NCBI GenBank assembly: GCA_902550285.1
Contig: CACCYQ010000001.1
Span: 39,617-103,616, forward strand
DNA length: 64,000 nucleotides
Direction of reading: 5' to 3'
Source of the DNA: an uncultured Pelagibacteraceae bacterium
Lineage (GTDB): Bacteria; Pseudomonadota; Alphaproteobacteria; Pelagibacterales; Pelagibacteraceae
Under the pieces are notes generated by a model. It made no database searches. It was not told where the DNA came from and saw only the letters and a program-made list of their open reading frames with translations. The first letter of the stretch is position 1. Every line of letters starts with the position of its first letter. Positions 1 through 64,000 of this stretch are shown here, in pieces. The translations under genes were made by a program, and so were the position numbers.

Positions 1-2
1 AT

Positions 3-575
3 CAACCATTTTTAAATAAATTTTTAGATGAAAGCTTTATCTTAGGTGGAGTTAATTTACATAATAGCGTAAGAGAAATTTTAACTAACACAACTACGTC
101 AGGCAAACTTAATACGACAAGTATGTTTGAATCTTATGATTTGCTAGCGGGAACAAAAATAAATAATAATTTTTTAATACCTAACTTTGGAACAACATTT
201 GGTTTATCAATTACCCCTGGATATAGTGAAAATAAATTTTATCATTGGAATACAAAGACAGCCAGTAATATATCTGTTTTCCTTGATGATGATTATAAGT
301 TTAATTTAGCAGAAAATTATCAACTTAATCTTGGATGGATTTTAGATCTTAGACATATGATTTTAGGTAAAGATCAAGATTATGAAATTAATGGAACTAG
401 TGCTAGTTATTCTCAAGATGAAAACTTAATTAAAGAATTAACTTTAGCAACAAATTTAGGTTTTGAAAAAAAAATAGCAAACGAACATTTTTTTAAATTT
501 TATTTAGACAGCACAATCAGTACCCAGGAATTAATGAGCTTTTCAGGAAATTTTACTTATAAATTTGCCTTTTAA
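3..575 (+). CDS. C-terminal part of an outer-membrane/autotransporter-like beta-barrel protein, truncated by window start
   Basis: Frame is open upstream of the listed ATG at 123 to the window edge (QPFLNKFLDESFILGGVNLHNSVREIL...); alternating beta-strand pattern and terminal Phe (TYKFAF). Confidence 0.6.
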   Translation, partial: QPFLNKFLDESFILGGVNLHNSVREILTNTTTSGKLNTTSMFESYDLLAGTKINNNFLIPNFGTTFGLSITPGYSENKFYHWNTKTASNISVFLDDDYKFNLAENYQLNLGWILDLRHMILGKDQDYEINGTSASYSQDENLIKELTLATNLGFEKKIANEHFFKFYLDSTISTQELMSFSGNFTYKFAF

Positions 576-638
576 ATTTATCAATAATTTTGAATACTTT
601 TAATTGAATTAAAACTAAATTCCTTTAAAAAGCAAAAA

Positions 639-2897
639 ATGTTTTTAATAAGAAAAATACTCATCTTATTTTTTTTTCTACTTTCAATTCCTAATTCATT
701 TGGAGCTCCAGTAACTCTTGTCCATACAACGCAGTTTAATGATGGTCCTAGTCCAGGTGGTATCGAATTTAACAAAGATGGAACAAAAATGTTTATAGTT
801 CATTATACAAAAGATACAGGTGATGATTATGAGGCAATTTATGAATATGATTTATCTACACCTTTTGATTCTTCTGAAAGTTCAAGAACTTACACCGGAG
901 ACAGCGAAAGATGTGTTTTAGGAGATGGCACCAATGGTATAGATACCAATAACAATGCTGTTCTTTATGATTTGGAATTCAGTAGTGATGGAATGAAATT
1001 ATTTACTAGCAGTAGAATAAATGGCGATGGTACGAATGAGGACATACTTTACAGATTTGATTTAACTTCTCCTTATGATGTTTCAACTTGTTCTTATGTA
1101 ATGGAAACTACAGATCTTGAAACTGACGCTAATATCAATGGAAGTAAAGCTGGAACTTTTGATTTAGAGGCAACTCCTGATAAAAGTAATGATCACAGAC
1201 TACAAGCTTTAGAAATTAATGATGACGGTACTAAATTATTTTTAGCTTGGATGGATTTGGTCTCTACCAATACTAGATTATTAGAGTATAATTTAACAAC
1301 TCCATATGACATAACAACACTCCAACTTGTAACGAATGCCGGAATTTTAATAGGTTCGGGTACCACAACTGATGTAATTAATCCTGCTGGAATGAGATTT
1401 AGTGCAAATGGAAAAAGAATTTTTGTTGTTAGTCACCAAAATGGTAGCCAAGGTGTTAGTCAGATTTCTCTTACAAATGCTTATGATACGTCTTCATTTG
1501 TTTTAGATGGTAAATATAGTTTAAAAGGTTCAAACAACCAACCAAGAGGTATTGGATTTAGCGCAAATGGTTTAAAAATGTACGTAGGAAGTGATACAAG
1601 CGGAGGTTATGGCACAACTAGAATTTACGAATATGATTTAGTTTGTCCTTTCAATATTATTCAAGGAAAATGTCCTCCTATATCAGAAAATAGTAACGAG
1701 ACAGGTGTTGCTGAAGCACAAATAGAACTTGCAAGAAAAACAATTGAATATTCTACAAAGACAGCTTTAAATCGACTGAAATGGATTAGAAGAAACAAAG
1801 ATAAACAAAATTTAACAAACCAAAATATAAAATTTAATTTTTCAAATCAAATGCTTGCCTCTCTTACTGAAGCATTGAAAGTTTCTACTTTAAAAAATAA
1901 AGAAAATAAAAATCAAGATGTATTTTATTGGAGCGAAGGTAGTATTTCAATGGGAAGAGTAGGAGATACTAATATTTCATTATCAAAAGAAATTAAGACT
2001 AACTCAATTACGATTGGGGCAGATAAATTTATTGATGATAACGCAATACAAGGAGTTGCATTTAGATATGGCAAAGATGAAGCGGATGTTGGTTCAGAAG
2101 GTAGTAATGTAGATATGGATGCTTATAATGTCATGCTTTATTACTCTGTTCCTAAAACAGAAACTAAATATTTAGACACTATAATTGGAGTAGGAAGACT
2201 TAGAACAGATATTACAACAGCATACGATGGTAAAAAATCAGCAGGTGATAGGTTTGGAACACAATTATATGGAACAGTAAAAATTAAAGATGAGATAAAA
2301 AAAGATAATCTTACATTGATTCCATCTGGTCAAATTGATCTTGGCTATACTTTATTAAACTCCTATATAGAATCTGGGCCTAGCGCAAAAAATTTTGATA
2401 AACAAGGCATACAATCAAAGAACGTAAAATTAGCTATTGCCGCCGTTGATAAATTATTAACTGAAAAATATACTTTGAAAAGACATGGAAAGCTTGAATA
2501 CAAAGCTGACTTGCACCGGTCATCAAGTTTAAAATATTCTTATGTTTCAGACGGAACTAAAATTGACACGAAATTACAAACTGGTGCATTACATAATATT
2601 AATGGAGAGATTGGTTTTGATTTAATTTTTTCAGATAATTATAGTGTTTTCGTTATCTATGAGAGAAGTCATGCATTTGGTTCAGGATATACTGATCAAA
2701 TACATATCGCTTTAGGCTACCTTCCCTACAAAGATACAGAATATGCATTTTTATTAACTGGTTCAGAAAACCTCATGTCTCAATTTAAAATTAACAAAAA
2801 TATTAATGGTTATGACATTAGCTTTAATTTAAATGACGATTTATCTAATTTAGGAAACAACCGAGAAGCAAGTATAAATTTAAATAAAGTCTTTTAA
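639..2897 (+). CDS. Surface protein with propeller-like N-terminal repeats and autotransporter-like C-terminal barrel
   Basis: Signal peptide (MFLIRKILILFFFLLSIPNSFGAP), repeated 'F..DGTKMFI/L' motifs, linker 'LNRLKWIRRN..NLTNQNIKF', barrel-like C-term ending in F; paralogous to 26615 and 29215 genes. Confidence 0.75.
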   Translation: MFLIRKILILFFFLLSIPNSFGAPVTLVHTTQFNDGPSPGGIEFNKDGTKMFIVHYTKDTGDDYEAIYEYDLSTPFDSSESSRTYTGDSERCVLGDGTNGIDTNNNAVLYDLEFSSDGMKLFTSSRINGDGTNEDILYRFDLTSPYDVSTCSYVMETTDLETDANINGSKAGTFDLEATPDKSNDHRLQALEINDDGTKLFLAWMDLVSTNTRLLEYNLTTPYDITTLQLVTNAGILIGSGTTTDVINPAGMRFSANGKRIFVVSHQNGSQGVSQISLTNAYDTSSFVLDGKYSLKGSNNQPRGIGFSANGLKMYVGSDTSGGYGTTRIYEYDLVCPFNIIQGKCPPISENSNETGVAEAQIELARKTIEYSTKTALNRLKWIRRNKDKQNLTNQNIKFNFSNQMLASLTEALKVSTLKNKENKNQDVFYWSEGSISMGRVGDTNISLSKEIKTNSITIGADKFIDDNAIQGVAFRYGKDEADVGSEGSNVDMDAYNVMLYYSVPKTETKYLDTIIGVGRLRTDITTAYDGKKSAGDRFGTQLYGTVKIKDEIKKDNLTLIPSGQIDLGYTLLNSYIESGPSAKNFDKQGIQSKNVKLAIAAVDKLLTEKYTLKRHGKLEYKADLHRSSSLKYSYVSDGTKIDTKLQTGALHNINGEIGFDLIFSDNYSVFVIYERSHAFGSGYTDQIHIALGYLPYKDTEYAFLLTGSENLMSQFKINKNINGYDISFNLNDDLSNLGNNREASINLNKVF

Positions 2898-2938
2898 TTT
2901 TTATTATTAAGATTAAACTAAAATTTAAAGGAGTATCT

Positions 2939-3313
2939 ATGAGCTATCAATGGGACAACAAAAAACCAACTGCACAAATGCTAGGCAGATGGCAACCATT
3001 TCACGATGGTCATTATGCTTTATTTGAAGAAATTATAAAAAAAACTGGCCAAGTTTGTATTCAAATAAGAGATGTACAAGGTGTAGATGATAACCCTTTT
3101 GATTTTGAAACAGTAAAGAAAAAAATAGAAGAAAAGTTAAATCCTAAATACGAAGGTAGATTTAAAATTATGTTAGTGCCCAATATAACAAACATTTGTT
3201 ATGGCAGAGGGGTTGGTTATAAAATAGAAGAAATAGTTATGCCTGAAGAAATACAAAAAATTTCTGCAACTAAAATTAGAGCTAAAATGCGAGAGGATGG
3301 AGATTTAAAGTGA
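2939..3313 (+). CDS. Cytidylyltransferase-like nucleotidyltransferase
   Basis: HxGH-type motif 'GRWQPFHDGHYALFEE' and 'ISATKIRAKM'; RBS aaaggag. Confidence 0.7.
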   Translation: MSYQWDNKKPTAQMLGRWQPFHDGHYALFEEIIKKTGQVCIQIRDVQGVDDNPFDFETVKKKIEEKLNPKYEGRFKIMLVPNITNICYGRGVGYKIEEIVMPEEIQKISATKIRAKMREDGDLK

Positions 3314-4161
3314 ACGAAAGACTTAAGTCGATAGTAGATTTAGAAAAATATCCAATCTATGACTTAAATTCTCCAATAATTAAAAATTTAATCAAAAGAT
3401 GCAAAGAAGAACTAGACCAATTTAGTTGTTCCACTATACCTAATTTCATTTTACCAAAATCATTAGAGATAATGAATTCAGAATTAGAAAAACAGTTAGA
3501 TGAGGTTTATATGTCTAAAGAAAGTATAAACGCTTATTTGTATGCTGAAGATGATCCAAAATTACCTAAGGATCATCCAAAAAGAACTTTTATGAATAGA
3601 TACAACGGATATTTAAATTCTGATTGTTTTCCTAAAAATTCTGAAATGAAATATCTTTATGAAACAGATGAACTTTTAAAATTTGTATCTGCATGCTTAG
3701 GAGTTTCTCCAATATATAGATGGGCTGATCCTTTAGCTTGTCATGCTTATAATGTTATGGAGCCTGAAGGAATACTTCCTTGGCATTTTGATAGTTGTGA
3801 ATTTACATTAAGCTTAATGATTCAAAAACCAGAGAAAGGTGGAATATTTGAATACTGCCCAAATATAAGAGAACCTGGTAATGAAAATTTTGACGAAGTT
3901 AAAAAAGTTTTAAATGGTGATAGAGCACGAGTTAAACAATTAAAATTAGAACCAGGTGATCTGCAAATATTTAAAGGAAGATTTACTTTACATAGAGTTA
4001 CAAAAATAGAAGGGCAAAAATCAAGATACATGTGTATACCAGCTTATGTTTTAGATCCCTGGAGAGTAAACACTCCAGAACATTCAAAAGCAATTTATGG
4101 TAAAGTGTTACCAATTCATTTAGAGAGAAATGTTGCTAGATCAGATGGCCTAGCAGATTGA
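3310..4161 (+). CDS. 2OG-Fe(II) oxygenase-like protein
   Basis: 'WHFDSCEFTLSLMIQKPEKGGIFEYCP' with HxD and distal 'LHRVT'; GTG start overlaps upstream stop. Confidence 0.6.
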   Translation: MNERLKSIVDLEKYPIYDLNSPIIKNLIKRCKEELDQFSCSTIPNFILPKSLEIMNSELEKQLDEVYMSKESINAYLYAEDDPKLPKDHPKRTFMNRYNGYLNSDCFPKNSEMKYLYETDELLKFVSACLGVSPIYRWADPLACHAYNVMEPEGILPWHFDSCEFTLSLMIQKPEKGGIFEYCPNIREPGNENFDEVKKVLNGDRARVKQLKLEPGDLQIFKGRFTLHRVTKIEGQKSRYMCIPAYVLDPWRVNTPEHSKAIYGKVLPIHLERNVARSDGLAD

Positions 4162-4175
4162 TATGAGAATTAATT

Positions 4176-4373
4176 ATGATAAAAAAATCTAAAGAGCATT
4201 TAGATTTAGTAAACGAGACTTATATTAAACATTTTAAAGTTGCATTTAGTGTTAGTAGCTTAATGATTATAGGAGGCTTCCAAGCAATAATTCACGCAAT
4301 ATGTCCCGCAATATTTCAGACTTCTGCAAGTGACAAGATAAAAAAATTACACGAAAAAATTTCTAAAAGATGA
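4176..4373 (+). CDS. Small DUF6356-like protein
   Basis: 'HAICPAIFQTSASDKIKKLHEKI' pattern. Confidence 0.55.
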   Translation: MIKKSKEHLDLVNETYIKHFKVAFSVSSLMIIGGFQAIIHAICPAIFQTSASDKIKKLHEKISKR

Positions 4374-5317
4374 AAAGCAATATTAAAAATGTTGCTGTTG
4401 TTGGCACAGGGGTAATTGGAACTGGATGGATAATTAGATTTTTAGCTCATAATAAAAAAGTTGTAGCTTTTGACAAAGATCTTAAATTGAAAAAGAGAAT
4501 AATTGCAGAGATAAAACGTACTTGGCCTTATGTAAAAAAATTATTCAATAAAAAAAAATTAAATCTAAAAAATTTTATTTATGTTACTTCTGTTGAAGAA
4601 GCTTTAAAGGAAGCAGATTTTATTCAAGAATGTGCATCTGAAAACTACAAAATCAAAACAAAACTGATGAACGTAATTGGTAATTATGCAAAACCAAATG
4701 CTATAATTTCATCAAGTTCATCTGGGTTACTTCCAACAAGAATATATTCAAAATGTAAAAATCCAGCTCGTACCATGATAGCACATCCATTTAATCCAGT
4801 TTATATGTGCCCTGGCGTTGAAATTGTTCCAGGTAAAAAAACAAAAAGAAAGTTTTTGAATGAAGCTAATAAATTTTACAAATCTATCTCGATGAATCCA
4901 ATCATGGTAAAAAAAGAATTACCAGGTTATCTATCAGATAGACTCCAAGAAGCCTTATGGAGAGAAGCATTACATATAGTAAACGAAGGATATGCTACTA
5001 CAAAAGATTTAGATAGAGCAATTGAAGATGGTCCTGGCCTAAGATGGTCATTAATGGGAACTTTCCTAACATTTCATTTAGCAGGTGGTAAGGCTGGTAT
5101 GAAACATATGTTAGAACAATTTGGGCCTGCGTTAAAATTACCTTGGACAAAACTGAAAGCTCCAAAACTTTCAAAAAAACTTTCTTCAAGAGTTATTATT
5201 GGCACTAGAAACCAAGCAAAAGGCAAATCAGTAGAACAATTATCAAAAATTAGAGATGAATATTTAGTTAAACTTCAGAAGTTAAGAAAAAAATATGAAG
5301 ACAAGATAAGAAAATGA
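4370..5317 (+). CDS. L-carnitine dehydrogenase-like 3-hydroxyacyl-CoA dehydrogenase family protein
   Basis: Rossmann 'VAVVGTGVIGTGWIIRFLA', 'AHPFNPVYMCPGVEIV', 'GLRWSLMGTFLTFHLAGG'. Confidence 0.75.
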   Translation: MKSNIKNVAVVGTGVIGTGWIIRFLAHNKKVVAFDKDLKLKKRIIAEIKRTWPYVKKLFNKKKLNLKNFIYVTSVEEALKEADFIQECASENYKIKTKLMNVIGNYAKPNAIISSSSSGLLPTRIYSKCKNPARTMIAHPFNPVYMCPGVEIVPGKKTKRKFLNEANKFYKSISMNPIMVKKELPGYLSDRLQEALWREALHIVNEGYATTKDLDRAIEDGPGLRWSLMGTFLTFHLAGGKAGMKHMLEQFGPALKLPWTKLKAPKLSKKLSSRVIIGTRNQAKGKSVEQLSKIRDEYLVKLQKLRKKYEDKIRK

Positions 5318-5332
5318 TAGTAATAAAATATC

Positions 5333-6106
5333 ATGAATGTCTTGGTCAAAAATTTGGGTAACGGCATAAAAAACATAACAATAAACGATCCAAAAACATA
5401 TAATTCGCTATCTTTTGCAACTTTAAGATCTCTTTTAAATACTTTTAAAAGACTTGATAAAGACAACAATACAAAAGTAATAATTTTGAATGGAGCCGGC
5501 AAAGGCTTTAGTGCAGGTCATAACCTGAAAGAAGTAAAATCTTTAAAAGTAAGATCAAAATATCTCAAACTGTTTAATCTTTGCTCAAAATTAATGATCC
5601 AAATAGTTGAAGGAAGAAAACCAGTTATAGCAAAAGTGCATGGAGCAGCTTATGCCGCTGGATGCCAACTAGCAACAAGTTGCGACTTGGCTTACAGCAC
5701 TACTAATGCAACATTTGCAACTCCTGGAGTTAATATTGGATTATTCTGTAGTACACCAATGGTTGCCGTTAGTAGAAAAATTAGCAGAAAGAGAATGATG
5801 AAAATGCTTTTAACTGGTGAACCCATTAATGCAAAATATGCAAAAGAAATAGGATTGATTAATGATTGTTTCTCAAAATCGAAACTAAATAAGGAAGTTT
5901 TAAAAGTAGCCAAAACAATTGCATCCAAATCAAATTTAACAATTAAGATTGGAAAACAAGCTTTTTACAAACAATTAGAAATGCCGTTAAGAAAAGCTTA
6001 CGCATATACAAGTAGAGCGATGACTTTAAACATGATGTCAGTTGATGCTCATGAGGGTATATCGGCGTTTTTAAACAAAAGAAAACCTAAATGGAAAAAT
6101 AAATGA
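5333..6106 (+). CDS. Enoyl-CoA hydratase/isomerase family protein
   Basis: 'GAGKGFSAGHNLKE' and 'VHGAAYAAGCQLATSCDLAYS' crotonase motifs. Confidence 0.85.
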   Translation: MNVLVKNLGNGIKNITINDPKTYNSLSFATLRSLLNTFKRLDKDNNTKVIILNGAGKGFSAGHNLKEVKSLKVRSKYLKLFNLCSKLMIQIVEGRKPVIAKVHGAAYAAGCQLATSCDLAYSTTNATFATPGVNIGLFCSTPMVAVSRKISRKRMMKMLLTGEPINAKYAKEIGLINDCFSKSKLNKEVLKVAKTIASKSNLTIKIGKQAFYKQLEMPLRKAYAYTSRAMTLNMMSVDAHEGISAFLNKRKPKWKNK

Positions 6107-6570
6107 ACGATGATCAAGTAAAAGAAATTCTAAAAAATTCTAAAACAATTGCAATGATCGGTGTAAGTTCCGAAAAGAAAGGCGAAGATCCAAAAAACTT
6201 AAAAAGAAAACCAGCAAATGTTGTTATGAAATATATGCAAGATTTTGGTTACAAAGTAATACCTGTAAACCCTTTTGCCAAAGGAGAAGTTATAAATGGA
6301 GAAACAGTAGTTGAAAGTTTAGATAATATTTCTGAAAAAATAGATATAGTCGATGTATTTAGACCATCAAAAGAAACACCAGGTTTTGCTAAAGAAGCCG
6401 TTAAAATTGGAGCTAAAACTCTGTGGCTACAGTACGGAATTCAGAATGAGGAAGCTAAGAAAATTTCTGAGGAAGCTGATGTAAAATACATAGATAACAA
6501 ATGTATTAAACAAGAATACCAAAAATTATTTCAAAAATCTAACCCGGTATTTCCAGTATTAAAAAAATAG
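6103..6570 (+). CDS. CoA-binding domain protein (YccU-like)
   Basis: 'IAMIGVSSEKKGEDP..VMKYMQDFGYKVIPVNP'; 'LWLQYGIQNEEA'. Confidence 0.75.
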   Translation: MNDDQVKEILKNSKTIAMIGVSSEKKGEDPKNLKRKPANVVMKYMQDFGYKVIPVNPFAKGEVINGETVVESLDNISEKIDIVDVFRPSKETPGFAKEAVKIGAKTLWLQYGIQNEEAKKISEEADVKYIDNKCIKQEYQKLFQKSNPVFPVLKK

Positions 6571-7139
6571 TGAAAAAAATTTTATTTTTCCTTTTTTTGT
6601 TTCAAACATCAGTATTAGCCCAGAATCTTGAAAAGGCATATTTTGCAGGAGGATGTTTTTGGTGCATGGAAGAATCTTTTGAAAAAAAAGAAGGAGTAAT
6701 TCAAGTAATTTCAGGTTATTCAGGCGGTGATACAAAAAATCCAACATATGAAGAAGTTACATATGGAAATACCGGACACTTTGAAGTTATTGAGATTATT
6801 TATGATAAAAATAAAATTAATTTTAAAGATCTGTTAGATCATTTTTGGATTAATATTGACCCATTTGACTCAAGAGGTCAATTTTGCGATGTAGGATATA
6901 GTTATAGATCAGTTGCATTTTATCAAACAGTTGATCAAAAGGACGATATAAAGAGATCAATAGTAAAATTAGAGAAGAAATTTAATAAAAAGGTAGTTAC
7001 ATTCATAAGAAAATTTGATGAATTTTATAAAGCAGAAGAATATCATCAAGATTATTATAAAAAAAAATTTTTAAACTATCTTAAGTATAAAAATGCTTGT
7101 GGAAGAGAAAAAAAATTAAATAAGATTTGGAAATCATGA
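6570..7139 (+). CDS. msrA: Peptide methionine sulfoxide reductase A, predicted exported
   Basis: 'AYFAGGCFWCMEESFEKKEGV...GYSGG' with N-terminal signal peptide; GTG start. Confidence 0.9.
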   Translation: MKKILFFLFLFQTSVLAQNLEKAYFAGGCFWCMEESFEKKEGVIQVISGYSGGDTKNPTYEEVTYGNTGHFEVIEIIYDKNKINFKDLLDHFWINIDPFDSRGQFCDVGYSYRSVAFYQTVDQKDDIKRSIVKLEKKFNKKVVTFIRKFDEFYKAEEYHQDYYKKKFLNYLKYKNACGREKKLNKIWKS

Positions 7140-7705
7140 AAAAGATTTTTTTAGTTTATGGTCATTATAATGACAAATCTTTTAATGCAGCAATAAAAGA
7201 TACATTTATAAAGACAGCAGAAGAGAATGGTCATAAAATTGATTGCGTAGATTTATATAAGGAAAAATTTGATCCAGTATTTGCAGGTGAAAAACCTTCT
7301 TCTGAAGTTTTAGATCATAGAAAAAGAATTGAACAATGTGATGTTATTACTTTAGTTGCACCCATCTGGAACTTTAGAATGCCAGCAATACTTGAAGGAT
7401 GGATTGATAAAGTTCTGGCTCCACCATGGGCATTTAGTTTTAAAAAATTGTTTGGTAATTATGGTTATCCCGTGGGAAACTTGAAAGGAAAAAAAGCAAT
7501 TGTATTTTGCACTTATGGATCTCCTCAATTCGCAATAAGAACATTTTTTTTAAATATGCCTACTAAAAGACTTAGAAGAGGAGTCTTCAATATATGCGGA
7601 ATAACAGATGTAATATATAAAAGGTATTTTGCGGTACCATTTGTAAGTGATGAGAAGAGAAAAAAATTTTTAGAAGATGTTAAAAAAACTGTAAAAAATA
7701 TATGA
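7136..7705 (+). CDS. NAD(P)H dehydrogenase (quinone)/flavodoxin-fold protein
   Basis: 'VYGHYNDKSFNAAIKDTF', 'VTLVAPIWNFRMPAILEGWIDKV'; internal ATG at 7136 overlaps msrA stop (ATGA), preferred over TTG at 7127. Confidence 0.75.
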   Translation: MKKIFLVYGHYNDKSFNAAIKDTFIKTAEENGHKIDCVDLYKEKFDPVFAGEKPSSEVLDHRKRIEQCDVITLVAPIWNFRMPAILEGWIDKVLAPPWAFSFKKLFGNYGYPVGNLKGKKAIVFCTYGSPQFAIRTFFLNMPTKRLRRGVFNICGITDVIYKRYFAVPFVSDEKRKKFLEDVKKTVKNI

Positions 7706-7709
7706 GTAA

Positions 7710-8963
7710 ATGATTTATATAATTGGCTCAGGTTTTTCGGGGTTAACCACAGCATACGCATTAAATAAAAAAGGAATAAAATCTACTGTAATTTCTCCAG
7801 GAGAAAAATATAAAACAAAAAATATTTCTTTAATAAAATATTTATTAAAAAATAACGGAGAAATTTTAAACAATTCTAATTTTTTATCAAAAAAAATTAA
7901 TAAATTAAATAAAGCTAATGTAATTAATTGCAAATATTTGCTTTCACATATGGACGGTGGACAATCAAATATATGGGGTGGTGTAGTTGGTAATATTGGT
8001 GAGTATAATTATAATGATAGCCATATAAAAAAAAGTGAAATACTAAAATATAAAAAAGAAATAATAAATTTATTAAAAATAATAAACATTAAATATATAA
8101 AAAAAAAGAACAAAAAAATAAATAGTTATTTATTAGAAAAAAACTATTCAGTATCAAAAAAGGATGTTTCAAATTTAAAAAGGTATTTATTAAAAAAAAA
8201 GGTAATTTTTAAAAATAATTTATTCGTAAAAAAAATTGATTTAAAAAAATCTATATTAAAGATTCACGATATCAAAACTAACGATCAAATTAGTTTACCT
8301 TATACAAGGCTATTTTTGTCATGTGGTCCGATAGAAACATCTAAATTAATATTAAATTCTATTAAAAATATCAAAAAAATAGTTTTAAAAGAAACCCAAC
8401 ATTTTTATGCTTTAATTAAGGTTAATCATAATTTAAAAAGTCGCTTTTTTGATGCAAAATGTGGAAAGTATAAATTTTCTTGTCAACTTTATTCATTAAA
8501 AAATATTGTAGGTTTATTTTTTAAAAACTATTTAAAGAATTTAAATAGTTTTAATAAAAACAAATTCTTTATTGGACAATGTTATCTTCACTCTAATTAT
8601 TCCGGTAAAATAAATATTTCTAAAAAATCTAACAAATTTATAATAGAAGGAAAACCAAATTTAAGATTTAATATATCTCAATTTAAAACTGATATAAAAA
8701 AATTTAATAAACAAAATAAAATTTTAAAGATAAAAAAATTATTTTTTAATAAAATTGGCGCCTCAAACCATTTGGGTGGCTCGATACCAGTTACTAATAA
8801 TAAGAATATTAAACTTGGAGTCAGTAAATTTGGTAAATTGAACAATCAAAAGAATATATATATTTCCGACTCTTCAATACTTAACGATATAGACATTTCG
8901 CCAATTACAATATTTTCATTAAATAACATTTTAAGAATGATACTTAGTAATAAAAAAATATAA
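7710..8963 (+). CDS. FAD-dependent GMC-like oxidoreductase
   Basis: N-term 'IYIIGSGFSGLTTAYAL' and C-term 'GASNHLGGSIPV..YISDSSILNDIDISPI'; Lys/Asn-rich. Confidence 0.6.
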   Translation: MIYIIGSGFSGLTTAYALNKKGIKSTVISPGEKYKTKNISLIKYLLKNNGEILNNSNFLSKKINKLNKANVINCKYLLSHMDGGQSNIWGGVVGNIGEYNYNDSHIKKSEILKYKKEIINLLKIINIKYIKKKNKKINSYLLEKNYSVSKKDVSNLKRYLLKKKVIFKNNLFVKKIDLKKSILKIHDIKTNDQISLPYTRLFLSCGPIETSKLILNSIKNIKKIVLKETQHFYALIKVNHNLKSRFFDAKCGKYKFSCQLYSLKNIVGLFFKNYLKNLNSFNKNKFFIGQCYLHSNYSGKINISKKSNKFIIEGKPNLRFNISQFKTDIKKFNKQNKILKIKKLFFNKIGASNHLGGSIPVTNNKNIKLGVSKFGKLNNQKNIYISDSSILNDIDISPITIFSLNNILRMILSNKKI

Positions 8964-8972
8964 TAGAACCAT

Positions 8973-9803
8973 ATGGATAAAAAAAAGTGCATCATAACAG
9001 GTAGCAATGGATATTTAGGAAAACAATTATCAGTAATATTTAAAAAATATGGTTGGCAAGTAGTAGAGTTATCAAGCTCAAATAAAGATGATCAATTTAA
9101 TTTTAATTTGAAAAATTTAGAAAATTTTAAATATAATGTGCTCGAAAAATGTAATTTATTAATTCACACAGCTTACGATTTTTCAGCAAACAGTTTAGAG
9201 AAAAGTATTTCAACAAATGTCAATGGATCAGAAAAATTATTTTATTTTGCAAAAAAAATGAATGTAGAAAAAATAATTCATATATCATCTTTAAGTTCTT
9301 TTAATAAAGCAAAATCTATTTATGGAAAAACAAAAATAGAAATAGAAAATGTTTCAAAAAAATATGGTGTAATTAATTTAAGAGCAGGACTTTTTTTTGG
9401 AGGAGATTCAAAATTAATAGAAAAAATTAGTAATATTTGTAAAAAAATTCCAATCATTCCTTTAATTGGCAATGGTAGTTTTAAGTTACATTTATGTCAC
9501 TATGAAGACTTGTCAAACTTTATAATAAATATTTATAATGACAAAAATTGTGATTTATCAAAAATTTATTATTGTTGCTCTAAAACAAGCATAACGTTTA
9601 AACAGCTAGTTAAAAAAATTTCTAATAATAAATTAACAATCCCAATACCAGTATATTTTATCATTATTTTTTTAAAAATTATTGAAATAATAAAAATTAA
9701 ATTGCCTCTAAATTTAGATAATCTTTACGGATTGATAGTATATAATGATGAGATAGAATTTGAAAATTCTGATAAATATAAAATTCTTTTTAGAACTTTA
9801 TAG
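8973..9803 (+). CDS. NAD-dependent epimerase/dehydratase
   Basis: 'CIITGSNGYLGKQLSVIF', 'IHISSLSSF..YGKTKIEIE' SDR pattern. Confidence 0.8.
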   Translation: MDKKKCIITGSNGYLGKQLSVIFKKYGWQVVELSSSNKDDQFNFNLKNLENFKYNVLEKCNLLIHTAYDFSANSLEKSISTNVNGSEKLFYFAKKMNVEKIIHISSLSSFNKAKSIYGKTKIEIENVSKKYGVINLRAGLFFGGDSKLIEKISNICKKIPIIPLIGNGSFKLHLCHYEDLSNFIINIYNDKNCDLSKIYYCCSKTSITFKQLVKKISNNKLTIPIPVYFIIIFLKIIEIIKIKLPLNLDNLYGLIVYNDEIEFENSDKYKILFRTL

Positions 9804-9852
9804 TTTGTTGATTCAAGTTTAAACATCACTTTTTTTATGGTAAAAAATAAAA

Positions 9853-10440
9853 ATGAAACTATCAGGCTATTATCAAATTAATCAAAATAAACAAAAAGTT
9901 TGGGAAGCATTAAATGATCCTGAAATTTTACAAAAATCAATTCCCGGATGCGAAGAATTTAAAAGAAATTCCGATACAAATTTTACTGCCACAGCAACAA
10001 ATAAAATTGGACCATTCAATGCTACTTTTACTGGTGATATTGAATTAAAAGAAATAAAAGCACCTGATAGTTATGTAATTGAAGGTTCGGGAAATTCACC
10101 AGTAGGTTTTGCTTCTGGAAATGCAAAAGTAAAACTAGAAGAGTCTGATGGGGGAACAAAACTTGTTTATGAAGTTGAAGCAAATGTTGGAGGAAAAATT
10201 GCTCAAGTTGGATCGCGATTAATTGATATGACAGCTAAAAAAATGGCTGACATTTTTTTTGGAAAATTCTCAGAACTGATTTCAACACAAGAAAAACCGC
10301 AAGAAGTGGATTTTAAAGCAATTAATGACAATCAAAAATCAAATACTCCAAATCAACCAAACAATTTTTTAAGTAAAAAAATCATAATTTATATATCTGC
10401 AGTAATTTTATTAGGAATAACAGCATATTTAATTATTTAA
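9853..10440 (+). CDS. coxG: CoxG-like SRPBCC protein with C-terminal TM anchor
   Basis: 'VWEALNDPEILQKSIPGCEEF', 'VGGKIAQVGSRLID'; adjacent to coxSLM. Confidence 0.8.
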   Translation: MKLSGYYQINQNKQKVWEALNDPEILQKSIPGCEEFKRNSDTNFTATATNKIGPFNATFTGDIELKEIKAPDSYVIEGSGNSPVGFASGNAKVKLEESDGGTKLVYEVEANVGGKIAQVGSRLIDMTAKKMADIFFGKFSELISTQEKPQEVDFKAINDNQKSNTPNQPNNFLSKKIIIYISAVILLGITAYLII

Positions 10441-10543
10441 GTCGCGTCAAAGTAGAATCAAAATTTCATAATTAATTGAACATTTTTTTTTATTATGATT
10501 AAATGATTGTAACAAATTAGTAACTTTTTCAAGGAGGTGGGAC

Positions 10544-11005
10544 ATGAAAAAAGTTAGTGTTGAAATTAATGGTAAGAAAGTTACCAAAGAGATACAAGAT
10601 CACACAATATTATCAGTTTTTATTAGAGAAAATTTAAATTTAACAGGTACGCATGTTGGATGTGATACTAGCCAATGTGGAGCTTGTGTTGTTCATGTTG
10701 ATGGAAAATCAATAAAAAGTTGCACGGCACTTGCCGCTGATGTTAATGGATCGAAAATTACAACGATAGAAGGCATTACTAAAAATGGGAATATGCACCC
10801 GATGCAAGAAGCATTTAAAAAACTTCATGGATTGCAGTGTGGTTTTTGTACTCCAGGAATGGTTATGAGTGCAATTGATCTATTACAAAATAATAAAAAA
10901 CCGTCTGACACCGAAATAAGAGAGTGGCTAGAAGGTAATATATGTAGATGTACCGGTTATCAAAATATAATAGCTGCTGTAAAAGAAGCAGCTTCTAAAA
11001 TGTAG
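10544..11005 (+). CDS. coxS: Molybdenum hydroxylase [2Fe-2S] small subunit
   Basis: '[16 protein letters not shown]' and '[23 protein letters not shown]'; RBS aaggagg. Confidence 0.92.
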
Positions 11006-11019
11006 GAGGGAAATAAGAT

Positions 11020-13395
11020 ATGGCAAGTTTAGTTGGATCTAGGGTCGAAAGAAAAGAAGATAAAAAACTTTTAACTGGAAGAGGAAAATATACAGCGGAT
11101 GTGAACTTTGTTAACCAAACATTTGCATATTTTGTAAGATCACCTCATGCAAGAGCACAAATTAAAAAAGTTGATATAACTAAAGCAATGAAAGCACCCG
11201 GTGTGGTGTCTATACTTACAGGAGCAGATATTGCAAACGACAAAATAGGAGGATTGATAGCTGGATGGAGAATTAAAAGTGAAGATGGATCTGATATGAA
11301 AGTTCCAGCTCACCCACCACTTGCAAATGAAATAGTTAACTATGTAGGAGATCATGTTGCTGTTGTAATAGCTGATTCACTCGACGAAGCAAGAAATGCA
11401 GCAGAGTTTGTTAAAGTTGACTATAAAATCCTAAAAGCTGTAGTAGACACAAAAGGTGCAATGGATTCAGATCAAATTTATAAAGATATTCCAAAAAATT
11501 TATGTTTCGATTGGTTGTTAGGTGATAGAGCAAAAGTAAAAGAAGCTTTTGAAAAAGCAGACAAAATAATTAAAATTGATTTAATTAATAACAGAGTTAT
11601 TCCTAATGCTATGGAGCCTAGAGCAGCTAATGCTGATTATAATCCATCAACCGAAGAAATAACTTTATACACAACAAGTCAAAACCCACACTTAGCTAGA
11701 ATAATTATATCTGCATTTAATGGTGTCGCTCCAGAAAACAAATTAAGAGTTATAGCTCCAGATGTTGGAGGAGGATTTGGGTCAAAGATTTATCCTTACG
11801 CTGAAGAAGTTGTATGTAGTTGGGCAGCAAAAAAAATTGAAAGACCTGTCAAATGGGTTGCTGATAGAACAGAGTCTTTTTTATCAGATTGTCATGGAAG
11901 AGATCACGTTACACATGCTGAACTTGCAGTTAAAAATGATGGAACGTTTTTAGGTTTTAAAAATGAAACAATAGCAAATATTGGAGCTTATGCTTCAGTG
12001 TTTGGAACAGTAACTCCAACTTATTTATTTGGACCTTGTGCTACCGGAGTTTATAAAATGCCTGCGGCTTATACCAATGTAAAAGCAGTATTCACTAATA
12101 CTGCACCAGTAGACGCTTATAGAGGAGCTGGAAGACCAGAAGCAACCTATACAATAGAAACACTGGTAGAAAAAGCAGCAAGAGAACTTGGTATGGATCC
12201 AGCTGAAATTCGTATGAAAAATTTTCCAACTCAATTTCCATTCCAACAAACATTAGTTCATTCTGTAGACTCAGGAGATTATGTTGCTAGTTTGAACAAA
12301 GCAATGGAAGTAGCTGACTACAAAGGTTTTGAAAAAAGGAAAAGAGAGTCTGCTAACAAAGGTAAATTAAGAGGAATTGGATTATGCTCATACTTTGAGG
12401 CTTGTGGTATAGCACCATCGCCTGTTGTTATGATGCTAGGATGTGGAATAGGATTGTGGGAATCTGCAGAAGTTAGATTTAATCCGACAGGAAATGTTAC
12501 TGTATTTACTGGTTCACATAGTCATGGACAAGGCCATGATACTACTTTTGCTCAAATAGCTGCAGATCAACTAGGTGTACCAATAGAAAACATTGAAATC
12601 TCTCATGGAGATACGGACAAAGGACCTTTTGGATACGGAACTTATGGTTCAAGATCTTTAACAGTAGGTGGAACAGCAATAGTTAAAGCCTGTGATAAAA
12701 TAATAGCAAAAGGAAAAAGAGTTGCAGCAAAAATGTTAGAAGCAAGTGTAGATGACGTAGAGTTTAGCAATGGAGAATTTGTTGTAGCAAAATCGAATAA
12801 AAAGAAAACAATTGGTGAAATAGCATTTGCTTGCTACTTACCAGGTACTTATGGTGAGGTTAAATCACCTTTACCTGAAGGAGAGGAGCCAGGACTTAAA
12901 GAAACATCCTTTTTTGATCCTGCTAACTTTTCTTTTCCAGCAGGTTCACATATTTGTGAAGTGGAAGTAGATCCTGATATAGGAGAAACAAAAGTAGTTA
13001 AATATACTGCAATAGATGATTTTGGAACTATTATTAATCCTTTGGTAGTCGAAGGACAGGTTCATGGAGGAATAGTTCAAGGAATAGGACAAGCACTCTA
13101 TGAAAATTGTCATTACGACGAGACAGGCCAATTAGTTACAGCATCTTATATGGATTATACTATGCCTAGAGCTGATAATTTTCCAGAATTTGATTTAGGA
13201 TTTACATGTACGCCTGCCACTTCAAATCCGCTTGGAACTAAAGGATGTGGGGAAGCTGGAGCAATTGCATCACCGCCAGCAGTGATGAACGCAGTGATGA
13301 ACGCTATAGGAACAGAAATTTCAATGCCAGCAACTGCAGAAAAAGTTTGGAAAGCTTGTAATCAAAATAAGAAAAAAAATTCGGAAGCAGCATAA
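11020..13395 (+). CDS. coxL: Molybdenum hydroxylase large subunit, form-II CoxL-like
   Basis: 'GGGFGSKIYPYAEE', 'AYRGAGRPEA', 'GCGEAGAIASPPAVMNAV'. Confidence 0.9.
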   Translation: MASLVGSRVERKEDKKLLTGRGKYTADVNFVNQTFAYFVRSPHARAQIKKVDITKAMKAPGVVSILTGADIANDKIGGLIAGWRIKSEDGSDMKVPAHPPLANEIVNYVGDHVAVVIADSLDEARNAAEFVKVDYKILKAVVDTKGAMDSDQIYKDIPKNLCFDWLLGDRAKVKEAFEKADKIIKIDLINNRVIPNAMEPRAANADYNPSTEEITLYTTSQNPHLARIIISAFNGVAPENKLRVIAPDVGGGFGSKIYPYAEEVVCSWAAKKIERPVKWVADRTESFLSDCHGRDHVTHAELAVKNDGTFLGFKNETIANIGAYASVFGTVTPTYLFGPCATGVYKMPAAYTNVKAVFTNTAPVDAYRGAGRPEATYTIETLVEKAARELGMDPAEIRMKNFPTQFPFQQTLVHSVDSGDYVASLNKAMEVADYKGFEKRKRESANKGKLRGIGLCSYFEACGIAPSPVVMMLGCGIGLWESAEVRFNPTGNVTVFTGSHSHGQGHDTTFAQIAADQLGVPIENIEISHGDTDKGPFGYGTYGSRSLTVGGTAIVKACDKIIAKGKRVAAKMLEASVDDVEFSNGEFVVAKSNKKKTIGEIAFACYLPGTYGEVKSPLPEGEEPGLKETSFFDPANFSFPAGSHICEVEVDPDIGETKVVKYTAIDDFGTIINPLVVEGQVHGGIVQGIGQALYENCHYDETGQLVTASYMDYTMPRADNFPEFDLGFTCTPATSNPLGTKGCGEAGAIASPPAVMNAVMNAIGTEISMPATAEKVWKACNQNKKKNSEAA

Positions 13396-13405
13396 GGAGC
13401 AAAAT

Positions 13406-14191
13406 ATGAAAACATTTAATTATCATTCAGCTAAAGACGTAAAAGAAGCTTCAAAAATATCATCTTCTAGCTCAGCTTTTTTAGCAGGAGGAATGACAAC
13501 TATTCCGTCTATTAAATTAGGATTAGCAAGTTATAGAGATATTATAGATATAAAAGGAATAAAAAGTTTGTCAGGAATTAAAGTTAGCGGCAAGTCTGTA
13601 AAAATTGGATCAACGACAAAACATGTTGAAGTAGCAAATTCAAAAGAAGTAAAAAAAGCAATACCATCTTTAGCTGCTTTAGCCGAAGGAATTGGAGACC
13701 CGCAAGTAAGAAACAGAGGTACAATTGGAGGATCAGTTGCTAACAATGATCCATCTGCTGATTATCCATCAGCTTGTATAGCTTTAAATGCTGTTATCCA
13801 CACAAATAGTAGAAAAATAGAAGCTGAAAAATTTTTTAAAGGTATGTTTGAAACTGCATTAAAGAGTGGAGAAATTATTGAAGCGATAGAATTTTCAATT
13901 CCAGAAAAATCGAATTATCAAAAATATCCGAACCCAGCATCAAGGTATGCTGTTGTTGGAGTTTACGTGGCTAAACATAAAAGTGAAGTTAATGTTGCAG
14001 TTACGGGAGCAAAATCATGTGTTTATAATGATAAAGATTTGGCAAAAGCATTATCAAATAATTTTTCATCTTCAGCAGTAGATGCAGTTAGAATTTCCTC
14101 ATCAGGAATGAACTCAGATATACATGCATCAGCAGAATACAGAGCAAACATGGTAAAAGTTTTTGCAAAAAAAGCTGTTGAAGCTTGCTAA
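13406..14191 (+). CDS. coxM: Molybdenum hydroxylase FAD subunit
   Basis: 'FLAGGMTTIPSIKLGLA', 'RNRGTIGGSVANNDPSADYP'. Confidence 0.9.
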   Translation: MKTFNYHSAKDVKEASKISSSSSAFLAGGMTTIPSIKLGLASYRDIIDIKGIKSLSGIKVSGKSVKIGSTTKHVEVANSKEVKKAIPSLAALAEGIGDPQVRNRGTIGGSVANNDPSADYPSACIALNAVIHTNSRKIEAEKFFKGMFETALKSGEIIEAIEFSIPEKSNYQKYPNPASRYAVVGVYVAKHKSEVNVAVTGAKSCVYNDKDLAKALSNNFSSSAVDAVRISSSGMNSDIHASAEYRANMVKVFAKKAVEAC

Positions 14192-14221
14192 TTTAATCTA
14201 ACGGTATTAACCTAATATCAA

Positions 14222-14551
14222 ATGAAAAACTCATTTGATGAAAAGATTCTTGAAGAGGCAAATGATTGGGTTAAAGCTAATCAGAAAGTTGTTTTGGCTA
14301 CTGTCATACAAACTTGGGGCTCTTCACCAAGGCAAGTTGGAAGCAGAATGATAGTAAATGAAACTGGAGATTTTTCAGGTTCAGTTTCAGGCGGATGTGT
14401 TGAATCTGCCGTTGTTAGAGAATGCATAGGTTTAATTAAAGATAATAAACCATGTAAAAAAATTGAATTTAAAGTTTCAAATGAAAGTGCCTGGGAAGTA
14501 GGACTTGCTTGTGGTGGTGAGATAGCAGTCTATCTTGAGCAAATAAATTAA
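14222..14551 (+). CDS. XdhC/CoxI-family protein, N-terminal domain
   Basis: 'VVLATVIQTWGSSPRQVGSRMIVNETGDFSGSVSGGCVE'. Confidence 0.85.
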   Translation: MKNSFDEKILEEANDWVKANQKVVLATVIQTWGSSPRQVGSRMIVNETGDFSGSVSGGCVESAVVRECIGLIKDNKPCKKIEFKVSNESAWEVGLACGGEIAVYLEQIN

Positions 14552-15231
14552 TGAAACTAAAAATTCTTCAAGAAATAATTAAAAAAAAAGATTCTAAAAC
14601 TGAATTTTCAATTGTAACTAATCTAAAGGATGGTGATAGCGAGATATTTGAAAAAGGAAAAAAACTAAGTAAAAATTTTGAAAGTTATCAAGATCAGATA
14701 GAAATTTTTTTTAAAACAAAAAAAAATGGAGTTATAGAAAATACAGAGATTTTTGTTGAAACATACATAAGACCAATAAAAGTAATTATTGTAGGCGCAG
14801 TACATATTGCTCAATACATTGTAGATTTTGCAAAAAGTTTAAATTTTGAAATATCAATAATTGACCCAAGAGGTTATTTTGCATCAGAACAAAGATTTCC
14901 CGATTTAAAAATAATAAATAAATGGCCAGATGAAGCATTTAAAGAAATAGAAACAAATGAAAATACAGCTTTAATTGCTTTAACACATGATCCAAAAATT
15001 GATGATCCGGCCTTACAACATGCTTTAAATAAAAAATTTTATTATATAGGTGCTCTTGGAAGTAAGAAAACTCATGAGAATAGATGTCAAAGATTAAAAA
15101 CAACTGGCTTTAGTGATGAACAAATTAATTCAATTCATGGACCAATAGGAATTAAATTAGGTGGTAGGTCAGCACCTGAGATAGCTTTATCAATTATTGC
15201 TCAATTGGTTTCTGAAACTTATAAAAAATAA
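14551..15231 (+). CDS. XdhC-family Rossmann-domain protein
   Basis: 'GAVHIAQYIVDFAKSLNFEISIIDPR', 'YIGALGSKKTHENRCQRL', 'GIKLGGRSAPEIALSI'. Confidence 0.85.
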   Translation: MKLKILQEIIKKKDSKTEFSIVTNLKDGDSEIFEKGKKLSKNFESYQDQIEIFFKTKKNGVIENTEIFVETYIRPIKVIIVGAVHIAQYIVDFAKSLNFEISIIDPRGYFASEQRFPDLKIINKWPDEAFKEIETNENTALIALTHDPKIDDPALQHALNKKFYYIGALGSKKTHENRCQRLKTTGFSDEQINSIHGPIGIKLGGRSAPEIALSIIAQLVSETYKK

Positions 15232-15803
15232 TGATTAAAGCAATTTTTCTTGCTGCAGGCCAATCAAAGAGAATTAAATACGAAAATAAACTAGTTAAGA
15301 GATATAAAAACACACCTTTAATTAATCATTCATTAAAAGTATTACACAAAACTAAAGTAAATAAAGTTATCATAGTTCTTGGTCATCAACGCAAAGAAGT
15401 CAAAAAAATAATTTTGAAGAATAAAAAAAATATTTTTATCTATAATAAAGATTATAAAAAAGGCATTGCATCTTCAATAAAAGTTGGATTAAAAAAAGTA
15501 GCAAGAAATGATAAAGGATTTATTGTTGTTCAGTCAGATATGCCATTTATCAAAAAATCAGATATCAATAAAATTTACAATTCAATTAAATTAAAAAAGT
15601 TTTTAGTTCATGTTTTAAAGTTTAAAAATAAGATAGGCAATCCAATAGGTTTTGACATCTCATTAACTAAAAGATTTAAAAAAATAAAAGGTGAATACGG
15701 TGCAAAATTTATGGTGAAAAGATTAAAAAATAAGACAAACTTTATCAAAGTGAATTCAAGTAAAGTTTTTAAAGATTTTGATTTAAAAAAAGATTTTAAT
15801 TAG
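15231..15803 (+). CDS. MobA-like NTP transferase (molybdenum cofactor cytidylyltransferase-like)
   Basis: 'IFLAAGQSKRIKYENKL', 'VVQSDMPFI'; downstream of XdhC genes. Confidence 0.75.
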   Translation: MIKAIFLAAGQSKRIKYENKLVKRYKNTPLINHSLKVLHKTKVNKVIIVLGHQRKEVKKIILKNKKNIFIYNKDYKKGIASSIKVGLKKVARNDKGFIVVQSDMPFIKKSDINKIYNSIKLKKFLVHVLKFKNKIGNPIGFDISLTKRFKKIKGEYGAKFMVKRLKNKTNFIKVNSSKVFKDFDLKKDFN

Positions 15804-16242
15804 CTTGAATAGGATTTCCTTTTAACCATTCACTTTCATTATTTTCATAGTGTTCTTTTTTCCAAATTGGAGATCTTTTTTTAATTTCTTCAATGATGTA
15901 TCTTGATAAATCGTATGCCTCAGATCTATGGGGACAAGCTACTGCAATAATAATGCTAATTTCACCAAGTCCAACATAACCTTTAACATGTTCAATAAAT
16001 ACAGATTTATCTTTAATATTCAGTTTTTTATCGGCTTCATTATAAATTTCTTTAAAACTTTTAATTACTAATTCGTCGTGACTGTCATAAGTAATTCCAG
16101 TAACTTTTTTATTTTCACTATTTTCTCTTACAGTTCCGTAAAATACTATTGAAGCACCAAATTTTGATGAAGCAATAAACTCTTCAGCATTTTCTGGTTT
16201 AATTTTTTCTTTTGAAAGATCAATTATTTTTGCATGAAGCAT
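15796..16242 (-). CDS. moaE: Molybdopterin synthase catalytic subunit
   Basis: 'ASIVFYGTVRENSENKKVTGITYDSHDE', 'HRSEAYDLSRYIIEEIKKRSPIWKKEH'. Confidence 0.9.
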   Translation of the reverse strand: MLHAKIIDLSKEKIKPENAEEFIASSKFGASIVFYGTVRENSENKKVTGITYDSHDELVIKSFKEIYNEADKKLNIKDKSVFIEHVKGYVGLGEISIIIAVACPHRSEAYDLSRYIIEEIKKRSPIWKKEHYENNESEWLKGNPIQAN

Positions 16243-16511
16243 TAACCACCTCCTATGGGAGGAATAATTCCAATTTTTTGATCTTTAGTAATTTGATAAC
16301 TGTCAGAAATAATATTGTTATCTTCAGAACAAAATGCAGATGTTTCAATTATTTTTTTATAATTTTTGTTTCCTTTAAATTTTTCATCTACATAGTGAAT
16401 TATTTTTTTTCTTAGGTCTTTAATAGAAATGTTTTCTTTAATATTAAGTTCTAAAAATTCTTTATTACTTAAATCTCTACTTGCACCAAATAGTTCAAGT
16501 TTTATTTTCAT
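16242..16511 (-). CDS. moaD: Molybdopterin synthase sulfur carrier subunit
   Basis: Ubiquitin-like small protein ending PIGGG; overlaps moaE. Confidence 0.85.
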   Translation of the reverse strand: MKIKLELFGASRDLSNKEFLELNIKENISIKDLRKKIIHYVDEKFKGNKNYKKIIETSAFCSEDNNIISDSYQITKDQKIGIIPPIGGG

Positions 16512-17057
16512 TTAAAAAATATTTTCTAGAAATTTAGGTAAGCCATCTGGATTAGTCCACAAACCACTTTTTCCACCTTCCTTTATTAACAATTTTACAT
16601 TATCAATTTTTAGATGTGGATTAACAATTTTACTTAAATCATAAATAGTTATTAGCGCTGCATTAACACCCATGATTGCTTCCATTTCAACACCTGTTTT
16701 TGCAACAGCAGATACCACACAAAAAACTTCCAGAGAGTTATCTATTTCATTCATAACAATTTTTGTTGCTGTATGGTCAATAGGTAGAGGGTGGCACAAA
16801 GGTATTAATTCACTAGTTTTTTTAACACCCAAAACAGCCGACACTTCTGCTAGACTTATAGGGTCTCCCTTAGGCATTTTTTTATTTTTTATTAAATCAA
16901 AAACTTCTTTACCAATATAAATTTTTCCTGAGGCAAGCGCTCTTCTGAATGTTTCTTTTTTTGAAGAAACATCAACCATATTAAATGAATTTTTTTTAAA
17001 AATTTCTTTTGCCCAATCTTTTAACTCATCTTGGTTTACTAATTTTAATTTAGTCAA
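16512..17057 (-). CDS. moaC: Cyclic pyranopterin monophosphate synthase
   Basis: 'MVDVSSKKETFRRALASG', 'LIPLCHPLPI', 'GVEMEAIMGV'. Confidence 0.92.
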   Translation of the reverse strand: MTKLKLVNQDELKDWAKEIFKKNSFNMVDVSSKKETFRRALASGKIYIGKEVFDLIKNKKMPKGDPISLAEVSAVLGVKKTSELIPLCHPLPIDHTATKIVMNEIDNSLEVFCVVSAVAKTGVEMEAIMGVNAALITIYDLSKIVNPHLKIDNVKLLIKEGGKSGLWTNPDGLPKFLENIF

Positions 17058-18050
17058 TTATCCTCCAGTTTTAGATAAATTTTTAGTTGAACCCGTTTCT
17101 CCAAGTTCTAAATAATGAGACTCTTTTTTAAATTGCATTTGCTTTAGTATTAGATCTTTTAACTCACTAAGTTGATCATCTTTTTGTAACAAATGTCTTA
17201 CACTAATTCCAGTATTCCCGAATAAACAGAGTCTTAAATCTCCCCTAGATGTAATTCTTAAACGATTACAAGTTCTACAAAAATCTTTTGAATAAGGAGC
17301 AATAATTCCAAACTTGCCCTTAAATTCAGGATTTATATAATTTAAAGAAGGACCCGCATCCTTTCCTAGTGTTTGAAATATCCATTTATTTTCATTTAAA
17401 TAATTCTTAAATATCTTAGATGAAACATGATATTTTTTAAAATAGTCTAAATTATCACCCGTTTGCATTAACTCTATATATCTAAAATCAACTTTATTAG
17501 TTCGAATAAAATCTGACCATTTAGCAAAATCTTTTTCTGATGAATTAATTTTATTTAATAGAACAGCATTAATTTTAATGTTCTCAAATCCTAAATCTTG
17601 TAAATTTTTTATTCCTTGTAAAATTTCTGGCAATCTATCATGACCGGTAATATTTTTAAAAGTTTCACGGTCGAGACTATCTATGCTTATATTAATTCCA
17701 TTTAAACCACCATCAACTAATAACTTTGCTTTTTTATCCAGATGATAGCCATTTGTAGTAATTACAACTTTTTCAATTCCAGATTCAAATTTTAAGACTT
17801 TAATGATTTCAAAAAAATCCTTTCTTACTGTTGGTTCTCCCCCAGTAATTCTAATTTTGCTAACTCCTAATTCAGAAAAACATTTTGCAAGACGTTTTAT
17901 TTCATCGAGGTGAAGAAATTTTCTATTATCACTTTTATCTACCTGATAACCGTTTGGTAAACAATAACCACATTTAAAATTACAAACATCTGTAATTGAC
18001 ATTCTTATGTAAGGAAATGTTCTACCAAAACTATCTCTAAGAATTTTCAT
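17058..18050 (-). CDS. moaA: GTP 3',8-cyclase (radical SAM)
   Basis: 'DVCNFKCGYCLP', 'ITGGEPTVRKD', 'CRTCNRLRITSRGDLRLCLFG', C-terminal GG. Confidence 0.93.
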   Translation of the reverse strand: MKILRDSFGRTFPYIRMSITDVCNFKCGYCLPNGYQVDKSDNRKFLHLDEIKRLAKCFSELGVSKIRITGGEPTVRKDFFEIIKVLKFESGIEKVVITTNGYHLDKKAKLLVDGGLNGINISIDSLDRETFKNITGHDRLPEILQGIKNLQDLGFENIKINAVLLNKINSSEKDFAKWSDFIRTNKVDFRYIELMQTGDNLDYFKKYHVSSKIFKNYLNENKWIFQTLGKDAGPSLNYINPEFKGKFGIIAPYSKDFCRTCNRLRITSRGDLRLCLFGNTGISVRHLLQKDDQLSELKDLILKQMQFKKESHYLELGETGSTKNLSKTGG

Positions 18051-18094
18051 TTAATTTTTTATAAAATAAGTTAACATATATAATCAAATATATC

Positions 18095-18931
18095 ATGAGC
18101 AAAATCCTTACCAATGATGAGATAAATCAGTTCAAAAAAGATGGAGCTGTATTTTTAAAAGGAAAATTTGATATTAGTTGGATAAAAAAACTTCAAACTG
18201 GAATAGAAAAAGATATAAAAAACCCAAGTCCTAGATTTAAATCTCATACTATAGAAAAAGGTGTTCCTGCTTATTTAGAAGACTATTGGACTTGGCACTT
18301 GGTACCAGAATTTGAAGATTTTGTATTCAACTCTCCTTACGCACAAATAGCATCTGAATTGATGTCTGCAAAAAAAATTAATCTTGTTATGGATAATTGG
18401 TTTTTAAGAGAAAGTGGATCTAAATCTAAAACACCTTTTCACCATGATGTAAGTTATTTTGATATGGAGGGTACAATGTGTGTACTTTGGTTACCACTTC
18501 AACCAAGCAAAAAAGATGAAGGTGTTGCTTGGGTAAAAGGATCGCATTTATGGAATAAACTTTTTTTAAGAGTATTGTTTAAAGATGGACATAAAATTGA
18601 AGGGAAAGAATGTATTATCGATGGAAAAAAATATGAACTTCCACCAGATATTCTAGGAAATAAAGATAAATATGAATTTTTAAATTGGGATTGTGAATTA
18701 GGAGATTGTGTAATTTTTGATATGAGAACACTCCATGGAGCTCTTAGTACAAATATTCCAGACAAAAAATTAAGTCGTTATACTTTAAGAGTAGCAAAAG
18801 AAGATGCAAAAATAAGTTATATTGGAGATTGGACCAGTTATAATTACAGAAAAGCTATGCAAGATGCTGGGTACAAAAACGGGGATTCTTTAGGTGGAAA
18901 AATGTTTCCAACTTTGTTTGAAGCCATCTAA
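18095..18931 (+). CDS. Phytanoyl-CoA dioxygenase (PhyH) family protein
   Basis: 'TPFHHDVSYFDMEG' (HxD), distal 'DMRTLHGA', 'SRYTLRV'. Confidence 0.8.
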   Translation: MSKILTNDEINQFKKDGAVFLKGKFDISWIKKLQTGIEKDIKNPSPRFKSHTIEKGVPAYLEDYWTWHLVPEFEDFVFNSPYAQIASELMSAKKINLVMDNWFLRESGSKSKTPFHHDVSYFDMEGTMCVLWLPLQPSKKDEGVAWVKGSHLWNKLFLRVLFKDGHKIEGKECIIDGKKYELPPDILGNKDKYEFLNWDCELGDCVIFDMRTLHGALSTNIPDKKLSRYTLRVAKEDAKISYIGDWTSYNYRKAMQDAGYKNGDSLGGKMFPTLFEAI

Positions 18932-18958
18932 CTTCCAGTTAAAAAAAACTGGAAGTTA
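18929..18958. terminator. Bidirectional hairpin terminator between convergent genes
   Basis: TAACTTCCAGTT-AAAAAA-AACTGGAAGTTA, 12-bp perfect stem, between convergent 18931 and 18970. Confidence 0.75.
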
Positions 18959-18969
18959 AAAATTTATTT

Positions 18970-19293
18970 TTATTTACCTGGTTCTTTATATCCAGAAGCC
19001 ATTTTCTGAGCAGTCTCAGCAATTTTATTAAGATCTACATCTTCTAAAATTGTAAAATCTGAAACAGCTCCACTTCCTACTGCTGTCATTGCAGCAGCAG
19101 CACATTGTTCAAAAGTACCTTCTATCTCTGCCATAAAATCATACTTACCTCTTAGTCCGGCATAACGAGTCACTTTTGCTCCAACTGAAGCAGCTAGCGC
19201 AGATGTAGCAGCTTTTCTATCTGTACTTGGGTTACTAACAAATCCAGCTAGACCTTTTGCTGTATAACATCCTAAAGTTATAAATTTAGCCAT
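18970..19293 (-). CDS. GYD-domain-like small protein
   Basis: 'KFITLGCYTAKGLAGF', 'YAGLRGKYDFMAEIEG'; strong RBS aggagg. Confidence 0.65.
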   Translation of the reverse strand: MAKFITLGCYTAKGLAGFVSNPSTDRKAATSALAASVGAKVTRYAGLRGKYDFMAEIEGTFEQCAAAAMTAVGSGAVSDFTILEDVDLNKIAETAQKMASGYKEPGK

Positions 19294-19403
19294 ATCAACC
19301 TCCTTTCAAAATATTAAATTATCATTATTACAGAAATATTATAACTAGTAATGATTAAATTGCATAGTAGACACAACCTAAAGTAATGTTAAATTAGATA
19401 ACT

Positions 19404-20846
19404 ATGTACGAAAAATTTGGACAATTTATTGATGGTAAATGGCTAGAGTCATCTGACAAAGGAACTTACGAAGTAATTAATCCTGCTACAGAAGAAGTTA
19501 TAGGAAATGCATCAAAAGCAACACCGAAAGATGTAGAGAGAGCATTAAAATCTGCAGAAAAAGGTTTATTAGTTTGGAAAAAAACAGCGCCATGGCAAAG
19601 ATCATATATTTTAAGAAAGATCGCTGACAAAATGAGAGAGAAACAAGATGTGTTGGCAAAATGGATGACATTAGAAGTTGGTAAACCTTTTGCAGAAGCC
19701 AAAGGTGAAGTTGGTGGAGCAGCAGATATATTTGAATGGAATGCAGAGGAAACAAAAAGAATTTATGGTCAGACTGTCGAAAGTAGATTTCCAGATACAA
19801 GGGTTCATGTTTATTATCAACCAGTTGGCGTTGTCGCTGCATTATCTCCATGGAACTTTCCATTAGTTTTATCTTCTAGAAAAATCTCAACTGCACTTGC
19901 TGCAGGATGTTCAGTTATAATTAAACCAGACGTAATAACTCCTGGAACTGTTATGGAATTAGTTGACATATGTAGAGAATGTGGCGTACCACCAGGCGTG
20001 GTTAATTTATTATCAGGCGACCCACCAAGCATTGCTTCACAACTAATTGCCTCAGATATAGTAAAAAAAATTTCTATTACTGGTTCATCAAGAGTTGGAA
20101 AATTAATTCTAAAGCAGGCTGCAGATAAAGTTCAAAGAGTAACCATGGAATTAAGTGGTCATTCACCATTTATAGTATTTGATGATGCTGACATTAAAAA
20201 GGCAGCTGATATGGCGATAGCTTCTAAGTTTAGAAACAATGGACAAGTTTGTATTTCTCCTAATAGGTTTTATATCCAAGAAAATAAAAAAGATGAATTT
20301 GTAAATTTGTTTGTTGAAAAAGCAAAAAAATTGAAAATTGGAAATGGAATGGATCCAGATGTTCAATTGGGACCAATAACTACAAAAAAAAGATTAAATG
20401 AAATAGAACAATTGGTTGAAACTACAAAAAAAGAAGGTGCAAAAGTATTATTAGGTGGAAAAAGACCTTCTGGGTTTAACAAAGGCTATTATTATGAACC
20501 CACAATATTTGATGATGTAAAAGATGATTTTACTATAATGAAAATTGAACCATTTGGTCCATTAGTTCCAATGTTATCTTTTAAAACATTTGATGAAGTA
20601 GTTGAAAGAGCCAACAAACATGAATTGGGACTTGCAAGTTATATATGTACGAATTCAATGGAAAAAGCTCATAGAGCATCTGAATTAATGGAAACAGGTA
20701 CTGTTGCAGTAAATACTCCTGTTGTAGCTATAGCCGAAGCTCCTTTTGGAGGAATTAAACAAGCAGGATATGGAAGAGAAGGTGGTTCTATGGCTATTAA
20801 AGATTACTTAAATGTAAAATATACTCATCTTGGTTTAAAAGGTTAA
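19404..20846 (+). CDS. NAD(P)-dependent aldehyde dehydrogenase
   Basis: 'VTMELSGHSPFIVFDDADI', 'FRNNGQVCISPNRF', 'PFGGIKQAGYGREGG'. Confidence 0.93.
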   Translation: MYEKFGQFIDGKWLESSDKGTYEVINPATEEVIGNASKATPKDVERALKSAEKGLLVWKKTAPWQRSYILRKIADKMREKQDVLAKWMTLEVGKPFAEAKGEVGGAADIFEWNAEETKRIYGQTVESRFPDTRVHVYYQPVGVVAALSPWNFPLVLSSRKISTALAAGCSVIIKPDVITPGTVMELVDICRECGVPPGVVNLLSGDPPSIASQLIASDIVKKISITGSSRVGKLILKQAADKVQRVTMELSGHSPFIVFDDADIKKAADMAIASKFRNNGQVCISPNRFYIQENKKDEFVNLFVEKAKKLKIGNGMDPDVQLGPITTKKRLNEIEQLVETTKKEGAKVLLGGKRPSGFNKGYYYEPTIFDDVKDDFTIMKIEPFGPLVPMLSFKTFDEVVERANKHELGLASYICTNSMEKAHRASELMETGTVAVNTPVVAIAEAPFGGIKQAGYGREGGSMAIKDYLNVKYTHLGLKG

Positions 20847-20851
20847 TTGAA

Positions 20852-21622
20852 TTGAGAAAAAACAAACTTAAAAAAATTTTTAAAGAAGGAAAAGCAGCTA
20901 TCAACGGATGGATAGAAATTCCAAGTTCATACTCTGCAGAAACTATGGCCCATCAAGGTTGGGACTCCTTAACAATAGACATGCAACATGGAGCAATTAG
21001 TCAGTCCGATGTTTTACAAATCTTTCAAGCCATCTCAACAACAGATGTTGTCCCAATGGCTAGATTAAATTGGAATGAACCAGGACAAATAATGAAGGTG
21101 CTTGATTATGGAGCTTACGGAATAATTTGTCCAATGGTAAGTAATAGAGAACAAGCAGAAAAATTTGTTCAAGCATGTTTATATCCACCAAAAGGATATA
21201 GAAGTTTTGGTCCAACAAGAGGTTTTATGTATGGAGGAAGTGATTATGTAGATCATGCGAATGATGAAATTTTAAAAATAGCAATGATTGAAACAAAGCA
21301 AGCTTTACAAGAATTAGATAAAATAATGAGCACCAAAGGAATTGATGGAGTTTATATTGGACCAGCAGATTTAAGTCTAGCAATAGGTGAAAAGCCAGGA
21401 TTTGATAAACCAGAAGGACACCCAACATATGAACAAATACTAAATATATTGAGTCACGCAAAAAAACATAATTTAATTGCTGGAATACATAATGCCACTC
21501 CAGAATATGCAAAAAAAATGATTGATTTAGGATTTCAAATTGTAACAGTTGGAAGTGATAAAATATTTATGAATGACTGTGGAAAATCAATCGTATCAAA
21601 ACTAAAAAATTACAGTAAATGA
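20852..21622 (+). CDS. HpcH/HpaI aldolase family protein
   Basis: 'HQGWDSLTIDMQHGAISQSD', 'ALQELDKIMSTKGIDGVYIGPADLSLAIG'; TTG start. Confidence 0.88.
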   Translation: MRKNKLKKIFKEGKAAINGWIEIPSSYSAETMAHQGWDSLTIDMQHGAISQSDVLQIFQAISTTDVVPMARLNWNEPGQIMKVLDYGAYGIICPMVSNREQAEKFVQACLYPPKGYRSFGPTRGFMYGGSDYVDHANDEILKIAMIETKQALQELDKIMSTKGIDGVYIGPADLSLAIGEKPGFDKPEGHPTYEQILNILSHAKKHNLIAGIHNATPEYAKKMIDLGFQIVTVGSDKIFMNDCGKSIVSKLKNYSK

Positions 21623-22461
21623 AATTATTAAGAGTTGGAGATAAGGGAAAAGAAATACCAGCGATAGTAGATAATGAAAATAATTATAGAGATTTATCTT
21701 CTTTAGTTGATGATTTAAAACCTAGCACGTTAAATTTTGAAATTCTTAAAAAAATTAAAGACTCAGATATATCAAAACTTCCAATTGTTTCTAAAGATCA
21801 AAGACTAGGATCATGTGTAAATAAACCAGGAAAATTTATAGCCATAGGTTTAAATTATTCAGATCATGCAAAAGAAACAGGAGCCAAAACACCAACTGAA
21901 CCAATAGTTTTTATGAAGGCATCAAGTTCTATTTGTGGACCAAACGATGAAATAGAAATTCCAAAAGGATCTAATAAATTAGATTGGGAAGTAGAGTTAG
22001 CTTTTGTTGTTGGCAAAGACACAAAAAATATTTCAGAAAAAGATGCACCAGATCATATTCTGGGTTACTGCATTGTAAATGACGTAAGTGAAAGAGAATG
22101 GCAAATAGAAAAATTAGGACAATGGGTTAAAGGAAAATCAGGTGATACATTTGGACCAACAGGACCTTATTTAGTAACCAAAGAAGCAATTGATGATATT
22201 AATAATTTAAATTTAACTACTGAAGTAAATGGAAAAAAAATGCAGTCAGGAAATACAAAAAATATGATATTTAATACAAATTTTATACTTTCTTATCTAA
22301 GTAAGTTTATGTCATTACAGCCCGGAGACTTGATAACCACAGGAACACCAGCAGGAGTAGGAATGGGAATGAACCCACAAGTATTTTTAAAGCCAGGCGA
22401 CAATATTAAAATAGCAATTGATAATTTAGGAACTCAAACTTCGAAAATTGTTTCAAAGTAA
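21619..22461 (+). CDS. Fumarylacetoacetate hydrolase family protein
   Basis: 'IAIGLNYSDHAKETG', 'LDWEVELAFVVGK', 'GDLITTGTPAGVGMG'. Confidence 0.9.
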   Translation: MKLLRVGDKGKEIPAIVDNENNYRDLSSLVDDLKPSTLNFEILKKIKDSDISKLPIVSKDQRLGSCVNKPGKFIAIGLNYSDHAKETGAKTPTEPIVFMKASSSICGPNDEIEIPKGSNKLDWEVELAFVVGKDTKNISEKDAPDHILGYCIVNDVSEREWQIEKLGQWVKGKSGDTFGPTGPYLVTKEAIDDINNLNLTTEVNGKKMQSGNTKNMIFNTNFILSYLSKFMSLQPGDLITTGTPAGVGMGMNPQVFLKPGDNIKIAIDNLGTQTSKIVSK

Positions 22462-22464
22462 TAT

Positions 22465-23169
22465 ATGACAGAATTAATTATTGCATTTGGAGCAGGACTA
22501 ATAAGTTTTTTATCTCCGTGTGTTTTACCATTAATCCCTGGTTATATTGCATTTATATCAGGAAGTACTTTTAATGAACTTTTAGAAAAAAAAATTAGTT
22601 TAACACCGATTATTTACTTCACGTTAGGATTTTCAATAATATTTATAATTTTTGGAATGGCGGCAACATTTATAGGACAATTGTTGTTAAAAAATTCTAA
22701 TGAGCTTAGAATCATTGCTGGACTTATAATAATTATTTTTTCTTTACAAGTAATCGGAATTTTAAAATTAAATTTTTTAAACTTTGAAAAAAAATTTCAT
22801 TCAAATAATAACAAAGGTTTATTTGCTCCTTTAATATTGGGAATGGCATTTGCTTTTGGGTGGACGCCATGCATAGGACCTATACTAGGTTCAATTTTGA
22901 TTTTAGCTTCTACAGAAGAAAGTATTAATAAAGGAATATTACTTTTATCATTCTACTCTTTGGGTCTTGCTATACCTTTTATTTTATCTGGTTATCTATT
23001 TCAGAAATTCATAACTGTTTCTAAAAATTTAAAAAAAAGAATGAATTTAATCACAAAGTTAGGTGGGAGTTTACTATTAATTACAGGTATTTTAATAATC
23101 ACAAATCAACTTCAAGCTTTAGGTTTTTATCTATTAGAATATTTGCCTTTCTTAGCTAAATTTGGATAA
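22465..23169 (+). CDS. ccdA: Cytochrome c biogenesis protein CcdA-like
   Basis: 'AGLISFLSPCVLPLIPGYIAFISG', 'FAFGWTPCIGPILGSIL' with two TM Cys. Confidence 0.88.
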   Translation: MTELIIAFGAGLISFLSPCVLPLIPGYIAFISGSTFNELLEKKISLTPIIYFTLGFSIIFIIFGMAATFIGQLLLKNSNELRIIAGLIIIIFSLQVIGILKLNFLNFEKKFHSNNNKGLFAPLILGMAFAFGWTPCIGPILGSILILASTEESINKGILLLSFYSLGLAIPFILSGYLFQKFITVSKNLKKRMNLITKLGGSLLLITGILIITNQLQALGFYLLEYLPFLAKFG

Positions 23170-23221
23170 TTTTTTTTTCAATCTTATTTTTAATATTGTA
23201 TAAAGGTTACAATAGCTATTT

Positions 23222-23761
23222 ATGAATATAGTTAACGAAATAATTGAAAATTTTAAAACCAATAAAGAACTTTACATTGGTGAGAAAGTTACAATTTCTG
23301 AACATATGATACAGACAGCAATGCTTGCGGAAAAAAATAATTCTTCTAAATCACTAGTTTGCGCATGTTTACTACATGACTATGGACATTTTATTGTTAA
23401 AGATCCAGATTTATTAGTTTCAAAATCATTAGACGGAAAACATGAGGATTTAGGATATGAATTTTTAAAAAAATACTTTGTATCAGATGTTATTGAGCCA
23501 ATTAAATTACATGTAGATGCCAAGAGATATTTGTGCCGAAATAAATCTTACTATGAACATCTTTCTCAAGCCTCTAAAGTTAGCTTAGATCTTCAAGGAG
23601 GCTTCATGACTGATGATGAAGCTAAAAAATTTTCATTGTTAAAATATTTTGAAGAGGCAGTAAAAGTTCGCAAGTATGATGATGATGGAAAAATTCCAGA
23701 TATTAAAATTAAAAAAATTGATGATTATCAAGAATTAATATCTTCTCAGTTAATTAAGTAA
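23222..23761 (+). CDS. HD-domain oxygenase, PhnZ/TmpB-like
   Basis: 'YIGEKVTISEHMIQTA', 'LLHDYGHF', 'HEDLGYEFLKK', 'LHVDAKRYLC', 'LSQASKVSLDLQGGFM', 'VRKYDDDGK' match recalled PhnZ metal/substrate motifs. Confidence 0.75.
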   Translation: MNIVNEIIENFKTNKELYIGEKVTISEHMIQTAMLAEKNNSSKSLVCACLLHDYGHFIVKDPDLLVSKSLDGKHEDLGYEFLKKYFVSDVIEPIKLHVDAKRYLCRNKSYYEHLSQASKVSLDLQGGFMTDDEAKKFSLLKYFEEAVKVRKYDDDGKIPDIKIKKIDDYQELISSQLIK

Positions 23762-24622
23762 TTATTTTTTTTGTGGTTTGTTAAATATTATTAGTATTAC
23801 TCCAACAATAATTATAGCACCACCAATAAATAATTCTTTAGTTGGTTCTTCACCTAAAAGAAAAATTGCAGCTAATAATCCAGTAGGAGGGATACCCATG
23901 GTAACTATGGGTAATACTTTATATAAAGGGTTATTTTTTAAAACATAATAGAAGCAACCATATGTAATGGGCTGCATAATAAATCCTAAATAAATTGCAA
24001 TCATCCAAGCTTCAAAACTCGCGGTTCTAAAGTAATTAATTGGATTTCCATCAAAAGTAGCTGAAAGAGCAATCAATAGTGGACCTGAAAACAAACCTAA
24101 CCAAGCAACGAGTGCTAATGGATTTATTTCTTTACTTAAAGGTTTTACTAAAACTTGTCCTAAAGCCCAGACACCCGATCCTATAATTACTAAACTTACG
24201 CCAATGAATTTACCGTCTAAATTTGGAGAACCAGTTAAAATATAAACTCCAACAAATGCTATAGCTATTCCTATTAAAGCCCTTAGTGTTGGTTTTTCTT
24301 TAAGCATAAAATATGCAAACACAACTCCAAAAGGAACTTCAGTTTGAACAAGTAACACAGCTGCTGAAGCATCTATAAAACTTAACCCGGTATACGTAAT
24401 ACTGTACTGCGTTGTATTAGCTATAAGAGAAGCAAAAAATATTTTTTTTAGATAACCTTTTGGTATTGGAAACCACCAAACCAAAAGTAATGCTACAAAA
24501 GTAAACCTTAAGCCCATCAATAAAAAAGGAGGCAAATACTCCATAGCTGGTTTTGCAATAACAAAACCAAATCCTAAAAAGATTGGGACAATCGCGGCTA
24601 TTAATGAATCGCGAAGGGTCAA
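23762..24622 (-). CDS. EamA/DMT-family transporter
   Basis: Ten hydrophobic segments, two EamA-like halves ('TQYSITYTGLSFIDASAAVLLVQTEVPF'); 4-nt overlap with upstream gene. Confidence 0.85.
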   Translation of the reverse strand: MTLRDSLIAAIVPIFLGFGFVIAKPAMEYLPPFLLMGLRFTFVALLLVWWFPIPKGYLKKIFFASLIANTTQYSITYTGLSFIDASAAVLLVQTEVPFGVVFAYFMLKEKPTLRALIGIAIAFVGVYILTGSPNLDGKFIGVSLVIIGSGVWALGQVLVKPLSKEINPLALVAWLGLFSGPLLIALSATFDGNPINYFRTASFEAWMIAIYLGFIMQPITYGCFYYVLKNNPLYKVLPIVTMGIPPTGLLAAIFLLGEEPTKELFIGGAIIIVGVILIIFNKPQKK

Positions 24623-25722
24623 AGATTAAATTTTCTTTTTAAATGTCTCAATTTACCTTCGGTACTATCAAAATCTATATAACAACCTTGAAGAAATCTT
24701 TTACCTTCTTCTGGATCAAATTTGGTTCTACCATGTAAAACTCTATAATTATCCATCATCATGAGATCCTTAGGTTCTAATTTAAATTCTATTCTATTTT
24801 TTTCTGAATTATATAAGTCAGATAATTTTTTTCGTGCCTTATAATAAAAATCTAGCTTATTTTTTTCTAGAATTGGAACATAATCTAATCTTGGACTAAA
24901 TCGTACTTGTTTGAAATTTTTTTCTTCATCTAAATGAATTAATTCTGACCAATCTTCCAAAACTACATTTTTATCAGTAAATCTGAATCTAACTTTTACT
25001 TCAGAAAGAACTTTATAAGTTTCAGGATCATCTTTTTTAAGATTTTCCGTAACAGTGTAACCATCAACAAGAGTTGAAAAACCTCCACTAACTTCATTTT
25101 CAATACAATGAAGTAGTTGAATGCAAGGAACTGGATTTCTGTACGGATTATCCGTGTGTGGAGTTAAGTGTAAAGTTGTATAAGCCAAATCATTTGGATT
25201 TAATTTAGATCTAACATTAAAATGTTCACCGAAATTGGTTCTTCTTACACTACCGATAGAATTAGCAAATTTAACAATAAAATTATCTTCAGTTGGCACA
25301 TTTTTTATTATTACAAATCCATATTGATAAAAAGAAACTAATAAATCATGCATTTCTTTAGAATCAAAAAAATTATCTTTGTATTCAAAGTTTTTTACAT
25401 TTTTTAAAGTTGAGTCCCATTTAATTTTATTGATTGATTTTATGACAGTATCTTTATTTGAAAATTCTGAAGCAAGTTTGTTTAAATCTATTTTTGAACT
25501 AGCACCATCGTTAAAATTAATTTCAATAAATCCATCACTAATTTTTGCTTTTTCAACAGCAACTTCACAGTTCATTGATGAAGGATCAAATAGTCTTTGT
25601 TGAGTTCCTTTGTCTAAAAATTCTTCTCCATCTAATCTTTCTCTTAACCAAAAAGGATGGATTTCTTCTTTAGAATCACCCCTGTTTATAAAAATTTTAT
25701 TTTCTATTAATTCAATTTTCAT
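24619..25722 (-). CDS. Gamma-butyrobetaine hydroxylase-like / TmpA-like 2OG dioxygenase
   Basis: N-term DUF971-like 'IHPFWLRERL', TauD-type 'LHLTPHTDNPYRNPVPCIQLLHCIEN', distal 'NYRVLHGRTKFD'. Confidence 0.82.
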   Translation of the reverse strand: MKIELIENKIFINRGDSKEEIHPFWLRERLDGEEFLDKGTQQRLFDPSSMNCEVAVEKAKISDGFIEINFNDGASSKIDLNKLASEFSNKDTVIKSINKIKWDSTLKNVKNFEYKDNFFDSKEMHDLLVSFYQYGFVIIKNVPTEDNFIVKFANSIGSVRRTNFGEHFNVRSKLNPNDLAYTTLHLTPHTDNPYRNPVPCIQLLHCIENEVSGGFSTLVDGYTVTENLKKDDPETYKVLSEVKVRFRFTDKNVVLEDWSELIHLDEEKNFKQVRFSPRLDYVPILEKNKLDFYYKARKKLSDLYNSEKNRIEFKLEPKDLMMMDNYRVLHGRTKFDPEEGKRFLQGCYIDFDSTEGKLRHLKRKFNL

Positions 25723-25804
25723 GGTTTTCTGAGGATTATTAAAATTTATGCTTTAATCAAGACAAATTAAATAGTAATTAAATAAAAAAAAAAAAACGAG
25801 ATTT

Positions 25805-26602
25805 ATGGGAGCTATAAATTACAGCATTTATTACAGTTTTTTGAACAGGCTAGCAAGGGACCTCAGCAGTTTTTATTTTAAGAAAGTCAACAAAACATTT
25901 TCGGTAACGAACAAACATAAAGGCAGGGGTTATGACCCAGTTACTACTTCTGACAGAGCTTTTGAAAAATTCATTCGTTCAAAAATATCTAAAAAATTTC
26001 CTGGTCACCAAATAATTGGAGAGGAGTTTGGACGTACAAAAAGTAAAAGTGATTATTCTTGGATAATAGATCCAATTGATGGAACCAGATCTTATGTCAT
26101 TGGAAACCCAACTTGGAGTAATTTAATTTCTCTTAATTACAAAGGTTATCCCGTAATGGGACTGGCAAACTTTCCAATGCTTAATAAATATTATTTAAAT
26201 TATAATGATAAAATTTCTTATGTAGTTGAAAATGGAAAGAAAAGAAGAATAAAAGTTAATAAAAAAATTAAATTTAGTCAGGTAAAAGTTTCTGGAGCGT
26301 TTCACGGGTGGTTACCATTTAAAAAGCAAATGAAAATTCCAAAAATACTAAAACTAATGAGATTTAAATGTCCAGACTCTTTAAGTTATGCATTACTTTC
26401 AGAAGGTAGAATTGACGTTGTTATTCAATGTGCAAATAAAATTTGGGATATACACCCTATAATTCCTATAGTTAAAGCAGCAGGTGGAATACTTAGTACT
26501 TGGGATAACAGAGATCCTGTTTACGCAGGAAATGTCTTGGTATCAGCAAATAAATCTATCCACAAAAAAATATTAAAACTTTTAAAACCAGCAATTAAAT
26601 AA
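25805..26602 (+). CDS. Inositol monophosphatase/histidinol-phosphatase family protein
   Basis: 'DPVTTSDRAFEKFIRSKI', 'IIGEEFG', 'WIIDPIDGTRSYVIG', 'IWDIHPIIPIVKAAGG'. Confidence 0.88.
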   Translation: MGAINYSIYYSFLNRLARDLSSFYFKKVNKTFSVTNKHKGRGYDPVTTSDRAFEKFIRSKISKKFPGHQIIGEEFGRTKSKSDYSWIIDPIDGTRSYVIGNPTWSNLISLNYKGYPVMGLANFPMLNKYYLNYNDKISYVVENGKKRRIKVNKKIKFSQVKVSGAFHGWLPFKKQMKIPKILKLMRFKCPDSLSYALLSEGRIDVVIQCANKIWDIHPIIPIVKAAGGILSTWDNRDPVYAGNVLVSANKSIHKKILKLLKPAIK

Positions 26603-26614
26603 TCTAAAAAAAAT

Positions 26615-29095
26615 ATGAATCAGAAAAAGTTTTACAGAGATTTAAAATTTGGGGTTCTAAAACCAAAAATATTTATAATTTTATTTTGCTTATTTTTTTC
26701 ATCACTAGCTTTTGCAGCAGCCTTATCTGTAACATGGTTAGAAAGACATATGGGTCCAAACCCAGGAGGTGCATGTTCAACTCATGATGGACTAGCTATA
26801 AACAAAGATGGCGCAGAGGATCCGCAAGATATTGCTTTCAGTAATGATGGTTTGCAATATTTTACTGGTAATGAATTGATGCAAAGTCCTAATGGATACG
26901 ATATTACAATGTATAGATTAGAGACTCCTTATGATCTTAATACAATGCGAAATGACTGCTCACAGGATAGATTTGATTTATTGTCAATTGCTGGTGATGG
27001 TGGGGCTCCGGGCGTTGTAGGTGGAGGCAATAATTCCGTTTGGACCAAAATCTATGATATGGAGTTTAGTACAAGTGGAGATAAAATATTTTTAGTTAAT
27101 GGTCCATCATATTTAATGCAGTTTTCCCTAACTACGCCTTTTGATTTAAAAACAGCAACATTTGATCTTTATCAAGATTTAGACCCAAATTATGGAAGTG
27201 TTGCTTTTAATCGTGATGGAACAAAAATGTTTTGGCTAGAGCAGGCTGCAGATGCAACAAAAGTAAGAACCTATGATTTAGGTTCACCATTTGATATTAC
27301 ATCATATACTTTAGTTCACACACTTGATCTTTCAAGCACAGAATTAAATAGTGCTGATGGCAGTCAATATGCTGAAGATATGAATTTTAATGATACCGGT
27401 AGTGCCTTTTACATATTAATTAATGATGATGAAGATGAAAGTCTTACAGCTATATATCAATTTAGTTTAGAAAAAAACTACGATATGTCTACTGCAAGTT
27501 TAATAGGTAGTAAAATAATTCTTTTTGATGGAGATGCTGGTATTGCAAAAGGTTTTGCATTTGGTCTTGGAGGTATGAAACTTTTTGTAACAGATTTGCT
27601 AACAGGTGATTTGGCAACAGTTGATAGAACTAATGTATATCAATTAGAATGTCCTTATGGAATAGCTCAATGTACATCAGATCCAACTTCTTCTGTTGGT
27701 TCTCAAGTTGAATTATCAAAACAAAACATAAGTTTAAATGTTTCAACTATTTTTAAAAGATTTGAGTGGATAAAAAGAAATAGAAATAGCAATAACCTTA
27801 ATAATCTTAATGTTTCCATCAAATTCGACAACCCAATGTTAAATTACTGGGTTAAAAAACTTCCTACTAAAATAGTTTCAATTAATGGCCCAGCGGAAAA
27901 TGGTCAGTCTATAACCATTGGTAGTGAAAATAAAAATAGTAACAACTTAAATAATTTTACCACTACCATTAAATCAGATAACCCGATGTTAAGTTCTTGG
28001 ATGAATAAACTTCCAGAAAATATAGCTGTACTTAAGGTATCTCTTAAAGAGAAGTTAGGTAAATATAAAAAAAGTAATTGGTCATATTGGAGCCTAGGAG
28101 ATTTATCTATAAATAATTATGACAAACATGGCTTTGAAAAAGCCAAAGACATTAAATCGGAAGGTTTAACGTTTGGTGCTGATAGAAAATTCGGAGATAA
28201 TAAATTTTTAGGTTTGGCTTTAAGATATGGAGGCAATAAATCAAACATCAGCGACTCACAGCAAAAAACCGATATGGAGTCTTTAACTTTAAATATTTAT
28301 GGAATTATCCCAGTAAATGAGGATAAATATATTAATGCTGTGGTAGGTTTAAGTGCCTTAAGATTTGATAATAAATATTTAGATAAATTATCAGGAGAAA
28401 GAAATGGAAAGCAAGCTTTTACATCAATAAATTATAGAACCAAAAATACTTATGGCAAGTTCAATATAACTCCTACCGGAAAATTAACTTATGGAGTAAC
28501 ACGCTTATCTAAATTTACAGATTTTATAAGCAATACAATCGATTCTCCAGCTAGAAATATTATATATGCAGAGGATACATTTGAGAGTGGAGAATTCTCT
28601 GCTGGTTTTTTATTTGAAATGGATAAAATGGAAGACGAAGATGGAGGAACCTTTCAACCAATGGGTGGAATAGAAATTCTTTATGATTTAACTCCTGACA
28701 TTAATTATAAATATAACTATGAAGGTTCAACCGCAGTTAATAAAGACACAATTTTAGGAAAATATTCAAGAAGAAGTTTAAAAACAGAAATTGGTTTTGA
28801 AAAGGTATATTCAAATGGTTTTACTGTATCTCCAATTTATGAACGAATTATTAGTTTGAATAATGACAAAGGAAAAAATCTTTATATAGAGAGATTTATA
28901 GTTAAACTTAGCAGATCAAATGAAGAGAATAATAGTGAGTTTGTATTTAATTTTAATCCAATAGAAAACAATCAAACAAACCTTAATTATAAAAAAACTA
29001 TAAATGGTTATAATGTAGTCGTTAGCTCAAATTACAGCTCTAATAATCAAATTCCTGAATATGGTGCAAACATAGAAGTTTCTAATACTTTCTAG
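26615..29095 (+). CDS. Surface protein with propeller-like N-term and autotransporter-like C-terminal barrel
   Basis: Signal peptide, 'FNRDGTKMFWL' repeats, 'FKRFEWIKRNRNSNNLNNLN' linker, barrel ending 'GANIEVSNTF'; paralog of 639 and 29215. Confidence 0.75.
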   Translation: MNQKKFYRDLKFGVLKPKIFIILFCLFFSSLAFAAALSVTWLERHMGPNPGGACSTHDGLAINKDGAEDPQDIAFSNDGLQYFTGNELMQSPNGYDITMYRLETPYDLNTMRNDCSQDRFDLLSIAGDGGAPGVVGGGNNSVWTKIYDMEFSTSGDKIFLVNGPSYLMQFSLTTPFDLKTATFDLYQDLDPNYGSVAFNRDGTKMFWLEQAADATKVRTYDLGSPFDITSYTLVHTLDLSSTELNSADGSQYAEDMNFNDTGSAFYILINDDEDESLTAIYQFSLEKNYDMSTASLIGSKIILFDGDAGIAKGFAFGLGGMKLFVTDLLTGDLATVDRTNVYQLECPYGIAQCTSDPTSSVGSQVELSKQNISLNVSTIFKRFEWIKRNRNSNNLNNLNVSIKFDNPMLNYWVKKLPTKIVSINGPAENGQSITIGSENKNSNNLNNFTTTIKSDNPMLSSWMNKLPENIAVLKVSLKEKLGKYKKSNWSYWSLGDLSINNYDKHGFEKAKDIKSEGLTFGADRKFGDNKFLGLALRYGGNKSNISDSQQKTDMESLTLNIYGIIPVNEDKYINAVVGLSALRFDNKYLDKLSGERNGKQAFTSINYRTKNTYGKFNITPTGKLTYGVTRLSKFTDFISNTIDSPARNIIYAEDTFESGEFSAGFLFEMDKMEDEDGGTFQPMGGIEILYDLTPDINYKYNYEGSTAVNKDTILGKYSRRSLKTEIGFEKVYSNGFTVSPIYERIISLNNDKGKNLYIERFIVKLSRSNEENNSEFVFNFNPIENNQTNLNYKKTINGYNVVVSSNYSSNNQIPEYGANIEVSNTF
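27785..28030 (+). repeat. Tandem duplication (150-nt offset) in linker region
   Basis: NSNNLNNLNVSIKFDNPMLNYWVKKLPTKI repeated 50 aa later as NSNNLNNFTTTIKSDNPMLSSWMNKLPENI. Confidence 0.8.
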
Positions 29096-29118
29096 TAGAT
29101 TTAGAAGAGTTTTTGTAA

Positions 29119-29178
29119 AAAAAAATTATCCACATACCCGATTATGGTGTAAGCGTAGAAGTTTCTAGTAGATTTTAG
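29119..29178 (+). pseudogene. Remnant C-terminus of a further paralog
   Basis: Frame reads ...IPDYGVSVEVSSRF-stop, matching QIPEYGANIEVSNTF-stop (29095) and QIPNYGARIEVSSTF-stop (31293). Confidence 0.75.
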
Positions 29179-29214
29179 TATACTATTCAGAATGTGTGGG
29201 AAGGTTAGTTAAAT

Positions 29215-31293
29215 CTGAGAGATTTTAAAAAGTTTTTTTGTATTGTATTAATAAGTCAAGTTTTATTTTTTTCTAAAACTTTAGCAGCACCTACATTGGT
29301 TGATAGTTTTAGCGTAAACTCTGAAGAAACAACACCAAATGGATTATCATTTAACAATGATGGTACCAAGATGTTTATCGTTGGTCATCAAGGTGATGAT
29401 GTTAATGAATATACATTATCTACAGGTTTTGATCTCTCTACCGCCACTTTTGTAGATAGTTTTGATGTAAGCTCTGAAGATGATGACGCAAGACATGCAC
29501 AATTTAACCAGAATGGAACCAAAATGTTTGTTTTAGGTAAAGAAAATGACAGAGTTTGTGAATATACATTAGACACAGGCTTTGATGTCTCTACCGCCAC
29601 TTTTGTAGACTGTGCTAGTGTTTCTGAAGAGGGTCAACCAGATGAATTAGAATTTAGTCCAGATGGAACTAAGATGTTTGTTGTTGGTGAGTCAGGAGAT
29701 GATATTAATGAATATACATTAAGTACAGGCTTTGATGTCTCTACCGCCACTTTTGTAGATAGTTTTAGTGTAAGATCTGAAGAGAATGTGCCAATGGGAT
29801 TAGCATTTACCTATGATGGTACCAAGATGTTTGTTACAGGCTGGCAAAATGACACTATTATTGAATATAAATTAAGTACAGCCTTTGATGTCTCTACCGC
29901 CACTCTTGTAAATAGTTATGCTATACCCGATAGTGTTGAAAACAAACCACAAGGTTTAACTTTTAGTTCAGATGGATCTAAGATGTTCCTTCTGGGTAGA
30001 GAAAATAATAAAGTTTATGAATATACCTTAACTTGTTACTACGGTGTTATTAATTGTATGGATCCAACATCTGATAAAGATGATGTAGCATCTGTTGAAG
30101 TGCAAACTGAATCTGCAAAACAGCTTATACAGCACACTACCTATCCAGTATTAAATCGTATGGAATGGTTAAGAAGAAATAGCAATAGTGCTAATTTGAC
30201 TAATCAAAATATTAAATTTCAGTTTTCAAATGAAATTTTAGCATCATTATCAAATTTAATAATACCAACTTCTTTGAGCAGTAATAATTCCTCAACAGCT
30301 GAACTTCAGTCTAGTGGTAATTGGTCATACTGGAGTGAGGGAACTATTAGTGTTGGGAAAGTAGGAGATTCTATTTCTTCTTCAGCAAAAAACATAAACA
30401 CTACTGCAATTACAATTGGTGCAGACAAAAAAACTGATAATGGCAGAATGTTTGGTGCAGCTTTAAGATTTGGAAATGATGATATTGATTTTGGTAATGT
30501 AAAAAATTCTTTGGGTATAGACGCTGTTAGTTTAACACTATATGAAACTCGTCCACACGGAGAAGGTAAATTTATAGACAGTTTAATAGGAATAGGTACA
30601 TTTAAAACAGATATTAAAAATGCAGTTGGATCAAGCTCAACAGAAGGTAAAAGAGATGGCAATCAAATATTTAGTTCATTTAAAATTCGAGAAACATTTA
30701 AACAAAATGAGTTAAATATTACACCAAAAATAAAACTTGATCTTGGATTTACATCTCTCTCGGATTATAGCGAAAGTGGATCTACAAATTTAAAATTTGA
30801 TAAACAAAATATAGGTACCATAATAGCTTCTATAGGTGGTGCAGTAGATAATAGTAGTAATTTAAGAAATGGTACCTTTAAACCTTATTTTGAATATGAT
30901 TATTTTCTAGATATTAGTCCTTCATCTGAACAAAAAATATCGTACATATCTGATACAAGCTCGACTTATACATTGACTAATATAAATAGTTCAACGCATA
31001 ATTTTAAAAGCAAACTTGGTTTTGACTACATAACAAATACAGGCTGGGATATTACTTCTAGTTATCAACGAACCCAAAGTAAAGAAAATGGTTATAGTGA
31101 TGCTTTATATTTTGGAGCTAATTACATCTCGCGAAAAAATACAGAATACGCTATGTTTTTAGATAACAACAAAGCCTTTTTAAATTATAAAAGAAACATT
31201 AATGGGTTTGATATCTCATTTGGTTCAAATTATAGCTTGATGAGCCAAATACCTAATTATGGAGCAAGAATAGAAGTTTCAAGTACGTTCTAG
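29215..31293 (+). CDS. Surface protein with propeller-like repeats and autotransporter-like C-terminal barrel
   Basis: Listed TTG start (29296) lies after a signal peptide: in-frame CTG 29215 gives (M)RDFKKFFCIVLISQVLFFSKTLAAP with AAGG 10 nt upstream; ~50-aa repeats; barrel ending 'GARIEVSSTF'. Confidence 0.7.
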   Translation: MRDFKKFFCIVLISQVLFFSKTLAAPTLVDSFSVNSEETTPNGLSFNNDGTKMFIVGHQGDDVNEYTLSTGFDLSTATFVDSFDVSSEDDDARHAQFNQNGTKMFVLGKENDRVCEYTLDTGFDVSTATFVDCASVSEEGQPDELEFSPDGTKMFVVGESGDDINEYTLSTGFDVSTATFVDSFSVRSEENVPMGLAFTYDGTKMFVTGWQNDTIIEYKLSTAFDVSTATLVNSYAIPDSVENKPQGLTFSSDGSKMFLLGRENNKVYEYTLTCYYGVINCMDPTSDKDDVASVEVQTESAKQLIQHTTYPVLNRMEWLRRNSNSANLTNQNIKFQFSNEILASLSNLIIPTSLSSNNSSTAELQSSGNWSYWSEGTISVGKVGDSISSSAKNINTTAITIGADKKTDNGRMFGAALRFGNDDIDFGNVKNSLGIDAVSLTLYETRPHGEGKFIDSLIGIGTFKTDIKNAVGSSSTEGKRDGNQIFSSFKIRETFKQNELNITPKIKLDLGFTSLSDYSESGSTNLKFDKQNIGTIIASIGGAVDNSSNLRNGTFKPYFEYDYFLDISPSSEQKISYISDTSSTYTLTNINSSTHNFKSKLGFDYITNTGWDITSSYQRTQSKENGYSDALYFGANYISRKNTEYAMFLDNNKAFLNYKRNINGFDISFGSNYSLMSQIPNYGARIEVSSTF
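29401..29925 (+). repeat. 150/153-bp tandem coding repeats (propeller-like blades)
   Basis: 'tttgatgtctctaccgccacttttgtaga'-like segment recurs with GAT at 29431, 29584, 29734, 29887. Confidence 0.85.
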
Positions 31294-31310
31294 TATACTC
31301 TTATTTAAAA

Positions 31311-32033
31311 ATGAGAATATTAATTCTACAGCATATCAAAATAGAAGATCCTGGTTTTATAAAAGATTTAATGATCAAGGACGGAGCAAAATTAACAAAA
31401 ATAGAATTAGATGAAGGTGAAAAAATTCCAAGTGATCTTTCAAAGTTTGATGCTATGTTTTGTATGGGTGGACCCATGGATACTTGGATGGAAAAAGAAC
31501 ATCCTTGGTTAATTGATGAAAAAAAAGCAATAAAAGAATTTGTTGTAGGTTTAAAAAAACCTTATTTAGGTTTTTGTCTTGGCTGCCAGTTACTTGGAGA
31601 AGTAGTTGGTGGAATAGTTGTTAAGTCAAATATTCCAGAAATAGGAATGTTAAATATTAGTTTTTCTAATAACAAAAACAATGATGCTTTATTTTCAAAG
31701 TTTCCAGATGAAATTACTTCTTTGCAATGGCATTCTTATGAGGTTCAAGGTTTAGAAAATAATAAAGATGTAACTCACTTAGCTTCATCTCCTGAAACAA
31801 AATATCAAATTTTTAAATATCAAAATCATGCATATGGAATTCAGTTTCATATTGAAGTTAAAGATACAACAGTTGGAGAGTGGGGATGCGTGCCAGAATA
31901 TAAATCCGCATTAGAAAAACAATTAGGAGAAGGAGCATTAGATAAATTTGAGAAAGACTCTCAAAAGCACATGCCCAGTATGAACCAATATTCTAAAATT
32001 TTGTACGAAAACTTCAAAAAACTGGTCAAATAA
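31311..32033 (+). CDS. Class I glutamine amidotransferase-like protein
   Basis: 'PYLGFCLGCQLLGEVVGG' nucleophile Cys and 'YGIQFHIEV'. Confidence 0.85.
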   Translation: MRILILQHIKIEDPGFIKDLMIKDGAKLTKIELDEGEKIPSDLSKFDAMFCMGGPMDTWMEKEHPWLIDEKKAIKEFVVGLKKPYLGFCLGCQLLGEVVGGIVVKSNIPEIGMLNISFSNNKNNDALFSKFPDEITSLQWHSYEVQGLENNKDVTHLASSPETKYQIFKYQNHAYGIQFHIEVKDTTVGEWGCVPEYKSALEKQLGEGALDKFEKDSQKHMPSMNQYSKILYENFKKLVK

Positions 32034-32093
32034 TACTTCTTTTGTTTCTCTTATTATTAAGCTAAATTTTTAAAAAAATAATTAGGAGGGGAA

Positions 32094-33653
32094 ATGAAAC
32101 CTAAAAATTTGCTAAGAACTTTTTTGGCATTTTTATTGGTTTTTGCATCTACACAAGCATTTGCAAAAACTATCAAATGGTCTATGCAAGGTGATAGCTT
32201 AACGCTAGATCCTCACGGACAAAATGAAGGTCCAACTACTCAAGTATCAAGACAAATTTATGAAGCTTTAGTTACTAGAGGCCTTGATATGTCTATTGGA
32301 CCACAACTTGCAACAAAATGGAAAGCGGTAGATCCAAACACTTGGTATTTCTTTTTAAGAGAAGATGTGAAGTTTTCTAATGGACAAAAAATGACATCAG
32401 AAGATGTTGTATTTAGTATATTAAGAGCAAAACAACCTACATCAGATTTTAAAGAATACATTAGCACCATCTCAGGTGTTAAAGCAATTGATGATTATAC
32501 TGTTCAAATTAAAACAAGTAAGCCGAACCCAATTCTATTAAACCAATTGTCGAACATTTTTATCATGTCTAAACAATGGTCAACAGACAACTTTGTAATA
32601 GCTCCACAAAACTGGGACGCTGGACAAGAAACTTATGCTGCGACAAACGCAATGGGAACAGGTCCATTTAAAATTACTTTAAGAGAACCAAATACTAAAA
32701 CAGTTTTCAAAAAGAATGGTAAATGGTGGGGCAATGTAGAACACAACATAACTGAAATACAATTACTTCCAATTAAGAATGCTGCAACTAGAGTTGCTGC
32801 TTTGTTATCTGGAGAAATTGATATAGTTACTGATGCTCCTGTTCAAGATTTGGCTCGTATTACTGCTTCTGCTGGACATAAAGTAGAAAGCACACCACAA
32901 ATGCGTACAATTTTTCTTGGAATGGACCAAGCTGCTGACAAGTTAAGATCAGGAAATACTGGCGACAATCCATTTAAGAAAAAAGAGGTAAGACAAGCTC
33001 TTTACCAAGCAATTGATATAGAAGCTATCAAGAAAAAAGTTATGAGAGGTTTAAGTGAACCTGCAGGAATTATAACTTTCCCAGGTGTAACTGGTTACAC
33101 TAAGGCACTTGATAAAAGATTACCTTACGATGTTGACGCTGCAAAAAAACTATTAGCGGATGCAGGTTATCCAAATGGTTTTGATGTTGAACTAAGATGT
33201 CCAAATGACAGATATGTAAACGACGAAGCAATTTGTACAGCTGTTGTTGGAATGTTAGGAAAAATAGGTGTTAATGTAAACTTATTTGCTCAAACTAAAA
33301 GTAAACACTTTAAAGAACTAAAAGATGACCAAGGAGACTTTTATATGCTTGGTTGGGGTGTTCCTACTTTAGACAGTCACTACGTGTTCCACTATCTATA
33401 TGAATCTGGCGCAAGCTGGAACAAAGTTAACTTCAGCGATGCCGATGTTGATGCTGCAATTAGAGTGATGGAAGGTGAAGTTGACCTAGATAAAAGAAAT
33501 GCTGCAATAGCTAAAGCTTGGAAAATTGTAAGAGATAACATTGCTTATCTACCTTTACACCACCAAGTAATTTCTTGGGCATCAAAAACAAATGTTAATG
33601 TACCTATAAGACCGAATAATGAACCATTATTCCGTTTTTCTAGCGTAAATTAA
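32094..33653 (+). CDS. ABC transporter substrate-binding protein, family 5 (peptide/nickel)
   Basis: Signal peptide; 'SLTLDPHGQNEGPTTQVSRQIYEALVTRG', 'PFKKKEVRQALYQAIDIEAI'; RBS aggagggg. Confidence 0.92.
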   Translation: MKPKNLLRTFLAFLLVFASTQAFAKTIKWSMQGDSLTLDPHGQNEGPTTQVSRQIYEALVTRGLDMSIGPQLATKWKAVDPNTWYFFLREDVKFSNGQKMTSEDVVFSILRAKQPTSDFKEYISTISGVKAIDDYTVQIKTSKPNPILLNQLSNIFIMSKQWSTDNFVIAPQNWDAGQETYAATNAMGTGPFKITLREPNTKTVFKKNGKWWGNVEHNITEIQLLPIKNAATRVAALLSGEIDIVTDAPVQDLARITASAGHKVESTPQMRTIFLGMDQAADKLRSGNTGDNPFKKKEVRQALYQAIDIEAIKKKVMRGLSEPAGIITFPGVTGYTKALDKRLPYDVDAAKKLLADAGYPNGFDVELRCPNDRYVNDEAICTAVVGMLGKIGVNVNLFAQTKSKHFKELKDDQGDFYMLGWGVPTLDSHYVFHYLYESGASWNKVNFSDADVDAAIRVMEGEVDLDKRNAAIAKAWKIVRDNIAYLPLHHQVISWASKTNVNVPIRPNNEPLFRFSSVN

Positions 33654-33664
33654 ATTAATTTTTT

Positions 33665-33691
33665 ACAAGCCCTTTTTTAAAAAGGGCTTGT
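33665..33691 (+). terminator. Intraoperonic GC-cored hairpin after SBP gene
   Basis: ACAAGCCCTTTTT-T-AAAAAGGGCTTGT, 13-bp complementary arms 12 nt after stop. Confidence 0.7.
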
Positions 33692-33709
33692 AACTTAAGC
33701 TTTCATAAA

Positions 33710-34693
33710 TTGATAAAGTATTTTTTAAAACGTCTGTTCCAATCAGTAATGGTAATGCTGATCGTTGCTTTTGTTTCATTTTCACTTTTTACTTTTGTTG
33801 GTGATCCAATTAATAATATGGTTGGAGAAGAAACATCTGATGAAGAAAGATCTGAGCTTAGAGAATCTTTAGGATTAAATGATCCAATATATGTTCAATT
33901 TACAAGATTTGTAATTAATGCTTCAAAAGGTGAATTTGGAATCTCTTATCAATTAAGAAGACCTGTTTCAGAATTAATTACTGAAAGATTACCAGCAACG
34001 ATAGAACTTGTTTTAATTTCTGCTTTAATTGCACTTGTTTCAGGAACTTTGTTAGGAGTTTACACAGGAATAAACCGAAAAGGTTTTTTGAGTGACATTA
34101 TATTAGCAATTTCATTGCTCGGAGTATCACTCCCCACATTTGTAATTGGTATATTATTCATTTATCTTTTTGCCGTAATCTTAGGAGTATTACCTTCTTT
34201 TGGAAGAGGCGAAGTTGTTGATATTGGATTTTGGTCTACGGGTTTTTTAACAATATCTGGATTAAAAGCTATTATTCTTCCTTCTGTAACTCTTAGTCTT
34301 TTTCAAATGACTTACATCATTAGACTTGTCCGAGCAGAAATGATGGAAATATTACAAACAGACTATATTAAGTTCGCAAGAGCAAGAGGAATAAGCGAAA
34401 AAAGCATTCATTATAAACATGCATTAAAAAATGGATTAATACCTGTAATTACTATTGCAGGAATAAATATTGGTACATTAATTGCATTTTCAATAATTAC
34501 AGAAACAGTTTTTCAATGGCCTGGTATGGGGTTTTTATTCATACAAGCTGTTCAATTCGTAGATATACCAATTATGTCTGCATACTTAGTATTTATAGCA
34601 TTCGTTTTTGTAATGATAAATTTCATAGTAGATATTTTGTACTACTTTATTGATCCAAGAATTAGAGTTAAAGCGGAGGCAGTAAGTGGATAA
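33710..34693 (+). CDS. ABC transporter permease, DppB-like
   Basis: 'LIRLVRAEMMEILQTDYIKFARARGISEKSI' EAA-type loop; TTG start. Confidence 0.9.
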   Translation: MIKYFLKRLFQSVMVMLIVAFVSFSLFTFVGDPINNMVGEETSDEERSELRESLGLNDPIYVQFTRFVINASKGEFGISYQLRRPVSELITERLPATIELVLISALIALVSGTLLGVYTGINRKGFLSDIILAISLLGVSLPTFVIGILFIYLFAVILGVLPSFGRGEVVDIGFWSTGFLTISGLKAIILPSVTLSLFQMTYIIRLVRAEMMEILQTDYIKFARARGISEKSIHYKHALKNGLIPVITIAGINIGTLIAFSIITETVFQWPGMGFLFIQAVQFVDIPIMSAYLVFIAFVFVMINFIVDILYYFIDPRIRVKAEAVSG

Positions 34694-35612
34694 TAAAAAT
34701 TTGACATTGATTAATAGAATTAAAGACAGTGACATTTACTTTAGCTTTATAAAATCACCCACAGCTATTGTATCAACTATTATATTAATCATAATTTTCT
34801 TTTGTTCTTTTTTTGTAGAATTTGTAACGCCTTATAATCCATTTGACCCGTCTTCTTTATCTTTAATGGATGCATTTACCCCACCTTCATGGACAGAAGA
34901 TGGCCTTGCTAAATTTATTTTAGGAACTGATGGTCAAGGTAGAGATATGTTAGCAACAATTCTTTATGGATCACGAATTTCTTTAATTGTAGGTTTTTCA
35001 GCAGTTATATTTGCTTTGGTATTAGGAGTGTCATTGGGATTAACAGCAGGATACTTCGGAGGAAAATATGAAATGATTGTCATGAGATTTACCGATGTAC
35101 AATTAACTGTACCAAGTATTTTAATGGCTCTTTTAGTAGATGGGATCGCAAGAGGAATTATTTCAAGAGAATTACATGATGAAATGGCAATTTATGTTTT
35201 AATTTTTGCCATAGGTATTTCTGAATGGCCTCAGTTTGCAAGAGTATCAAGAGCTGCAACTTTGGTTGAAAAAAATAAAGATTATGTTTCCGCATCAACA
35301 ATTATTGGAGTTTCAAATTTAATAATTATGTTTAAACACATCTTGCCAAATATTTTAAGACCAGTTTTAGTAATTGGAACAATAGGACTTGCACTTGCAA
35401 TAATAGCTGAAGCTACATTAAGTTTCTTAGGAGTAGGTGTGCCACCAACAACACCTTCTTTAGGAACATTGATTAGACTTGGTAATGATTTTTTATTCTC
35501 TGGAGAATGGTGGATTACTTTCTTTCCAGCAATTTTTTTAGTTGTTTTAGCATTTTCAATTAATCTTTTAGGAGATTGGATGAGAGATACTCTTAATCCA
35601 AAATTAAATTAA
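34686..35612 (+). CDS. ABC transporter permease, DppC-like
   Basis: 'LGTDGQGRDMLATILYGSRISLIVG', 'FLGVGVPPTTPSLGTLI'; GTG start. Confidence 0.9.
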   Translation: MDNKNLTLINRIKDSDIYFSFIKSPTAIVSTIILIIIFFCSFFVEFVTPYNPFDPSSLSLMDAFTPPSWTEDGLAKFILGTDGQGRDMLATILYGSRISLIVGFSAVIFALVLGVSLGLTAGYFGGKYEMIVMRFTDVQLTVPSILMALLVDGIARGIISRELHDEMAIYVLIFAIGISEWPQFARVSRAATLVEKNKDYVSASTIIGVSNLIIMFKHILPNILRPVLVIGTIGLALAIIAEATLSFLGVGVPPTTPSLGTLIRLGNDFLFSGEWWITFFPAIFLVVLAFSINLLGDWMRDTLNPKLN

Positions 35613-37294
35613 TGAGTTTTTTAAAAATAAATAATTTAAGCGTTGATTATAAAATGAGGAGAGAAACTGTTTATGCTGCAAAAAATGTAAACATTGAAGT
35701 GAGCAAGGGAGAAATTTTAGGACTAGTAGGGGAGTCTGGTTCAGGAAAAAGTACAGTTGGTAATGCAATTATAAATCTTATTGATGAACCAGGAAAAGTT
35801 TCGAGCGGTTCAATATTATTAGGAGAAATAAATATTCATGAAAATCCAGAAAACATTGTTAAGTATAGAGGTAAAAAAGTTGGTTTGATTTTTCAAGATC
35901 CTCAAACCTCTTTAAATCCAATATTTACCATTGGTGAACAATTAATTGAAACTATTCAAACCCATTTAAATTTAAATACTAAAGAAGCTAAAACAAAAGC
36001 TATAAATTTATTAAAGGAAGTTGGTATTAAAGATGCTGAAAAAAGATTTGATAACTATCCTCATCAATTTTCAGGAGGAATGAGACAAAGGGTTGTTATT
36101 TCTCTAGCACTTTGTTGTGAGCCAGAACTTTTAATAGCAGACGAACCAACAACAGCATTAGATGTATCAATTCAATCTCAAATTTTAGATTTAATTAAAA
36201 GATTAACTAAAGAAAGAAATTTAGCTGTAATATTAATTACCCACGATATGGGAGTTATTTCTGAGACAACTGACAGAGTAGCTGTAATGAAAAATGGCAA
36301 TTTAGTTGAAATTGGTCCTACTAAAGAAATTTTAACTAAACCAAAGGAAATTTACACAAAGAGTCTTGTGAGCTCAGTGCCACCAACAAACAAAAAAATT
36401 GAAAGATTTAAAATAATTGAAAAAGAAAACAAAAATCAAAGTGAAACTAATATTAAAATTTTAAATAGATGGACTAAAAAAGAAATTATTAATCAAGATC
36501 TAATTCAAATAAAAAACTTAAGCAAAACATTTGATGATAGTTTCTTTATCGAAAGTTCAAAAAATGCTGTTATGGCAGTAGACGATGTTTCATTTAACAT
36601 TAAAGAAGGTCAATCATTTGGATTAGTAGGAGAGAGTGGTAGTGGAAAATCTACGATTGCCAAAATGATTGTTAATTTATTTAGACCGAGTTCTGGAGAT
36701 ATTTACTTTGATAATGTTTGTATAACAAAAATCAAAAGTAACAAAGAAATGATGAAATTTAGAAAACAAATTCAAATGATATTCCAAGATCCATACTCTT
36801 CATTAAATGGAAGATTAAAAGTTAAAGATATAGTTGCTGAACCAATAAAACTTCACGATCCCTCAATAAGTTCAAAAAATTTAAATGATTATATTTATGA
36901 TTTATTAGAATCTGTTGAACTATCACAACAATCAGCTGATCGTTATCCTCATGAATTTTCAGGGGGTCAAAGACAAAGGATATCAATAGCAAGAGCCCTT
37001 GCAACCCAACCAAGATTACTTGTTTGTGATGAACCGACTTCTGCACTAGATGTAAGTATCCAAGCGCAAATATTAAATTTATTAAAAGATTTACAGGAGC
37101 AATTAAATCTGACAATCTTATTTATTAGTCATGATTTACCAGTGGTAAGACAAATGTGTGATCGGATAGCAGTGTTAAAAAATGGCAAACTTTGTGAAGT
37201 TTCAATGACAGAAGAATTGTTTAAAAATCCAAACCATGAATACACAAAAGAATTATTAGATTTAATGCCAAAGATAGAATCGATTTATAACTAG
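35612..37294 (+). CDS. ABC transporter ATP-binding protein, fused DppD-DppF-like
   Basis: Two Walker A (GESGSGKST x2), two signature motifs (QFSGGMRQR, EFSGGQRQR). Confidence 0.94.
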   Translation: MSFLKINNLSVDYKMRRETVYAAKNVNIEVSKGEILGLVGESGSGKSTVGNAIINLIDEPGKVSSGSILLGEINIHENPENIVKYRGKKVGLIFQDPQTSLNPIFTIGEQLIETIQTHLNLNTKEAKTKAINLLKEVGIKDAEKRFDNYPHQFSGGMRQRVVISLALCCEPELLIADEPTTALDVSIQSQILDLIKRLTKERNLAVILITHDMGVISETTDRVAVMKNGNLVEIGPTKEILTKPKEIYTKSLVSSVPPTNKKIERFKIIEKENKNQSETNIKILNRWTKKEIINQDLIQIKNLSKTFDDSFFIESSKNAVMAVDDVSFNIKEGQSFGLVGESGSGKSTIAKMIVNLFRPSSGDIYFDNVCITKIKSNKEMMKFRKQIQMIFQDPYSSLNGRLKVKDIVAEPIKLHDPSISSKNLNDYIYDLLESVELSQQSADRYPHEFSGGQRQRISIARALATQPRLLVCDEPTSALDVSIQAQILNLLKDLQEQLNLTILFISHDLPVVRQMCDRIAVLKNGKLCEVSMTEELFKNPNHEYTKELLDLMPKIESIYN

Positions 37295-38367
37295 ATTTTT
37301 TTTCTATCAACTAATTTTAAAATTACTGGAATTATAAATAAAATTATTAACAATCTAATTATATGATGAAAAGATACGAAGTCAGGATCTAAGTCAAATG
37401 CAATAGCTATTACTGCCACTTCATAAATTCCACCAGGACAAAAAGATAGTACTAAAGTTAAAAAATTATTATTAACAAAAAAAGTTGCGATATAGGCAGC
37501 TACTAAACCCAATATTACTAGCAAAAATGTTGCAACCAAACTATGTATAGTATTTTTTGCTACCTCTTTAATTGTTTTTTCTGCAAATCTGCAACCAACT
37601 GAGGCTCCAAGAATTAGTAAACAAAAGTTAATAGATTCATCGGGCAATTTATAAGAAGCTATGTCGGCAATTTGAAGAATACCACTAGCAACCAATGTTC
37701 CAGACAACAATGCAGCTGGTATTTTAATTTTATCAAATAATAAAATTAAAATTATTGACCCAACTAATAAAATGATAAGATTAAAATGATTTTGTCCCAG
37801 ATAATCAAACTTTTCAATTTCCAATGGTTCTGTTGAAGCAAAATTGACAATTATAAAAGGAAAAACTGTAATTATAATTATAAGTCTAATTAGATGTGAT
37901 GTAGCAACCTGAGATAAATCTGATTTTTCATATTCTGCTAAAATCATTAAAGGACCAAGCGCTCCAGGAGCAGCGGAAAAGATAGAGGTTTTTTCTTTAT
38001 AATTTGAAAACTTTTGAAGGTATTTTGAAACAATAAAAATACTCACAATAATATAAAAAAACATTATTATCGTAGTCCAAATCCAGTTAACCATTTGATT
38101 AATTAAATTTTGATCAATATAATTTCCGATGTGAAGTCCAAGTATAATTAGAATTCCACTTAAAGCCAATTTTGGCATTACAACCTTCATCCCCACTAAT
38201 GCTGCAATTGATATAGCGATCATAGGTCCAATCATCCAAGCCAAAGGTATTCTAAAGTAGTCAGCTACAATTGCGCTTGGTATGGAGATTAAAATTACTA
38301 AAAAGAAATTTTTAGAAACAAGTTGTTTTAAATTAGTAATATTTAAAGGGATGCTAGAATTTTGCAT
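37291..38367 (-). CDS. AbrB-family membrane protein
   Basis: 'RIPLAWMIGPMIAISIAAL', 'SAAPGALGPLMILAE', 'SFCPGGIYEVAVIAIA'. Confidence 0.8.
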   Translation of the reverse strand: MQNSSIPLNITNLKQLVSKNFFLVILISIPSAIVADYFRIPLAWMIGPMIAISIAALVGMKVVMPKLALSGILIILGLHIGNYIDQNLINQMVNWIWTTIIMFFYIIVSIFIVSKYLQKFSNYKEKTSIFSAAPGALGPLMILAEYEKSDLSQVATSHLIRLIIIITVFPFIIVNFASTEPLEIEKFDYLGQNHFNLIILLVGSIILILLFDKIKIPAALLSGTLVASGILQIADIASYKLPDESINFCLLILGASVGCRFAEKTIKEVAKNTIHSLVATFLLVILGLVAAYIATFFVNNNFLTLVLSFCPGGIYEVAVIAIAFDLDPDFVSFHHIIRLLIILFIIPVILKLVDRKKI

Positions 38368-38399
38368 ATTAATAGTGCTTATATTGGATATCTCCTTGA

Positions 38400-38428
38400 T
38401 TGACTCTTATCAATTACTCTAATTTAAT
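38400..38428 (+). promoter_or_regulatory. Sigma70-like promoter for tctC
   Basis: TTGACT-N17-TTTAAT, 33 bp upstream of the ATG. Confidence 0.5.
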
Positions 38429-38460
38429 ACATCTATAAATTAATTAAAAAGAGGGGAAAA

Positions 38461-39447
38461 ATGTTTAAATCTTTAAGAACAATTATCTCAGTTCTTTTTG
38501 CATCAATTTTATTACTATCTTCTACAACTGGTTCATTTGCGATTGACAAATTACATTTTGTTATCGGTGGTGGTGCTGGAGGTGGTTGGGATGGAACTGC
38601 AAGAGGTACTGGAGAAGCTTTAACAAAAGCTGGAATGTTAAAAAGTGCATCATTTGAAAACATGTCAGGTGGTGGTGGAGGAAAAGCTTTAGCTTTTATG
38701 ATTAATACTAAGCCTGCGAATACTATATTAGTACAATCAACTCCATTGGTTTTAAGGTCAATCACTAGACACAAAGGTTATGTAAAAGATGGTGGAAGTG
38801 GAGTTATATCTTATAAAGATGTTGTGCCAATTGCTGGAGTAATAGGTGACTATGGTGCAATAGCAGTAGCTAAAAACTCACCATTTAAAAACTTTAAAGA
38901 TGTTGTGGATGCTTACAAAAAAGATCCTAGCTCAGTAAAAATGGCTGGTGGATCTGTTAGAGGAAGCATGGACCATTTAATCGGTGCTTTGGCTTTCCAA
39001 GAAGCCGGTGCTGATCCAAATAAAGTTATTTACGTTCCTTACGACGCTGGAGGAAAAGCTTTAGCTGGATTGTTATCAGGTGAAACTCAAATTCTTTCTA
39101 CTGGTTTGGGAGAAGTTATGGGTGCAAGAGACCAAGTAAGAATAATTGGTATTACTGCTCCTGAGAGAGTAGGTGATGCACCAGAAGTTCCAACATTAAA
39201 AGAGCAAGGTTATGATGTACAATTCGTTAACTGGAGAGGATTTTTTGGACCTCCAGGTATGAGCAATTCTATGAAAAATGAAATTGCAAAAATGCTAGGC
39301 GATGTACAAAAAACTTCTGAATGGGAAACTGTTAGAAAAAGAAATGCTTGGGTAAATATTTACAATCCAGGTGATAAGTTTGTTAAGTTTTTAGAAAAAC
39401 AAACTGTAGAAATGACAGCTCTTATGAAAAAATTAGGAGTTATATAA
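38461..39447 (+). CDS. Tripartite tricarboxylate transporter substrate-binding protein (TctC-like)
   Basis: Signal peptide, 'FVIGGGAGGGWDGTARGTGEAL', 'GMLKSASFENMSGGGG'. Confidence 0.88.
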   Translation: MFKSLRTIISVLFASILLLSSTTGSFAIDKLHFVIGGGAGGGWDGTARGTGEALTKAGMLKSASFENMSGGGGGKALAFMINTKPANTILVQSTPLVLRSITRHKGYVKDGGSGVISYKDVVPIAGVIGDYGAIAVAKNSPFKNFKDVVDAYKKDPSSVKMAGGSVRGSMDHLIGALAFQEAGADPNKVIYVPYDAGGKALAGLLSGETQILSTGLGEVMGARDQVRIIGITAPERVGDAPEVPTLKEQGYDVQFVNWRGFFGPPGMSNSMKNEIAKMLGDVQKTSEWETVRKRNAWVNIYNPGDKFVKFLEKQTVEMTALMKKLGVI

Positions 39448-39469
39448 TCCATAAGGATTATTAATTTGG

Positions 39470-39520
39470 AAAAAAAGCAGTGAGAATATCAATAGATAAA
39501 ATTATCTCGCTGCTTTTTTT
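39470..39520 (+). terminator. Terminator-like hairpin overlapping tctB-like start
   Basis: AAAAAAAGCAGTGAGA (39470-39485) pairs with TCTCGCTGCTTTTTTT (39505-39520), one G.U. Confidence 0.6.
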
Positions 39521-39950
39521 CGTTTTATCGGTTTTTTATCTTTATCAAACTTATCAAATACAAGTTTTTTCATTTGATGAGCATGCTCCATTTAATGCCA
39601 AGACTTTTCCAACTTTTTTAGCGTACTTTGGAATGTTTCTTTCAGTACTTTTTTTAGTACTACCTGAAAAAAACCCAACTAAGATAGATCATAAAGTATT
39701 AGATTATAAAAGCGTATCATTTTTAATATTTATTACAGTTGTATATGGTTTTGTAATTTTAAAAGCCGGTTTCTTTTTATCAACTTCACTATTTTTATTT
39801 TTTTCATATTATTTTTTAGGAGAGAGAAGATGGAAATGGATGTTTTTACTGTCTTTTCCATTTGTGGCTCTCTTCATGTATTTATTACACGGGTTATTAG
39901 ATATTTATCTAAGAGATCCATTTCTTAAGATGTTAGGAATTATAGGATGA
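39480..39950 (+). CDS. Tripartite tricarboxylate transporter small TM protein (TctB-like)
   Basis: Four hydrophobic segments between TctC- and TctA-like genes; 'FNAKTFPTFLAYFGM'; GTG start. Confidence 0.8.
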   Translation: MRISIDKIISLLFFVLSVFYLYQTYQIQVFSFDEHAPFNAKTFPTFLAYFGMFLSVLFLVLPEKNPTKIDHKVLDYKSVSFLIFITVVYGFVILKAGFFLSTSLFLFFSYYFLGERRWKWMFLLSFPFVALFMYLLHGLLDIYLRDPFLKMLGIIG

Positions 39951-41443
39951 TTGAAGGAATATTAATAGGTTTACAAACTGCCTTAAGTTTAAAAAATATT
40001 TTAATGGTAATGATGGGATGTTTTTTTGGAACTATCATAGGAATGCTTCCAGGACTTGGTCCAATGACAGCAATTGCGTTAATGATACCAATCACTTACG
40101 GTTTTGAACCTGCTACTGGTTTAATTTTAATGGCAGGTGTTTACTACGGAGCTGTATTTGGTGGATCAACTTCATCAATTTTAATTAACGCACCAGGTGT
40201 TCCAGGGACTGTTGCTACTGCTTTCGATGGGTATCCAATGGCTCAACAAGGTAAAGCTGGAAAAGCTTTAGCTATTGCTGCCTACAGTTCATTTGCTGGA
40301 GGAACAATTTCAGCAATTTTTTTATTATTTGCTGCGCCAAGTTTATCAAAAGTTAGTTTGGCTTTTAGATCTCCTGATTATTTTGCACTAATGGTCTTAG
40401 GTTTAACTGCTGTTTCAGCTTTTTCTTCTAAAGGACAATTTTTAAAAGCAATGATGATGGTAATTTTAGGATTAATGTTAGCAACAGTTGGACAAGATTC
40501 TTTATCAGATATTACAAGATTTACTTTTAATAATATGAATTTAACAGATGGAATTAGTTTCGTATTAGTAGTCATGGCTACATTTGCAATGAGCGAAGCA
40601 TTAACGATTATTTTAAAAGGAAAAGATCCAAGTCGTGCAACTGAACAAATTTCTCTTTCCCAATTAGGTTCAATTAGACTGGATAAAGAAGAAAGAAATA
40701 AAATGCTTAAATCAATTCCACGATCTTCTGTTTTAGGATTTTTAATAGGTGTATTACCCGGAGCAGGTGCAACTATTGCATCATTTTTAGCTTACGGCAT
40801 GGAAAGAAACTATGTCAACGATGAAGAGAAAAAAAAATTTGGTAAAGGAAGTGTACACGGTCTTGCGGCACCAGAAACTGCAAATAACGCTGCATGCTCA
40901 GGTTCATTTGTACCTTTATTAACTTTAGGAATTCCAGGAAGTGGTACAACAGCTGTAATGTTAGGTGCACTTTTAGGTTTTGGAATTCAGCCAGGTCCAA
41001 GACTTTACATGACAAATCCAGAAATTTTCTGGTCAGTTATAATGTCAATGTATATAGGAATGGTTATATTATTAATACTAAACCTTCCACTTATTCCATA
41101 TATTGCAAGAGTACTTGCCACACCAAAAAATTTTTTAATTCCTTTAATTTTATTTTTCTCAGTAACAGGAATTTATTTAATGTCATTTAATAATTTTGAT
41201 ATTTTTTTAATGATTGGTATTGCGGTTGTTGCTACCTTTTTAAGACTCTATAATTTTCCTATGCCACCTCTAATTCTTGCTTTTGTATTAGGTGCTTTAA
41301 TGGAAGAAAATCTGAGAAGATCATTGTTAATTAGCGATGGTTCTTTTAATTTTTTATGGGATAGACCTTTAACAGCAATTATACTAGCATTCACAATAGC
41401 TATAATTAGCTGGCAAGCTTTTAAAAGTTTTAAAAACAAATAA
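39947..41443 (+). CDS. Tripartite tricarboxylate transporter large TM protein (TctA-like)
   Basis: 'GCFFGTIIGMLPGLGPMTAIALMIPITYG', 'GGSTSSILINAPGVPGTVATAFDGYPMA'. Confidence 0.94.
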   Translation: MIEGILIGLQTALSLKNILMVMMGCFFGTIIGMLPGLGPMTAIALMIPITYGFEPATGLILMAGVYYGAVFGGSTSSILINAPGVPGTVATAFDGYPMAQQGKAGKALAIAAYSSFAGGTISAIFLLFAAPSLSKVSLAFRSPDYFALMVLGLTAVSAFSSKGQFLKAMMMVILGLMLATVGQDSLSDITRFTFNNMNLTDGISFVLVVMATFAMSEALTIILKGKDPSRATEQISLSQLGSIRLDKEERNKMLKSIPRSSVLGFLIGVLPGAGATIASFLAYGMERNYVNDEEKKKFGKGSVHGLAAPETANNAACSGSFVPLLTLGIPGSGTTAVMLGALLGFGIQPGPRLYMTNPEIFWSVIMSMYIGMVILLILNLPLIPYIARVLATPKNFLIPLILFFSVTGIYLMSFNNFDIFLMIGIAVVATFLRLYNFPMPPLILAFVLGALMEENLRRSLLISDGSFNFLWDRPLTAIILAFTIAIISWQAFKSFKNK

Positions 41444-41457
41444 TTCAAGGAGGAAAA

Positions 41458-41850
41458 ATGCCTATATTTAAACCTATCTCAGAAAACGAAGCAAAAGGAA
41501 AAGTTAAAGAAATATTTGAGGAAATAAAAACGGCGAGACAACTTTCAGAAGTTCCAAACTTTTGGAAAAGTCTTGCAAATAATCCTGAAACACTTGAGAG
41601 AACCTGGACTTCATTAAAGCAAGTAATGAAAAAAGGAGCTCTTGATCCAGTAGTTAAAGAACTAATATATGTCGCAGTATCAATAACTAATGGTTGTGAA
41701 TATTGTATAAAGTCTCACAGTCTTGCAGCTAAAAAGAAAGGTGCAACCGAAGAGATGCTTAGTGAAATGATAGCAGTAACAGGTATGGCTAATGAGACAA
41801 ATAGATTAGTTGAAGGTTATCAAGTAGAGGTAGATGATGTTTATAAATAA
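41458..41850 (+). CDS. Carboxymuconolactone decarboxylase/AhpD-like protein
   Basis: 'VKELIYVAVSITNGCEYCIKSHSLAAKKKGAT' CxxC. Confidence 0.88.
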   Translation: MPIFKPISENEAKGKVKEIFEEIKTARQLSEVPNFWKSLANNPETLERTWTSLKQVMKKGALDPVVKELIYVAVSITNGCEYCIKSHSLAAKKKGATEEMLSEMIAVTGMANETNRLVEGYQVEVDDVYK

Positions 41851-43346
41851 TGAAACTATACATCGTACTTGGAAATCAATTATTTCCCTTAAAATATCTT
41901 GAAGATTTTAAAGATGATCACATTATCTTTATGGCAGAAGATAATGGATTATGTACATATGAAAAGCATCATAAATTAAAGATTCTATTATTTTTATCTG
42001 CAATGAGATCTTATGCAGATAATTTAAAAAAAAATAATTTCAAAATTGAGTATGTAAAAATTGATACCAGTGACTTCAAAAAAGAATATTTAGAAAAATT
42101 AAAAAAAGTAATTAAATCAAAAAAAATATCAGAAATAACAAGTTTTGAAATTGAAGATAAGTTTTTTGAAAAAAAAATAGAAGACTTTTCAAAAAAAAAT
42201 AAAATTAAATGGAACATAATTAAATCCCCAATGTTTTTAAATTCAAGAGAGGAATTTAATAATTACTTAGAAAAAAATAATCGACCGTTCATGGCTACTT
42301 TTTATAAAAATACCAGAAAAAAAATGAATATTTTAATGAAAAAAGATGGAAACCCTGAAGGTGGCAAATGGAGTTTTGATGAAGATAATAGAAAAAAATT
42401 ACCTAAAGATATTAAAATTCCAAAGTTTCCTAAAATTAAAGAAACAAAACACACAAAAAATTTAAAACCTATTATAGAAAAAATGTTCAAAAATCATCCC
42501 GGTGATACAAAAAACTTTTGGTTAGCAACTGAATACGATGATGTAATAAAACTTTTTAATTTCTTTTTAAAAGAAAAATCAAATTTATTTGGTGATTATG
42601 AAGATGCCGTTGATCAAAGAAATAATATTTTATTTCATAGCGCTTTAAGTCCCTATATTAATTTAGGTTTAATCACACCAGATTTAATAATTGATAAAAC
42701 ACTAATGTTTCATAAAAAAAATAAAATTCGACTTAACTCTTTGGAAGGCTACATAAGACAAGTAATAGGTTGGAGGGAATTTATGCGTGGTGTTTATCAA
42801 AAATATAGCAATGAAATGGAGACAAGAAACTTTTTTAAGCAGAATAGAAAAATGAGAGACTCATGGTATGATGGAAGCACAGGTTTGCCACCTTTGGACT
42901 ATGCAATTAAAAATGCACTTAATTATGGATGGTCCCATCATATAGAAAGATTAATGATACTTTCTAATATAATGAATTTATGCGAGCTGAAACCAAAAAC
43001 AGTTTACAAATGGTTTATGGAAATGTTTGTAGATTCATCTGATTGGGTAATGGTGCCTAATGTTTATGGAATGGGTTTATTCAGTGATGGAGGAATCTTT
43101 GCAACTAAGCCATATATATGTGGCTCAAGTTATTTTATGAAAATGATGGATTTTAAAAAAGGTGATTGGTGCAATACTATGGATGGATTGTATTGGAGAT
43201 TTATAAATAGAAATAGGTCATTTTTTTTGAAAAATCCAAGACTATCAATGATGGTTAGAATTTATGATAAAATGAAAGTAGAAAGAAAAAAATTAATATT
43301 GTCAGAGGCTGAAAAATTTATAAATAAAAACACATATGGGAATTAA
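41850..43346 (+). CDS. Photolyase-related protein (FeS-BCP/prokaryotic 6-4 photolyase-like)
   Basis: 'YIVLGNQLFP', 'FMAEDNGLCTYEKHHKLKILLFLSAMRSYAD', 'QVIGWREFMRGVY', 'WSHHIERLMILSNIMNLCEL'. Confidence 0.88.
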   Translation: MKLYIVLGNQLFPLKYLEDFKDDHIIFMAEDNGLCTYEKHHKLKILLFLSAMRSYADNLKKNNFKIEYVKIDTSDFKKEYLEKLKKVIKSKKISEITSFEIEDKFFEKKIEDFSKKNKIKWNIIKSPMFLNSREEFNNYLEKNNRPFMATFYKNTRKKMNILMKKDGNPEGGKWSFDEDNRKKLPKDIKIPKFPKIKETKHTKNLKPIIEKMFKNHPGDTKNFWLATEYDDVIKLFNFFLKEKSNLFGDYEDAVDQRNNILFHSALSPYINLGLITPDLIIDKTLMFHKKNKIRLNSLEGYIRQVIGWREFMRGVYQKYSNEMETRNFFKQNRKMRDSWYDGSTGLPPLDYAIKNALNYGWSHHIERLMILSNIMNLCELKPKTVYKWFMEMFVDSSDWVMVPNVYGMGLFSDGGIFATKPYICGSSYFMKMMDFKKGDWCNTMDGLYWRFINRNRSFFLKNPRLSMMVRIYDKMKVERKKLILSEAEKFINKNTYGN

Positions 43347-43686
43347 AGTTTTTTTTAACAACTCTTGTAGCATTTGTAGAATGGAAATTAATCACTACAA
43401 AAAAATATCAAACAGTAATTTGGAATGGATTGATATAACCAATAATGATGATGCATTAAAACTAACATCAAAATCACAGAAAGAATTATTACGAAGACTT
43501 CATGTAATTGATGACGGCAAGGTTATAGGTGGTGCCAAAGCTTTTGTTGTAATCTGGTCTAAAATTCCAAAATATAAATTTTTATCAAAAATTTTTTCTA
43601 TTAAACCAATATTTGTATTATTTCATTACGCTTACGAAGTGGTTGCCTTTTTTTTATTTTTAAAAAATAAAAATCAGCTGAGATGA
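43336..43686 (+). CDS. DUF393 (DCC-type thiol-disulfide oxidoreductase-like) protein
   Basis: 'VFFNNSCSICRMEINHYKK', 'GAKAFVVIWSKIP'. Confidence 0.8.
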   Translation: MGIKVFFNNSCSICRMEINHYKKISNSNLEWIDITNNDDALKLTSKSQKELLRRLHVIDDGKVIGGAKAFVVIWSKIPKYKFLSKIFSIKPIFVLFHYAYEVVAFFLFLKNKNQLR

Positions 43687-43808
43687 AAAAGCAAAATTTG
43701 CCCTTTAAGATTTGCCCTGTTTGTAAAAAACCTTTTATTTGGAGAAAAAAATGGAGGCTGAATTGGGATAGGGTTAAATACTGTTCAAAAAAATGTTCTT
43801 CTAAGTAA
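43683..43808 (+). CDS. DUF2256-like zinc-ribbon-type mini-protein (41 aa), not in ORF track
   Basis: MKKQNLPFKICPVCKKPFIWRKKWRLNWDRVKYCSKKCSSK; CxxC...CxxxC; overlaps upstream stop (ATGA). Confidence 0.8.
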   Translation: MKKQNLPFKICPVCKKPFIWRKKWRLNWDRVKYCSKKCSSK

Positions 43809-44946
43809 ACTCTTGAATTATTTTTGGTATATAATTTTTAAAATTAAAAAATCCTTTATTGCAAAATTTCCAAGAATATTGATCAATTTTTCTATATAAA
43901 AAAGAGATGTTTTCTAAATTATTTAAATTTAAATAATCAAGATTTTCACCCACCTCAGGATATAAAGCGTAAATTTTATCTTTAATTTTAAGCAAGTCTT
44001 CGATTGAAATGATCTCACAATTTATAGATCTTTCATTTAATCTTTTTTTTTGATCCTTAATTAGTGCATTTTTAAATTCAATGAGTTTTTCACTTAATAT
44101 TATTTGTCTATTTTTATTATCATTTGATACTAGAAGAATTTTATCAAATTTTTGATTTACAAAATCTGAGGTTTCAAATGACAAATTATTATCAAAGACT
44201 ATTAAAGCTCTATCATCGGTTGGTAATAAATTATTAAAATTTTTTGATATAATTTTATAAAATTTATCTTCATTTACAGGAGGTGCGTTTTCATTTAATT
44301 TTATATTGTTAAATCTATTATTAGTAAATTTCTTAATATTCCATTCGGTGGCTATATAGTGTTTGCCTTTTGTTTGTACACCTGTCACCCATCTCCAGCC
44401 CAATGTATTCGAGGCAGCATCACCATCGTAAAGATGTTGAAGAAAAAATTCCGCACCTAACTGCCATGGTAATTTTAAAGAAAATATCCAAATACTCGCA
44501 AACCACATTCTTGTGTGATTATGCAGATAATTAAAATTTTTAAGTTCATTAACCCATGAATTAAAGACATCGATATTTGTTTTTGCATTAATGGCTTCAA
44601 TATATTTATTATTATTTTCATATTCTTTTTTTAGCTTTTTTAAACTATATTTAAAATCGGTCCATACATCAGGTCTAAGCTCCAACCAGCCCTTCCAATA
44701 TACTCTCCATAAAACTTCCTGAATAAATTTTTCATTTTTAATAAAGGAATATTTTTTTAATGATTTTTTAATAATTTCTATTTCATTTATGACACCATGG
44801 GTAACATAAGGTGATATGCACGAAATATTCGATCTTTTATTTGGACCAAAATCAAAATTTCTTAGTTTAGCATACTCATTTAAATTATTATCAATGAAGC
44901 TATCTAGTTTTTTCACTGCAAAAGTTCTTGATGCTTCAAAATTCAT
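43801..44946 (-). CDS. Photolyase/cryptochrome FAD-domain protein with unusual C-terminal extension
   Basis: 'ISPYVTHGVI', 'EVLWRVYWKGWLE', 'LHNHTRMWFASIWIF', 'HLYDGDAASNTLGWRWVTG'. Confidence 0.82.
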   Translation of the reverse strand: MNFEASRTFAVKKLDSFIDNNLNEYAKLRNFDFGPNKRSNISCISPYVTHGVINEIEIIKKSLKKYSFIKNEKFIQEVLWRVYWKGWLELRPDVWTDFKYSLKKLKKEYENNNKYIEAINAKTNIDVFNSWVNELKNFNYLHNHTRMWFASIWIFSLKLPWQLGAEFFLQHLYDGDAASNTLGWRWVTGVQTKGKHYIATEWNIKKFTNNRFNNIKLNENAPPVNEDKFYKIISKNFNNLLPTDDRALIVFDNNLSFETSDFVNQKFDKILLVSNDNKNRQIILSEKLIEFKNALIKDQKKRLNERSINCEIISIEDLLKIKDKIYALYPEVGENLDYLNLNNLENISFLYRKIDQYSWKFCNKGFFNFKNYIPKIIQEFT

Positions 44947-45157
44947 TATAATTTAATCTTTTTTTATTTAATTTTCTATGTTTAGAAAAACGGCCTCGTA
45001 CTCTTTTTCTCCAAACTATGTAACTTTTTTTTTTTAAGTTTTTTCTCATTATAGAAATTACTTCAGACTCTGATAAGCCACTCTTTTTTTTAATCTCTTC
45101 AAAAGAAATCTTGTCAGACCAAGCCATGCCAATGACTTCATCAATCGATTTTTTCAT
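44936..45157 (-). CDS. DUF2805/TIGR03643-like small protein
   Basis: 'IGMAWSDKISFEEIKKKSGLSESEVISIMRKNLKKKSYIVWRKRVRGR..KH'. Confidence 0.75.
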   Translation of the reverse strand: MKKSIDEVIGMAWSDKISFEEIKKKSGLSESEVISIMRKNLKKKSYIVWRKRVRGRFSKHRKLNKKRLNYNEF

Positions 45158-45180
45158 GGATTTAAAATACTTGTTTTGTT

Positions 45181-45417
45181 TTATCCAACGGATCTTGGAT
45201 CTTTTATATTTTTTAACTTACTTACAAAACCTGATAATTTTGCACTTATATATATTATATAAACCACAGTGGCGCCAAGGCACATCGTAGCTAAAAATAC
45301 GAATAATGCTGTTAAAAATTTTTCTGTAAACCAGTTCTCAACTCCTGAGTTGGACATATACAGTAAGTTCCAAAACAATATGAATGTTATTTCATAGATT
45401 ATAATGATTCTAAACAT
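45181..45417 (-). CDS. Hypothetical two-TM protein
   Basis: ORF with two hydrophobic segments in an otherwise empty interval. Confidence 0.5.
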   Translation of the reverse strand: MFRIIIIYEITFILFWNLLYMSNSGVENWFTEKFLTALFVFLATMCLGATVVYIIYISAKLSGFVSKLKNIKDPRSVG

Positions 45418-45443
45418 GAACCAGATATCTATGTTTATCTCAT

Positions 45444-46358
45444 TTAATCAATGGGATAATTCCACGCATCTCCACCAACTACTTTTGATATTGCTGAAAA
45501 GTCCTTGGTATCATTTCCTTCTTCACAAAATTTATTATAAATTTTCAATGCCATAGCACCGAGTGGGGTTGAAGCATTTACTTTTTCTGCGCATTCATTA
45601 GCTAATTTTAAATCTTTGTTCATCATTCCTGCAGAAAATCCTGGTCGATAATTATTATTTGATGGAGTTCCTTCAATTAATCCAGGCAAAGGAGGATAAA
45701 CCGATATAGGCCAGCTATTTCCAGATGCATTTCTCATAATCTCATGAACTTTCTTAATATCAATGTTTAATCTTTTAGCTAACATCAATGACTCGGATGC
45801 AGCTATCATTGTTATTCCCAAAGACATATTGTTACAAATTTTTGCACCATTGCCACTACCAAGATCACCAGCATGAAATATATTTTTTCCCATAATTTTT
45901 AATAAAGGTAGAGCAAGATCAAAAGCTTCTTTAGTTCCTCCAACCATAATATTTAAAGTTGCCTTTTGTGCACCCATAACACCACCACTGACTGGAGCAT
46001 CAATAATTTTAATTCCTTTTTCAGAAGCTTTCTTCCCTATTTCAATTGAGGTTTGAATATCTATGGTAGAACAATCAATAAGAAGACAGTTTTTTGATAC
46101 TTTATTAATTATACCCTTATCACCCAAATAAACTTCTTTTGAATTTTTACCTTCAGGAAGCATAGTGATTACTGTTGTTACTTCATTTGTAATTAAAGAA
46201 TCTAAATTTTCTACCACGTCTAATTTATTTTCTTTTGCTAATTCGATCATTTTTTTGGAAACATCAAAAACTTTAACTTTTTTTCCTGCTTTTACTAAAT
46301 TTTTTGCCATTGGATTTCCCATATTGCCTACTCCAATAAATGCGATTAACTCTGACAT
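45444..46358 (-). CDS. 3-hydroxyisobutyrate dehydrogenase-family oxidoreductase
   Basis: 'IAFIGVGNMGNPMAKNLVKAG', 'DAPVSGGVMGAQKATLNIMVGG'; ATG at 46358 with ggagaa RBS preferred over listed 46457. Confidence 0.9.
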   Translation of the reverse strand: MSELIAFIGVGNMGNPMAKNLVKAGKKVKVFDVSKKMIELAKENKLDVVENLDSLITNEVTTVITMLPEGKNSKEVYLGDKGIINKVSKNCLLIDCSTIDIQTSIEIGKKASEKGIKIIDAPVSGGVMGAQKATLNIMVGGTKEAFDLALPLLKIMGKNIFHAGDLGSGNGAKICNNMSLGITMIAASESLMLAKRLNIDIKKVHEIMRNASGNSWPISVYPPLPGLIEGTPSNNNYRPGFSAGMMNKDLKLANECAEKVNASTPLGAMALKIYNKFCEEGNDTKDFSAISKVVGGDAWNYPID

Positions 46359-46369
46359 ATTTTCTCCTT

Positions 46370-46591
46370 CTATTTTGTAATTCGGTCGACAAATCTTTTT
46401 GCAATAGGCCCCACTAACAAAGAAGTAGCTATTGCAATTGGTAAGCCAATTGACCAAGCTTTAAGAAATCTTCTTGGATAATCACTGTCTATCCCTGTGT
46501 TTATATATGTAATTATTAAAGTCATAAATAAACTCATTCCAAAACCCATTATTAATACAAAAATTAAGTTTGAATATTTTTTACTGAACAT
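46370..46591 (-). CDS. DUF2798-like small membrane protein
   Basis: 'FLKAWSIGLPIAIATSLLVGPIAKRFVDRI'. Confidence 0.65.
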   Translation of the reverse strand: MFSKKYSNLIFVLIMGFGMSLFMTLIITYINTGIDSDYPRRFLKAWSIGLPIAIATSLLVGPIAKRFVDRITK

Positions 46592-46592
46592 A

Positions 46593-46928
46593 CTATTTCA
46601 TTTTTCCTAGCAAATTAACAATTAATACACCTGCAATAATTAGAGCAAGCCCTATTATTGTATAAAGATCTGGCATTTGTTTGAATTTGTACATTCCAAC
46701 TATTGTTGTTGCCACAATACATAATCCAGCAAAAGAAGCGTAAGTTATTCCTACAGGAATTGTTTTCATTACAAGTGACAAGGTGAACATACACCCGACA
46801 ATAGTTACTGCTGTAATTATACTTGGTATTAAAAGTGTAAATCCTTGAGCACCTTTAGCAAAACCATTTGATGCAGTTCCTAAAACAACTGCAACTATTA
46901 GAATTATATAAGCTCCTAAATTGGACAT
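46593..46928 (-). CDS. SMR-family transporter
   Basis: ~110 aa, four TM, 'AYIILIVAVVLGTASNGFAKGAQGF' EmrE-like layout. Confidence 0.8.
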   Translation of the reverse strand: MSNLGAYIILIVAVVLGTASNGFAKGAQGFTLLIPSIITAVTIVGCMFTLSLVMKTIPVGITYASFAGLCIVATTIVGMYKFKQMPDLYTIIGLALIIAGVLIVNLLGKMK

Positions 46929-46944
46929 ATAACTCTAATATACT

Positions 46945-47055
46945 TTATTTAAAAATAATTATAACTACTATTGTCAGCGCTATTGCATAATAAAAAGGCA
47001 TAGCTTTTCTCCAAGAGTATAAAATTTTTGCAGCTTTTTTATTTTTTTTTTTCAT
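46945..47055 (-). CDS. 36-aa single-TM protein, not in ORF track
   Basis: MKKKNKKAAKILYSWRKAMPFYYAIALTIVVIIIFK; start overlaps upstream stop (TAATG on minus strand). Confidence 0.5.
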   Translation of the reverse strand: MKKKNKKAAKILYSWRKAMPFYYAIALTIVVIIIFK

Positions 47056-47447
47056 TATATTGTTACGAATCTGGCAGTAATTTTATTTCCATCAAAATCA
47101 CGTATATATCCATAATAATTTCCATCAGACCTTACTCCTGGTGCTCCTTCATCAACAGCGCCATTTTCAATTGCTGTTTTATGAAATTTATCTACTGCAT
47201 CTTTCGTTTCAGCTGCTAAAGCAACCATTGTACCGTTTCCTGCAGTAGCATTTTCTTTATTATGTGGTTTTGTAATATAAAACTTTACTCCGTCATCTTC
47301 ACTTGAATGACCATATCCAATGTATCTTTCTGTTATGGTAACTCTTTTCATTCCAAGATGAACTAATATTGAATCATAAAACTTACTTGATTTTTCAAGA
47401 TCATTAGTCCCAACCATTACAAAACCAATTGCTTTATTCATTAACAA
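47055..47447 (-). CDS. VOC-family (glyoxalase-like) protein
   Basis: 'IGFVMVGTNDLEKSSKFYDSIL', 'GYIRDFDGNKITA'. Confidence 0.85.
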   Translation of the reverse strand: MLMNKAIGFVMVGTNDLEKSSKFYDSILVHLGMKRVTITERYIGYGHSSEDDGVKFYITKPHNKENATAGNGTMVALAAETKDAVDKFHKTAIENGAVDEGAPGVRSDGNYYGYIRDFDGNKITARFVTI

Positions 47448-47450
47448 CCT

Positions 47451-47771
47451 TTACTTAGGCATTGGTGTTGCGCCAGTTTCTAACGCAATTATTTTACCAT
47501 CTTTATATTTATAAACTGCCATTACAGCCTCAATATTTCCATCATCAAACGTTACGAACGAATGGTGTATGCCAACTTCATCATTTTCATAAACCACTCT
47601 TGTTTTATCTTGTTTAATGTCACCACTCATTGCCCATTTGATTACATCTGCTTTACTTAAAGCACTACCTGATTTATGCATTGTGAATTTAAAATCATCA
47701 TGCAAAAGCTCATTCATAGTTGCTTCATCTTTATTGGATATTGCAGCTGAATATTTTTCTAATATAGACAT
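47451..47771 (-). CDS. SnoaL/NTF2-like protein
   Basis: 'YSAAISNKDEATMNELLHDDFKF', 'VMAVYKYKDGKII'. Confidence 0.7.
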   Translation of the reverse strand: MSILEKYSAAISNKDEATMNELLHDDFKFTMHKSGSALSKADVIKWAMSGDIKQDKTRVVYENDEVGIHHSFVTFDDGNIEAVMAVYKYKDGKIIALETGATPMPK

Positions 47772-47793
47772 ATTTTCTTACTCCTTTAGTTTT

Positions 47794-48210
47794 TTATGAA
47801 TAAATTTTATCTGCTAAGCCGTAGCAAAGTACAGCGCTTAACAAAGTTAAAACTCCAGGTGCAATTATTCCTTCAACAGAAGTTTTTTCATTTGTTCCTA
47901 AATTTCCCTTTTTATGAGACCATATTGCAAAAATAAATGCAGAAGCATTTTGTAAAAATATTAAATTAAAAAATGCCCATGTATTTTCTAAACCTGCTGG
48001 TCTTATAAAGCCTACCCATATTGCCATTAAAACTGAACCAACAAAAATAGATCCAAAAAATCGAGTCATTATTGCAGCACCATCCCCCATGCCATATTGA
48101 TCAACAAAAGCTTTAGTTGTGAATAAACATCTAAATGCATAAAAAGCAAATGCTGCGAAGTGAACTATAAAAATTATTAAGTAAATAATACCATTAAATT
48201 TTTCAATCAT
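47794..48210 (-). CDS. Hypothetical four-TM protein
   Basis: Repeated hydrophobic segments; operon context. Confidence 0.6.
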   Translation of the reverse strand: MIEKFNGIIYLIIFIVHFAAFAFYAFRCLFTTKAFVDQYGMGDGAAIMTRFFGSIFVGSVLMAIWVGFIRPAGLENTWAFFNLIFLQNASAFIFAIWSHKKGNLGTNEKTSVEGIIAPGVLTLLSAVLCYGLADKIYS

Positions 48211-48211
48211 C

Positions 48212-48499
48212 TTATGCTCCTTTAACTATTATAAAATTTCCGACAGAATTATCTAACCGTATCTGTCTTACCGGTTTATATTCTTCAGAATTGTACCACT
48301 CCAAAGCTTTTTCATATGAAGGGAATTTAATCACCACTGTTCTTGGATATTTCCATTCACCTTCAAAACATTGAAATTCTCCACCTCTTACTAAATATTC
48401 TCCTCCAAACTTTGTAACTATGTCAGTAACTTTTGCTAAATAATGTTTATAGTCTTCAGGATTAGTTATTTCAATTTGTGTAATTGCATATCCAGTCAT
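48212..48499 (-). CDS. DUF1330-like protein
   Basis: 'GGEYLVRGGEFQCFEGEWKYPRTVVIKFPSYEKALEWYNSEEYKPVRQIR'. Confidence 0.85.
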   Translation of the reverse strand: MTGYAITQIEITNPEDYKHYLAKVTDIVTKFGGEYLVRGGEFQCFEGEWKYPRTVVIKFPSYEKALEWYNSEEYKPVRQIRLDNSVGNFIIVKGA

Positions 48500-48511
48500 T
48501 TTTGTTAATCC

Positions 48512-48805
48512 TTATAAAACTTTATTCATTTCCCACATTTGAACGCTTTCAATACATTCATCGTAAATAGGTTTTGCAATTGGATTTTGACCAGTAACAA
48601 ATTTTTTCATTTCTTCTTGGTTATGAACTGAGACTTTAAACATAACATAACTTTTGTCTGGCGCTATTGCTGGGACTGTTTTTTCAACATGAGCAATGGT
48701 TTTCCTTACTCCCATTCCTTCATCTGATTGCATCCATCCCATGAATTTTTCAAATTTCCCTTCACCAGATTTAAATTTTGCTAGTGCAAGCATTTCTTTT
48801 TCCAT
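48512..48805 (-). CDS. Hypothetical small protein
   Basis: ORF with strong RBS (aggaggaa) in operon. Confidence 0.6.
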   Translation of the reverse strand: MEKEMLALAKFKSGEGKFEKFMGWMQSDEGMGVRKTIAHVEKTVPAIAPDKSYVMFKVSVHNQEEMKKFVTGQNPIAKPIYDECIESVQMWEMNKVL

Positions 48806-48910
48806 ATTTTCCTCCTAATTTTTTAGTTTATTTAGAATAAAAGATTATTGTAACAACTTTATTACAAAGCTGCCATGTGAAATTTTGTGAACACTCTGAA
48901 GTTGCAAAGA

Positions 48911-49603
48911 TTATATTTGATTTAGCGTTAAACCTTTTAAATTAGCTGGAACAGCTACATCCATCATTTTAGGATTTGCTAAATTAAGATTATTCATAAT
49001 TTCAGCGTATTGTTCTTTTGAACTTACTTGAAGGCGTGGATTATTATTTTTTTCACTTTCAATAGTTGAATTTTTTTTTCCATTATAATCATGAGCTGGA
49101 TATACTAACGTTTTTTCAGGTAACTTAAGAAGTCTATTAAATAAAGATTCATAAGCATCATAAGAACTGCCATTTTGAAAATCAGTTCTTCCTGTTCCGT
49201 TTATTAAAAGAGTGTCTCCAGTAAAAACTCTATCATTCATAAAATAGCTATAGGAGCAATCAGTATGACCCGGTGTATAAATTGCTTTAAGTTCGATATT
49301 TTCTACATTTATTTTTTCATTATCTTTTATTTTTAAATCAATTACTTCTGATTTAGATTTTTCACCCATTATTCTGGTACAGCTTGTTCTTTTATGTAAC
49401 TCGTTTAACCCAGTTATATGATCAGCATGTATATGCGTATCTATTACTTTGACTAATTTTAATTCTAATTTTTCTAAAACTTTTATGTACTCATCTGTAT
49501 GTTCAATTACAGGATCTATGATTAAAGCCTCTCGACCTTTTCCACTTGATACAATGTAAGTGTAAGTTGAAGATTTGGTATCAAAAAGTTGTTCAAATAT
49601 CAT
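48911..49603 (-). CDS. MBL-fold persulfide dioxygenase-like protein (ETHE1/Blh-like)
   Basis: 'THIHADHITGLNELHKRT', 'TPGHTDCSYSY', 'TGDTLLINGTGRTDFQNGSS', 'VYPAHDYNG'; internal Met preferred. Confidence 0.85.
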   Translation of the reverse strand: MIFEQLFDTKSSTYTYIVSSGKGREALIIDPVIEHTDEYIKVLEKLELKLVKVIDTHIHADHITGLNELHKRTSCTRIMGEKSKSEVIDLKIKDNEKINVENIELKAIYTPGHTDCSYSYFMNDRVFTGDTLLINGTGRTDFQNGSSYDAYESLFNRLLKLPEKTLVYPAHDYNGKKNSTIESEKNNNPRLQVSSKEQYAEIMNNLNLANPKMMDVAVPANLKGLTLNQI

Positions 49604-49626
49604 ATATATCAAAACAATATAAAAAA

Positions 49627-49655
49627 TTGCATAGCAAATCAATCTTGCTTATAAT
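49627..49655 (+). promoter_or_regulatory. Sigma70-like promoter of peroxiredoxin gene
   Basis: TTGCAT-N17-TATAAT, 32 bp upstream of ATG 49687. Confidence 0.55.
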
Positions 49656-49686
49656 AATTCTAAAAAACATTAAAGAGAGGAAAAAA

Positions 49687-50349
49687 ATGACTTTAAAAAT
49701 AAATAGTGTAGCTCCAGATTTTAAAGCTAGCACTCAAGAAGGTGATATCTCATTTCATGAGTGGTTAGGTGATAGCTGGGGAGTTTTATTTTCACATCCA
49801 AAAGATTTTACACCAGTTTGTACAACTGAGTTAGGTACATTGGCAAAAATGAAACCAGACTTTGATTCAAGAAACGTGAAAGTAATTGGTCTAAGTGTTG
49901 ACCCTGTTTCTGATCACGTAAAATGGTTAGAAGATATTAAAGATGTTTGTGGAATGAAGCCTACTTATCCAATTATAGCAGATGAGAAATTAGAAGTTGC
50001 AAAACTTTACAATATGCTTGAAGGAGACGTGGGAACTACATCAATGGGCAGAACTGCAGTAGATAATGAAACAGTAAGAACTGTTTATGTTATCAGACCA
50101 GATAAAAGAATTGGTTTATTCTTAACTTATCCAATGACAACTGGAAGAAACTTTCAAGAGATATTGAGAGCAATAGACTCTATGCAAAGAACAGCAAAAC
50201 ATAAAATTGCTACACCAGCTGATTGGAAGCCAGGAGAAAAAGTAATTATTGTTCCTAAAGTTACAAATGAGGAAGCAAAAAAAATATATCCTGATGGATG
50301 GGAAACAATAAAACCATATTTAAGAAAAGTTCCAGATCCGCAAAAGTAA
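49687..50349 (+). CDS. 1-Cys-type peroxiredoxin
   Basis: 'HPKDFTPVCTTELGTLAK', 'YPMTTGRNFQEILRAIDSMQ'; RBS gagagg; listed start 49546 lacks support. Confidence 0.92.
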   Translation: MTLKINSVAPDFKASTQEGDISFHEWLGDSWGVLFSHPKDFTPVCTTELGTLAKMKPDFDSRNVKVIGLSVDPVSDHVKWLEDIKDVCGMKPTYPIIADEKLEVAKLYNMLEGDVGTTSMGRTAVDNETVRTVYVIRPDKRIGLFLTYPMTTGRNFQEILRAIDSMQRTAKHKIATPADWKPGEKVIIVPKVTNEEAKKIYPDGWETIKPYLRKVPDPQK

Positions 50350-50350
50350 T

Positions 50351-51004
50351 TTGGATACCAAGGTATTAAACCAACAATCTCAGCATTGGGAAAAAAATTT
50401 CTCAAGTAAGCCTGAGATGTTCGGTTTAGATCCAAGCGAGCCCGCAAAGAAATCGTTAAAATTATTTCAAGAAAAAAAAATAAATAAAATCGTTGAGCTA
50501 GGAGCGGGCCTAGGTAGAGATACAATATTTTTTGCTAAAAATTCAATTCATGTAAATGCTTTAGATTATAGCGGTTCAGGAATTAAAATTATTAATGAAA
50601 AAGCTGAAAAACAAAATTTATCAAAATATATTTCTACTAAAATATTTGATGTAAGAAAAAAATTACCCTTCGAAGACAATTCAATTGAAGCTTGTTTTTC
50701 TCATATGCTTTATTGCATGGCTTTAACGTTAAATGAGTTAGAAAATTTAAATAATGAAATTTACAGAATATTAAAACCAAATGGTATTAATATTTATACC
50801 GTTAGACATACTAATGATGGTGATTATAAAAAAGGTATACACAGAGGCGAAGATCTTTATGAAAATGATGGATTTATAGTTCATTTTTTTTCAAAAGAAA
50901 AAGTTAATAGTTTATTAAATGGTTTCCAAAATTTAAAACTTGAAAACTTTGAAGAAGGTAAATTTCCTAGAAAATTATTTTTTGTTTGTAATAAAAAAAA
51001 TTAA
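50351..51004 (+). CDS. Class I SAM-dependent methyltransferase
   Basis: 'IVELGAGLGRDTIFFAKN', 'CFSHMLYCMALTLNELENLNNEIYRILKPNG'; TTG start. Confidence 0.82.
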   Translation: MDTKVLNQQSQHWEKNFSSKPEMFGLDPSEPAKKSLKLFQEKKINKIVELGAGLGRDTIFFAKNSIHVNALDYSGSGIKIINEKAEKQNLSKYISTKIFDVRKKLPFEDNSIEACFSHMLYCMALTLNELENLNNEIYRILKPNGINIYTVRHTNDGDYKKGIHRGEDLYENDGFIVHFFSKEKVNSLLNGFQNLKLENFEEGKFPRKLFFVCNKKN

Positions 51005-51005
51005 A

Positions 51006-51704
51006 TTATTGTTTTCTATATTTTTTCATAGAAACATTAGCAAGCAGTAAATTTGGATCTATAAATATCTTAGATTCTTTAATTTTTTTAAATGATTTAT
51101 ATGCAAAAATTGCAACCGGCAGTTCAGTACAACCTAATATTATTTTTTTACATTTTTGATTAATTAAATTTTTAACAGCAGGTCTAATAGTTTTTTCTGC
51201 TTCTCTAACTTTACCCATTTTGACATATTTGATTGCTTTATTTACGCTGTTTTTTTGTAGCGAATTTTTTGGACTTATTAGGTTAAAATTTTTATTAAAA
51301 TACTTACTATAAACACCCGTTTTCAGTGTAGCTTCAGTGCAAAGAATTCCTATCTTTGTATTTTTTTTACATCTTCTTTTAGTATGTAAATAAACTTCTT
51401 TCGGCATACTTAAGATTGGAATTTTAATTTTTTTTTGTAAATCATCGTACCAATAATGAGCAGTATTACAGGGCATAACTATAAATTTACATTTATTTTT
51501 TTGAAGAAGGTGACAACCTTTAATTAAACTATTTAGAACATTATAATATTTCTTTATGTTTTCAGGTCTTCTTGGGATATTTGATTTATTATATAAAATA
51601 AATAGAGGATACTTCTGATCTGTTTTGCCTCTATTTATAACCGTAAGTTTATTGCAAAAGTCAAGACCTGCTTGTGTACCCATTCCACCTAAAATACCAA
51701 TCAT
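51006..51704 (-). CDS. Aspartate/glutamate racemase family protein
   Basis: 'IGILGGMGTQAGLDFCNKL', 'VMPCNTAHYWYDDL', 'ILGCTELPV'. Confidence 0.9.
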   Translation of the reverse strand: MIGILGGMGTQAGLDFCNKLTVINRGKTDQKYPLFILYNKSNIPRRPENIKKYYNVLNSLIKGCHLLQKNKCKFIVMPCNTAHYWYDDLQKKIKIPILSMPKEVYLHTKRRCKKNTKIGILCTEATLKTGVYSKYFNKNFNLISPKNSLQKNSVNKAIKYVKMGKVREAEKTIRPAVKNLINQKCKKIILGCTELPVAIFAYKSFKKIKESKIFIDPNLLLANVSMKKYRKQ

Positions 51705-51764
51705 AATTATTTAAATTTATAAAATTTTTGTAACAATAATTTTTTAATCAATTATTATCAATTT

Positions 51765-52520
51765 ATGCAAGAGATATATGTTGATGATATTGGCACAGGC
51801 TTTCCATTAGTTTTAGTTCATGGATTTCTTGGATCTTCAGCAATGTGGGGCCCTCAAAAAGAATTTTTTAGTAAATATTATAGGGTTATTGCACCAGCAC
51901 TACCTGGTTTTGGGGAAAGTAAAAAAATTAAATCATTGAATAGTATAAATGCTATGGCTGAAACAGTTTTAAAAATATTGGAAAAAAAAAAAATAAAAAA
52001 ATTTAATTTAATGGGTCATTCCATGGGAGGCATGATTGTGCAGGAAATGGTAAATCTTTCAGGTGAAAAGGTAAATAAATTAATATGTTATGCAACTGGG
52101 TCAATAGGAGATATTCCTGAAAGATTTGAGACAATAGATGTGTCGCTTGAAAAATTAAAAGAAAATGGCATAGAGAAAACATCTAATAGAATTTCAAAAA
52201 AATGGTTTGTAGATGGTGATAAAGCAAAATATTTTTTTTTATGTGATAATGCAAATAAAGCAACTTCAGAAGAGGCTGCAGAAAATGCATTAAAAGCTTT
52301 AAAAAACTGGAGGGGATTAGAAAATTTAAAAAATATTAAAAATGAGACATTAATAATTTGGGGTGATAAAGATACCGCATATAGTTTCGATCAAGTTGAC
52401 ACTTTAAATAAAAATATACCAAATAGTAAAATTGCAATAATAAAAAATTGCTCGCACAATGTTCATCTTGAAATTCCAAAAAAATTTAATGAAATAGTAA
52501 AAATTTTTCTAGATAATTAA
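51765..52520 (+). CDS. Alpha/beta hydrolase
   Basis: 'LVHGFLGSSAMWGPQ', 'LMGHSMGGMIVQEM', 'CSHNVHLEIP'. Confidence 0.88.
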   Translation: MQEIYVDDIGTGFPLVLVHGFLGSSAMWGPQKEFFSKYYRVIAPALPGFGESKKIKSLNSINAMAETVLKILEKKKIKKFNLMGHSMGGMIVQEMVNLSGEKVNKLICYATGSIGDIPERFETIDVSLEKLKENGIEKTSNRISKKWFVDGDKAKYFFLCDNANKATSEEAAENALKALKNWRGLENLKNIKNETLIIWGDKDTAYSFDQVDTLNKNIPNSKIAIIKNCSHNVHLEIPKKFNEIVKIFLDN

Positions 52521-52523
52521 ATA

Positions 52524-53138
52524 ATGAACTATCTAATTTTAGGTTTCGTAACTGGATTAAGTTTAATTTTAGCGATAGGAGCTCAAAATATATTTGTTAT
52601 TGAGCAAGGTTTAAAGAAGCAATATGTATTTTTAGTTTGTTTAATTTGTGCTGTATCAGATTTAATTTTAATATTCATAGGTATTTTTTTATTTGAATAT
52701 TTTAAAAATTTATTTACCAATAATATTGAACTAATATTTAATATCCTTTTATTTATTTTTTTAATTTATTTTATTATTAGCAAATTAAGATTTAAATACG
52801 AAAATTTAGATCTAAATTTAAAAGAAAATAAAATATCTTTAAAAAATGTTGTGGTAAAAACCTTAGGTTTTACATATCTAAATCCACACGTTTATTCAGA
52901 TACAGTTTTTTTTCTTGGAAATTTTTCTAAGAATTTTTTAATTACACAAAAATATTTCTTTGGAATTGGTGCTTCAATAGCTTCTTTTTTATTTTTTTTC
53001 TTTCTTGGTTACTTATCTAAATTTTCATCAAAGTACTTACAAAATATTAAGGCTTGGAAAACTATAAATTTGTTTATAATTATATTTATGAGCGTATTAG
53101 CCTTATTTGTTTTAAAAGATATTTTAAATTTTATTTAA
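52524..53138 (+). CDS. LysE-family amino acid exporter
   Basis: 'GLSLILAIGAQNIFVIEQGLKK', 'FTYLNPHVYSDTVFFLG'. Confidence 0.88.
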   Translation: MNYLILGFVTGLSLILAIGAQNIFVIEQGLKKQYVFLVCLICAVSDLILIFIGIFLFEYFKNLFTNNIELIFNILLFIFLIYFIISKLRFKYENLDLNLKENKISLKNVVVKTLGFTYLNPHVYSDTVFFLGNFSKNFLITQKYFFGIGASIASFLFFFFLGYLSKFSSKYLQNIKAWKTINLFIIIFMSVLALFVLKDILNFI

Positions 53139-53240
53139 TATCAAAGTGTGGCAAGTTGTTACACTTCATCTTATTGATAATTTTTATTCTGTAACTATAT
53201 GCTTAACATGAATTACACAGACACACATATTATATAGCAA

Positions 53241-53663
53241 ATGAAATATTTTTATTTTTTTATATTTTTTATTTGTTCATTTGCGTCAAATGCTGCAGAT
53301 GTCACAGTCGAAATGCTTAATAGATCTGGCAAAGAAAGCATGGTTTATTCAGAGAAGATTGTCAGAATTAATGTTGGAGATACAGTTTTTTGGAAAGCTA
53401 CTGATAAAGGCCATAATGTTGAATTTATTAAGGGTGGTGTGCCAGAAGGAGTTGATAAGTTTAAATCAAAATATAATAAAGATGTAGATTATAAATTTAC
53501 TATTCCAGGTATATACGCTTATTGGTGTACTCCGCATAAAAGCATGGGAATGATAGGATTTGTGGTTGTAGGTGATGACAAATCTAACCTAGATGCAATT
53601 AAAAGCATAAGATTTTCTGCAAAATCAAAAAAAATTGCGCCAGATTTAATTAATAGTCTTTAA
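53241..53663 (+). CDS. Pseudoazurin-like cupredoxin
   Basis: Signal peptide; 'DVTVEMLNRSGKESMVYS', 'GHNVEFI', 'GIYAYWCTPHKSMGMIGFVVVGD' (H, C, H, M). Confidence 0.9.
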   Translation: MKYFYFFIFFICSFASNAADVTVEMLNRSGKESMVYSEKIVRINVGDTVFWKATDKGHNVEFIKGGVPEGVDKFKSKYNKDVDYKFTIPGIYAYWCTPHKSMGMIGFVVVGDDKSNLDAIKSIRFSAKSKKIAPDLINSL

Positions 53664-53667
53664 TTAA

Positions 53668-54957
53668 CTACTTATTTGAAAATCCATACTTTCTAAGTCT
53701 TATATCTCCTGTTCGTGCATGAGCTTCCATTCCTTCGTATCTTGAAATTCTAGCTGCGGCGGCTCCAACTTCTTTAGTAGATTCTTTAGTCATTCTTTGA
53801 AAACTTAAAGTTTTAATAAATTTACCTACAAACAATCCACCCGTATATCTGCCGGCACCTTTTGTAGGAAGAATGTGATTTGTGCCAGAACATTTGTCTC
53901 CATAAGCAACTGTAGTTTCTTCTCCTATAAATAAAGAACCGTAGTTTTTTAATCTATCGTGAAACCACTTTAAATTTTTTGTTTGTACCTCTAAGTGTTC
54001 TGGAGCATATTCATCACTAATTTTTGCCATTTCTTCATCAGTTTCACAAAGCACAACTTCACCAAAATCTCTCCATGCATCCCCAGCACTTTGTTTTGGA
54101 AGCTCTGGTAAATCTGCAATTAATTCTGGCACTCTTTTTATTACTTCATCTGCTAATTTTTTACTTGTTGTAAATAACCAAGCAGGTGAGTTGTAGCCAT
54201 GTTCAGCTTGACCAACTAGATCAACAGCAACTATTTCTGGATCAGCAGTCTCATCAGCTATCACTGCTATTTCTGTAGGTCCAGCAAACAAGTCAATTCC
54301 AACTTTTCCAAATAAAATTCTTTTTGCTTCTGCAACAAATTGATTACCTGGTCCAACCAAAATATCTGCAGGTGCATTTCCAAACAAACCATTTGTCATT
54401 GCAGCAATAGCTTGAACTCCTCCAAGATTCATAATTACATCGGCACCACATAAATCTGCTGTATATACGATTGAAGGATGAACACCCACATCAGGTTTTG
54501 GAGAGCTACATACCAATATATTTTTTACTCCTGCAACTTTTGCTGTAGTCACACTCATTACTGCTGATGCTATATGAGCGTATCTCCCAGCTGGAACATA
54601 GCATCCAGCCGTATTAACAGGGATTAATTTCTGACCTGCATAGAGACCATTTGATAATTCTACTTCAAAGTCTTGGCCATAATTTTTTAGTTGTGCTTCA
54701 GCAAATTTTCTAACTCTTTCATGTGAAAACTGAATATCATCTTTAGTTTTTTGATCTAAATTTTTTTTTATTTCCTCTATTTTTTCCTTTGAAACTATTA
54801 TTTCACCTTCATACTTATCAAATTTTTTACCTAGAGCCTTACATCCTTCTTCTTTTGTTTTTTCTATATCTTTTAAAATATTTTCTACAATTTCTCTTGT
54901 CTTACTATCATCGGTCGATGAAGTTTTTGGTGATTTTTTTAAATATTTAATAGCCAT
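53668..54957 (-). CDS. Histidinol dehydrogenase family, HpsN (sulfopropanediol dehydrogenase)-like
   Basis: 'PVNTAGCYVPAGRYAHIASAVM', 'VGPGNQFVAEAKRILFGKVGIDLFAGPTE', 'QAEHGYNSPAWL', 'SGTNHILPT'. Confidence 0.8.
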   Translation of the reverse strand: MAIKYLKKSPKTSSTDDSKTREIVENILKDIEKTKEEGCKALGKKFDKYEGEIIVSKEKIEEIKKNLDQKTKDDIQFSHERVRKFAEAQLKNYGQDFEVELSNGLYAGQKLIPVNTAGCYVPAGRYAHIASAVMSVTTAKVAGVKNILVCSSPKPDVGVHPSIVYTADLCGADVIMNLGGVQAIAAMTNGLFGNAPADILVGPGNQFVAEAKRILFGKVGIDLFAGPTEIAVIADETADPEIVAVDLVGQAEHGYNSPAWLFTTSKKLADEVIKRVPELIADLPELPKQSAGDAWRDFGEVVLCETDEEMAKISDEYAPEHLEVQTKNLKWFHDRLKNYGSLFIGEETTVAYGDKCSGTNHILPTKGAGRYTGGLFVGKFIKTLSFQRMTKESTKEVGAAAARISRYEGMEAHARTGDIRLRKYGFSNK

Positions 54958-54983
54958 AATTCTTAAAATCTTTAAAGCATAAA

Positions 54984-55895
54984 TTAATCTAATGCAACTA
55001 CAGCAGCTGCCATAGAAGCTAATCTTGCTGGTGCCTCATCTGATCTACTAGTAATTACAACGGGGACCTTACCTCCAACTACAACACCTGCGGCACAGGC
55101 ACCCATAAAATATATCATCATTTTTACCAAGCCATTTCCAGATTCAATATTTGGAACGAGTAACACATCAGCTTGACCTGCTACTATATTTTTAATTCCT
55201 TTAATTGCTGCAGATTTTTTTGAAATGCTATTATCAAATGCTAAGGGACCAAATACATCGGCATTTATTTTTTCTTTTAGTGCTAATTCAGTAATTTCTT
55301 TAGCATCTATTGAACTTTGGACACTATCTAGTACTTCTTCAGTAGCTGATAAAATAGCAACTTTTGGTCTTTCAATTCCAATTCTATTACAAAAATTTAT
55401 AACATTTTTTAAAATATGAATTTTAGTTTTAACGTTTGGTAAAACGTTAAGTGCTCCATCAGTTATTATTAATGGTTTGTCTTCTTTATCTAATGTCATG
55501 TGCCAGATATGACTTAATCTCGTTTTTCCCATTAAATTATATTCTTTTTTTATTACTTCTTTCATTAAGACATCGGTATGAATGTGGCCTTTGACTATAA
55601 TTTTAATTTTACCTTTCGAAGCAAGTTGAGCAGCTATTTTTGCTGTACTATTTTCATCTGGTTCATTAACAATTTGATACTTTGAAATATCAAACTTTAG
55701 ATCCTGAGCACACTTTTCTATTTCTTCTTTATTTCCTATAAAAGTTGGAACTATTAGATTTTCCTTTACTGCATCCATAACTGATAGCATTGGCAAAGGT
55801 TTTCCAGCATTAACTATACCAGCAGCTACACCTTTTTTTTCATGAGCAACATCTAAAAGATTATTTGGGCAAATAGTTTCTTTATCTGAAATCAT
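54984..55895 (-). CDS. Phosphate acetyl/butyryltransferase-like protein
   Basis: 'VKGHIHTDVLMKEV', 'IITDGALNVLP', 'ADVLLVPNIESGNGLVKMM'. Confidence 0.82.
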   Translation of the reverse strand: MISDKETICPNNLLDVAHEKKGVAAGIVNAGKPLPMLSVMDAVKENLIVPTFIGNKEEIEKCAQDLKFDISKYQIVNEPDENSTAKIAAQLASKGKIKIIVKGHIHTDVLMKEVIKKEYNLMGKTRLSHIWHMTLDKEDKPLIITDGALNVLPNVKTKIHILKNVINFCNRIGIERPKVAILSATEEVLDSVQSSIDAKEITELALKEKINADVFGPLAFDNSISKKSAAIKGIKNIVAGQADVLLVPNIESGNGLVKMMIYFMGACAAGVVVGGKVPVVITSRSDEAPARLASMAAAVVALD

Positions 55896-56891
55896 TTAAT
55901 TGTTCCAAAAAGGACAGTTACTAGTAGCTAATAAATTTTTTTTTAAATTATCTGTTAATTTAAGAGTTGTAATAGACATGCCCGCCATTTCCATTGAAGT
56001 TGCATATCTTCCAACATAAGTTTTAATATTGTTTATTTTTGAAGAAGATAAATTTTCATTAACTCTTTTTGATACAATATACAACTCTTCTAGCGGCGTG
56101 GCTCCTAAGCTATTAATCATTATTGCAATGTTATCATTAGCAGTTAATTTTGAGTCTATAATTATTCTTTTATAAAGATCATCGACTAATTCATTAGCAG
56201 GTTTTAATTTTTCTCTTTTTATTCCAGGTTCTCCGTGTATACCCATTCCTATTTCTATTTCATCATCATTAATTTCAAAGGTGGGCTTTCCTGCTTCTGG
56301 TAATATACAGGGAGATAGAGCAACACCAAGAGTTCTGATGTTGGTGTTTGCTTCACTCGCAGTATTAAAAACTTCCTCTAACGACGCACCTGATTCTGCG
56401 ATAGCTCCTGCGATTTTAAAAACAAAAATCATACCAGCTATACCTCTTCTTTTAGATTTTTCTTCAACACTTGCACTTGCAATATCATCTGCAACAATTA
56501 TCTTTTTTGTTTTTATACCTTCAGCTTCAACCATTTCACAAGCCATTTCAAAATTCATTACATCTCCGCCATAGTTACCTATGATACACAAAACACCATT
56601 TCCGTTATCTGCATTTTTAATTGCTGAAACCATTTGTTCAACAGAAGGAGAAGCGAAAACAGATCCTATTGCACATGCATCTAAAAAACCTGTACCCACA
56701 TATCCTGTAAATACAGGAAGATGACCAGAACCACCACCAGTAACTATACCAACTTTTTTTGATGCTTTTTTTGCTCTTGTTATAACTCTACCATTATCTT
56801 TTGCTAAGGCATAAACATCAGGGTGAGATTTTATAAGTCCATCAATAGACTCTTCAACAAAATCACCAGGTTTATTGATTATTTTTTTCAC
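55896..56891 (-). CDS. dhaK: Dihydroxyacetone kinase subunit DhaK-like
   Basis: 'GGGSGHLPVFTGYVGTGFLDACAIGSVFASPS', 'NYGGDVMNFEMA', 'GIHGEPG' with active His. Confidence 0.9.
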   Translation of the reverse strand: MKKIINKPGDFVEESIDGLIKSHPDVYALAKDNGRVITRAKKASKKVGIVTGGGSGHLPVFTGYVGTGFLDACAIGSVFASPSVEQMVSAIKNADNGNGVLCIIGNYGGDVMNFEMACEMVEAEGIKTKKIIVADDIASASVEEKSKRRGIAGMIFVFKIAGAIAESGASLEEVFNTASEANTNIRTLGVALSPCILPEAGKPTFEINDDEIEIGMGIHGEPGIKREKLKPANELVDDLYKRIIIDSKLTANDNIAIMINSLGATPLEELYIVSKRVNENLSSSKINNIKTYVGRYATSMEMAGMSITTLKLTDNLKKNLLATSNCPFWNN

Positions 56892-56935
56892 GACTATTTT
56901 TATATTTTAGTTTTTAAACTATATATACTATTAAA

Positions 56936-58075
56936 ATGATAAAACCATTTAAAGTAGATATATCAGATAAATATTTGCAAAATATATATTCCAAAGTGAA
57001 AAATTACCCATGGCATGAGATGCCAGATGACGGCGGATGGTCTTATGGAACTAATTTAGATTATATGAAAGAGATTTCAAATTATTGGGTTGAAAAATTT
57101 GATTGGAGGAAAACTGAGAAAAAAATTAATAATTTCAAAAATTTTAAATCAAAAATAGAAGGAATTGATATTCATTTTATTCATGAAAAAGGAAGCGGCT
57201 CAAATCCAAGACCTCTGTTATTAAGTCATGGTTGGCCAGGATCAATAATTGAGTTTTTAAATATTATAGATCAACTTGCGCATCCAGAAAAATTTGGAGG
57301 CAATGTAGAAGATTCCTTTGATGTAATTGTGCCATCATTACCAGGATTTGGATTTTCTGGAAGACCATCAAAACCGATTGGTCCAAGAAAAATGGCATCA
57401 ATTTTTAACTTATTAATGACAAATGAACTTGGATACAAAAAATATATAGCCCAAGGAGGTGATTTTGGTGGAACGATTGCAACTTGGCTTGCGTACGATT
57501 ACCCAAAATCATGCGAAGCGATCCATATAAATATATTAATTGTTAGACATCCTGACGGACCACAAACTAAAGAAGAAAAAGAATGGGAAGAAAGATTTGA
57601 AAAAGACCAGATTGAAGAAAATGGATACAGAACTCAACAAGGTACTAAACCCCAAACGCTAAGTTATGCAATGATGGATAGTCCAATTGGTGTTGCTGCG
57701 TGGATTATAGAAAAAATGCGTGGTTGGTCTGATATTAAAAATGGTGACATTGAAAGTGTTCATTCAAAAGATACACTTTTATCAAATATAATGGTTTATT
57801 TGGTTACTAAAACTTTTAATACAGCTTCTTGGATTTACTATGGAAGAAGAGAAGAAGGAGGAAGATATTTACCAAAAGAAAATTTACCTATCAAAGTTCC
57901 AACGGCAGTAGCTTTATTTCCAAAAGAATATTTAGAATGGGCACCAAGATCTTATGTTGAAAGAATTTATAACATTAAAAGATGGACTAAAATGTCAAAA
58001 GGGGGACATTTTGCAGCTTTAGAACAGCCTGATTTATTAGTTAAAGATATTAGAGAATTTTCAAACAATTTATGA
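56936..58075 (+). CDS. Epoxide hydrolase (EHN + alpha/beta hydrolase)
   Basis: 'DDGGWSYGTNLDYMKEISNYWVEKFDWRK', 'LSHGWPGSIIEFLNII', 'AQGGDFGGTIATWLA', 'GGHFAALEQPD'. Confidence 0.9.
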   Translation: MIKPFKVDISDKYLQNIYSKVKNYPWHEMPDDGGWSYGTNLDYMKEISNYWVEKFDWRKTEKKINNFKNFKSKIEGIDIHFIHEKGSGSNPRPLLLSHGWPGSIIEFLNIIDQLAHPEKFGGNVEDSFDVIVPSLPGFGFSGRPSKPIGPRKMASIFNLLMTNELGYKKYIAQGGDFGGTIATWLAYDYPKSCEAIHINILIVRHPDGPQTKEEKEWEERFEKDQIEENGYRTQQGTKPQTLSYAMMDSPIGVAAWIIEKMRGWSDIKNGDIESVHSKDTLLSNIMVYLVTKTFNTASWIYYGRREEGGRYLPKENLPIKVPTAVALFPKEYLEWAPRSYVERIYNIKRWTKMSKGGHFAALEQPDLLVKDIREFSNNL

Positions 58076-59061
58076 ATTTAAAAGAATTTATAAAAAAATC
58101 ACCTAAAGCTGAACTACATTTACATATTGAAGGTACATTGGAACCTGAGCTTATGTTTTCTTTAGCGAAAAGAAACAATGTAGAAATTCCATTTAAAAAT
58201 ATTGATGATGTTAAAAAAGCATATAATTTTAGTAATTTAGATTCTTTTTTAAAAATTTATTATGAAGGAGCTAAAGTATTAATAGAAGAAAAAGATTTTT
58301 TTGATCTTACATGGGCTTACATATTAAAATGTAAAGAAGACAATATAGTTCATACCGAAATATTTTTTGATCCACAAACTCATACTGATAGAGGAATTGA
58401 TTTTGATAAAGTTATAAATGGAATTTTTAATGCTTTTAAAAAAGGTGAAAAAGAATTTGGCTTAAGTTTTAAAATTATAATGTGTTTTTTAAGACATTTA
58501 AGTGAAAAAGAGTGCTTTAAAATTTTAGATAAAGCACTAGTTCACAAGGATAAAATTTTTGGGGTTGGATTAGATTCATCTGAAACAGGTAACCCTCCTA
58601 AAAAATTTGAAAAATTATTTAAAAAAGCAATAGAAAATGAGTTTATTACAGTTGCTCACGCAGGTGAAGAAGGTCCTCCAGAGTATATTTGGGAAGCTTT
58701 AAATATTTTAAATGTTCATAGAATTGATCATGGTGTTCAGTGCCTTAAAGATGAAAAATTGGTTGAATTATTATCAAAAAGTCAAATTCCTTTAACAGTT
58801 TGTCCACTTTCAAATATTAAATTAAGAGTTTTTGATACTTTGAAAGAGCATAATTTAAAAAAAATGTTAGAAAAAAAATTAATGGTAATGATAAATTCAG
58901 ATGATCCAGCCTATTTTGGGGGTTACTTAAATAAAAATTTAATTGAAATTCAGGAAGCTTTAAATCTTTCCTATGAACAAGTAAAAACACTACTTGTTAA
59001 CTCATTTAAGTCTTCTTTTTTAAAAGATAATAAAAAGAGAGAATGGATTTCTAAAATTTAA
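58072..59061 (+). CDS. Adenosine deaminase family protein
   Basis: 'KAELHLHIEGTLEPELMF', 'VAHAGEEGPPEYIWEALNILNVHRIDHGVQ', 'INSDDPAYFGGYL'. Confidence 0.92.
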   Translation: MNLKEFIKKSPKAELHLHIEGTLEPELMFSLAKRNNVEIPFKNIDDVKKAYNFSNLDSFLKIYYEGAKVLIEEKDFFDLTWAYILKCKEDNIVHTEIFFDPQTHTDRGIDFDKVINGIFNAFKKGEKEFGLSFKIIMCFLRHLSEKECFKILDKALVHKDKIFGVGLDSSETGNPPKKFEKLFKKAIENEFITVAHAGEEGPPEYIWEALNILNVHRIDHGVQCLKDEKLVELLSKSQIPLTVCPLSNIKLRVFDTLKEHNLKKMLEKKLMVMINSDDPAYFGGYLNKNLIEIQEALNLSYEQVKTLLVNSFKSSFLKDNKKREWISKI

Positions 59062-59067
59062 ATTATT

Positions 59068-59643
59068 ATGAAAAAAATAATATTATCAATTAGTTTTATA
59101 GTTTACCTATTTTTTCTTTTACCTTATTCTACCACAATGGCAAACGAGGAAGCATCATACAAAGTTGTTCATAAAAATGAAATTTATGAAATAAGACATT
59201 ATTCAGATCGTTTAGTGGTTCAAGTAATGAATAAAAATGACAATAATGGCTTTAGAAAACTTTTTAATTATATTTCTGGAGCAAATAAAGCGTCTAAAAA
59301 AATTAGTATGACAATACCAGTTACCCAAACAAAAGAAAATAATACAACTTATATGCAGTTTTATTTACCTTCAAAATTTACAGAAGAAACAGTACCTTCC
59401 CCAACAAATCCTGAAGTAAAAATATCAACAATAAAAGAAGGATATTTTGCTGTTATTAGATATTCTGGAAGAGCATCAGACTCTAATTTTAATAAACATA
59501 GCAAAATTTTAGAGAATAAACTTAAGGAAGATAATATTTTAATTAGTGGACTTCCAATTAAAGCAACTTACAATTCGCCTTTTACATTACCTATGTTGAG
59601 AAGAAATGAAGCAATGTTTAAAGTAGAGTGGAATAAAAAATAA
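59068..59643 (+). CDS. SOUL heme-binding family protein
   Basis: Signal peptide; 'YEIRHYSDRLVVQV', 'ISMTIPVTQ', 'YFAVIRYSGRASD'. Confidence 0.85.
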   Translation: MKKIILSISFIVYLFFLLPYSTTMANEEASYKVVHKNEIYEIRHYSDRLVVQVMNKNDNNGFRKLFNYISGANKASKKISMTIPVTQTKENNTTYMQFYLPSKFTEETVPSPTNPEVKISTIKEGYFAVIRYSGRASDSNFNKHSKILENKLKEDNILISGLPIKATYNSPFTLPMLRRNEAMFKVEWNKK

Positions 59644-59654
59644 TTTAAATCAAA

Positions 59655-60479
59655 ATGAGCTTAACAGCTAAGCAGATAAAAAATTATGAAAATAATGGAT
59701 ATATAAGCCCAATAGATGTTTTATCCAAAAAAGAAGCACACGAAATCAGAGAAGAAATTGAGTTAATAGAAAAAAAATGGCCAGGAGAAATAGATGGATT
59801 AGGAAGAAATTATATTCATTTAATTTCACCAATTTTTGATAAAATTTGTCATAACAAAAAAATTTTAGATGCAGTTGAAAGTATCATTGGAAAAAATATT
59901 TTAGTTTGTGGAACAACTTTATTCATAAAAAACCCAGAACAAAAAGGCTTTGTTAGCTTCCATCAAGATGCAAAGTATATAGGTCTTGAACCATATAATT
60001 GGGTCACTGCCTGGGTAGCTGTAACAGATTCAAACGAAGAAAATGGTTGTATGAGAATGTGGCCAGAATCCCATAAAGAAAAAATAAAACATCACAATCA
60101 GAAATTTGATGAAAATAATTTGTTAACAAGAGGTCAAACTGTTGAAAATGTTCCATTAAATGAAACTGAACCAGTTATATTATTAGCAGGACAAATGTCA
60201 TTACATCATCCAACTGTTGTACATGGCTCTGGAATTAATAAAAGTAATGATAGAAGAATTGGTTTTGTTATCCAAAGCTATATTGGACCTGATGTAGACC
60301 AGGTTATAGGTAAAATGTATGTTCAGCAAGCCAGAGGAAATGATGAATTTAAATATCACAAACATGTCAGTAGACCTGTAGAACTAATGAATCAAAATGA
60401 CATTCAAACTAGAAAAAAAGCGAATGAAGAATTGTCAAAAATTTTTTATAGCGGCTCTAATAAAAAGGGCATATATTAG
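59655..60479 (+). CDS. PhyH-family 2OG dioxygenase
   Basis: 'GFVSFHQDAKYIGLEPYNWVTAWVAVTDSNEENGCMRMWPESH', 'MSLHHPTVVHGSGIN..RRIGFVIQSY'. Confidence 0.85.
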   Translation: MSLTAKQIKNYENNGYISPIDVLSKKEAHEIREEIELIEKKWPGEIDGLGRNYIHLISPIFDKICHNKKILDAVESIIGKNILVCGTTLFIKNPEQKGFVSFHQDAKYIGLEPYNWVTAWVAVTDSNEENGCMRMWPESHKEKIKHHNQKFDENNLLTRGQTVENVPLNETEPVILLAGQMSLHHPTVVHGSGINKSNDRRIGFVIQSYIGPDVDQVIGKMYVQQARGNDEFKYHKHVSRPVELMNQNDIQTRKKANEELSKIFYSGSNKKGIY

Positions 60480-60514
60480 CTAAAATTTAATATTATTGGA
60501 CAATATGTCCTTTT
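60463..60514 (+). terminator. Possible long-loop terminator
   Basis: AAAAGGGCATAT (60463-60474) pairs with ATATGTCCTTTT (60503-60514), one G.U. Confidence 0.35.
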
Positions 60515-60546
60515 GTTAAAATCAATAAAATATTTTATTCAACGTC

Positions 60547-60927
60547 ATGGAAAAAATTACAAAAAATCTTCAATTTGTGTTGTTAACTGTAATTCTAGTG
60601 AGCACTGTTATTGCAGTTGGTATCGAAATTAGAGCCATGATTATTAATCAATCAGTCACTCTAGCTGACTTGCTATTATTTTTTCTATATCTAGAAGTTC
60701 TAGCAATGGTAAGAGTTTTTTGGGATGAACAATCAATAAGTATCACCTTACCTTTATTGATAGCAATTACAGCTCTATCACGATTTATAATTCTACAAGG
60801 AAAAGAAATGGATCCAACTGGATTAGTTTATGAAGCAGTTGCAATAGTACTTATAGCTTCTGCAATTGTAATACTTAGATTGCGTCATAGCGATAAATTA
60901 GGTTTAAAGTCAAAAAAAAGAAAATAA
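60547..60927 (+). CDS. PsiE-family (phosphate-starvation-inducible) membrane protein
   Basis: 'FFLYLEVLAMVRVFWDEQSISITLPLLIAITALSRFIIL'. Confidence 0.82.
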   Translation: MEKITKNLQFVLLTVILVSTVIAVGIEIRAMIINQSVTLADLLLFFLYLEVLAMVRVFWDEQSISITLPLLIAITALSRFIILQGKEMDPTGLVYEAVAIVLIASAIVILRLRHSDKLGLKSKKRK

Positions 60928-60934
60928 AATAAAA

Positions 60935-61036
60935 TTATATTAAACTTATACCGTTTCTAACAAAATAAACTGCCAGTATAAAAACTAAAGCTAAATAAAT
61001 AATTATAAAAATCGTATATTTAATATATTTTTTCAT
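60935..61036 (-). CDS. 33-aa single-TM protein, not in ORF track
   Basis: MKKYIKYTIFIIIYLALVFILAVYFVRNGISLI in gap between PsiE-like gene and 61109 gene. Confidence 0.45.
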   Translation of the reverse strand: MKKYIKYTIFIIIYLALVFILAVYFVRNGISLI

Positions 61037-61075
61037 TAAATTTTTGTTATCAATTATTTTAATTAAAAGTCAATG

Positions 61076-61098
61076 AGGCGTCATAATTAATGACGCCT
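61076..61098 (-). terminator. Hairpin terminator for 61109-61315 gene
   Basis: AGGCGTCAT-AATTA-ATGACGCCT, 9-bp stem just downstream of the minus-strand stop. Confidence 0.6.
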
Positions 61099-61108
61099 AA
61101 AGATTGTA

Positions 61109-61315
61109 TTAATTATTTAATAAAGCTAAAGCTTCATTAAGAAGCTTTTCTGATTTTGCATGATCACCTTCATCATGTGCTTTTTTACCAGCATCTCTTA
61201 GCTTTTGTACTTCAGCTAATTTGCTATCTATTTTACCCCATAACATAGGGCATGAACCCGCGTATGCTGAGCTTGTAAACATAATTAGTGAAAATATTAA
61301 TATTAACTTTTTCAT
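61109..61315 (-). CDS. Small secreted protein (68 aa)
   Basis: Signal peptide MKKLILIFSLIMFTSSAYAG; charged helical mature part; RBS and downstream hairpin. Confidence 0.7.
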   Translation of the reverse strand: MKKLILIFSLIMFTSSAYAGSCPMLWGKIDSKLAEVQKLRDAGKKAHDEGDHAKSEKLLNEALALLNN

Positions 61316-61428
61316 ATTTATCCTTTCGTTAATGTTTAAATAGTTATTTTAAATTCAATTAATAGGTCCAGAATGTCACGTGTAATTAAAAATATTGTAA
61401 AAAAATATATTAAATATATTTTTAAATT

Positions 61429-61884
61429 ATGAGGAGAAGTTTTATTAAAATTATAGGTGCATCTTTGCTATCATTTTTTTTAATGCCGTATAAACTTTTG
61501 TACTCTGCGACAAAAAAAATAATAAATCAAAATCTAACTGATCAACAAAAAAATATACTTTTTAAGGAAGGAACTGAGCGACCATTTACAAGTTCTTTGC
61601 TTCACGAAAAAAGAGATGGTTTTTACCACTGTGTAAATTGTGATGCTAAATTATTTAGTTCAAAATCGAAATATGATAGTGGAACGGGCTGGCCATCATT
61701 TACAGAGGCTCTTCCTGGTGCATTTAAAACTAGAACTGATTACTCATTTGGAATGAAAAGAGTCGAATATCATTGTGCAACATGTGGAGCGCATCATGGT
61801 CACGTATTTGAAGATGGTCCTGGCGAAAATGGTAAAAGATTTTGTAATAATGGTCTTTGTTTAATTTTTAAACCAACAAATTAA
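61429..61884 (+). CDS. msrB: Peptide methionine sulfoxide reductase B, predicted exported
   Basis: 'FYHCVNCDAKLFSSKSKYDSGTGWPSF', 'EYHCATCGAHHGHVFEDGP', 'RFCNNG'; N-term RRSFIKIIG hydrophobic. Confidence 0.92.
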   Translation: MRRSFIKIIGASLLSFFLMPYKLLYSATKKIINQNLTDQQKNILFKEGTERPFTSSLLHEKRDGFYHCVNCDAKLFSSKSKYDSGTGWPSFTEALPGAFKTRTDYSFGMKRVEYHCATCGAHHGHVFEDGPGENGKRFCNNGLCLIFKPTN

Positions 61885-61885
61885 T

Positions 61886-62383
61886 ATGAAAAAATTAATC
61901 CTAATATTTTTTATAATTCCAAACATTTTATTTGCATCATCAATAAAGATGATAGGTGAGAAAGGAAAATTATCAGAAGTGAAAAGAACTATTGAAATAA
62001 AAATGTATGATAATTATTTTGAACCCAATGAAATAATAATAAAAAAAGGTGAAACAATTAAATTTATTGTCAGTAACCACGGAGAACTAGTTCATGAGTT
62101 TAATATTGCTACTAAAGAAATGCATATTAAGCATCAGCCAGAAATGATGAAGATGGTAGAAAATAAAATTTTATTAGCTGACAAAATAGATAAGAAAAAA
62201 ATGAAAGAAATGTCAAAAAAAGATCATTCAATGGCTCATTCTCATTCTAATAGTGTTTTATTAGAACCAAACCAGAGTGCAGAATTAATATGGAAGTTTA
62301 GTACTGACACAAATCTTGAAGCCGCGTGCAATGTGCCGGGTCACTATCAAGTTGGAATGATAGCTAAAATTAGCAAATTCTAA
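61886..62383 (+). CDS. Cupredoxin with Met/His-rich insertion
   Basis: Signal peptide; 'NYFEPNEIIIKKGETIKFIVSNHGELVHEFNI', 'AACNVPGHYQVGM'; internal 'MKEMSKKDHSMAHSHS'. Confidence 0.85.
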   Translation: MKKLILIFFIIPNILFASSIKMIGEKGKLSEVKRTIEIKMYDNYFEPNEIIIKKGETIKFIVSNHGELVHEFNIATKEMHIKHQPEMMKMVENKILLADKIDKKKMKEMSKKDHSMAHSHSNSVLLEPNQSAELIWKFSTDTNLEAACNVPGHYQVGMIAKISKF

Positions 62384-62967
62384 AATATTGAAGACAACCT
62401 GTTTAAAGCAAACATTCCAGGGTCATCTAAGTCTTTTGTTTTATCTTCAAACATTCGAGCTCTACCAATCTTAATTTTTTTACCTTTAAAATCTTCTAAA
62501 GCTTGTTTCGTTGATAATTTAAATACATCAGAGTAATTTTGGTTATCTTTGAGATTTTTGATTATTAAATCTAAGCTATCCGCTATAGTTTTGTCTCCAA
62601 GATTAGTTTTTCCTCTTTCAAGTATAGTTTTTAATGCAGTTTCAAAAATTGAAACAATATCGTCATGATTACACTCAGTTTTTCCTTTTAAATTTTTTGA
62701 AATATTCATAAATGAAAAAGCAATTAAAGTGCCAAAACTAGATCCAGATCTTTTTACAAAAGCTTGCGAACAAAGCATAAAGTTTGCACCCATATCATCG
62801 CTGAATTTATTAATATTATTATTTACTTCTTCTAAACCGTGTAAGATTGTAACTCCTAAATCTCCATCTCCTATTTTTCCATCGGCAGAATTAAAATCAT
62901 CATAAGAATTTTTTGCTTCGTCCAATAATTTTTTAAAAATATTGGTTAAAACTTCTTTATTAAGCAT
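62380..62967 (-). CDS. dhaL: Dihydroxyacetone kinase subunit DhaL-like
   Basis: 'NSADGKIGDGDLGVTILHGLEEV', 'KRSGSSFGTLIAFSFM', 'GRARMFEDKTKDLDDPGMFAL'. Confidence 0.88.
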   Translation of the reverse strand: MLNKEVLTNIFKKLLDEAKNSYDDFNSADGKIGDGDLGVTILHGLEEVNNNINKFSDDMGANFMLCSQAFVKRSGSSFGTLIAFSFMNISKNLKGKTECNHDDIVSIFETALKTILERGKTNLGDKTIADSLDLIIKNLKDNQNYSDVFKLSTKQALEDFKGKKIKIGRARMFEDKTKDLDDPGMFALNRLSSIF

Positions 62968-63967
62968 TTAATTTTTTTAGATCCTGAGCAATATTTGTTG
63001 GGATATTAATTTTTTTAATTAGATTTTTTTTGTATCTTCGATGTTTGTTCTGGCCAGGATATAAAATTTCTTTTACTCCCTTTATTTTAGGTAATTTTTT
63101 TATTCTTCTAATATTTTCTTTTATTCTCTTGCTGTAATTTCCAACAAAAAGGTTAGGTTTCATAACAAAAAACAGATGACCAATGTTTTGTGGACCTGAA
63201 AAATCGTCAAAAGGATCTTTTACTTTTCCACCGTGGTTACCACCAGTAAAGACTCCACTTAAAATATCAACCATCCAAGCAAGTCCTGAACCTCTAAAAC
63301 CTGCTATTGGTAACTGAACTCCAGCCAATGCTCTTTTTGCATCTGTAGTTGGTTTACCGAATTTATCTAAAGCAACTCCTTCTGGTATTTTTTTTCCAGT
63401 TCTTGCAGCAACTCTTATTTTACCTCTATTAATTACTGAAACAGATGTATCTAAAATAAAAGGAACCTTTGATGATGTAGGTGTTCCAAAACATATTGGG
63501 TTTGTTCCAAATAAACTTTTTTTTGCCCCATGAGGTGCTATTGCAGGAGGCGCGTTAGTGAAACAAAAAACTATCAAATTTTTTTTAACAGCTTGCTCTG
63601 CATAGTAACCTGACAAACCATAATGACCACTATTTTTAATTCCAACTAAACCTATTCCTGTTTTTTTAGCATTTTTAATTGCTTGTTTTATTCCAATATC
63701 AGCAGAAACAAAACCAATACAATTATTTGCATCGATTTGAGTTATAGATTGAGAAATTTTTTTAATTTTAATTTTTGGTTTTGCATTTATGACCTTTTTT
63801 TGAATTCTGTCACAATACATCTTTAATCTCGATAATCCGTGAGAATGAGCTCCGACTAATTCTGCATTTATTAATGCATTTGAACAAATTTTTGCGTGTT
63901 TAAAGCTTAAACCATTTTTCTTTAAAATCTTAATTATAATCTGATTTAGTTTTTTTCCATTAACCAT
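62960..63967 (-). CDS. Ldh/malate dehydrogenase-family oxidoreductase (YlbC/ComC type)
   Basis: 'AELVGAHSHGLSRLKMYCDRI', 'NSGHYGLSGYYAEQAV', 'GTNPICFGTPTS', 'RGSGLAWMVDILSGVFTGG'. Confidence 0.9.
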   Translation of the reverse strand: MVNGKKLNQIIIKILKKNGLSFKHAKICSNALINAELVGAHSHGLSRLKMYCDRIQKKVINAKPKIKIKKISQSITQIDANNCIGFVSADIGIKQAIKNAKKTGIGLVGIKNSGHYGLSGYYAEQAVKKNLIVFCFTNAPPAIAPHGAKKSLFGTNPICFGTPTSSKVPFILDTSVSVINRGKIRVAARTGKKIPEGVALDKFGKPTTDAKRALAGVQLPIAGFRGSGLAWMVDILSGVFTGGNHGGKVKDPFDDFSGPQNIGHLFFVMKPNLFVGNYSKRIKENIRRIKKLPKIKGVKEILYPGQNKHRRYKKNLIKKINIPTNIAQDLKKLNA

Positions 63968-64000
63968 AATGCATTCTGACTTAGAAAGTATATTTTACCA

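Follow-up and report, generated by a model that had tools for sequence, protein, structure and literature searches.

An autotransporter gene remnant and gene turnover at the IMPase-GATase joint of a SAR11 bacterium

In this study, we describe a short fossil sequence lying between two tandem autotransporter genes of a SAR11 bacterium, which we identify from its homology to gene tails as the C-terminus of a lost autotransporter paralog. The window, that is, the whole stretch of 64,000 nucleotides analysed here, belongs to a draft assembly whose 44 contigs add up to 877,035 bases, at 67% completeness, and its host is a member of SAR11 (Pelagibacteraceae), the group being read from named relatives. 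The two genes, A and B, occupy a variable site at the joint of an inositol-monophosphatase-like gene (IMPase) and a class-I glutamine-amidotransferase-like gene (GATase), and the surrounding features are listed in Table 1. Autotransporter genes have been both gained and lost at this site. We favour, with moderate confidence, a history in which the last gene of the array was lost through a joint made without long homology, after which B was inserted beside GATase.

Table 1. Features between IMPase and GATase, with positions in the window.
Feature	Position	Strand	Basis or remark
IMPase, inositol-monophosphatase-like gene	25805..26602	+	bounds the variable site on the left
Gene A, autotransporter, 826 aa, intact C-terminus	26615..29095	+	PF03797
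Native 3' flank of gene A	29096..29126	+	match to the sequence behind the A-type gene in L065, ...GACTTTTTGTAAAAAAAAAT
Junction of A's 3' flank and the lost gene's tail	29127..29133	+	L065 homology ends at ~29126, gene-tail homology starts at ~29131-29134
Fossil, the 14 terminal codons and stop codon of a lost autotransporter gene, IPDYGVSVEVSSRF-stop	29134..29178	+	tail homology
TATACTATT, GATase-side spacer retained with the fossil	29179..29187	+	TATA-type spacer pattern of GATase
5' leader of B with GGGAAGG, a ribosome-binding-like stretch	29188..29211	+	weakly alignable with L052
Gene B, autotransporter, five propeller-like repeats and barrel	29212..31293	+	PF03797, repeats, ortholog L052
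TATACTCTTATTTAAAA spacer between B and GATase	31294..31310	+	same type in L054, L056, G100, G223, G069 and G020
GATase, class-I glutamine-amidotransferase-like gene	31311..32033	+	right border; named from sequence resemblance

The open frame that contains the fossil begins at 29119 and reads KKIIHIPDYGVSVEVSSRF up to the stop, of which only the part from about 29131-29134 is truly homologous to gene tails. This 45-nt tail agrees at 35 of 45 nucleotides with the tail of A (29051-29095), at 35 of 45 with that of B (31249-31293) and at 38 of 45 with a stub found in a relative, G069. As a chance control, 60 first-order Markov windows of 64 kb were searched on both strands, and their best match to the A or B tail was 30 of 45 (mean 26). 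The autotransporters end in a C-terminal strand with an aromatic final residue (EVSNTF or EVSSTF before the stop), and the fossil correspondingly ends in EVSSRF. Nothing of the lost gene's body was found upstream of the 45 nt, and the homology to gene tails is in-frame and truncated, the pattern by which a gene remnant is recognized. The remnant itself probably does nothing. An earlier note on this DNA had given its sequence and coordinates correctly, and our comparison bears out its reading of the fossil as the C-terminus of a lost paralog, as well as its observation that TAGTATACT follows both the fossil stop and the stop of B. Whether the lost gene should be called a fourth copy, as it was there, depends on how copies are counted: the window does contain a third autotransporter-like gene (594-2897), but it is not adjacent. 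It is a 767-aa open frame with 35% amino acid identity to B, and before it lies the tail of a further gene, ending in FTYKFAF and a stop at about 575, for which we claim no autotransporter identity.

Both flanking genes match PF03797 above the cut-off of 26 bits (A, E = 3e-19, 70.1 bits; B, E = 1e-29, 104.1 bits), and both have signal-like N-termini, as judged by eye. At a different locus, AG-365-M21 carries a whole-length ortholog of B (L052), with 80% amino acid identity and 77-96% nucleotide identity per 100-nt window. The dN/dS of B relative to this ortholog is 0.34, which points to purifying selection and suggests that the inserted gene is probably a working one; its signal region also still looks constrained (dN/dS 0.40 over 26 codons). 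No ATG, GTG or TTG start was found ahead of the signal peptide in B (window 29180-29220) or in the ortholog (L052:2026-2060). In each, an in-frame stop closely precedes the signal peptide region and is followed by a CTG behind a GG-rich stretch, and a non-AUG start is likely for B, at the CTG at about 29215. Separately, a nucleotide-conserved leader, ATGAAAAAACTTTTAGGGATCGTGGTTCTGGG (MKKLLGIVVLG), recurs before unrelated SAR11 genes (L053:4990, L053:7139, L053:7633, L055:5957 and L107:5962) and either flanks B-type genes as a stub or is fused to them; recombination may use it as a seam. One copy, apparently a stub, is found in the window's own genome (G000:C40:2312, L240). Gene A, in turn, is a mosaic when compared with a gene of AG-430-K07 (L082), the nucleotide identity being 96% in the signal peptide, about 44-67% in the passenger and 97-99% in the linker and early barrel. 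In this comparison (window 26600-28500 and L082:3421-5400), the exposed domain of A seems to have been exchanged while the flanks on either side stayed conserved.

We located GATase across 399 genomes of the genus, an evenly drawn set in which 227 gave a match (E ≤ 1e-80), and took the upstream DNA from about 60 of them, plus further loci. The genomes fetched were picked mostly by GATase similarity, and some of them stand under two locus numbers; rows with identical joints were merged, and the counts are of distinct joints seen rather than of a population sample. There were 38 such joints, the window included: 23 empty, 14 with one or two autotransporters and one with a stub only. In the 23 empty cases IMPase and GATase are directly adjacent, with a gap of 5-40 nt (the higher values in this range reflect alignment ends), and this may be the original state. 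A single autotransporter is present in eight (G161, G240, G323/AG-365-B17, G135, G100, G050, G223 and G020) and two are present in six (G009, G125/AG-439-C02, G042, G058, AG-365-O14 and the window). The earlier note had named, as evidence against its reading, related strains that all share the junction without copy-number variation or an alignable source copy; among relatives the site in fact holds from 0 to 2 copies. In SAG-MED15 (L057:8097-8130), TATAATCTTATCTAGAAATGAAAGTATAA after the array resembles the start, three codons long, of a GATase gene that has been deleted, and possibly represents a remnant at the opposite side of this joint.

Three of these relatives hold stubs comparable to the fossil. 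G069 has IMPase, the stub SLHLIPDYGANIELSSRF with its stop, TATACT and GATase, with no autotransporter. In G020, the closest relative (about 96% nucleotide identity upstream of the array, and mostly 93-99% on the IMPase side over 23230-26530), a different first gene is followed by VLSRF and a stop, TATACT and GATase, and B is missing. AG-365-O14 (L065) has two complete genes and then GSTIEVSSTF and a stop, TATACT and GATase. The stub is about 45 nt long in the window and in G069 and 18 nt in G020, and the preserved part of all four starts 18-46 nt from the stop, the source genes being about 2 kb. No genome with the exact junction of the window was found. The like stubs that these three independent assemblies hold at the same site make it very improbable that the fossil is an artefact of assembly or amplification, a worry that the incomplete and fragmented state of the draft would otherwise raise.

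The SRF codons, AGTAGATT(T/C)TAG (AGT AGA TT(T/C) TAG), are common to the stubs of the window, G020 and G069 only. A search of 355 relatives with the tail pattern, allowing up to 3 mismatches and leaving out one out-of-order match in G458, found no intact source gene ending in SRF and returned only stubs and T-ending tails. To judge from these shared codons, the three stubs may go back to a single lost gene, or even to a single old stub. The spacer behind the fossil stop is similarly informative. On the GATase side, the pattern TAGTATA(A/C)T...ATG, in which a TATA(A/C)T spacer and about 10 bases precede the GATase start, occurs in 8 of the 399 genus genomes, the window included; a ninth match, TATAAT in G015, proved to be unrelated sequence. 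After upstream gene copies, TATACT is absent in the tails listed, except for a partial TATATT in G042. The fossil carries TAGTATACT, which is the GATase-side spacer, so that the lost gene most likely once stood beside GATase, and B was most likely placed later between the stub and GATase.

How, then, was the body of this gene removed? The earlier note had proposed a deletion within the tandem array by homologous recombination. Tandem divergent paralogs with similar 3' ends are indeed present here, and a comparable loss has been described in SAR11 hypervariable region 1, where, according to that account, HTCC1062 lacks one of the four tandem autotransporters of HTCC1002 (PMC2217521). However, a simple RecA-type deletion predicts a single hybrid tail, in register, whereas here the complete gene A runs on into about 31 bases of its native flank, and a second, partial tail comes only after these. 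We therefore regard homologous deletion as improbable. The TTTCTAGTAGATTT(T)AG sequence noted previously is present at both 29089 and 29162. Relative to the gene homology, however, it is shifted by 9-10 nt, and the first copy consists of A's stop and native 3' flank, as the TTTCTAGTTGATTTATAAGACTTTTTGTAAAAAAAAAT behind the A-type gene of AG-365-O14 shows. For the same reasons, the TTTCTAGTAGATTTAG repeat, which is out of register and whose first copy is A's native 3' flank, was rejected as a crossover site.

The completeness of A, the native flank and the second tail after it make the joint look as if it was made without long homology. In the history that we favour, an autotransporter gene would have stood last in a small array, directly before GATase, and its body would have been lost when A's 3' flank (about 29126) was joined to the gene's own tail (about 29131). 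B and its leader would later have been inserted between the surviving stub and GATase. The 3' end of B and its spacer resemble other GATase-adjacent copies: over its last 300 nt, B shares 90-95% identity with the GATase-adjacent copy of AG-365-B17 (L054), as against 77-84% with L052. This suggests that B arrived on GATase-homologous DNA. Its right end would thus have been joined by homologous recombination, and its left end with scarcely any homology or none, in the manner of homology-facilitated illegitimate recombination. At this left end, clear identity with L052 begins at about 29211, and no long homology was seen at 29187-29211. The first 200 nt of GATase are 91-93% identical to G020 and the next 300 nt 97-98%, with other dips downstream; comparison along GATase with G020, L054 and L056 leaves an imported segment reaching into this gene unproven.

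A serious alternative is that the stub predates both A and B. The whole array would have been deleted, as in G069, and A would then have been inserted on the left and B on the right, so that the stub may be older than A instead of marking a deletion in the present array. The main claim is the same as in our preferred explanation, and the two differ in the order of events. G069 displays exactly such a stub-only state, the SRF codons occur in three genomes as stubs only, and the genes upstream of the stub differ between G020 and the window. However, the differing stub lengths would require at least one further deletion, and A bears a native 3' flank in common with L065. On balance, we treat this order of events as possible rather than probable.

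It could also be asked whether the tail has been retained for a purpose, as a control element (be it a promoter or a region where translation starts) for the gene that follows, such that further deletion would harm GATase. This would be compatible with either history. The starts of all four stubs cluster close to the stop, and GATase has kept TATACT in the stub-only cases. Empty sites have no TATACT, yet GATase there follows a few bases to a few tens of bases behind IMPase. Against such a role, a consensus scan found no sigma-70-like promoter at GATase or on the coding strand of the fossil, and the TATAMT/TATATT box is missing at 4 of the 15 non-empty sites. Furthermore, three of the four stubs may have common ancestry, and the same clustering would result if joints formed at conserved tails. 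We therefore think a control function unlikely. An extension of the idea, namely that the gene 3' end and TAGTATACT form a GATase control element and that the undeletable stub serves as a fixed docking end for surface-gene swaps, seems to us slightly more doubtful still.

The process favoured here, loss of the last gene followed by insertion of B, has relatives among known systems, and the site illustrates a known process at good resolution. The deletion of a tandem autotransporter in SAR11 is already on record in the HTCC1062/HTCC1002 comparison (PMC2217521), which, like ours, concerns tandem divergent type V autotransporter paralogs and gene loss between close relatives. In contrast to that account, whose description of the loss mentions no remnant, the present site lies at the IMPase-GATase joint, and the remnant fixes the identity and position of the lost copy. 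In Vibrio cholerae, effector genes of the type VI secretion system (T6SS) are displaced sequentially and the old 3' ends are shifted back, for which homology-facilitated illegitimate recombination was proposed; Rhs C-terminal displacement is cited in the same work (PMC5361080). There, as would be the case here, an incoming module has one homologous and one non-homologous end, and the old 3' end survives as an orphan. However, the T6SS survivor is often a useful immunity gene, whereas ours comprises 14 codons of no obvious use, and the homologous anchor, which is upstream in T6SS and Rhs displacement, would be downstream here. The fossil is of the same kind as the pseudogene stubs at the borders of flexible genomic islands, in that a short truncated end is left by gene turnover, but it is unusual among gene remnants in that the same end has been kept in several relatives. 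No such remnants in SAR11 were found in searches of the open-access literature.

Selection on exposed structures, for example through phage attack, is thought to drive the turnover of SAR11 surface proteins. The IMPase-GATase joint offers a readable series of states at a single joint of core genes: empty, stub only, one gene, two genes, and two genes with a stub. The stubs fix the positions of lost genes and suggest that joining without long homology operates beside homologous exchange. Surface-protein genes have been repeatedly swapped in and out at this joint.
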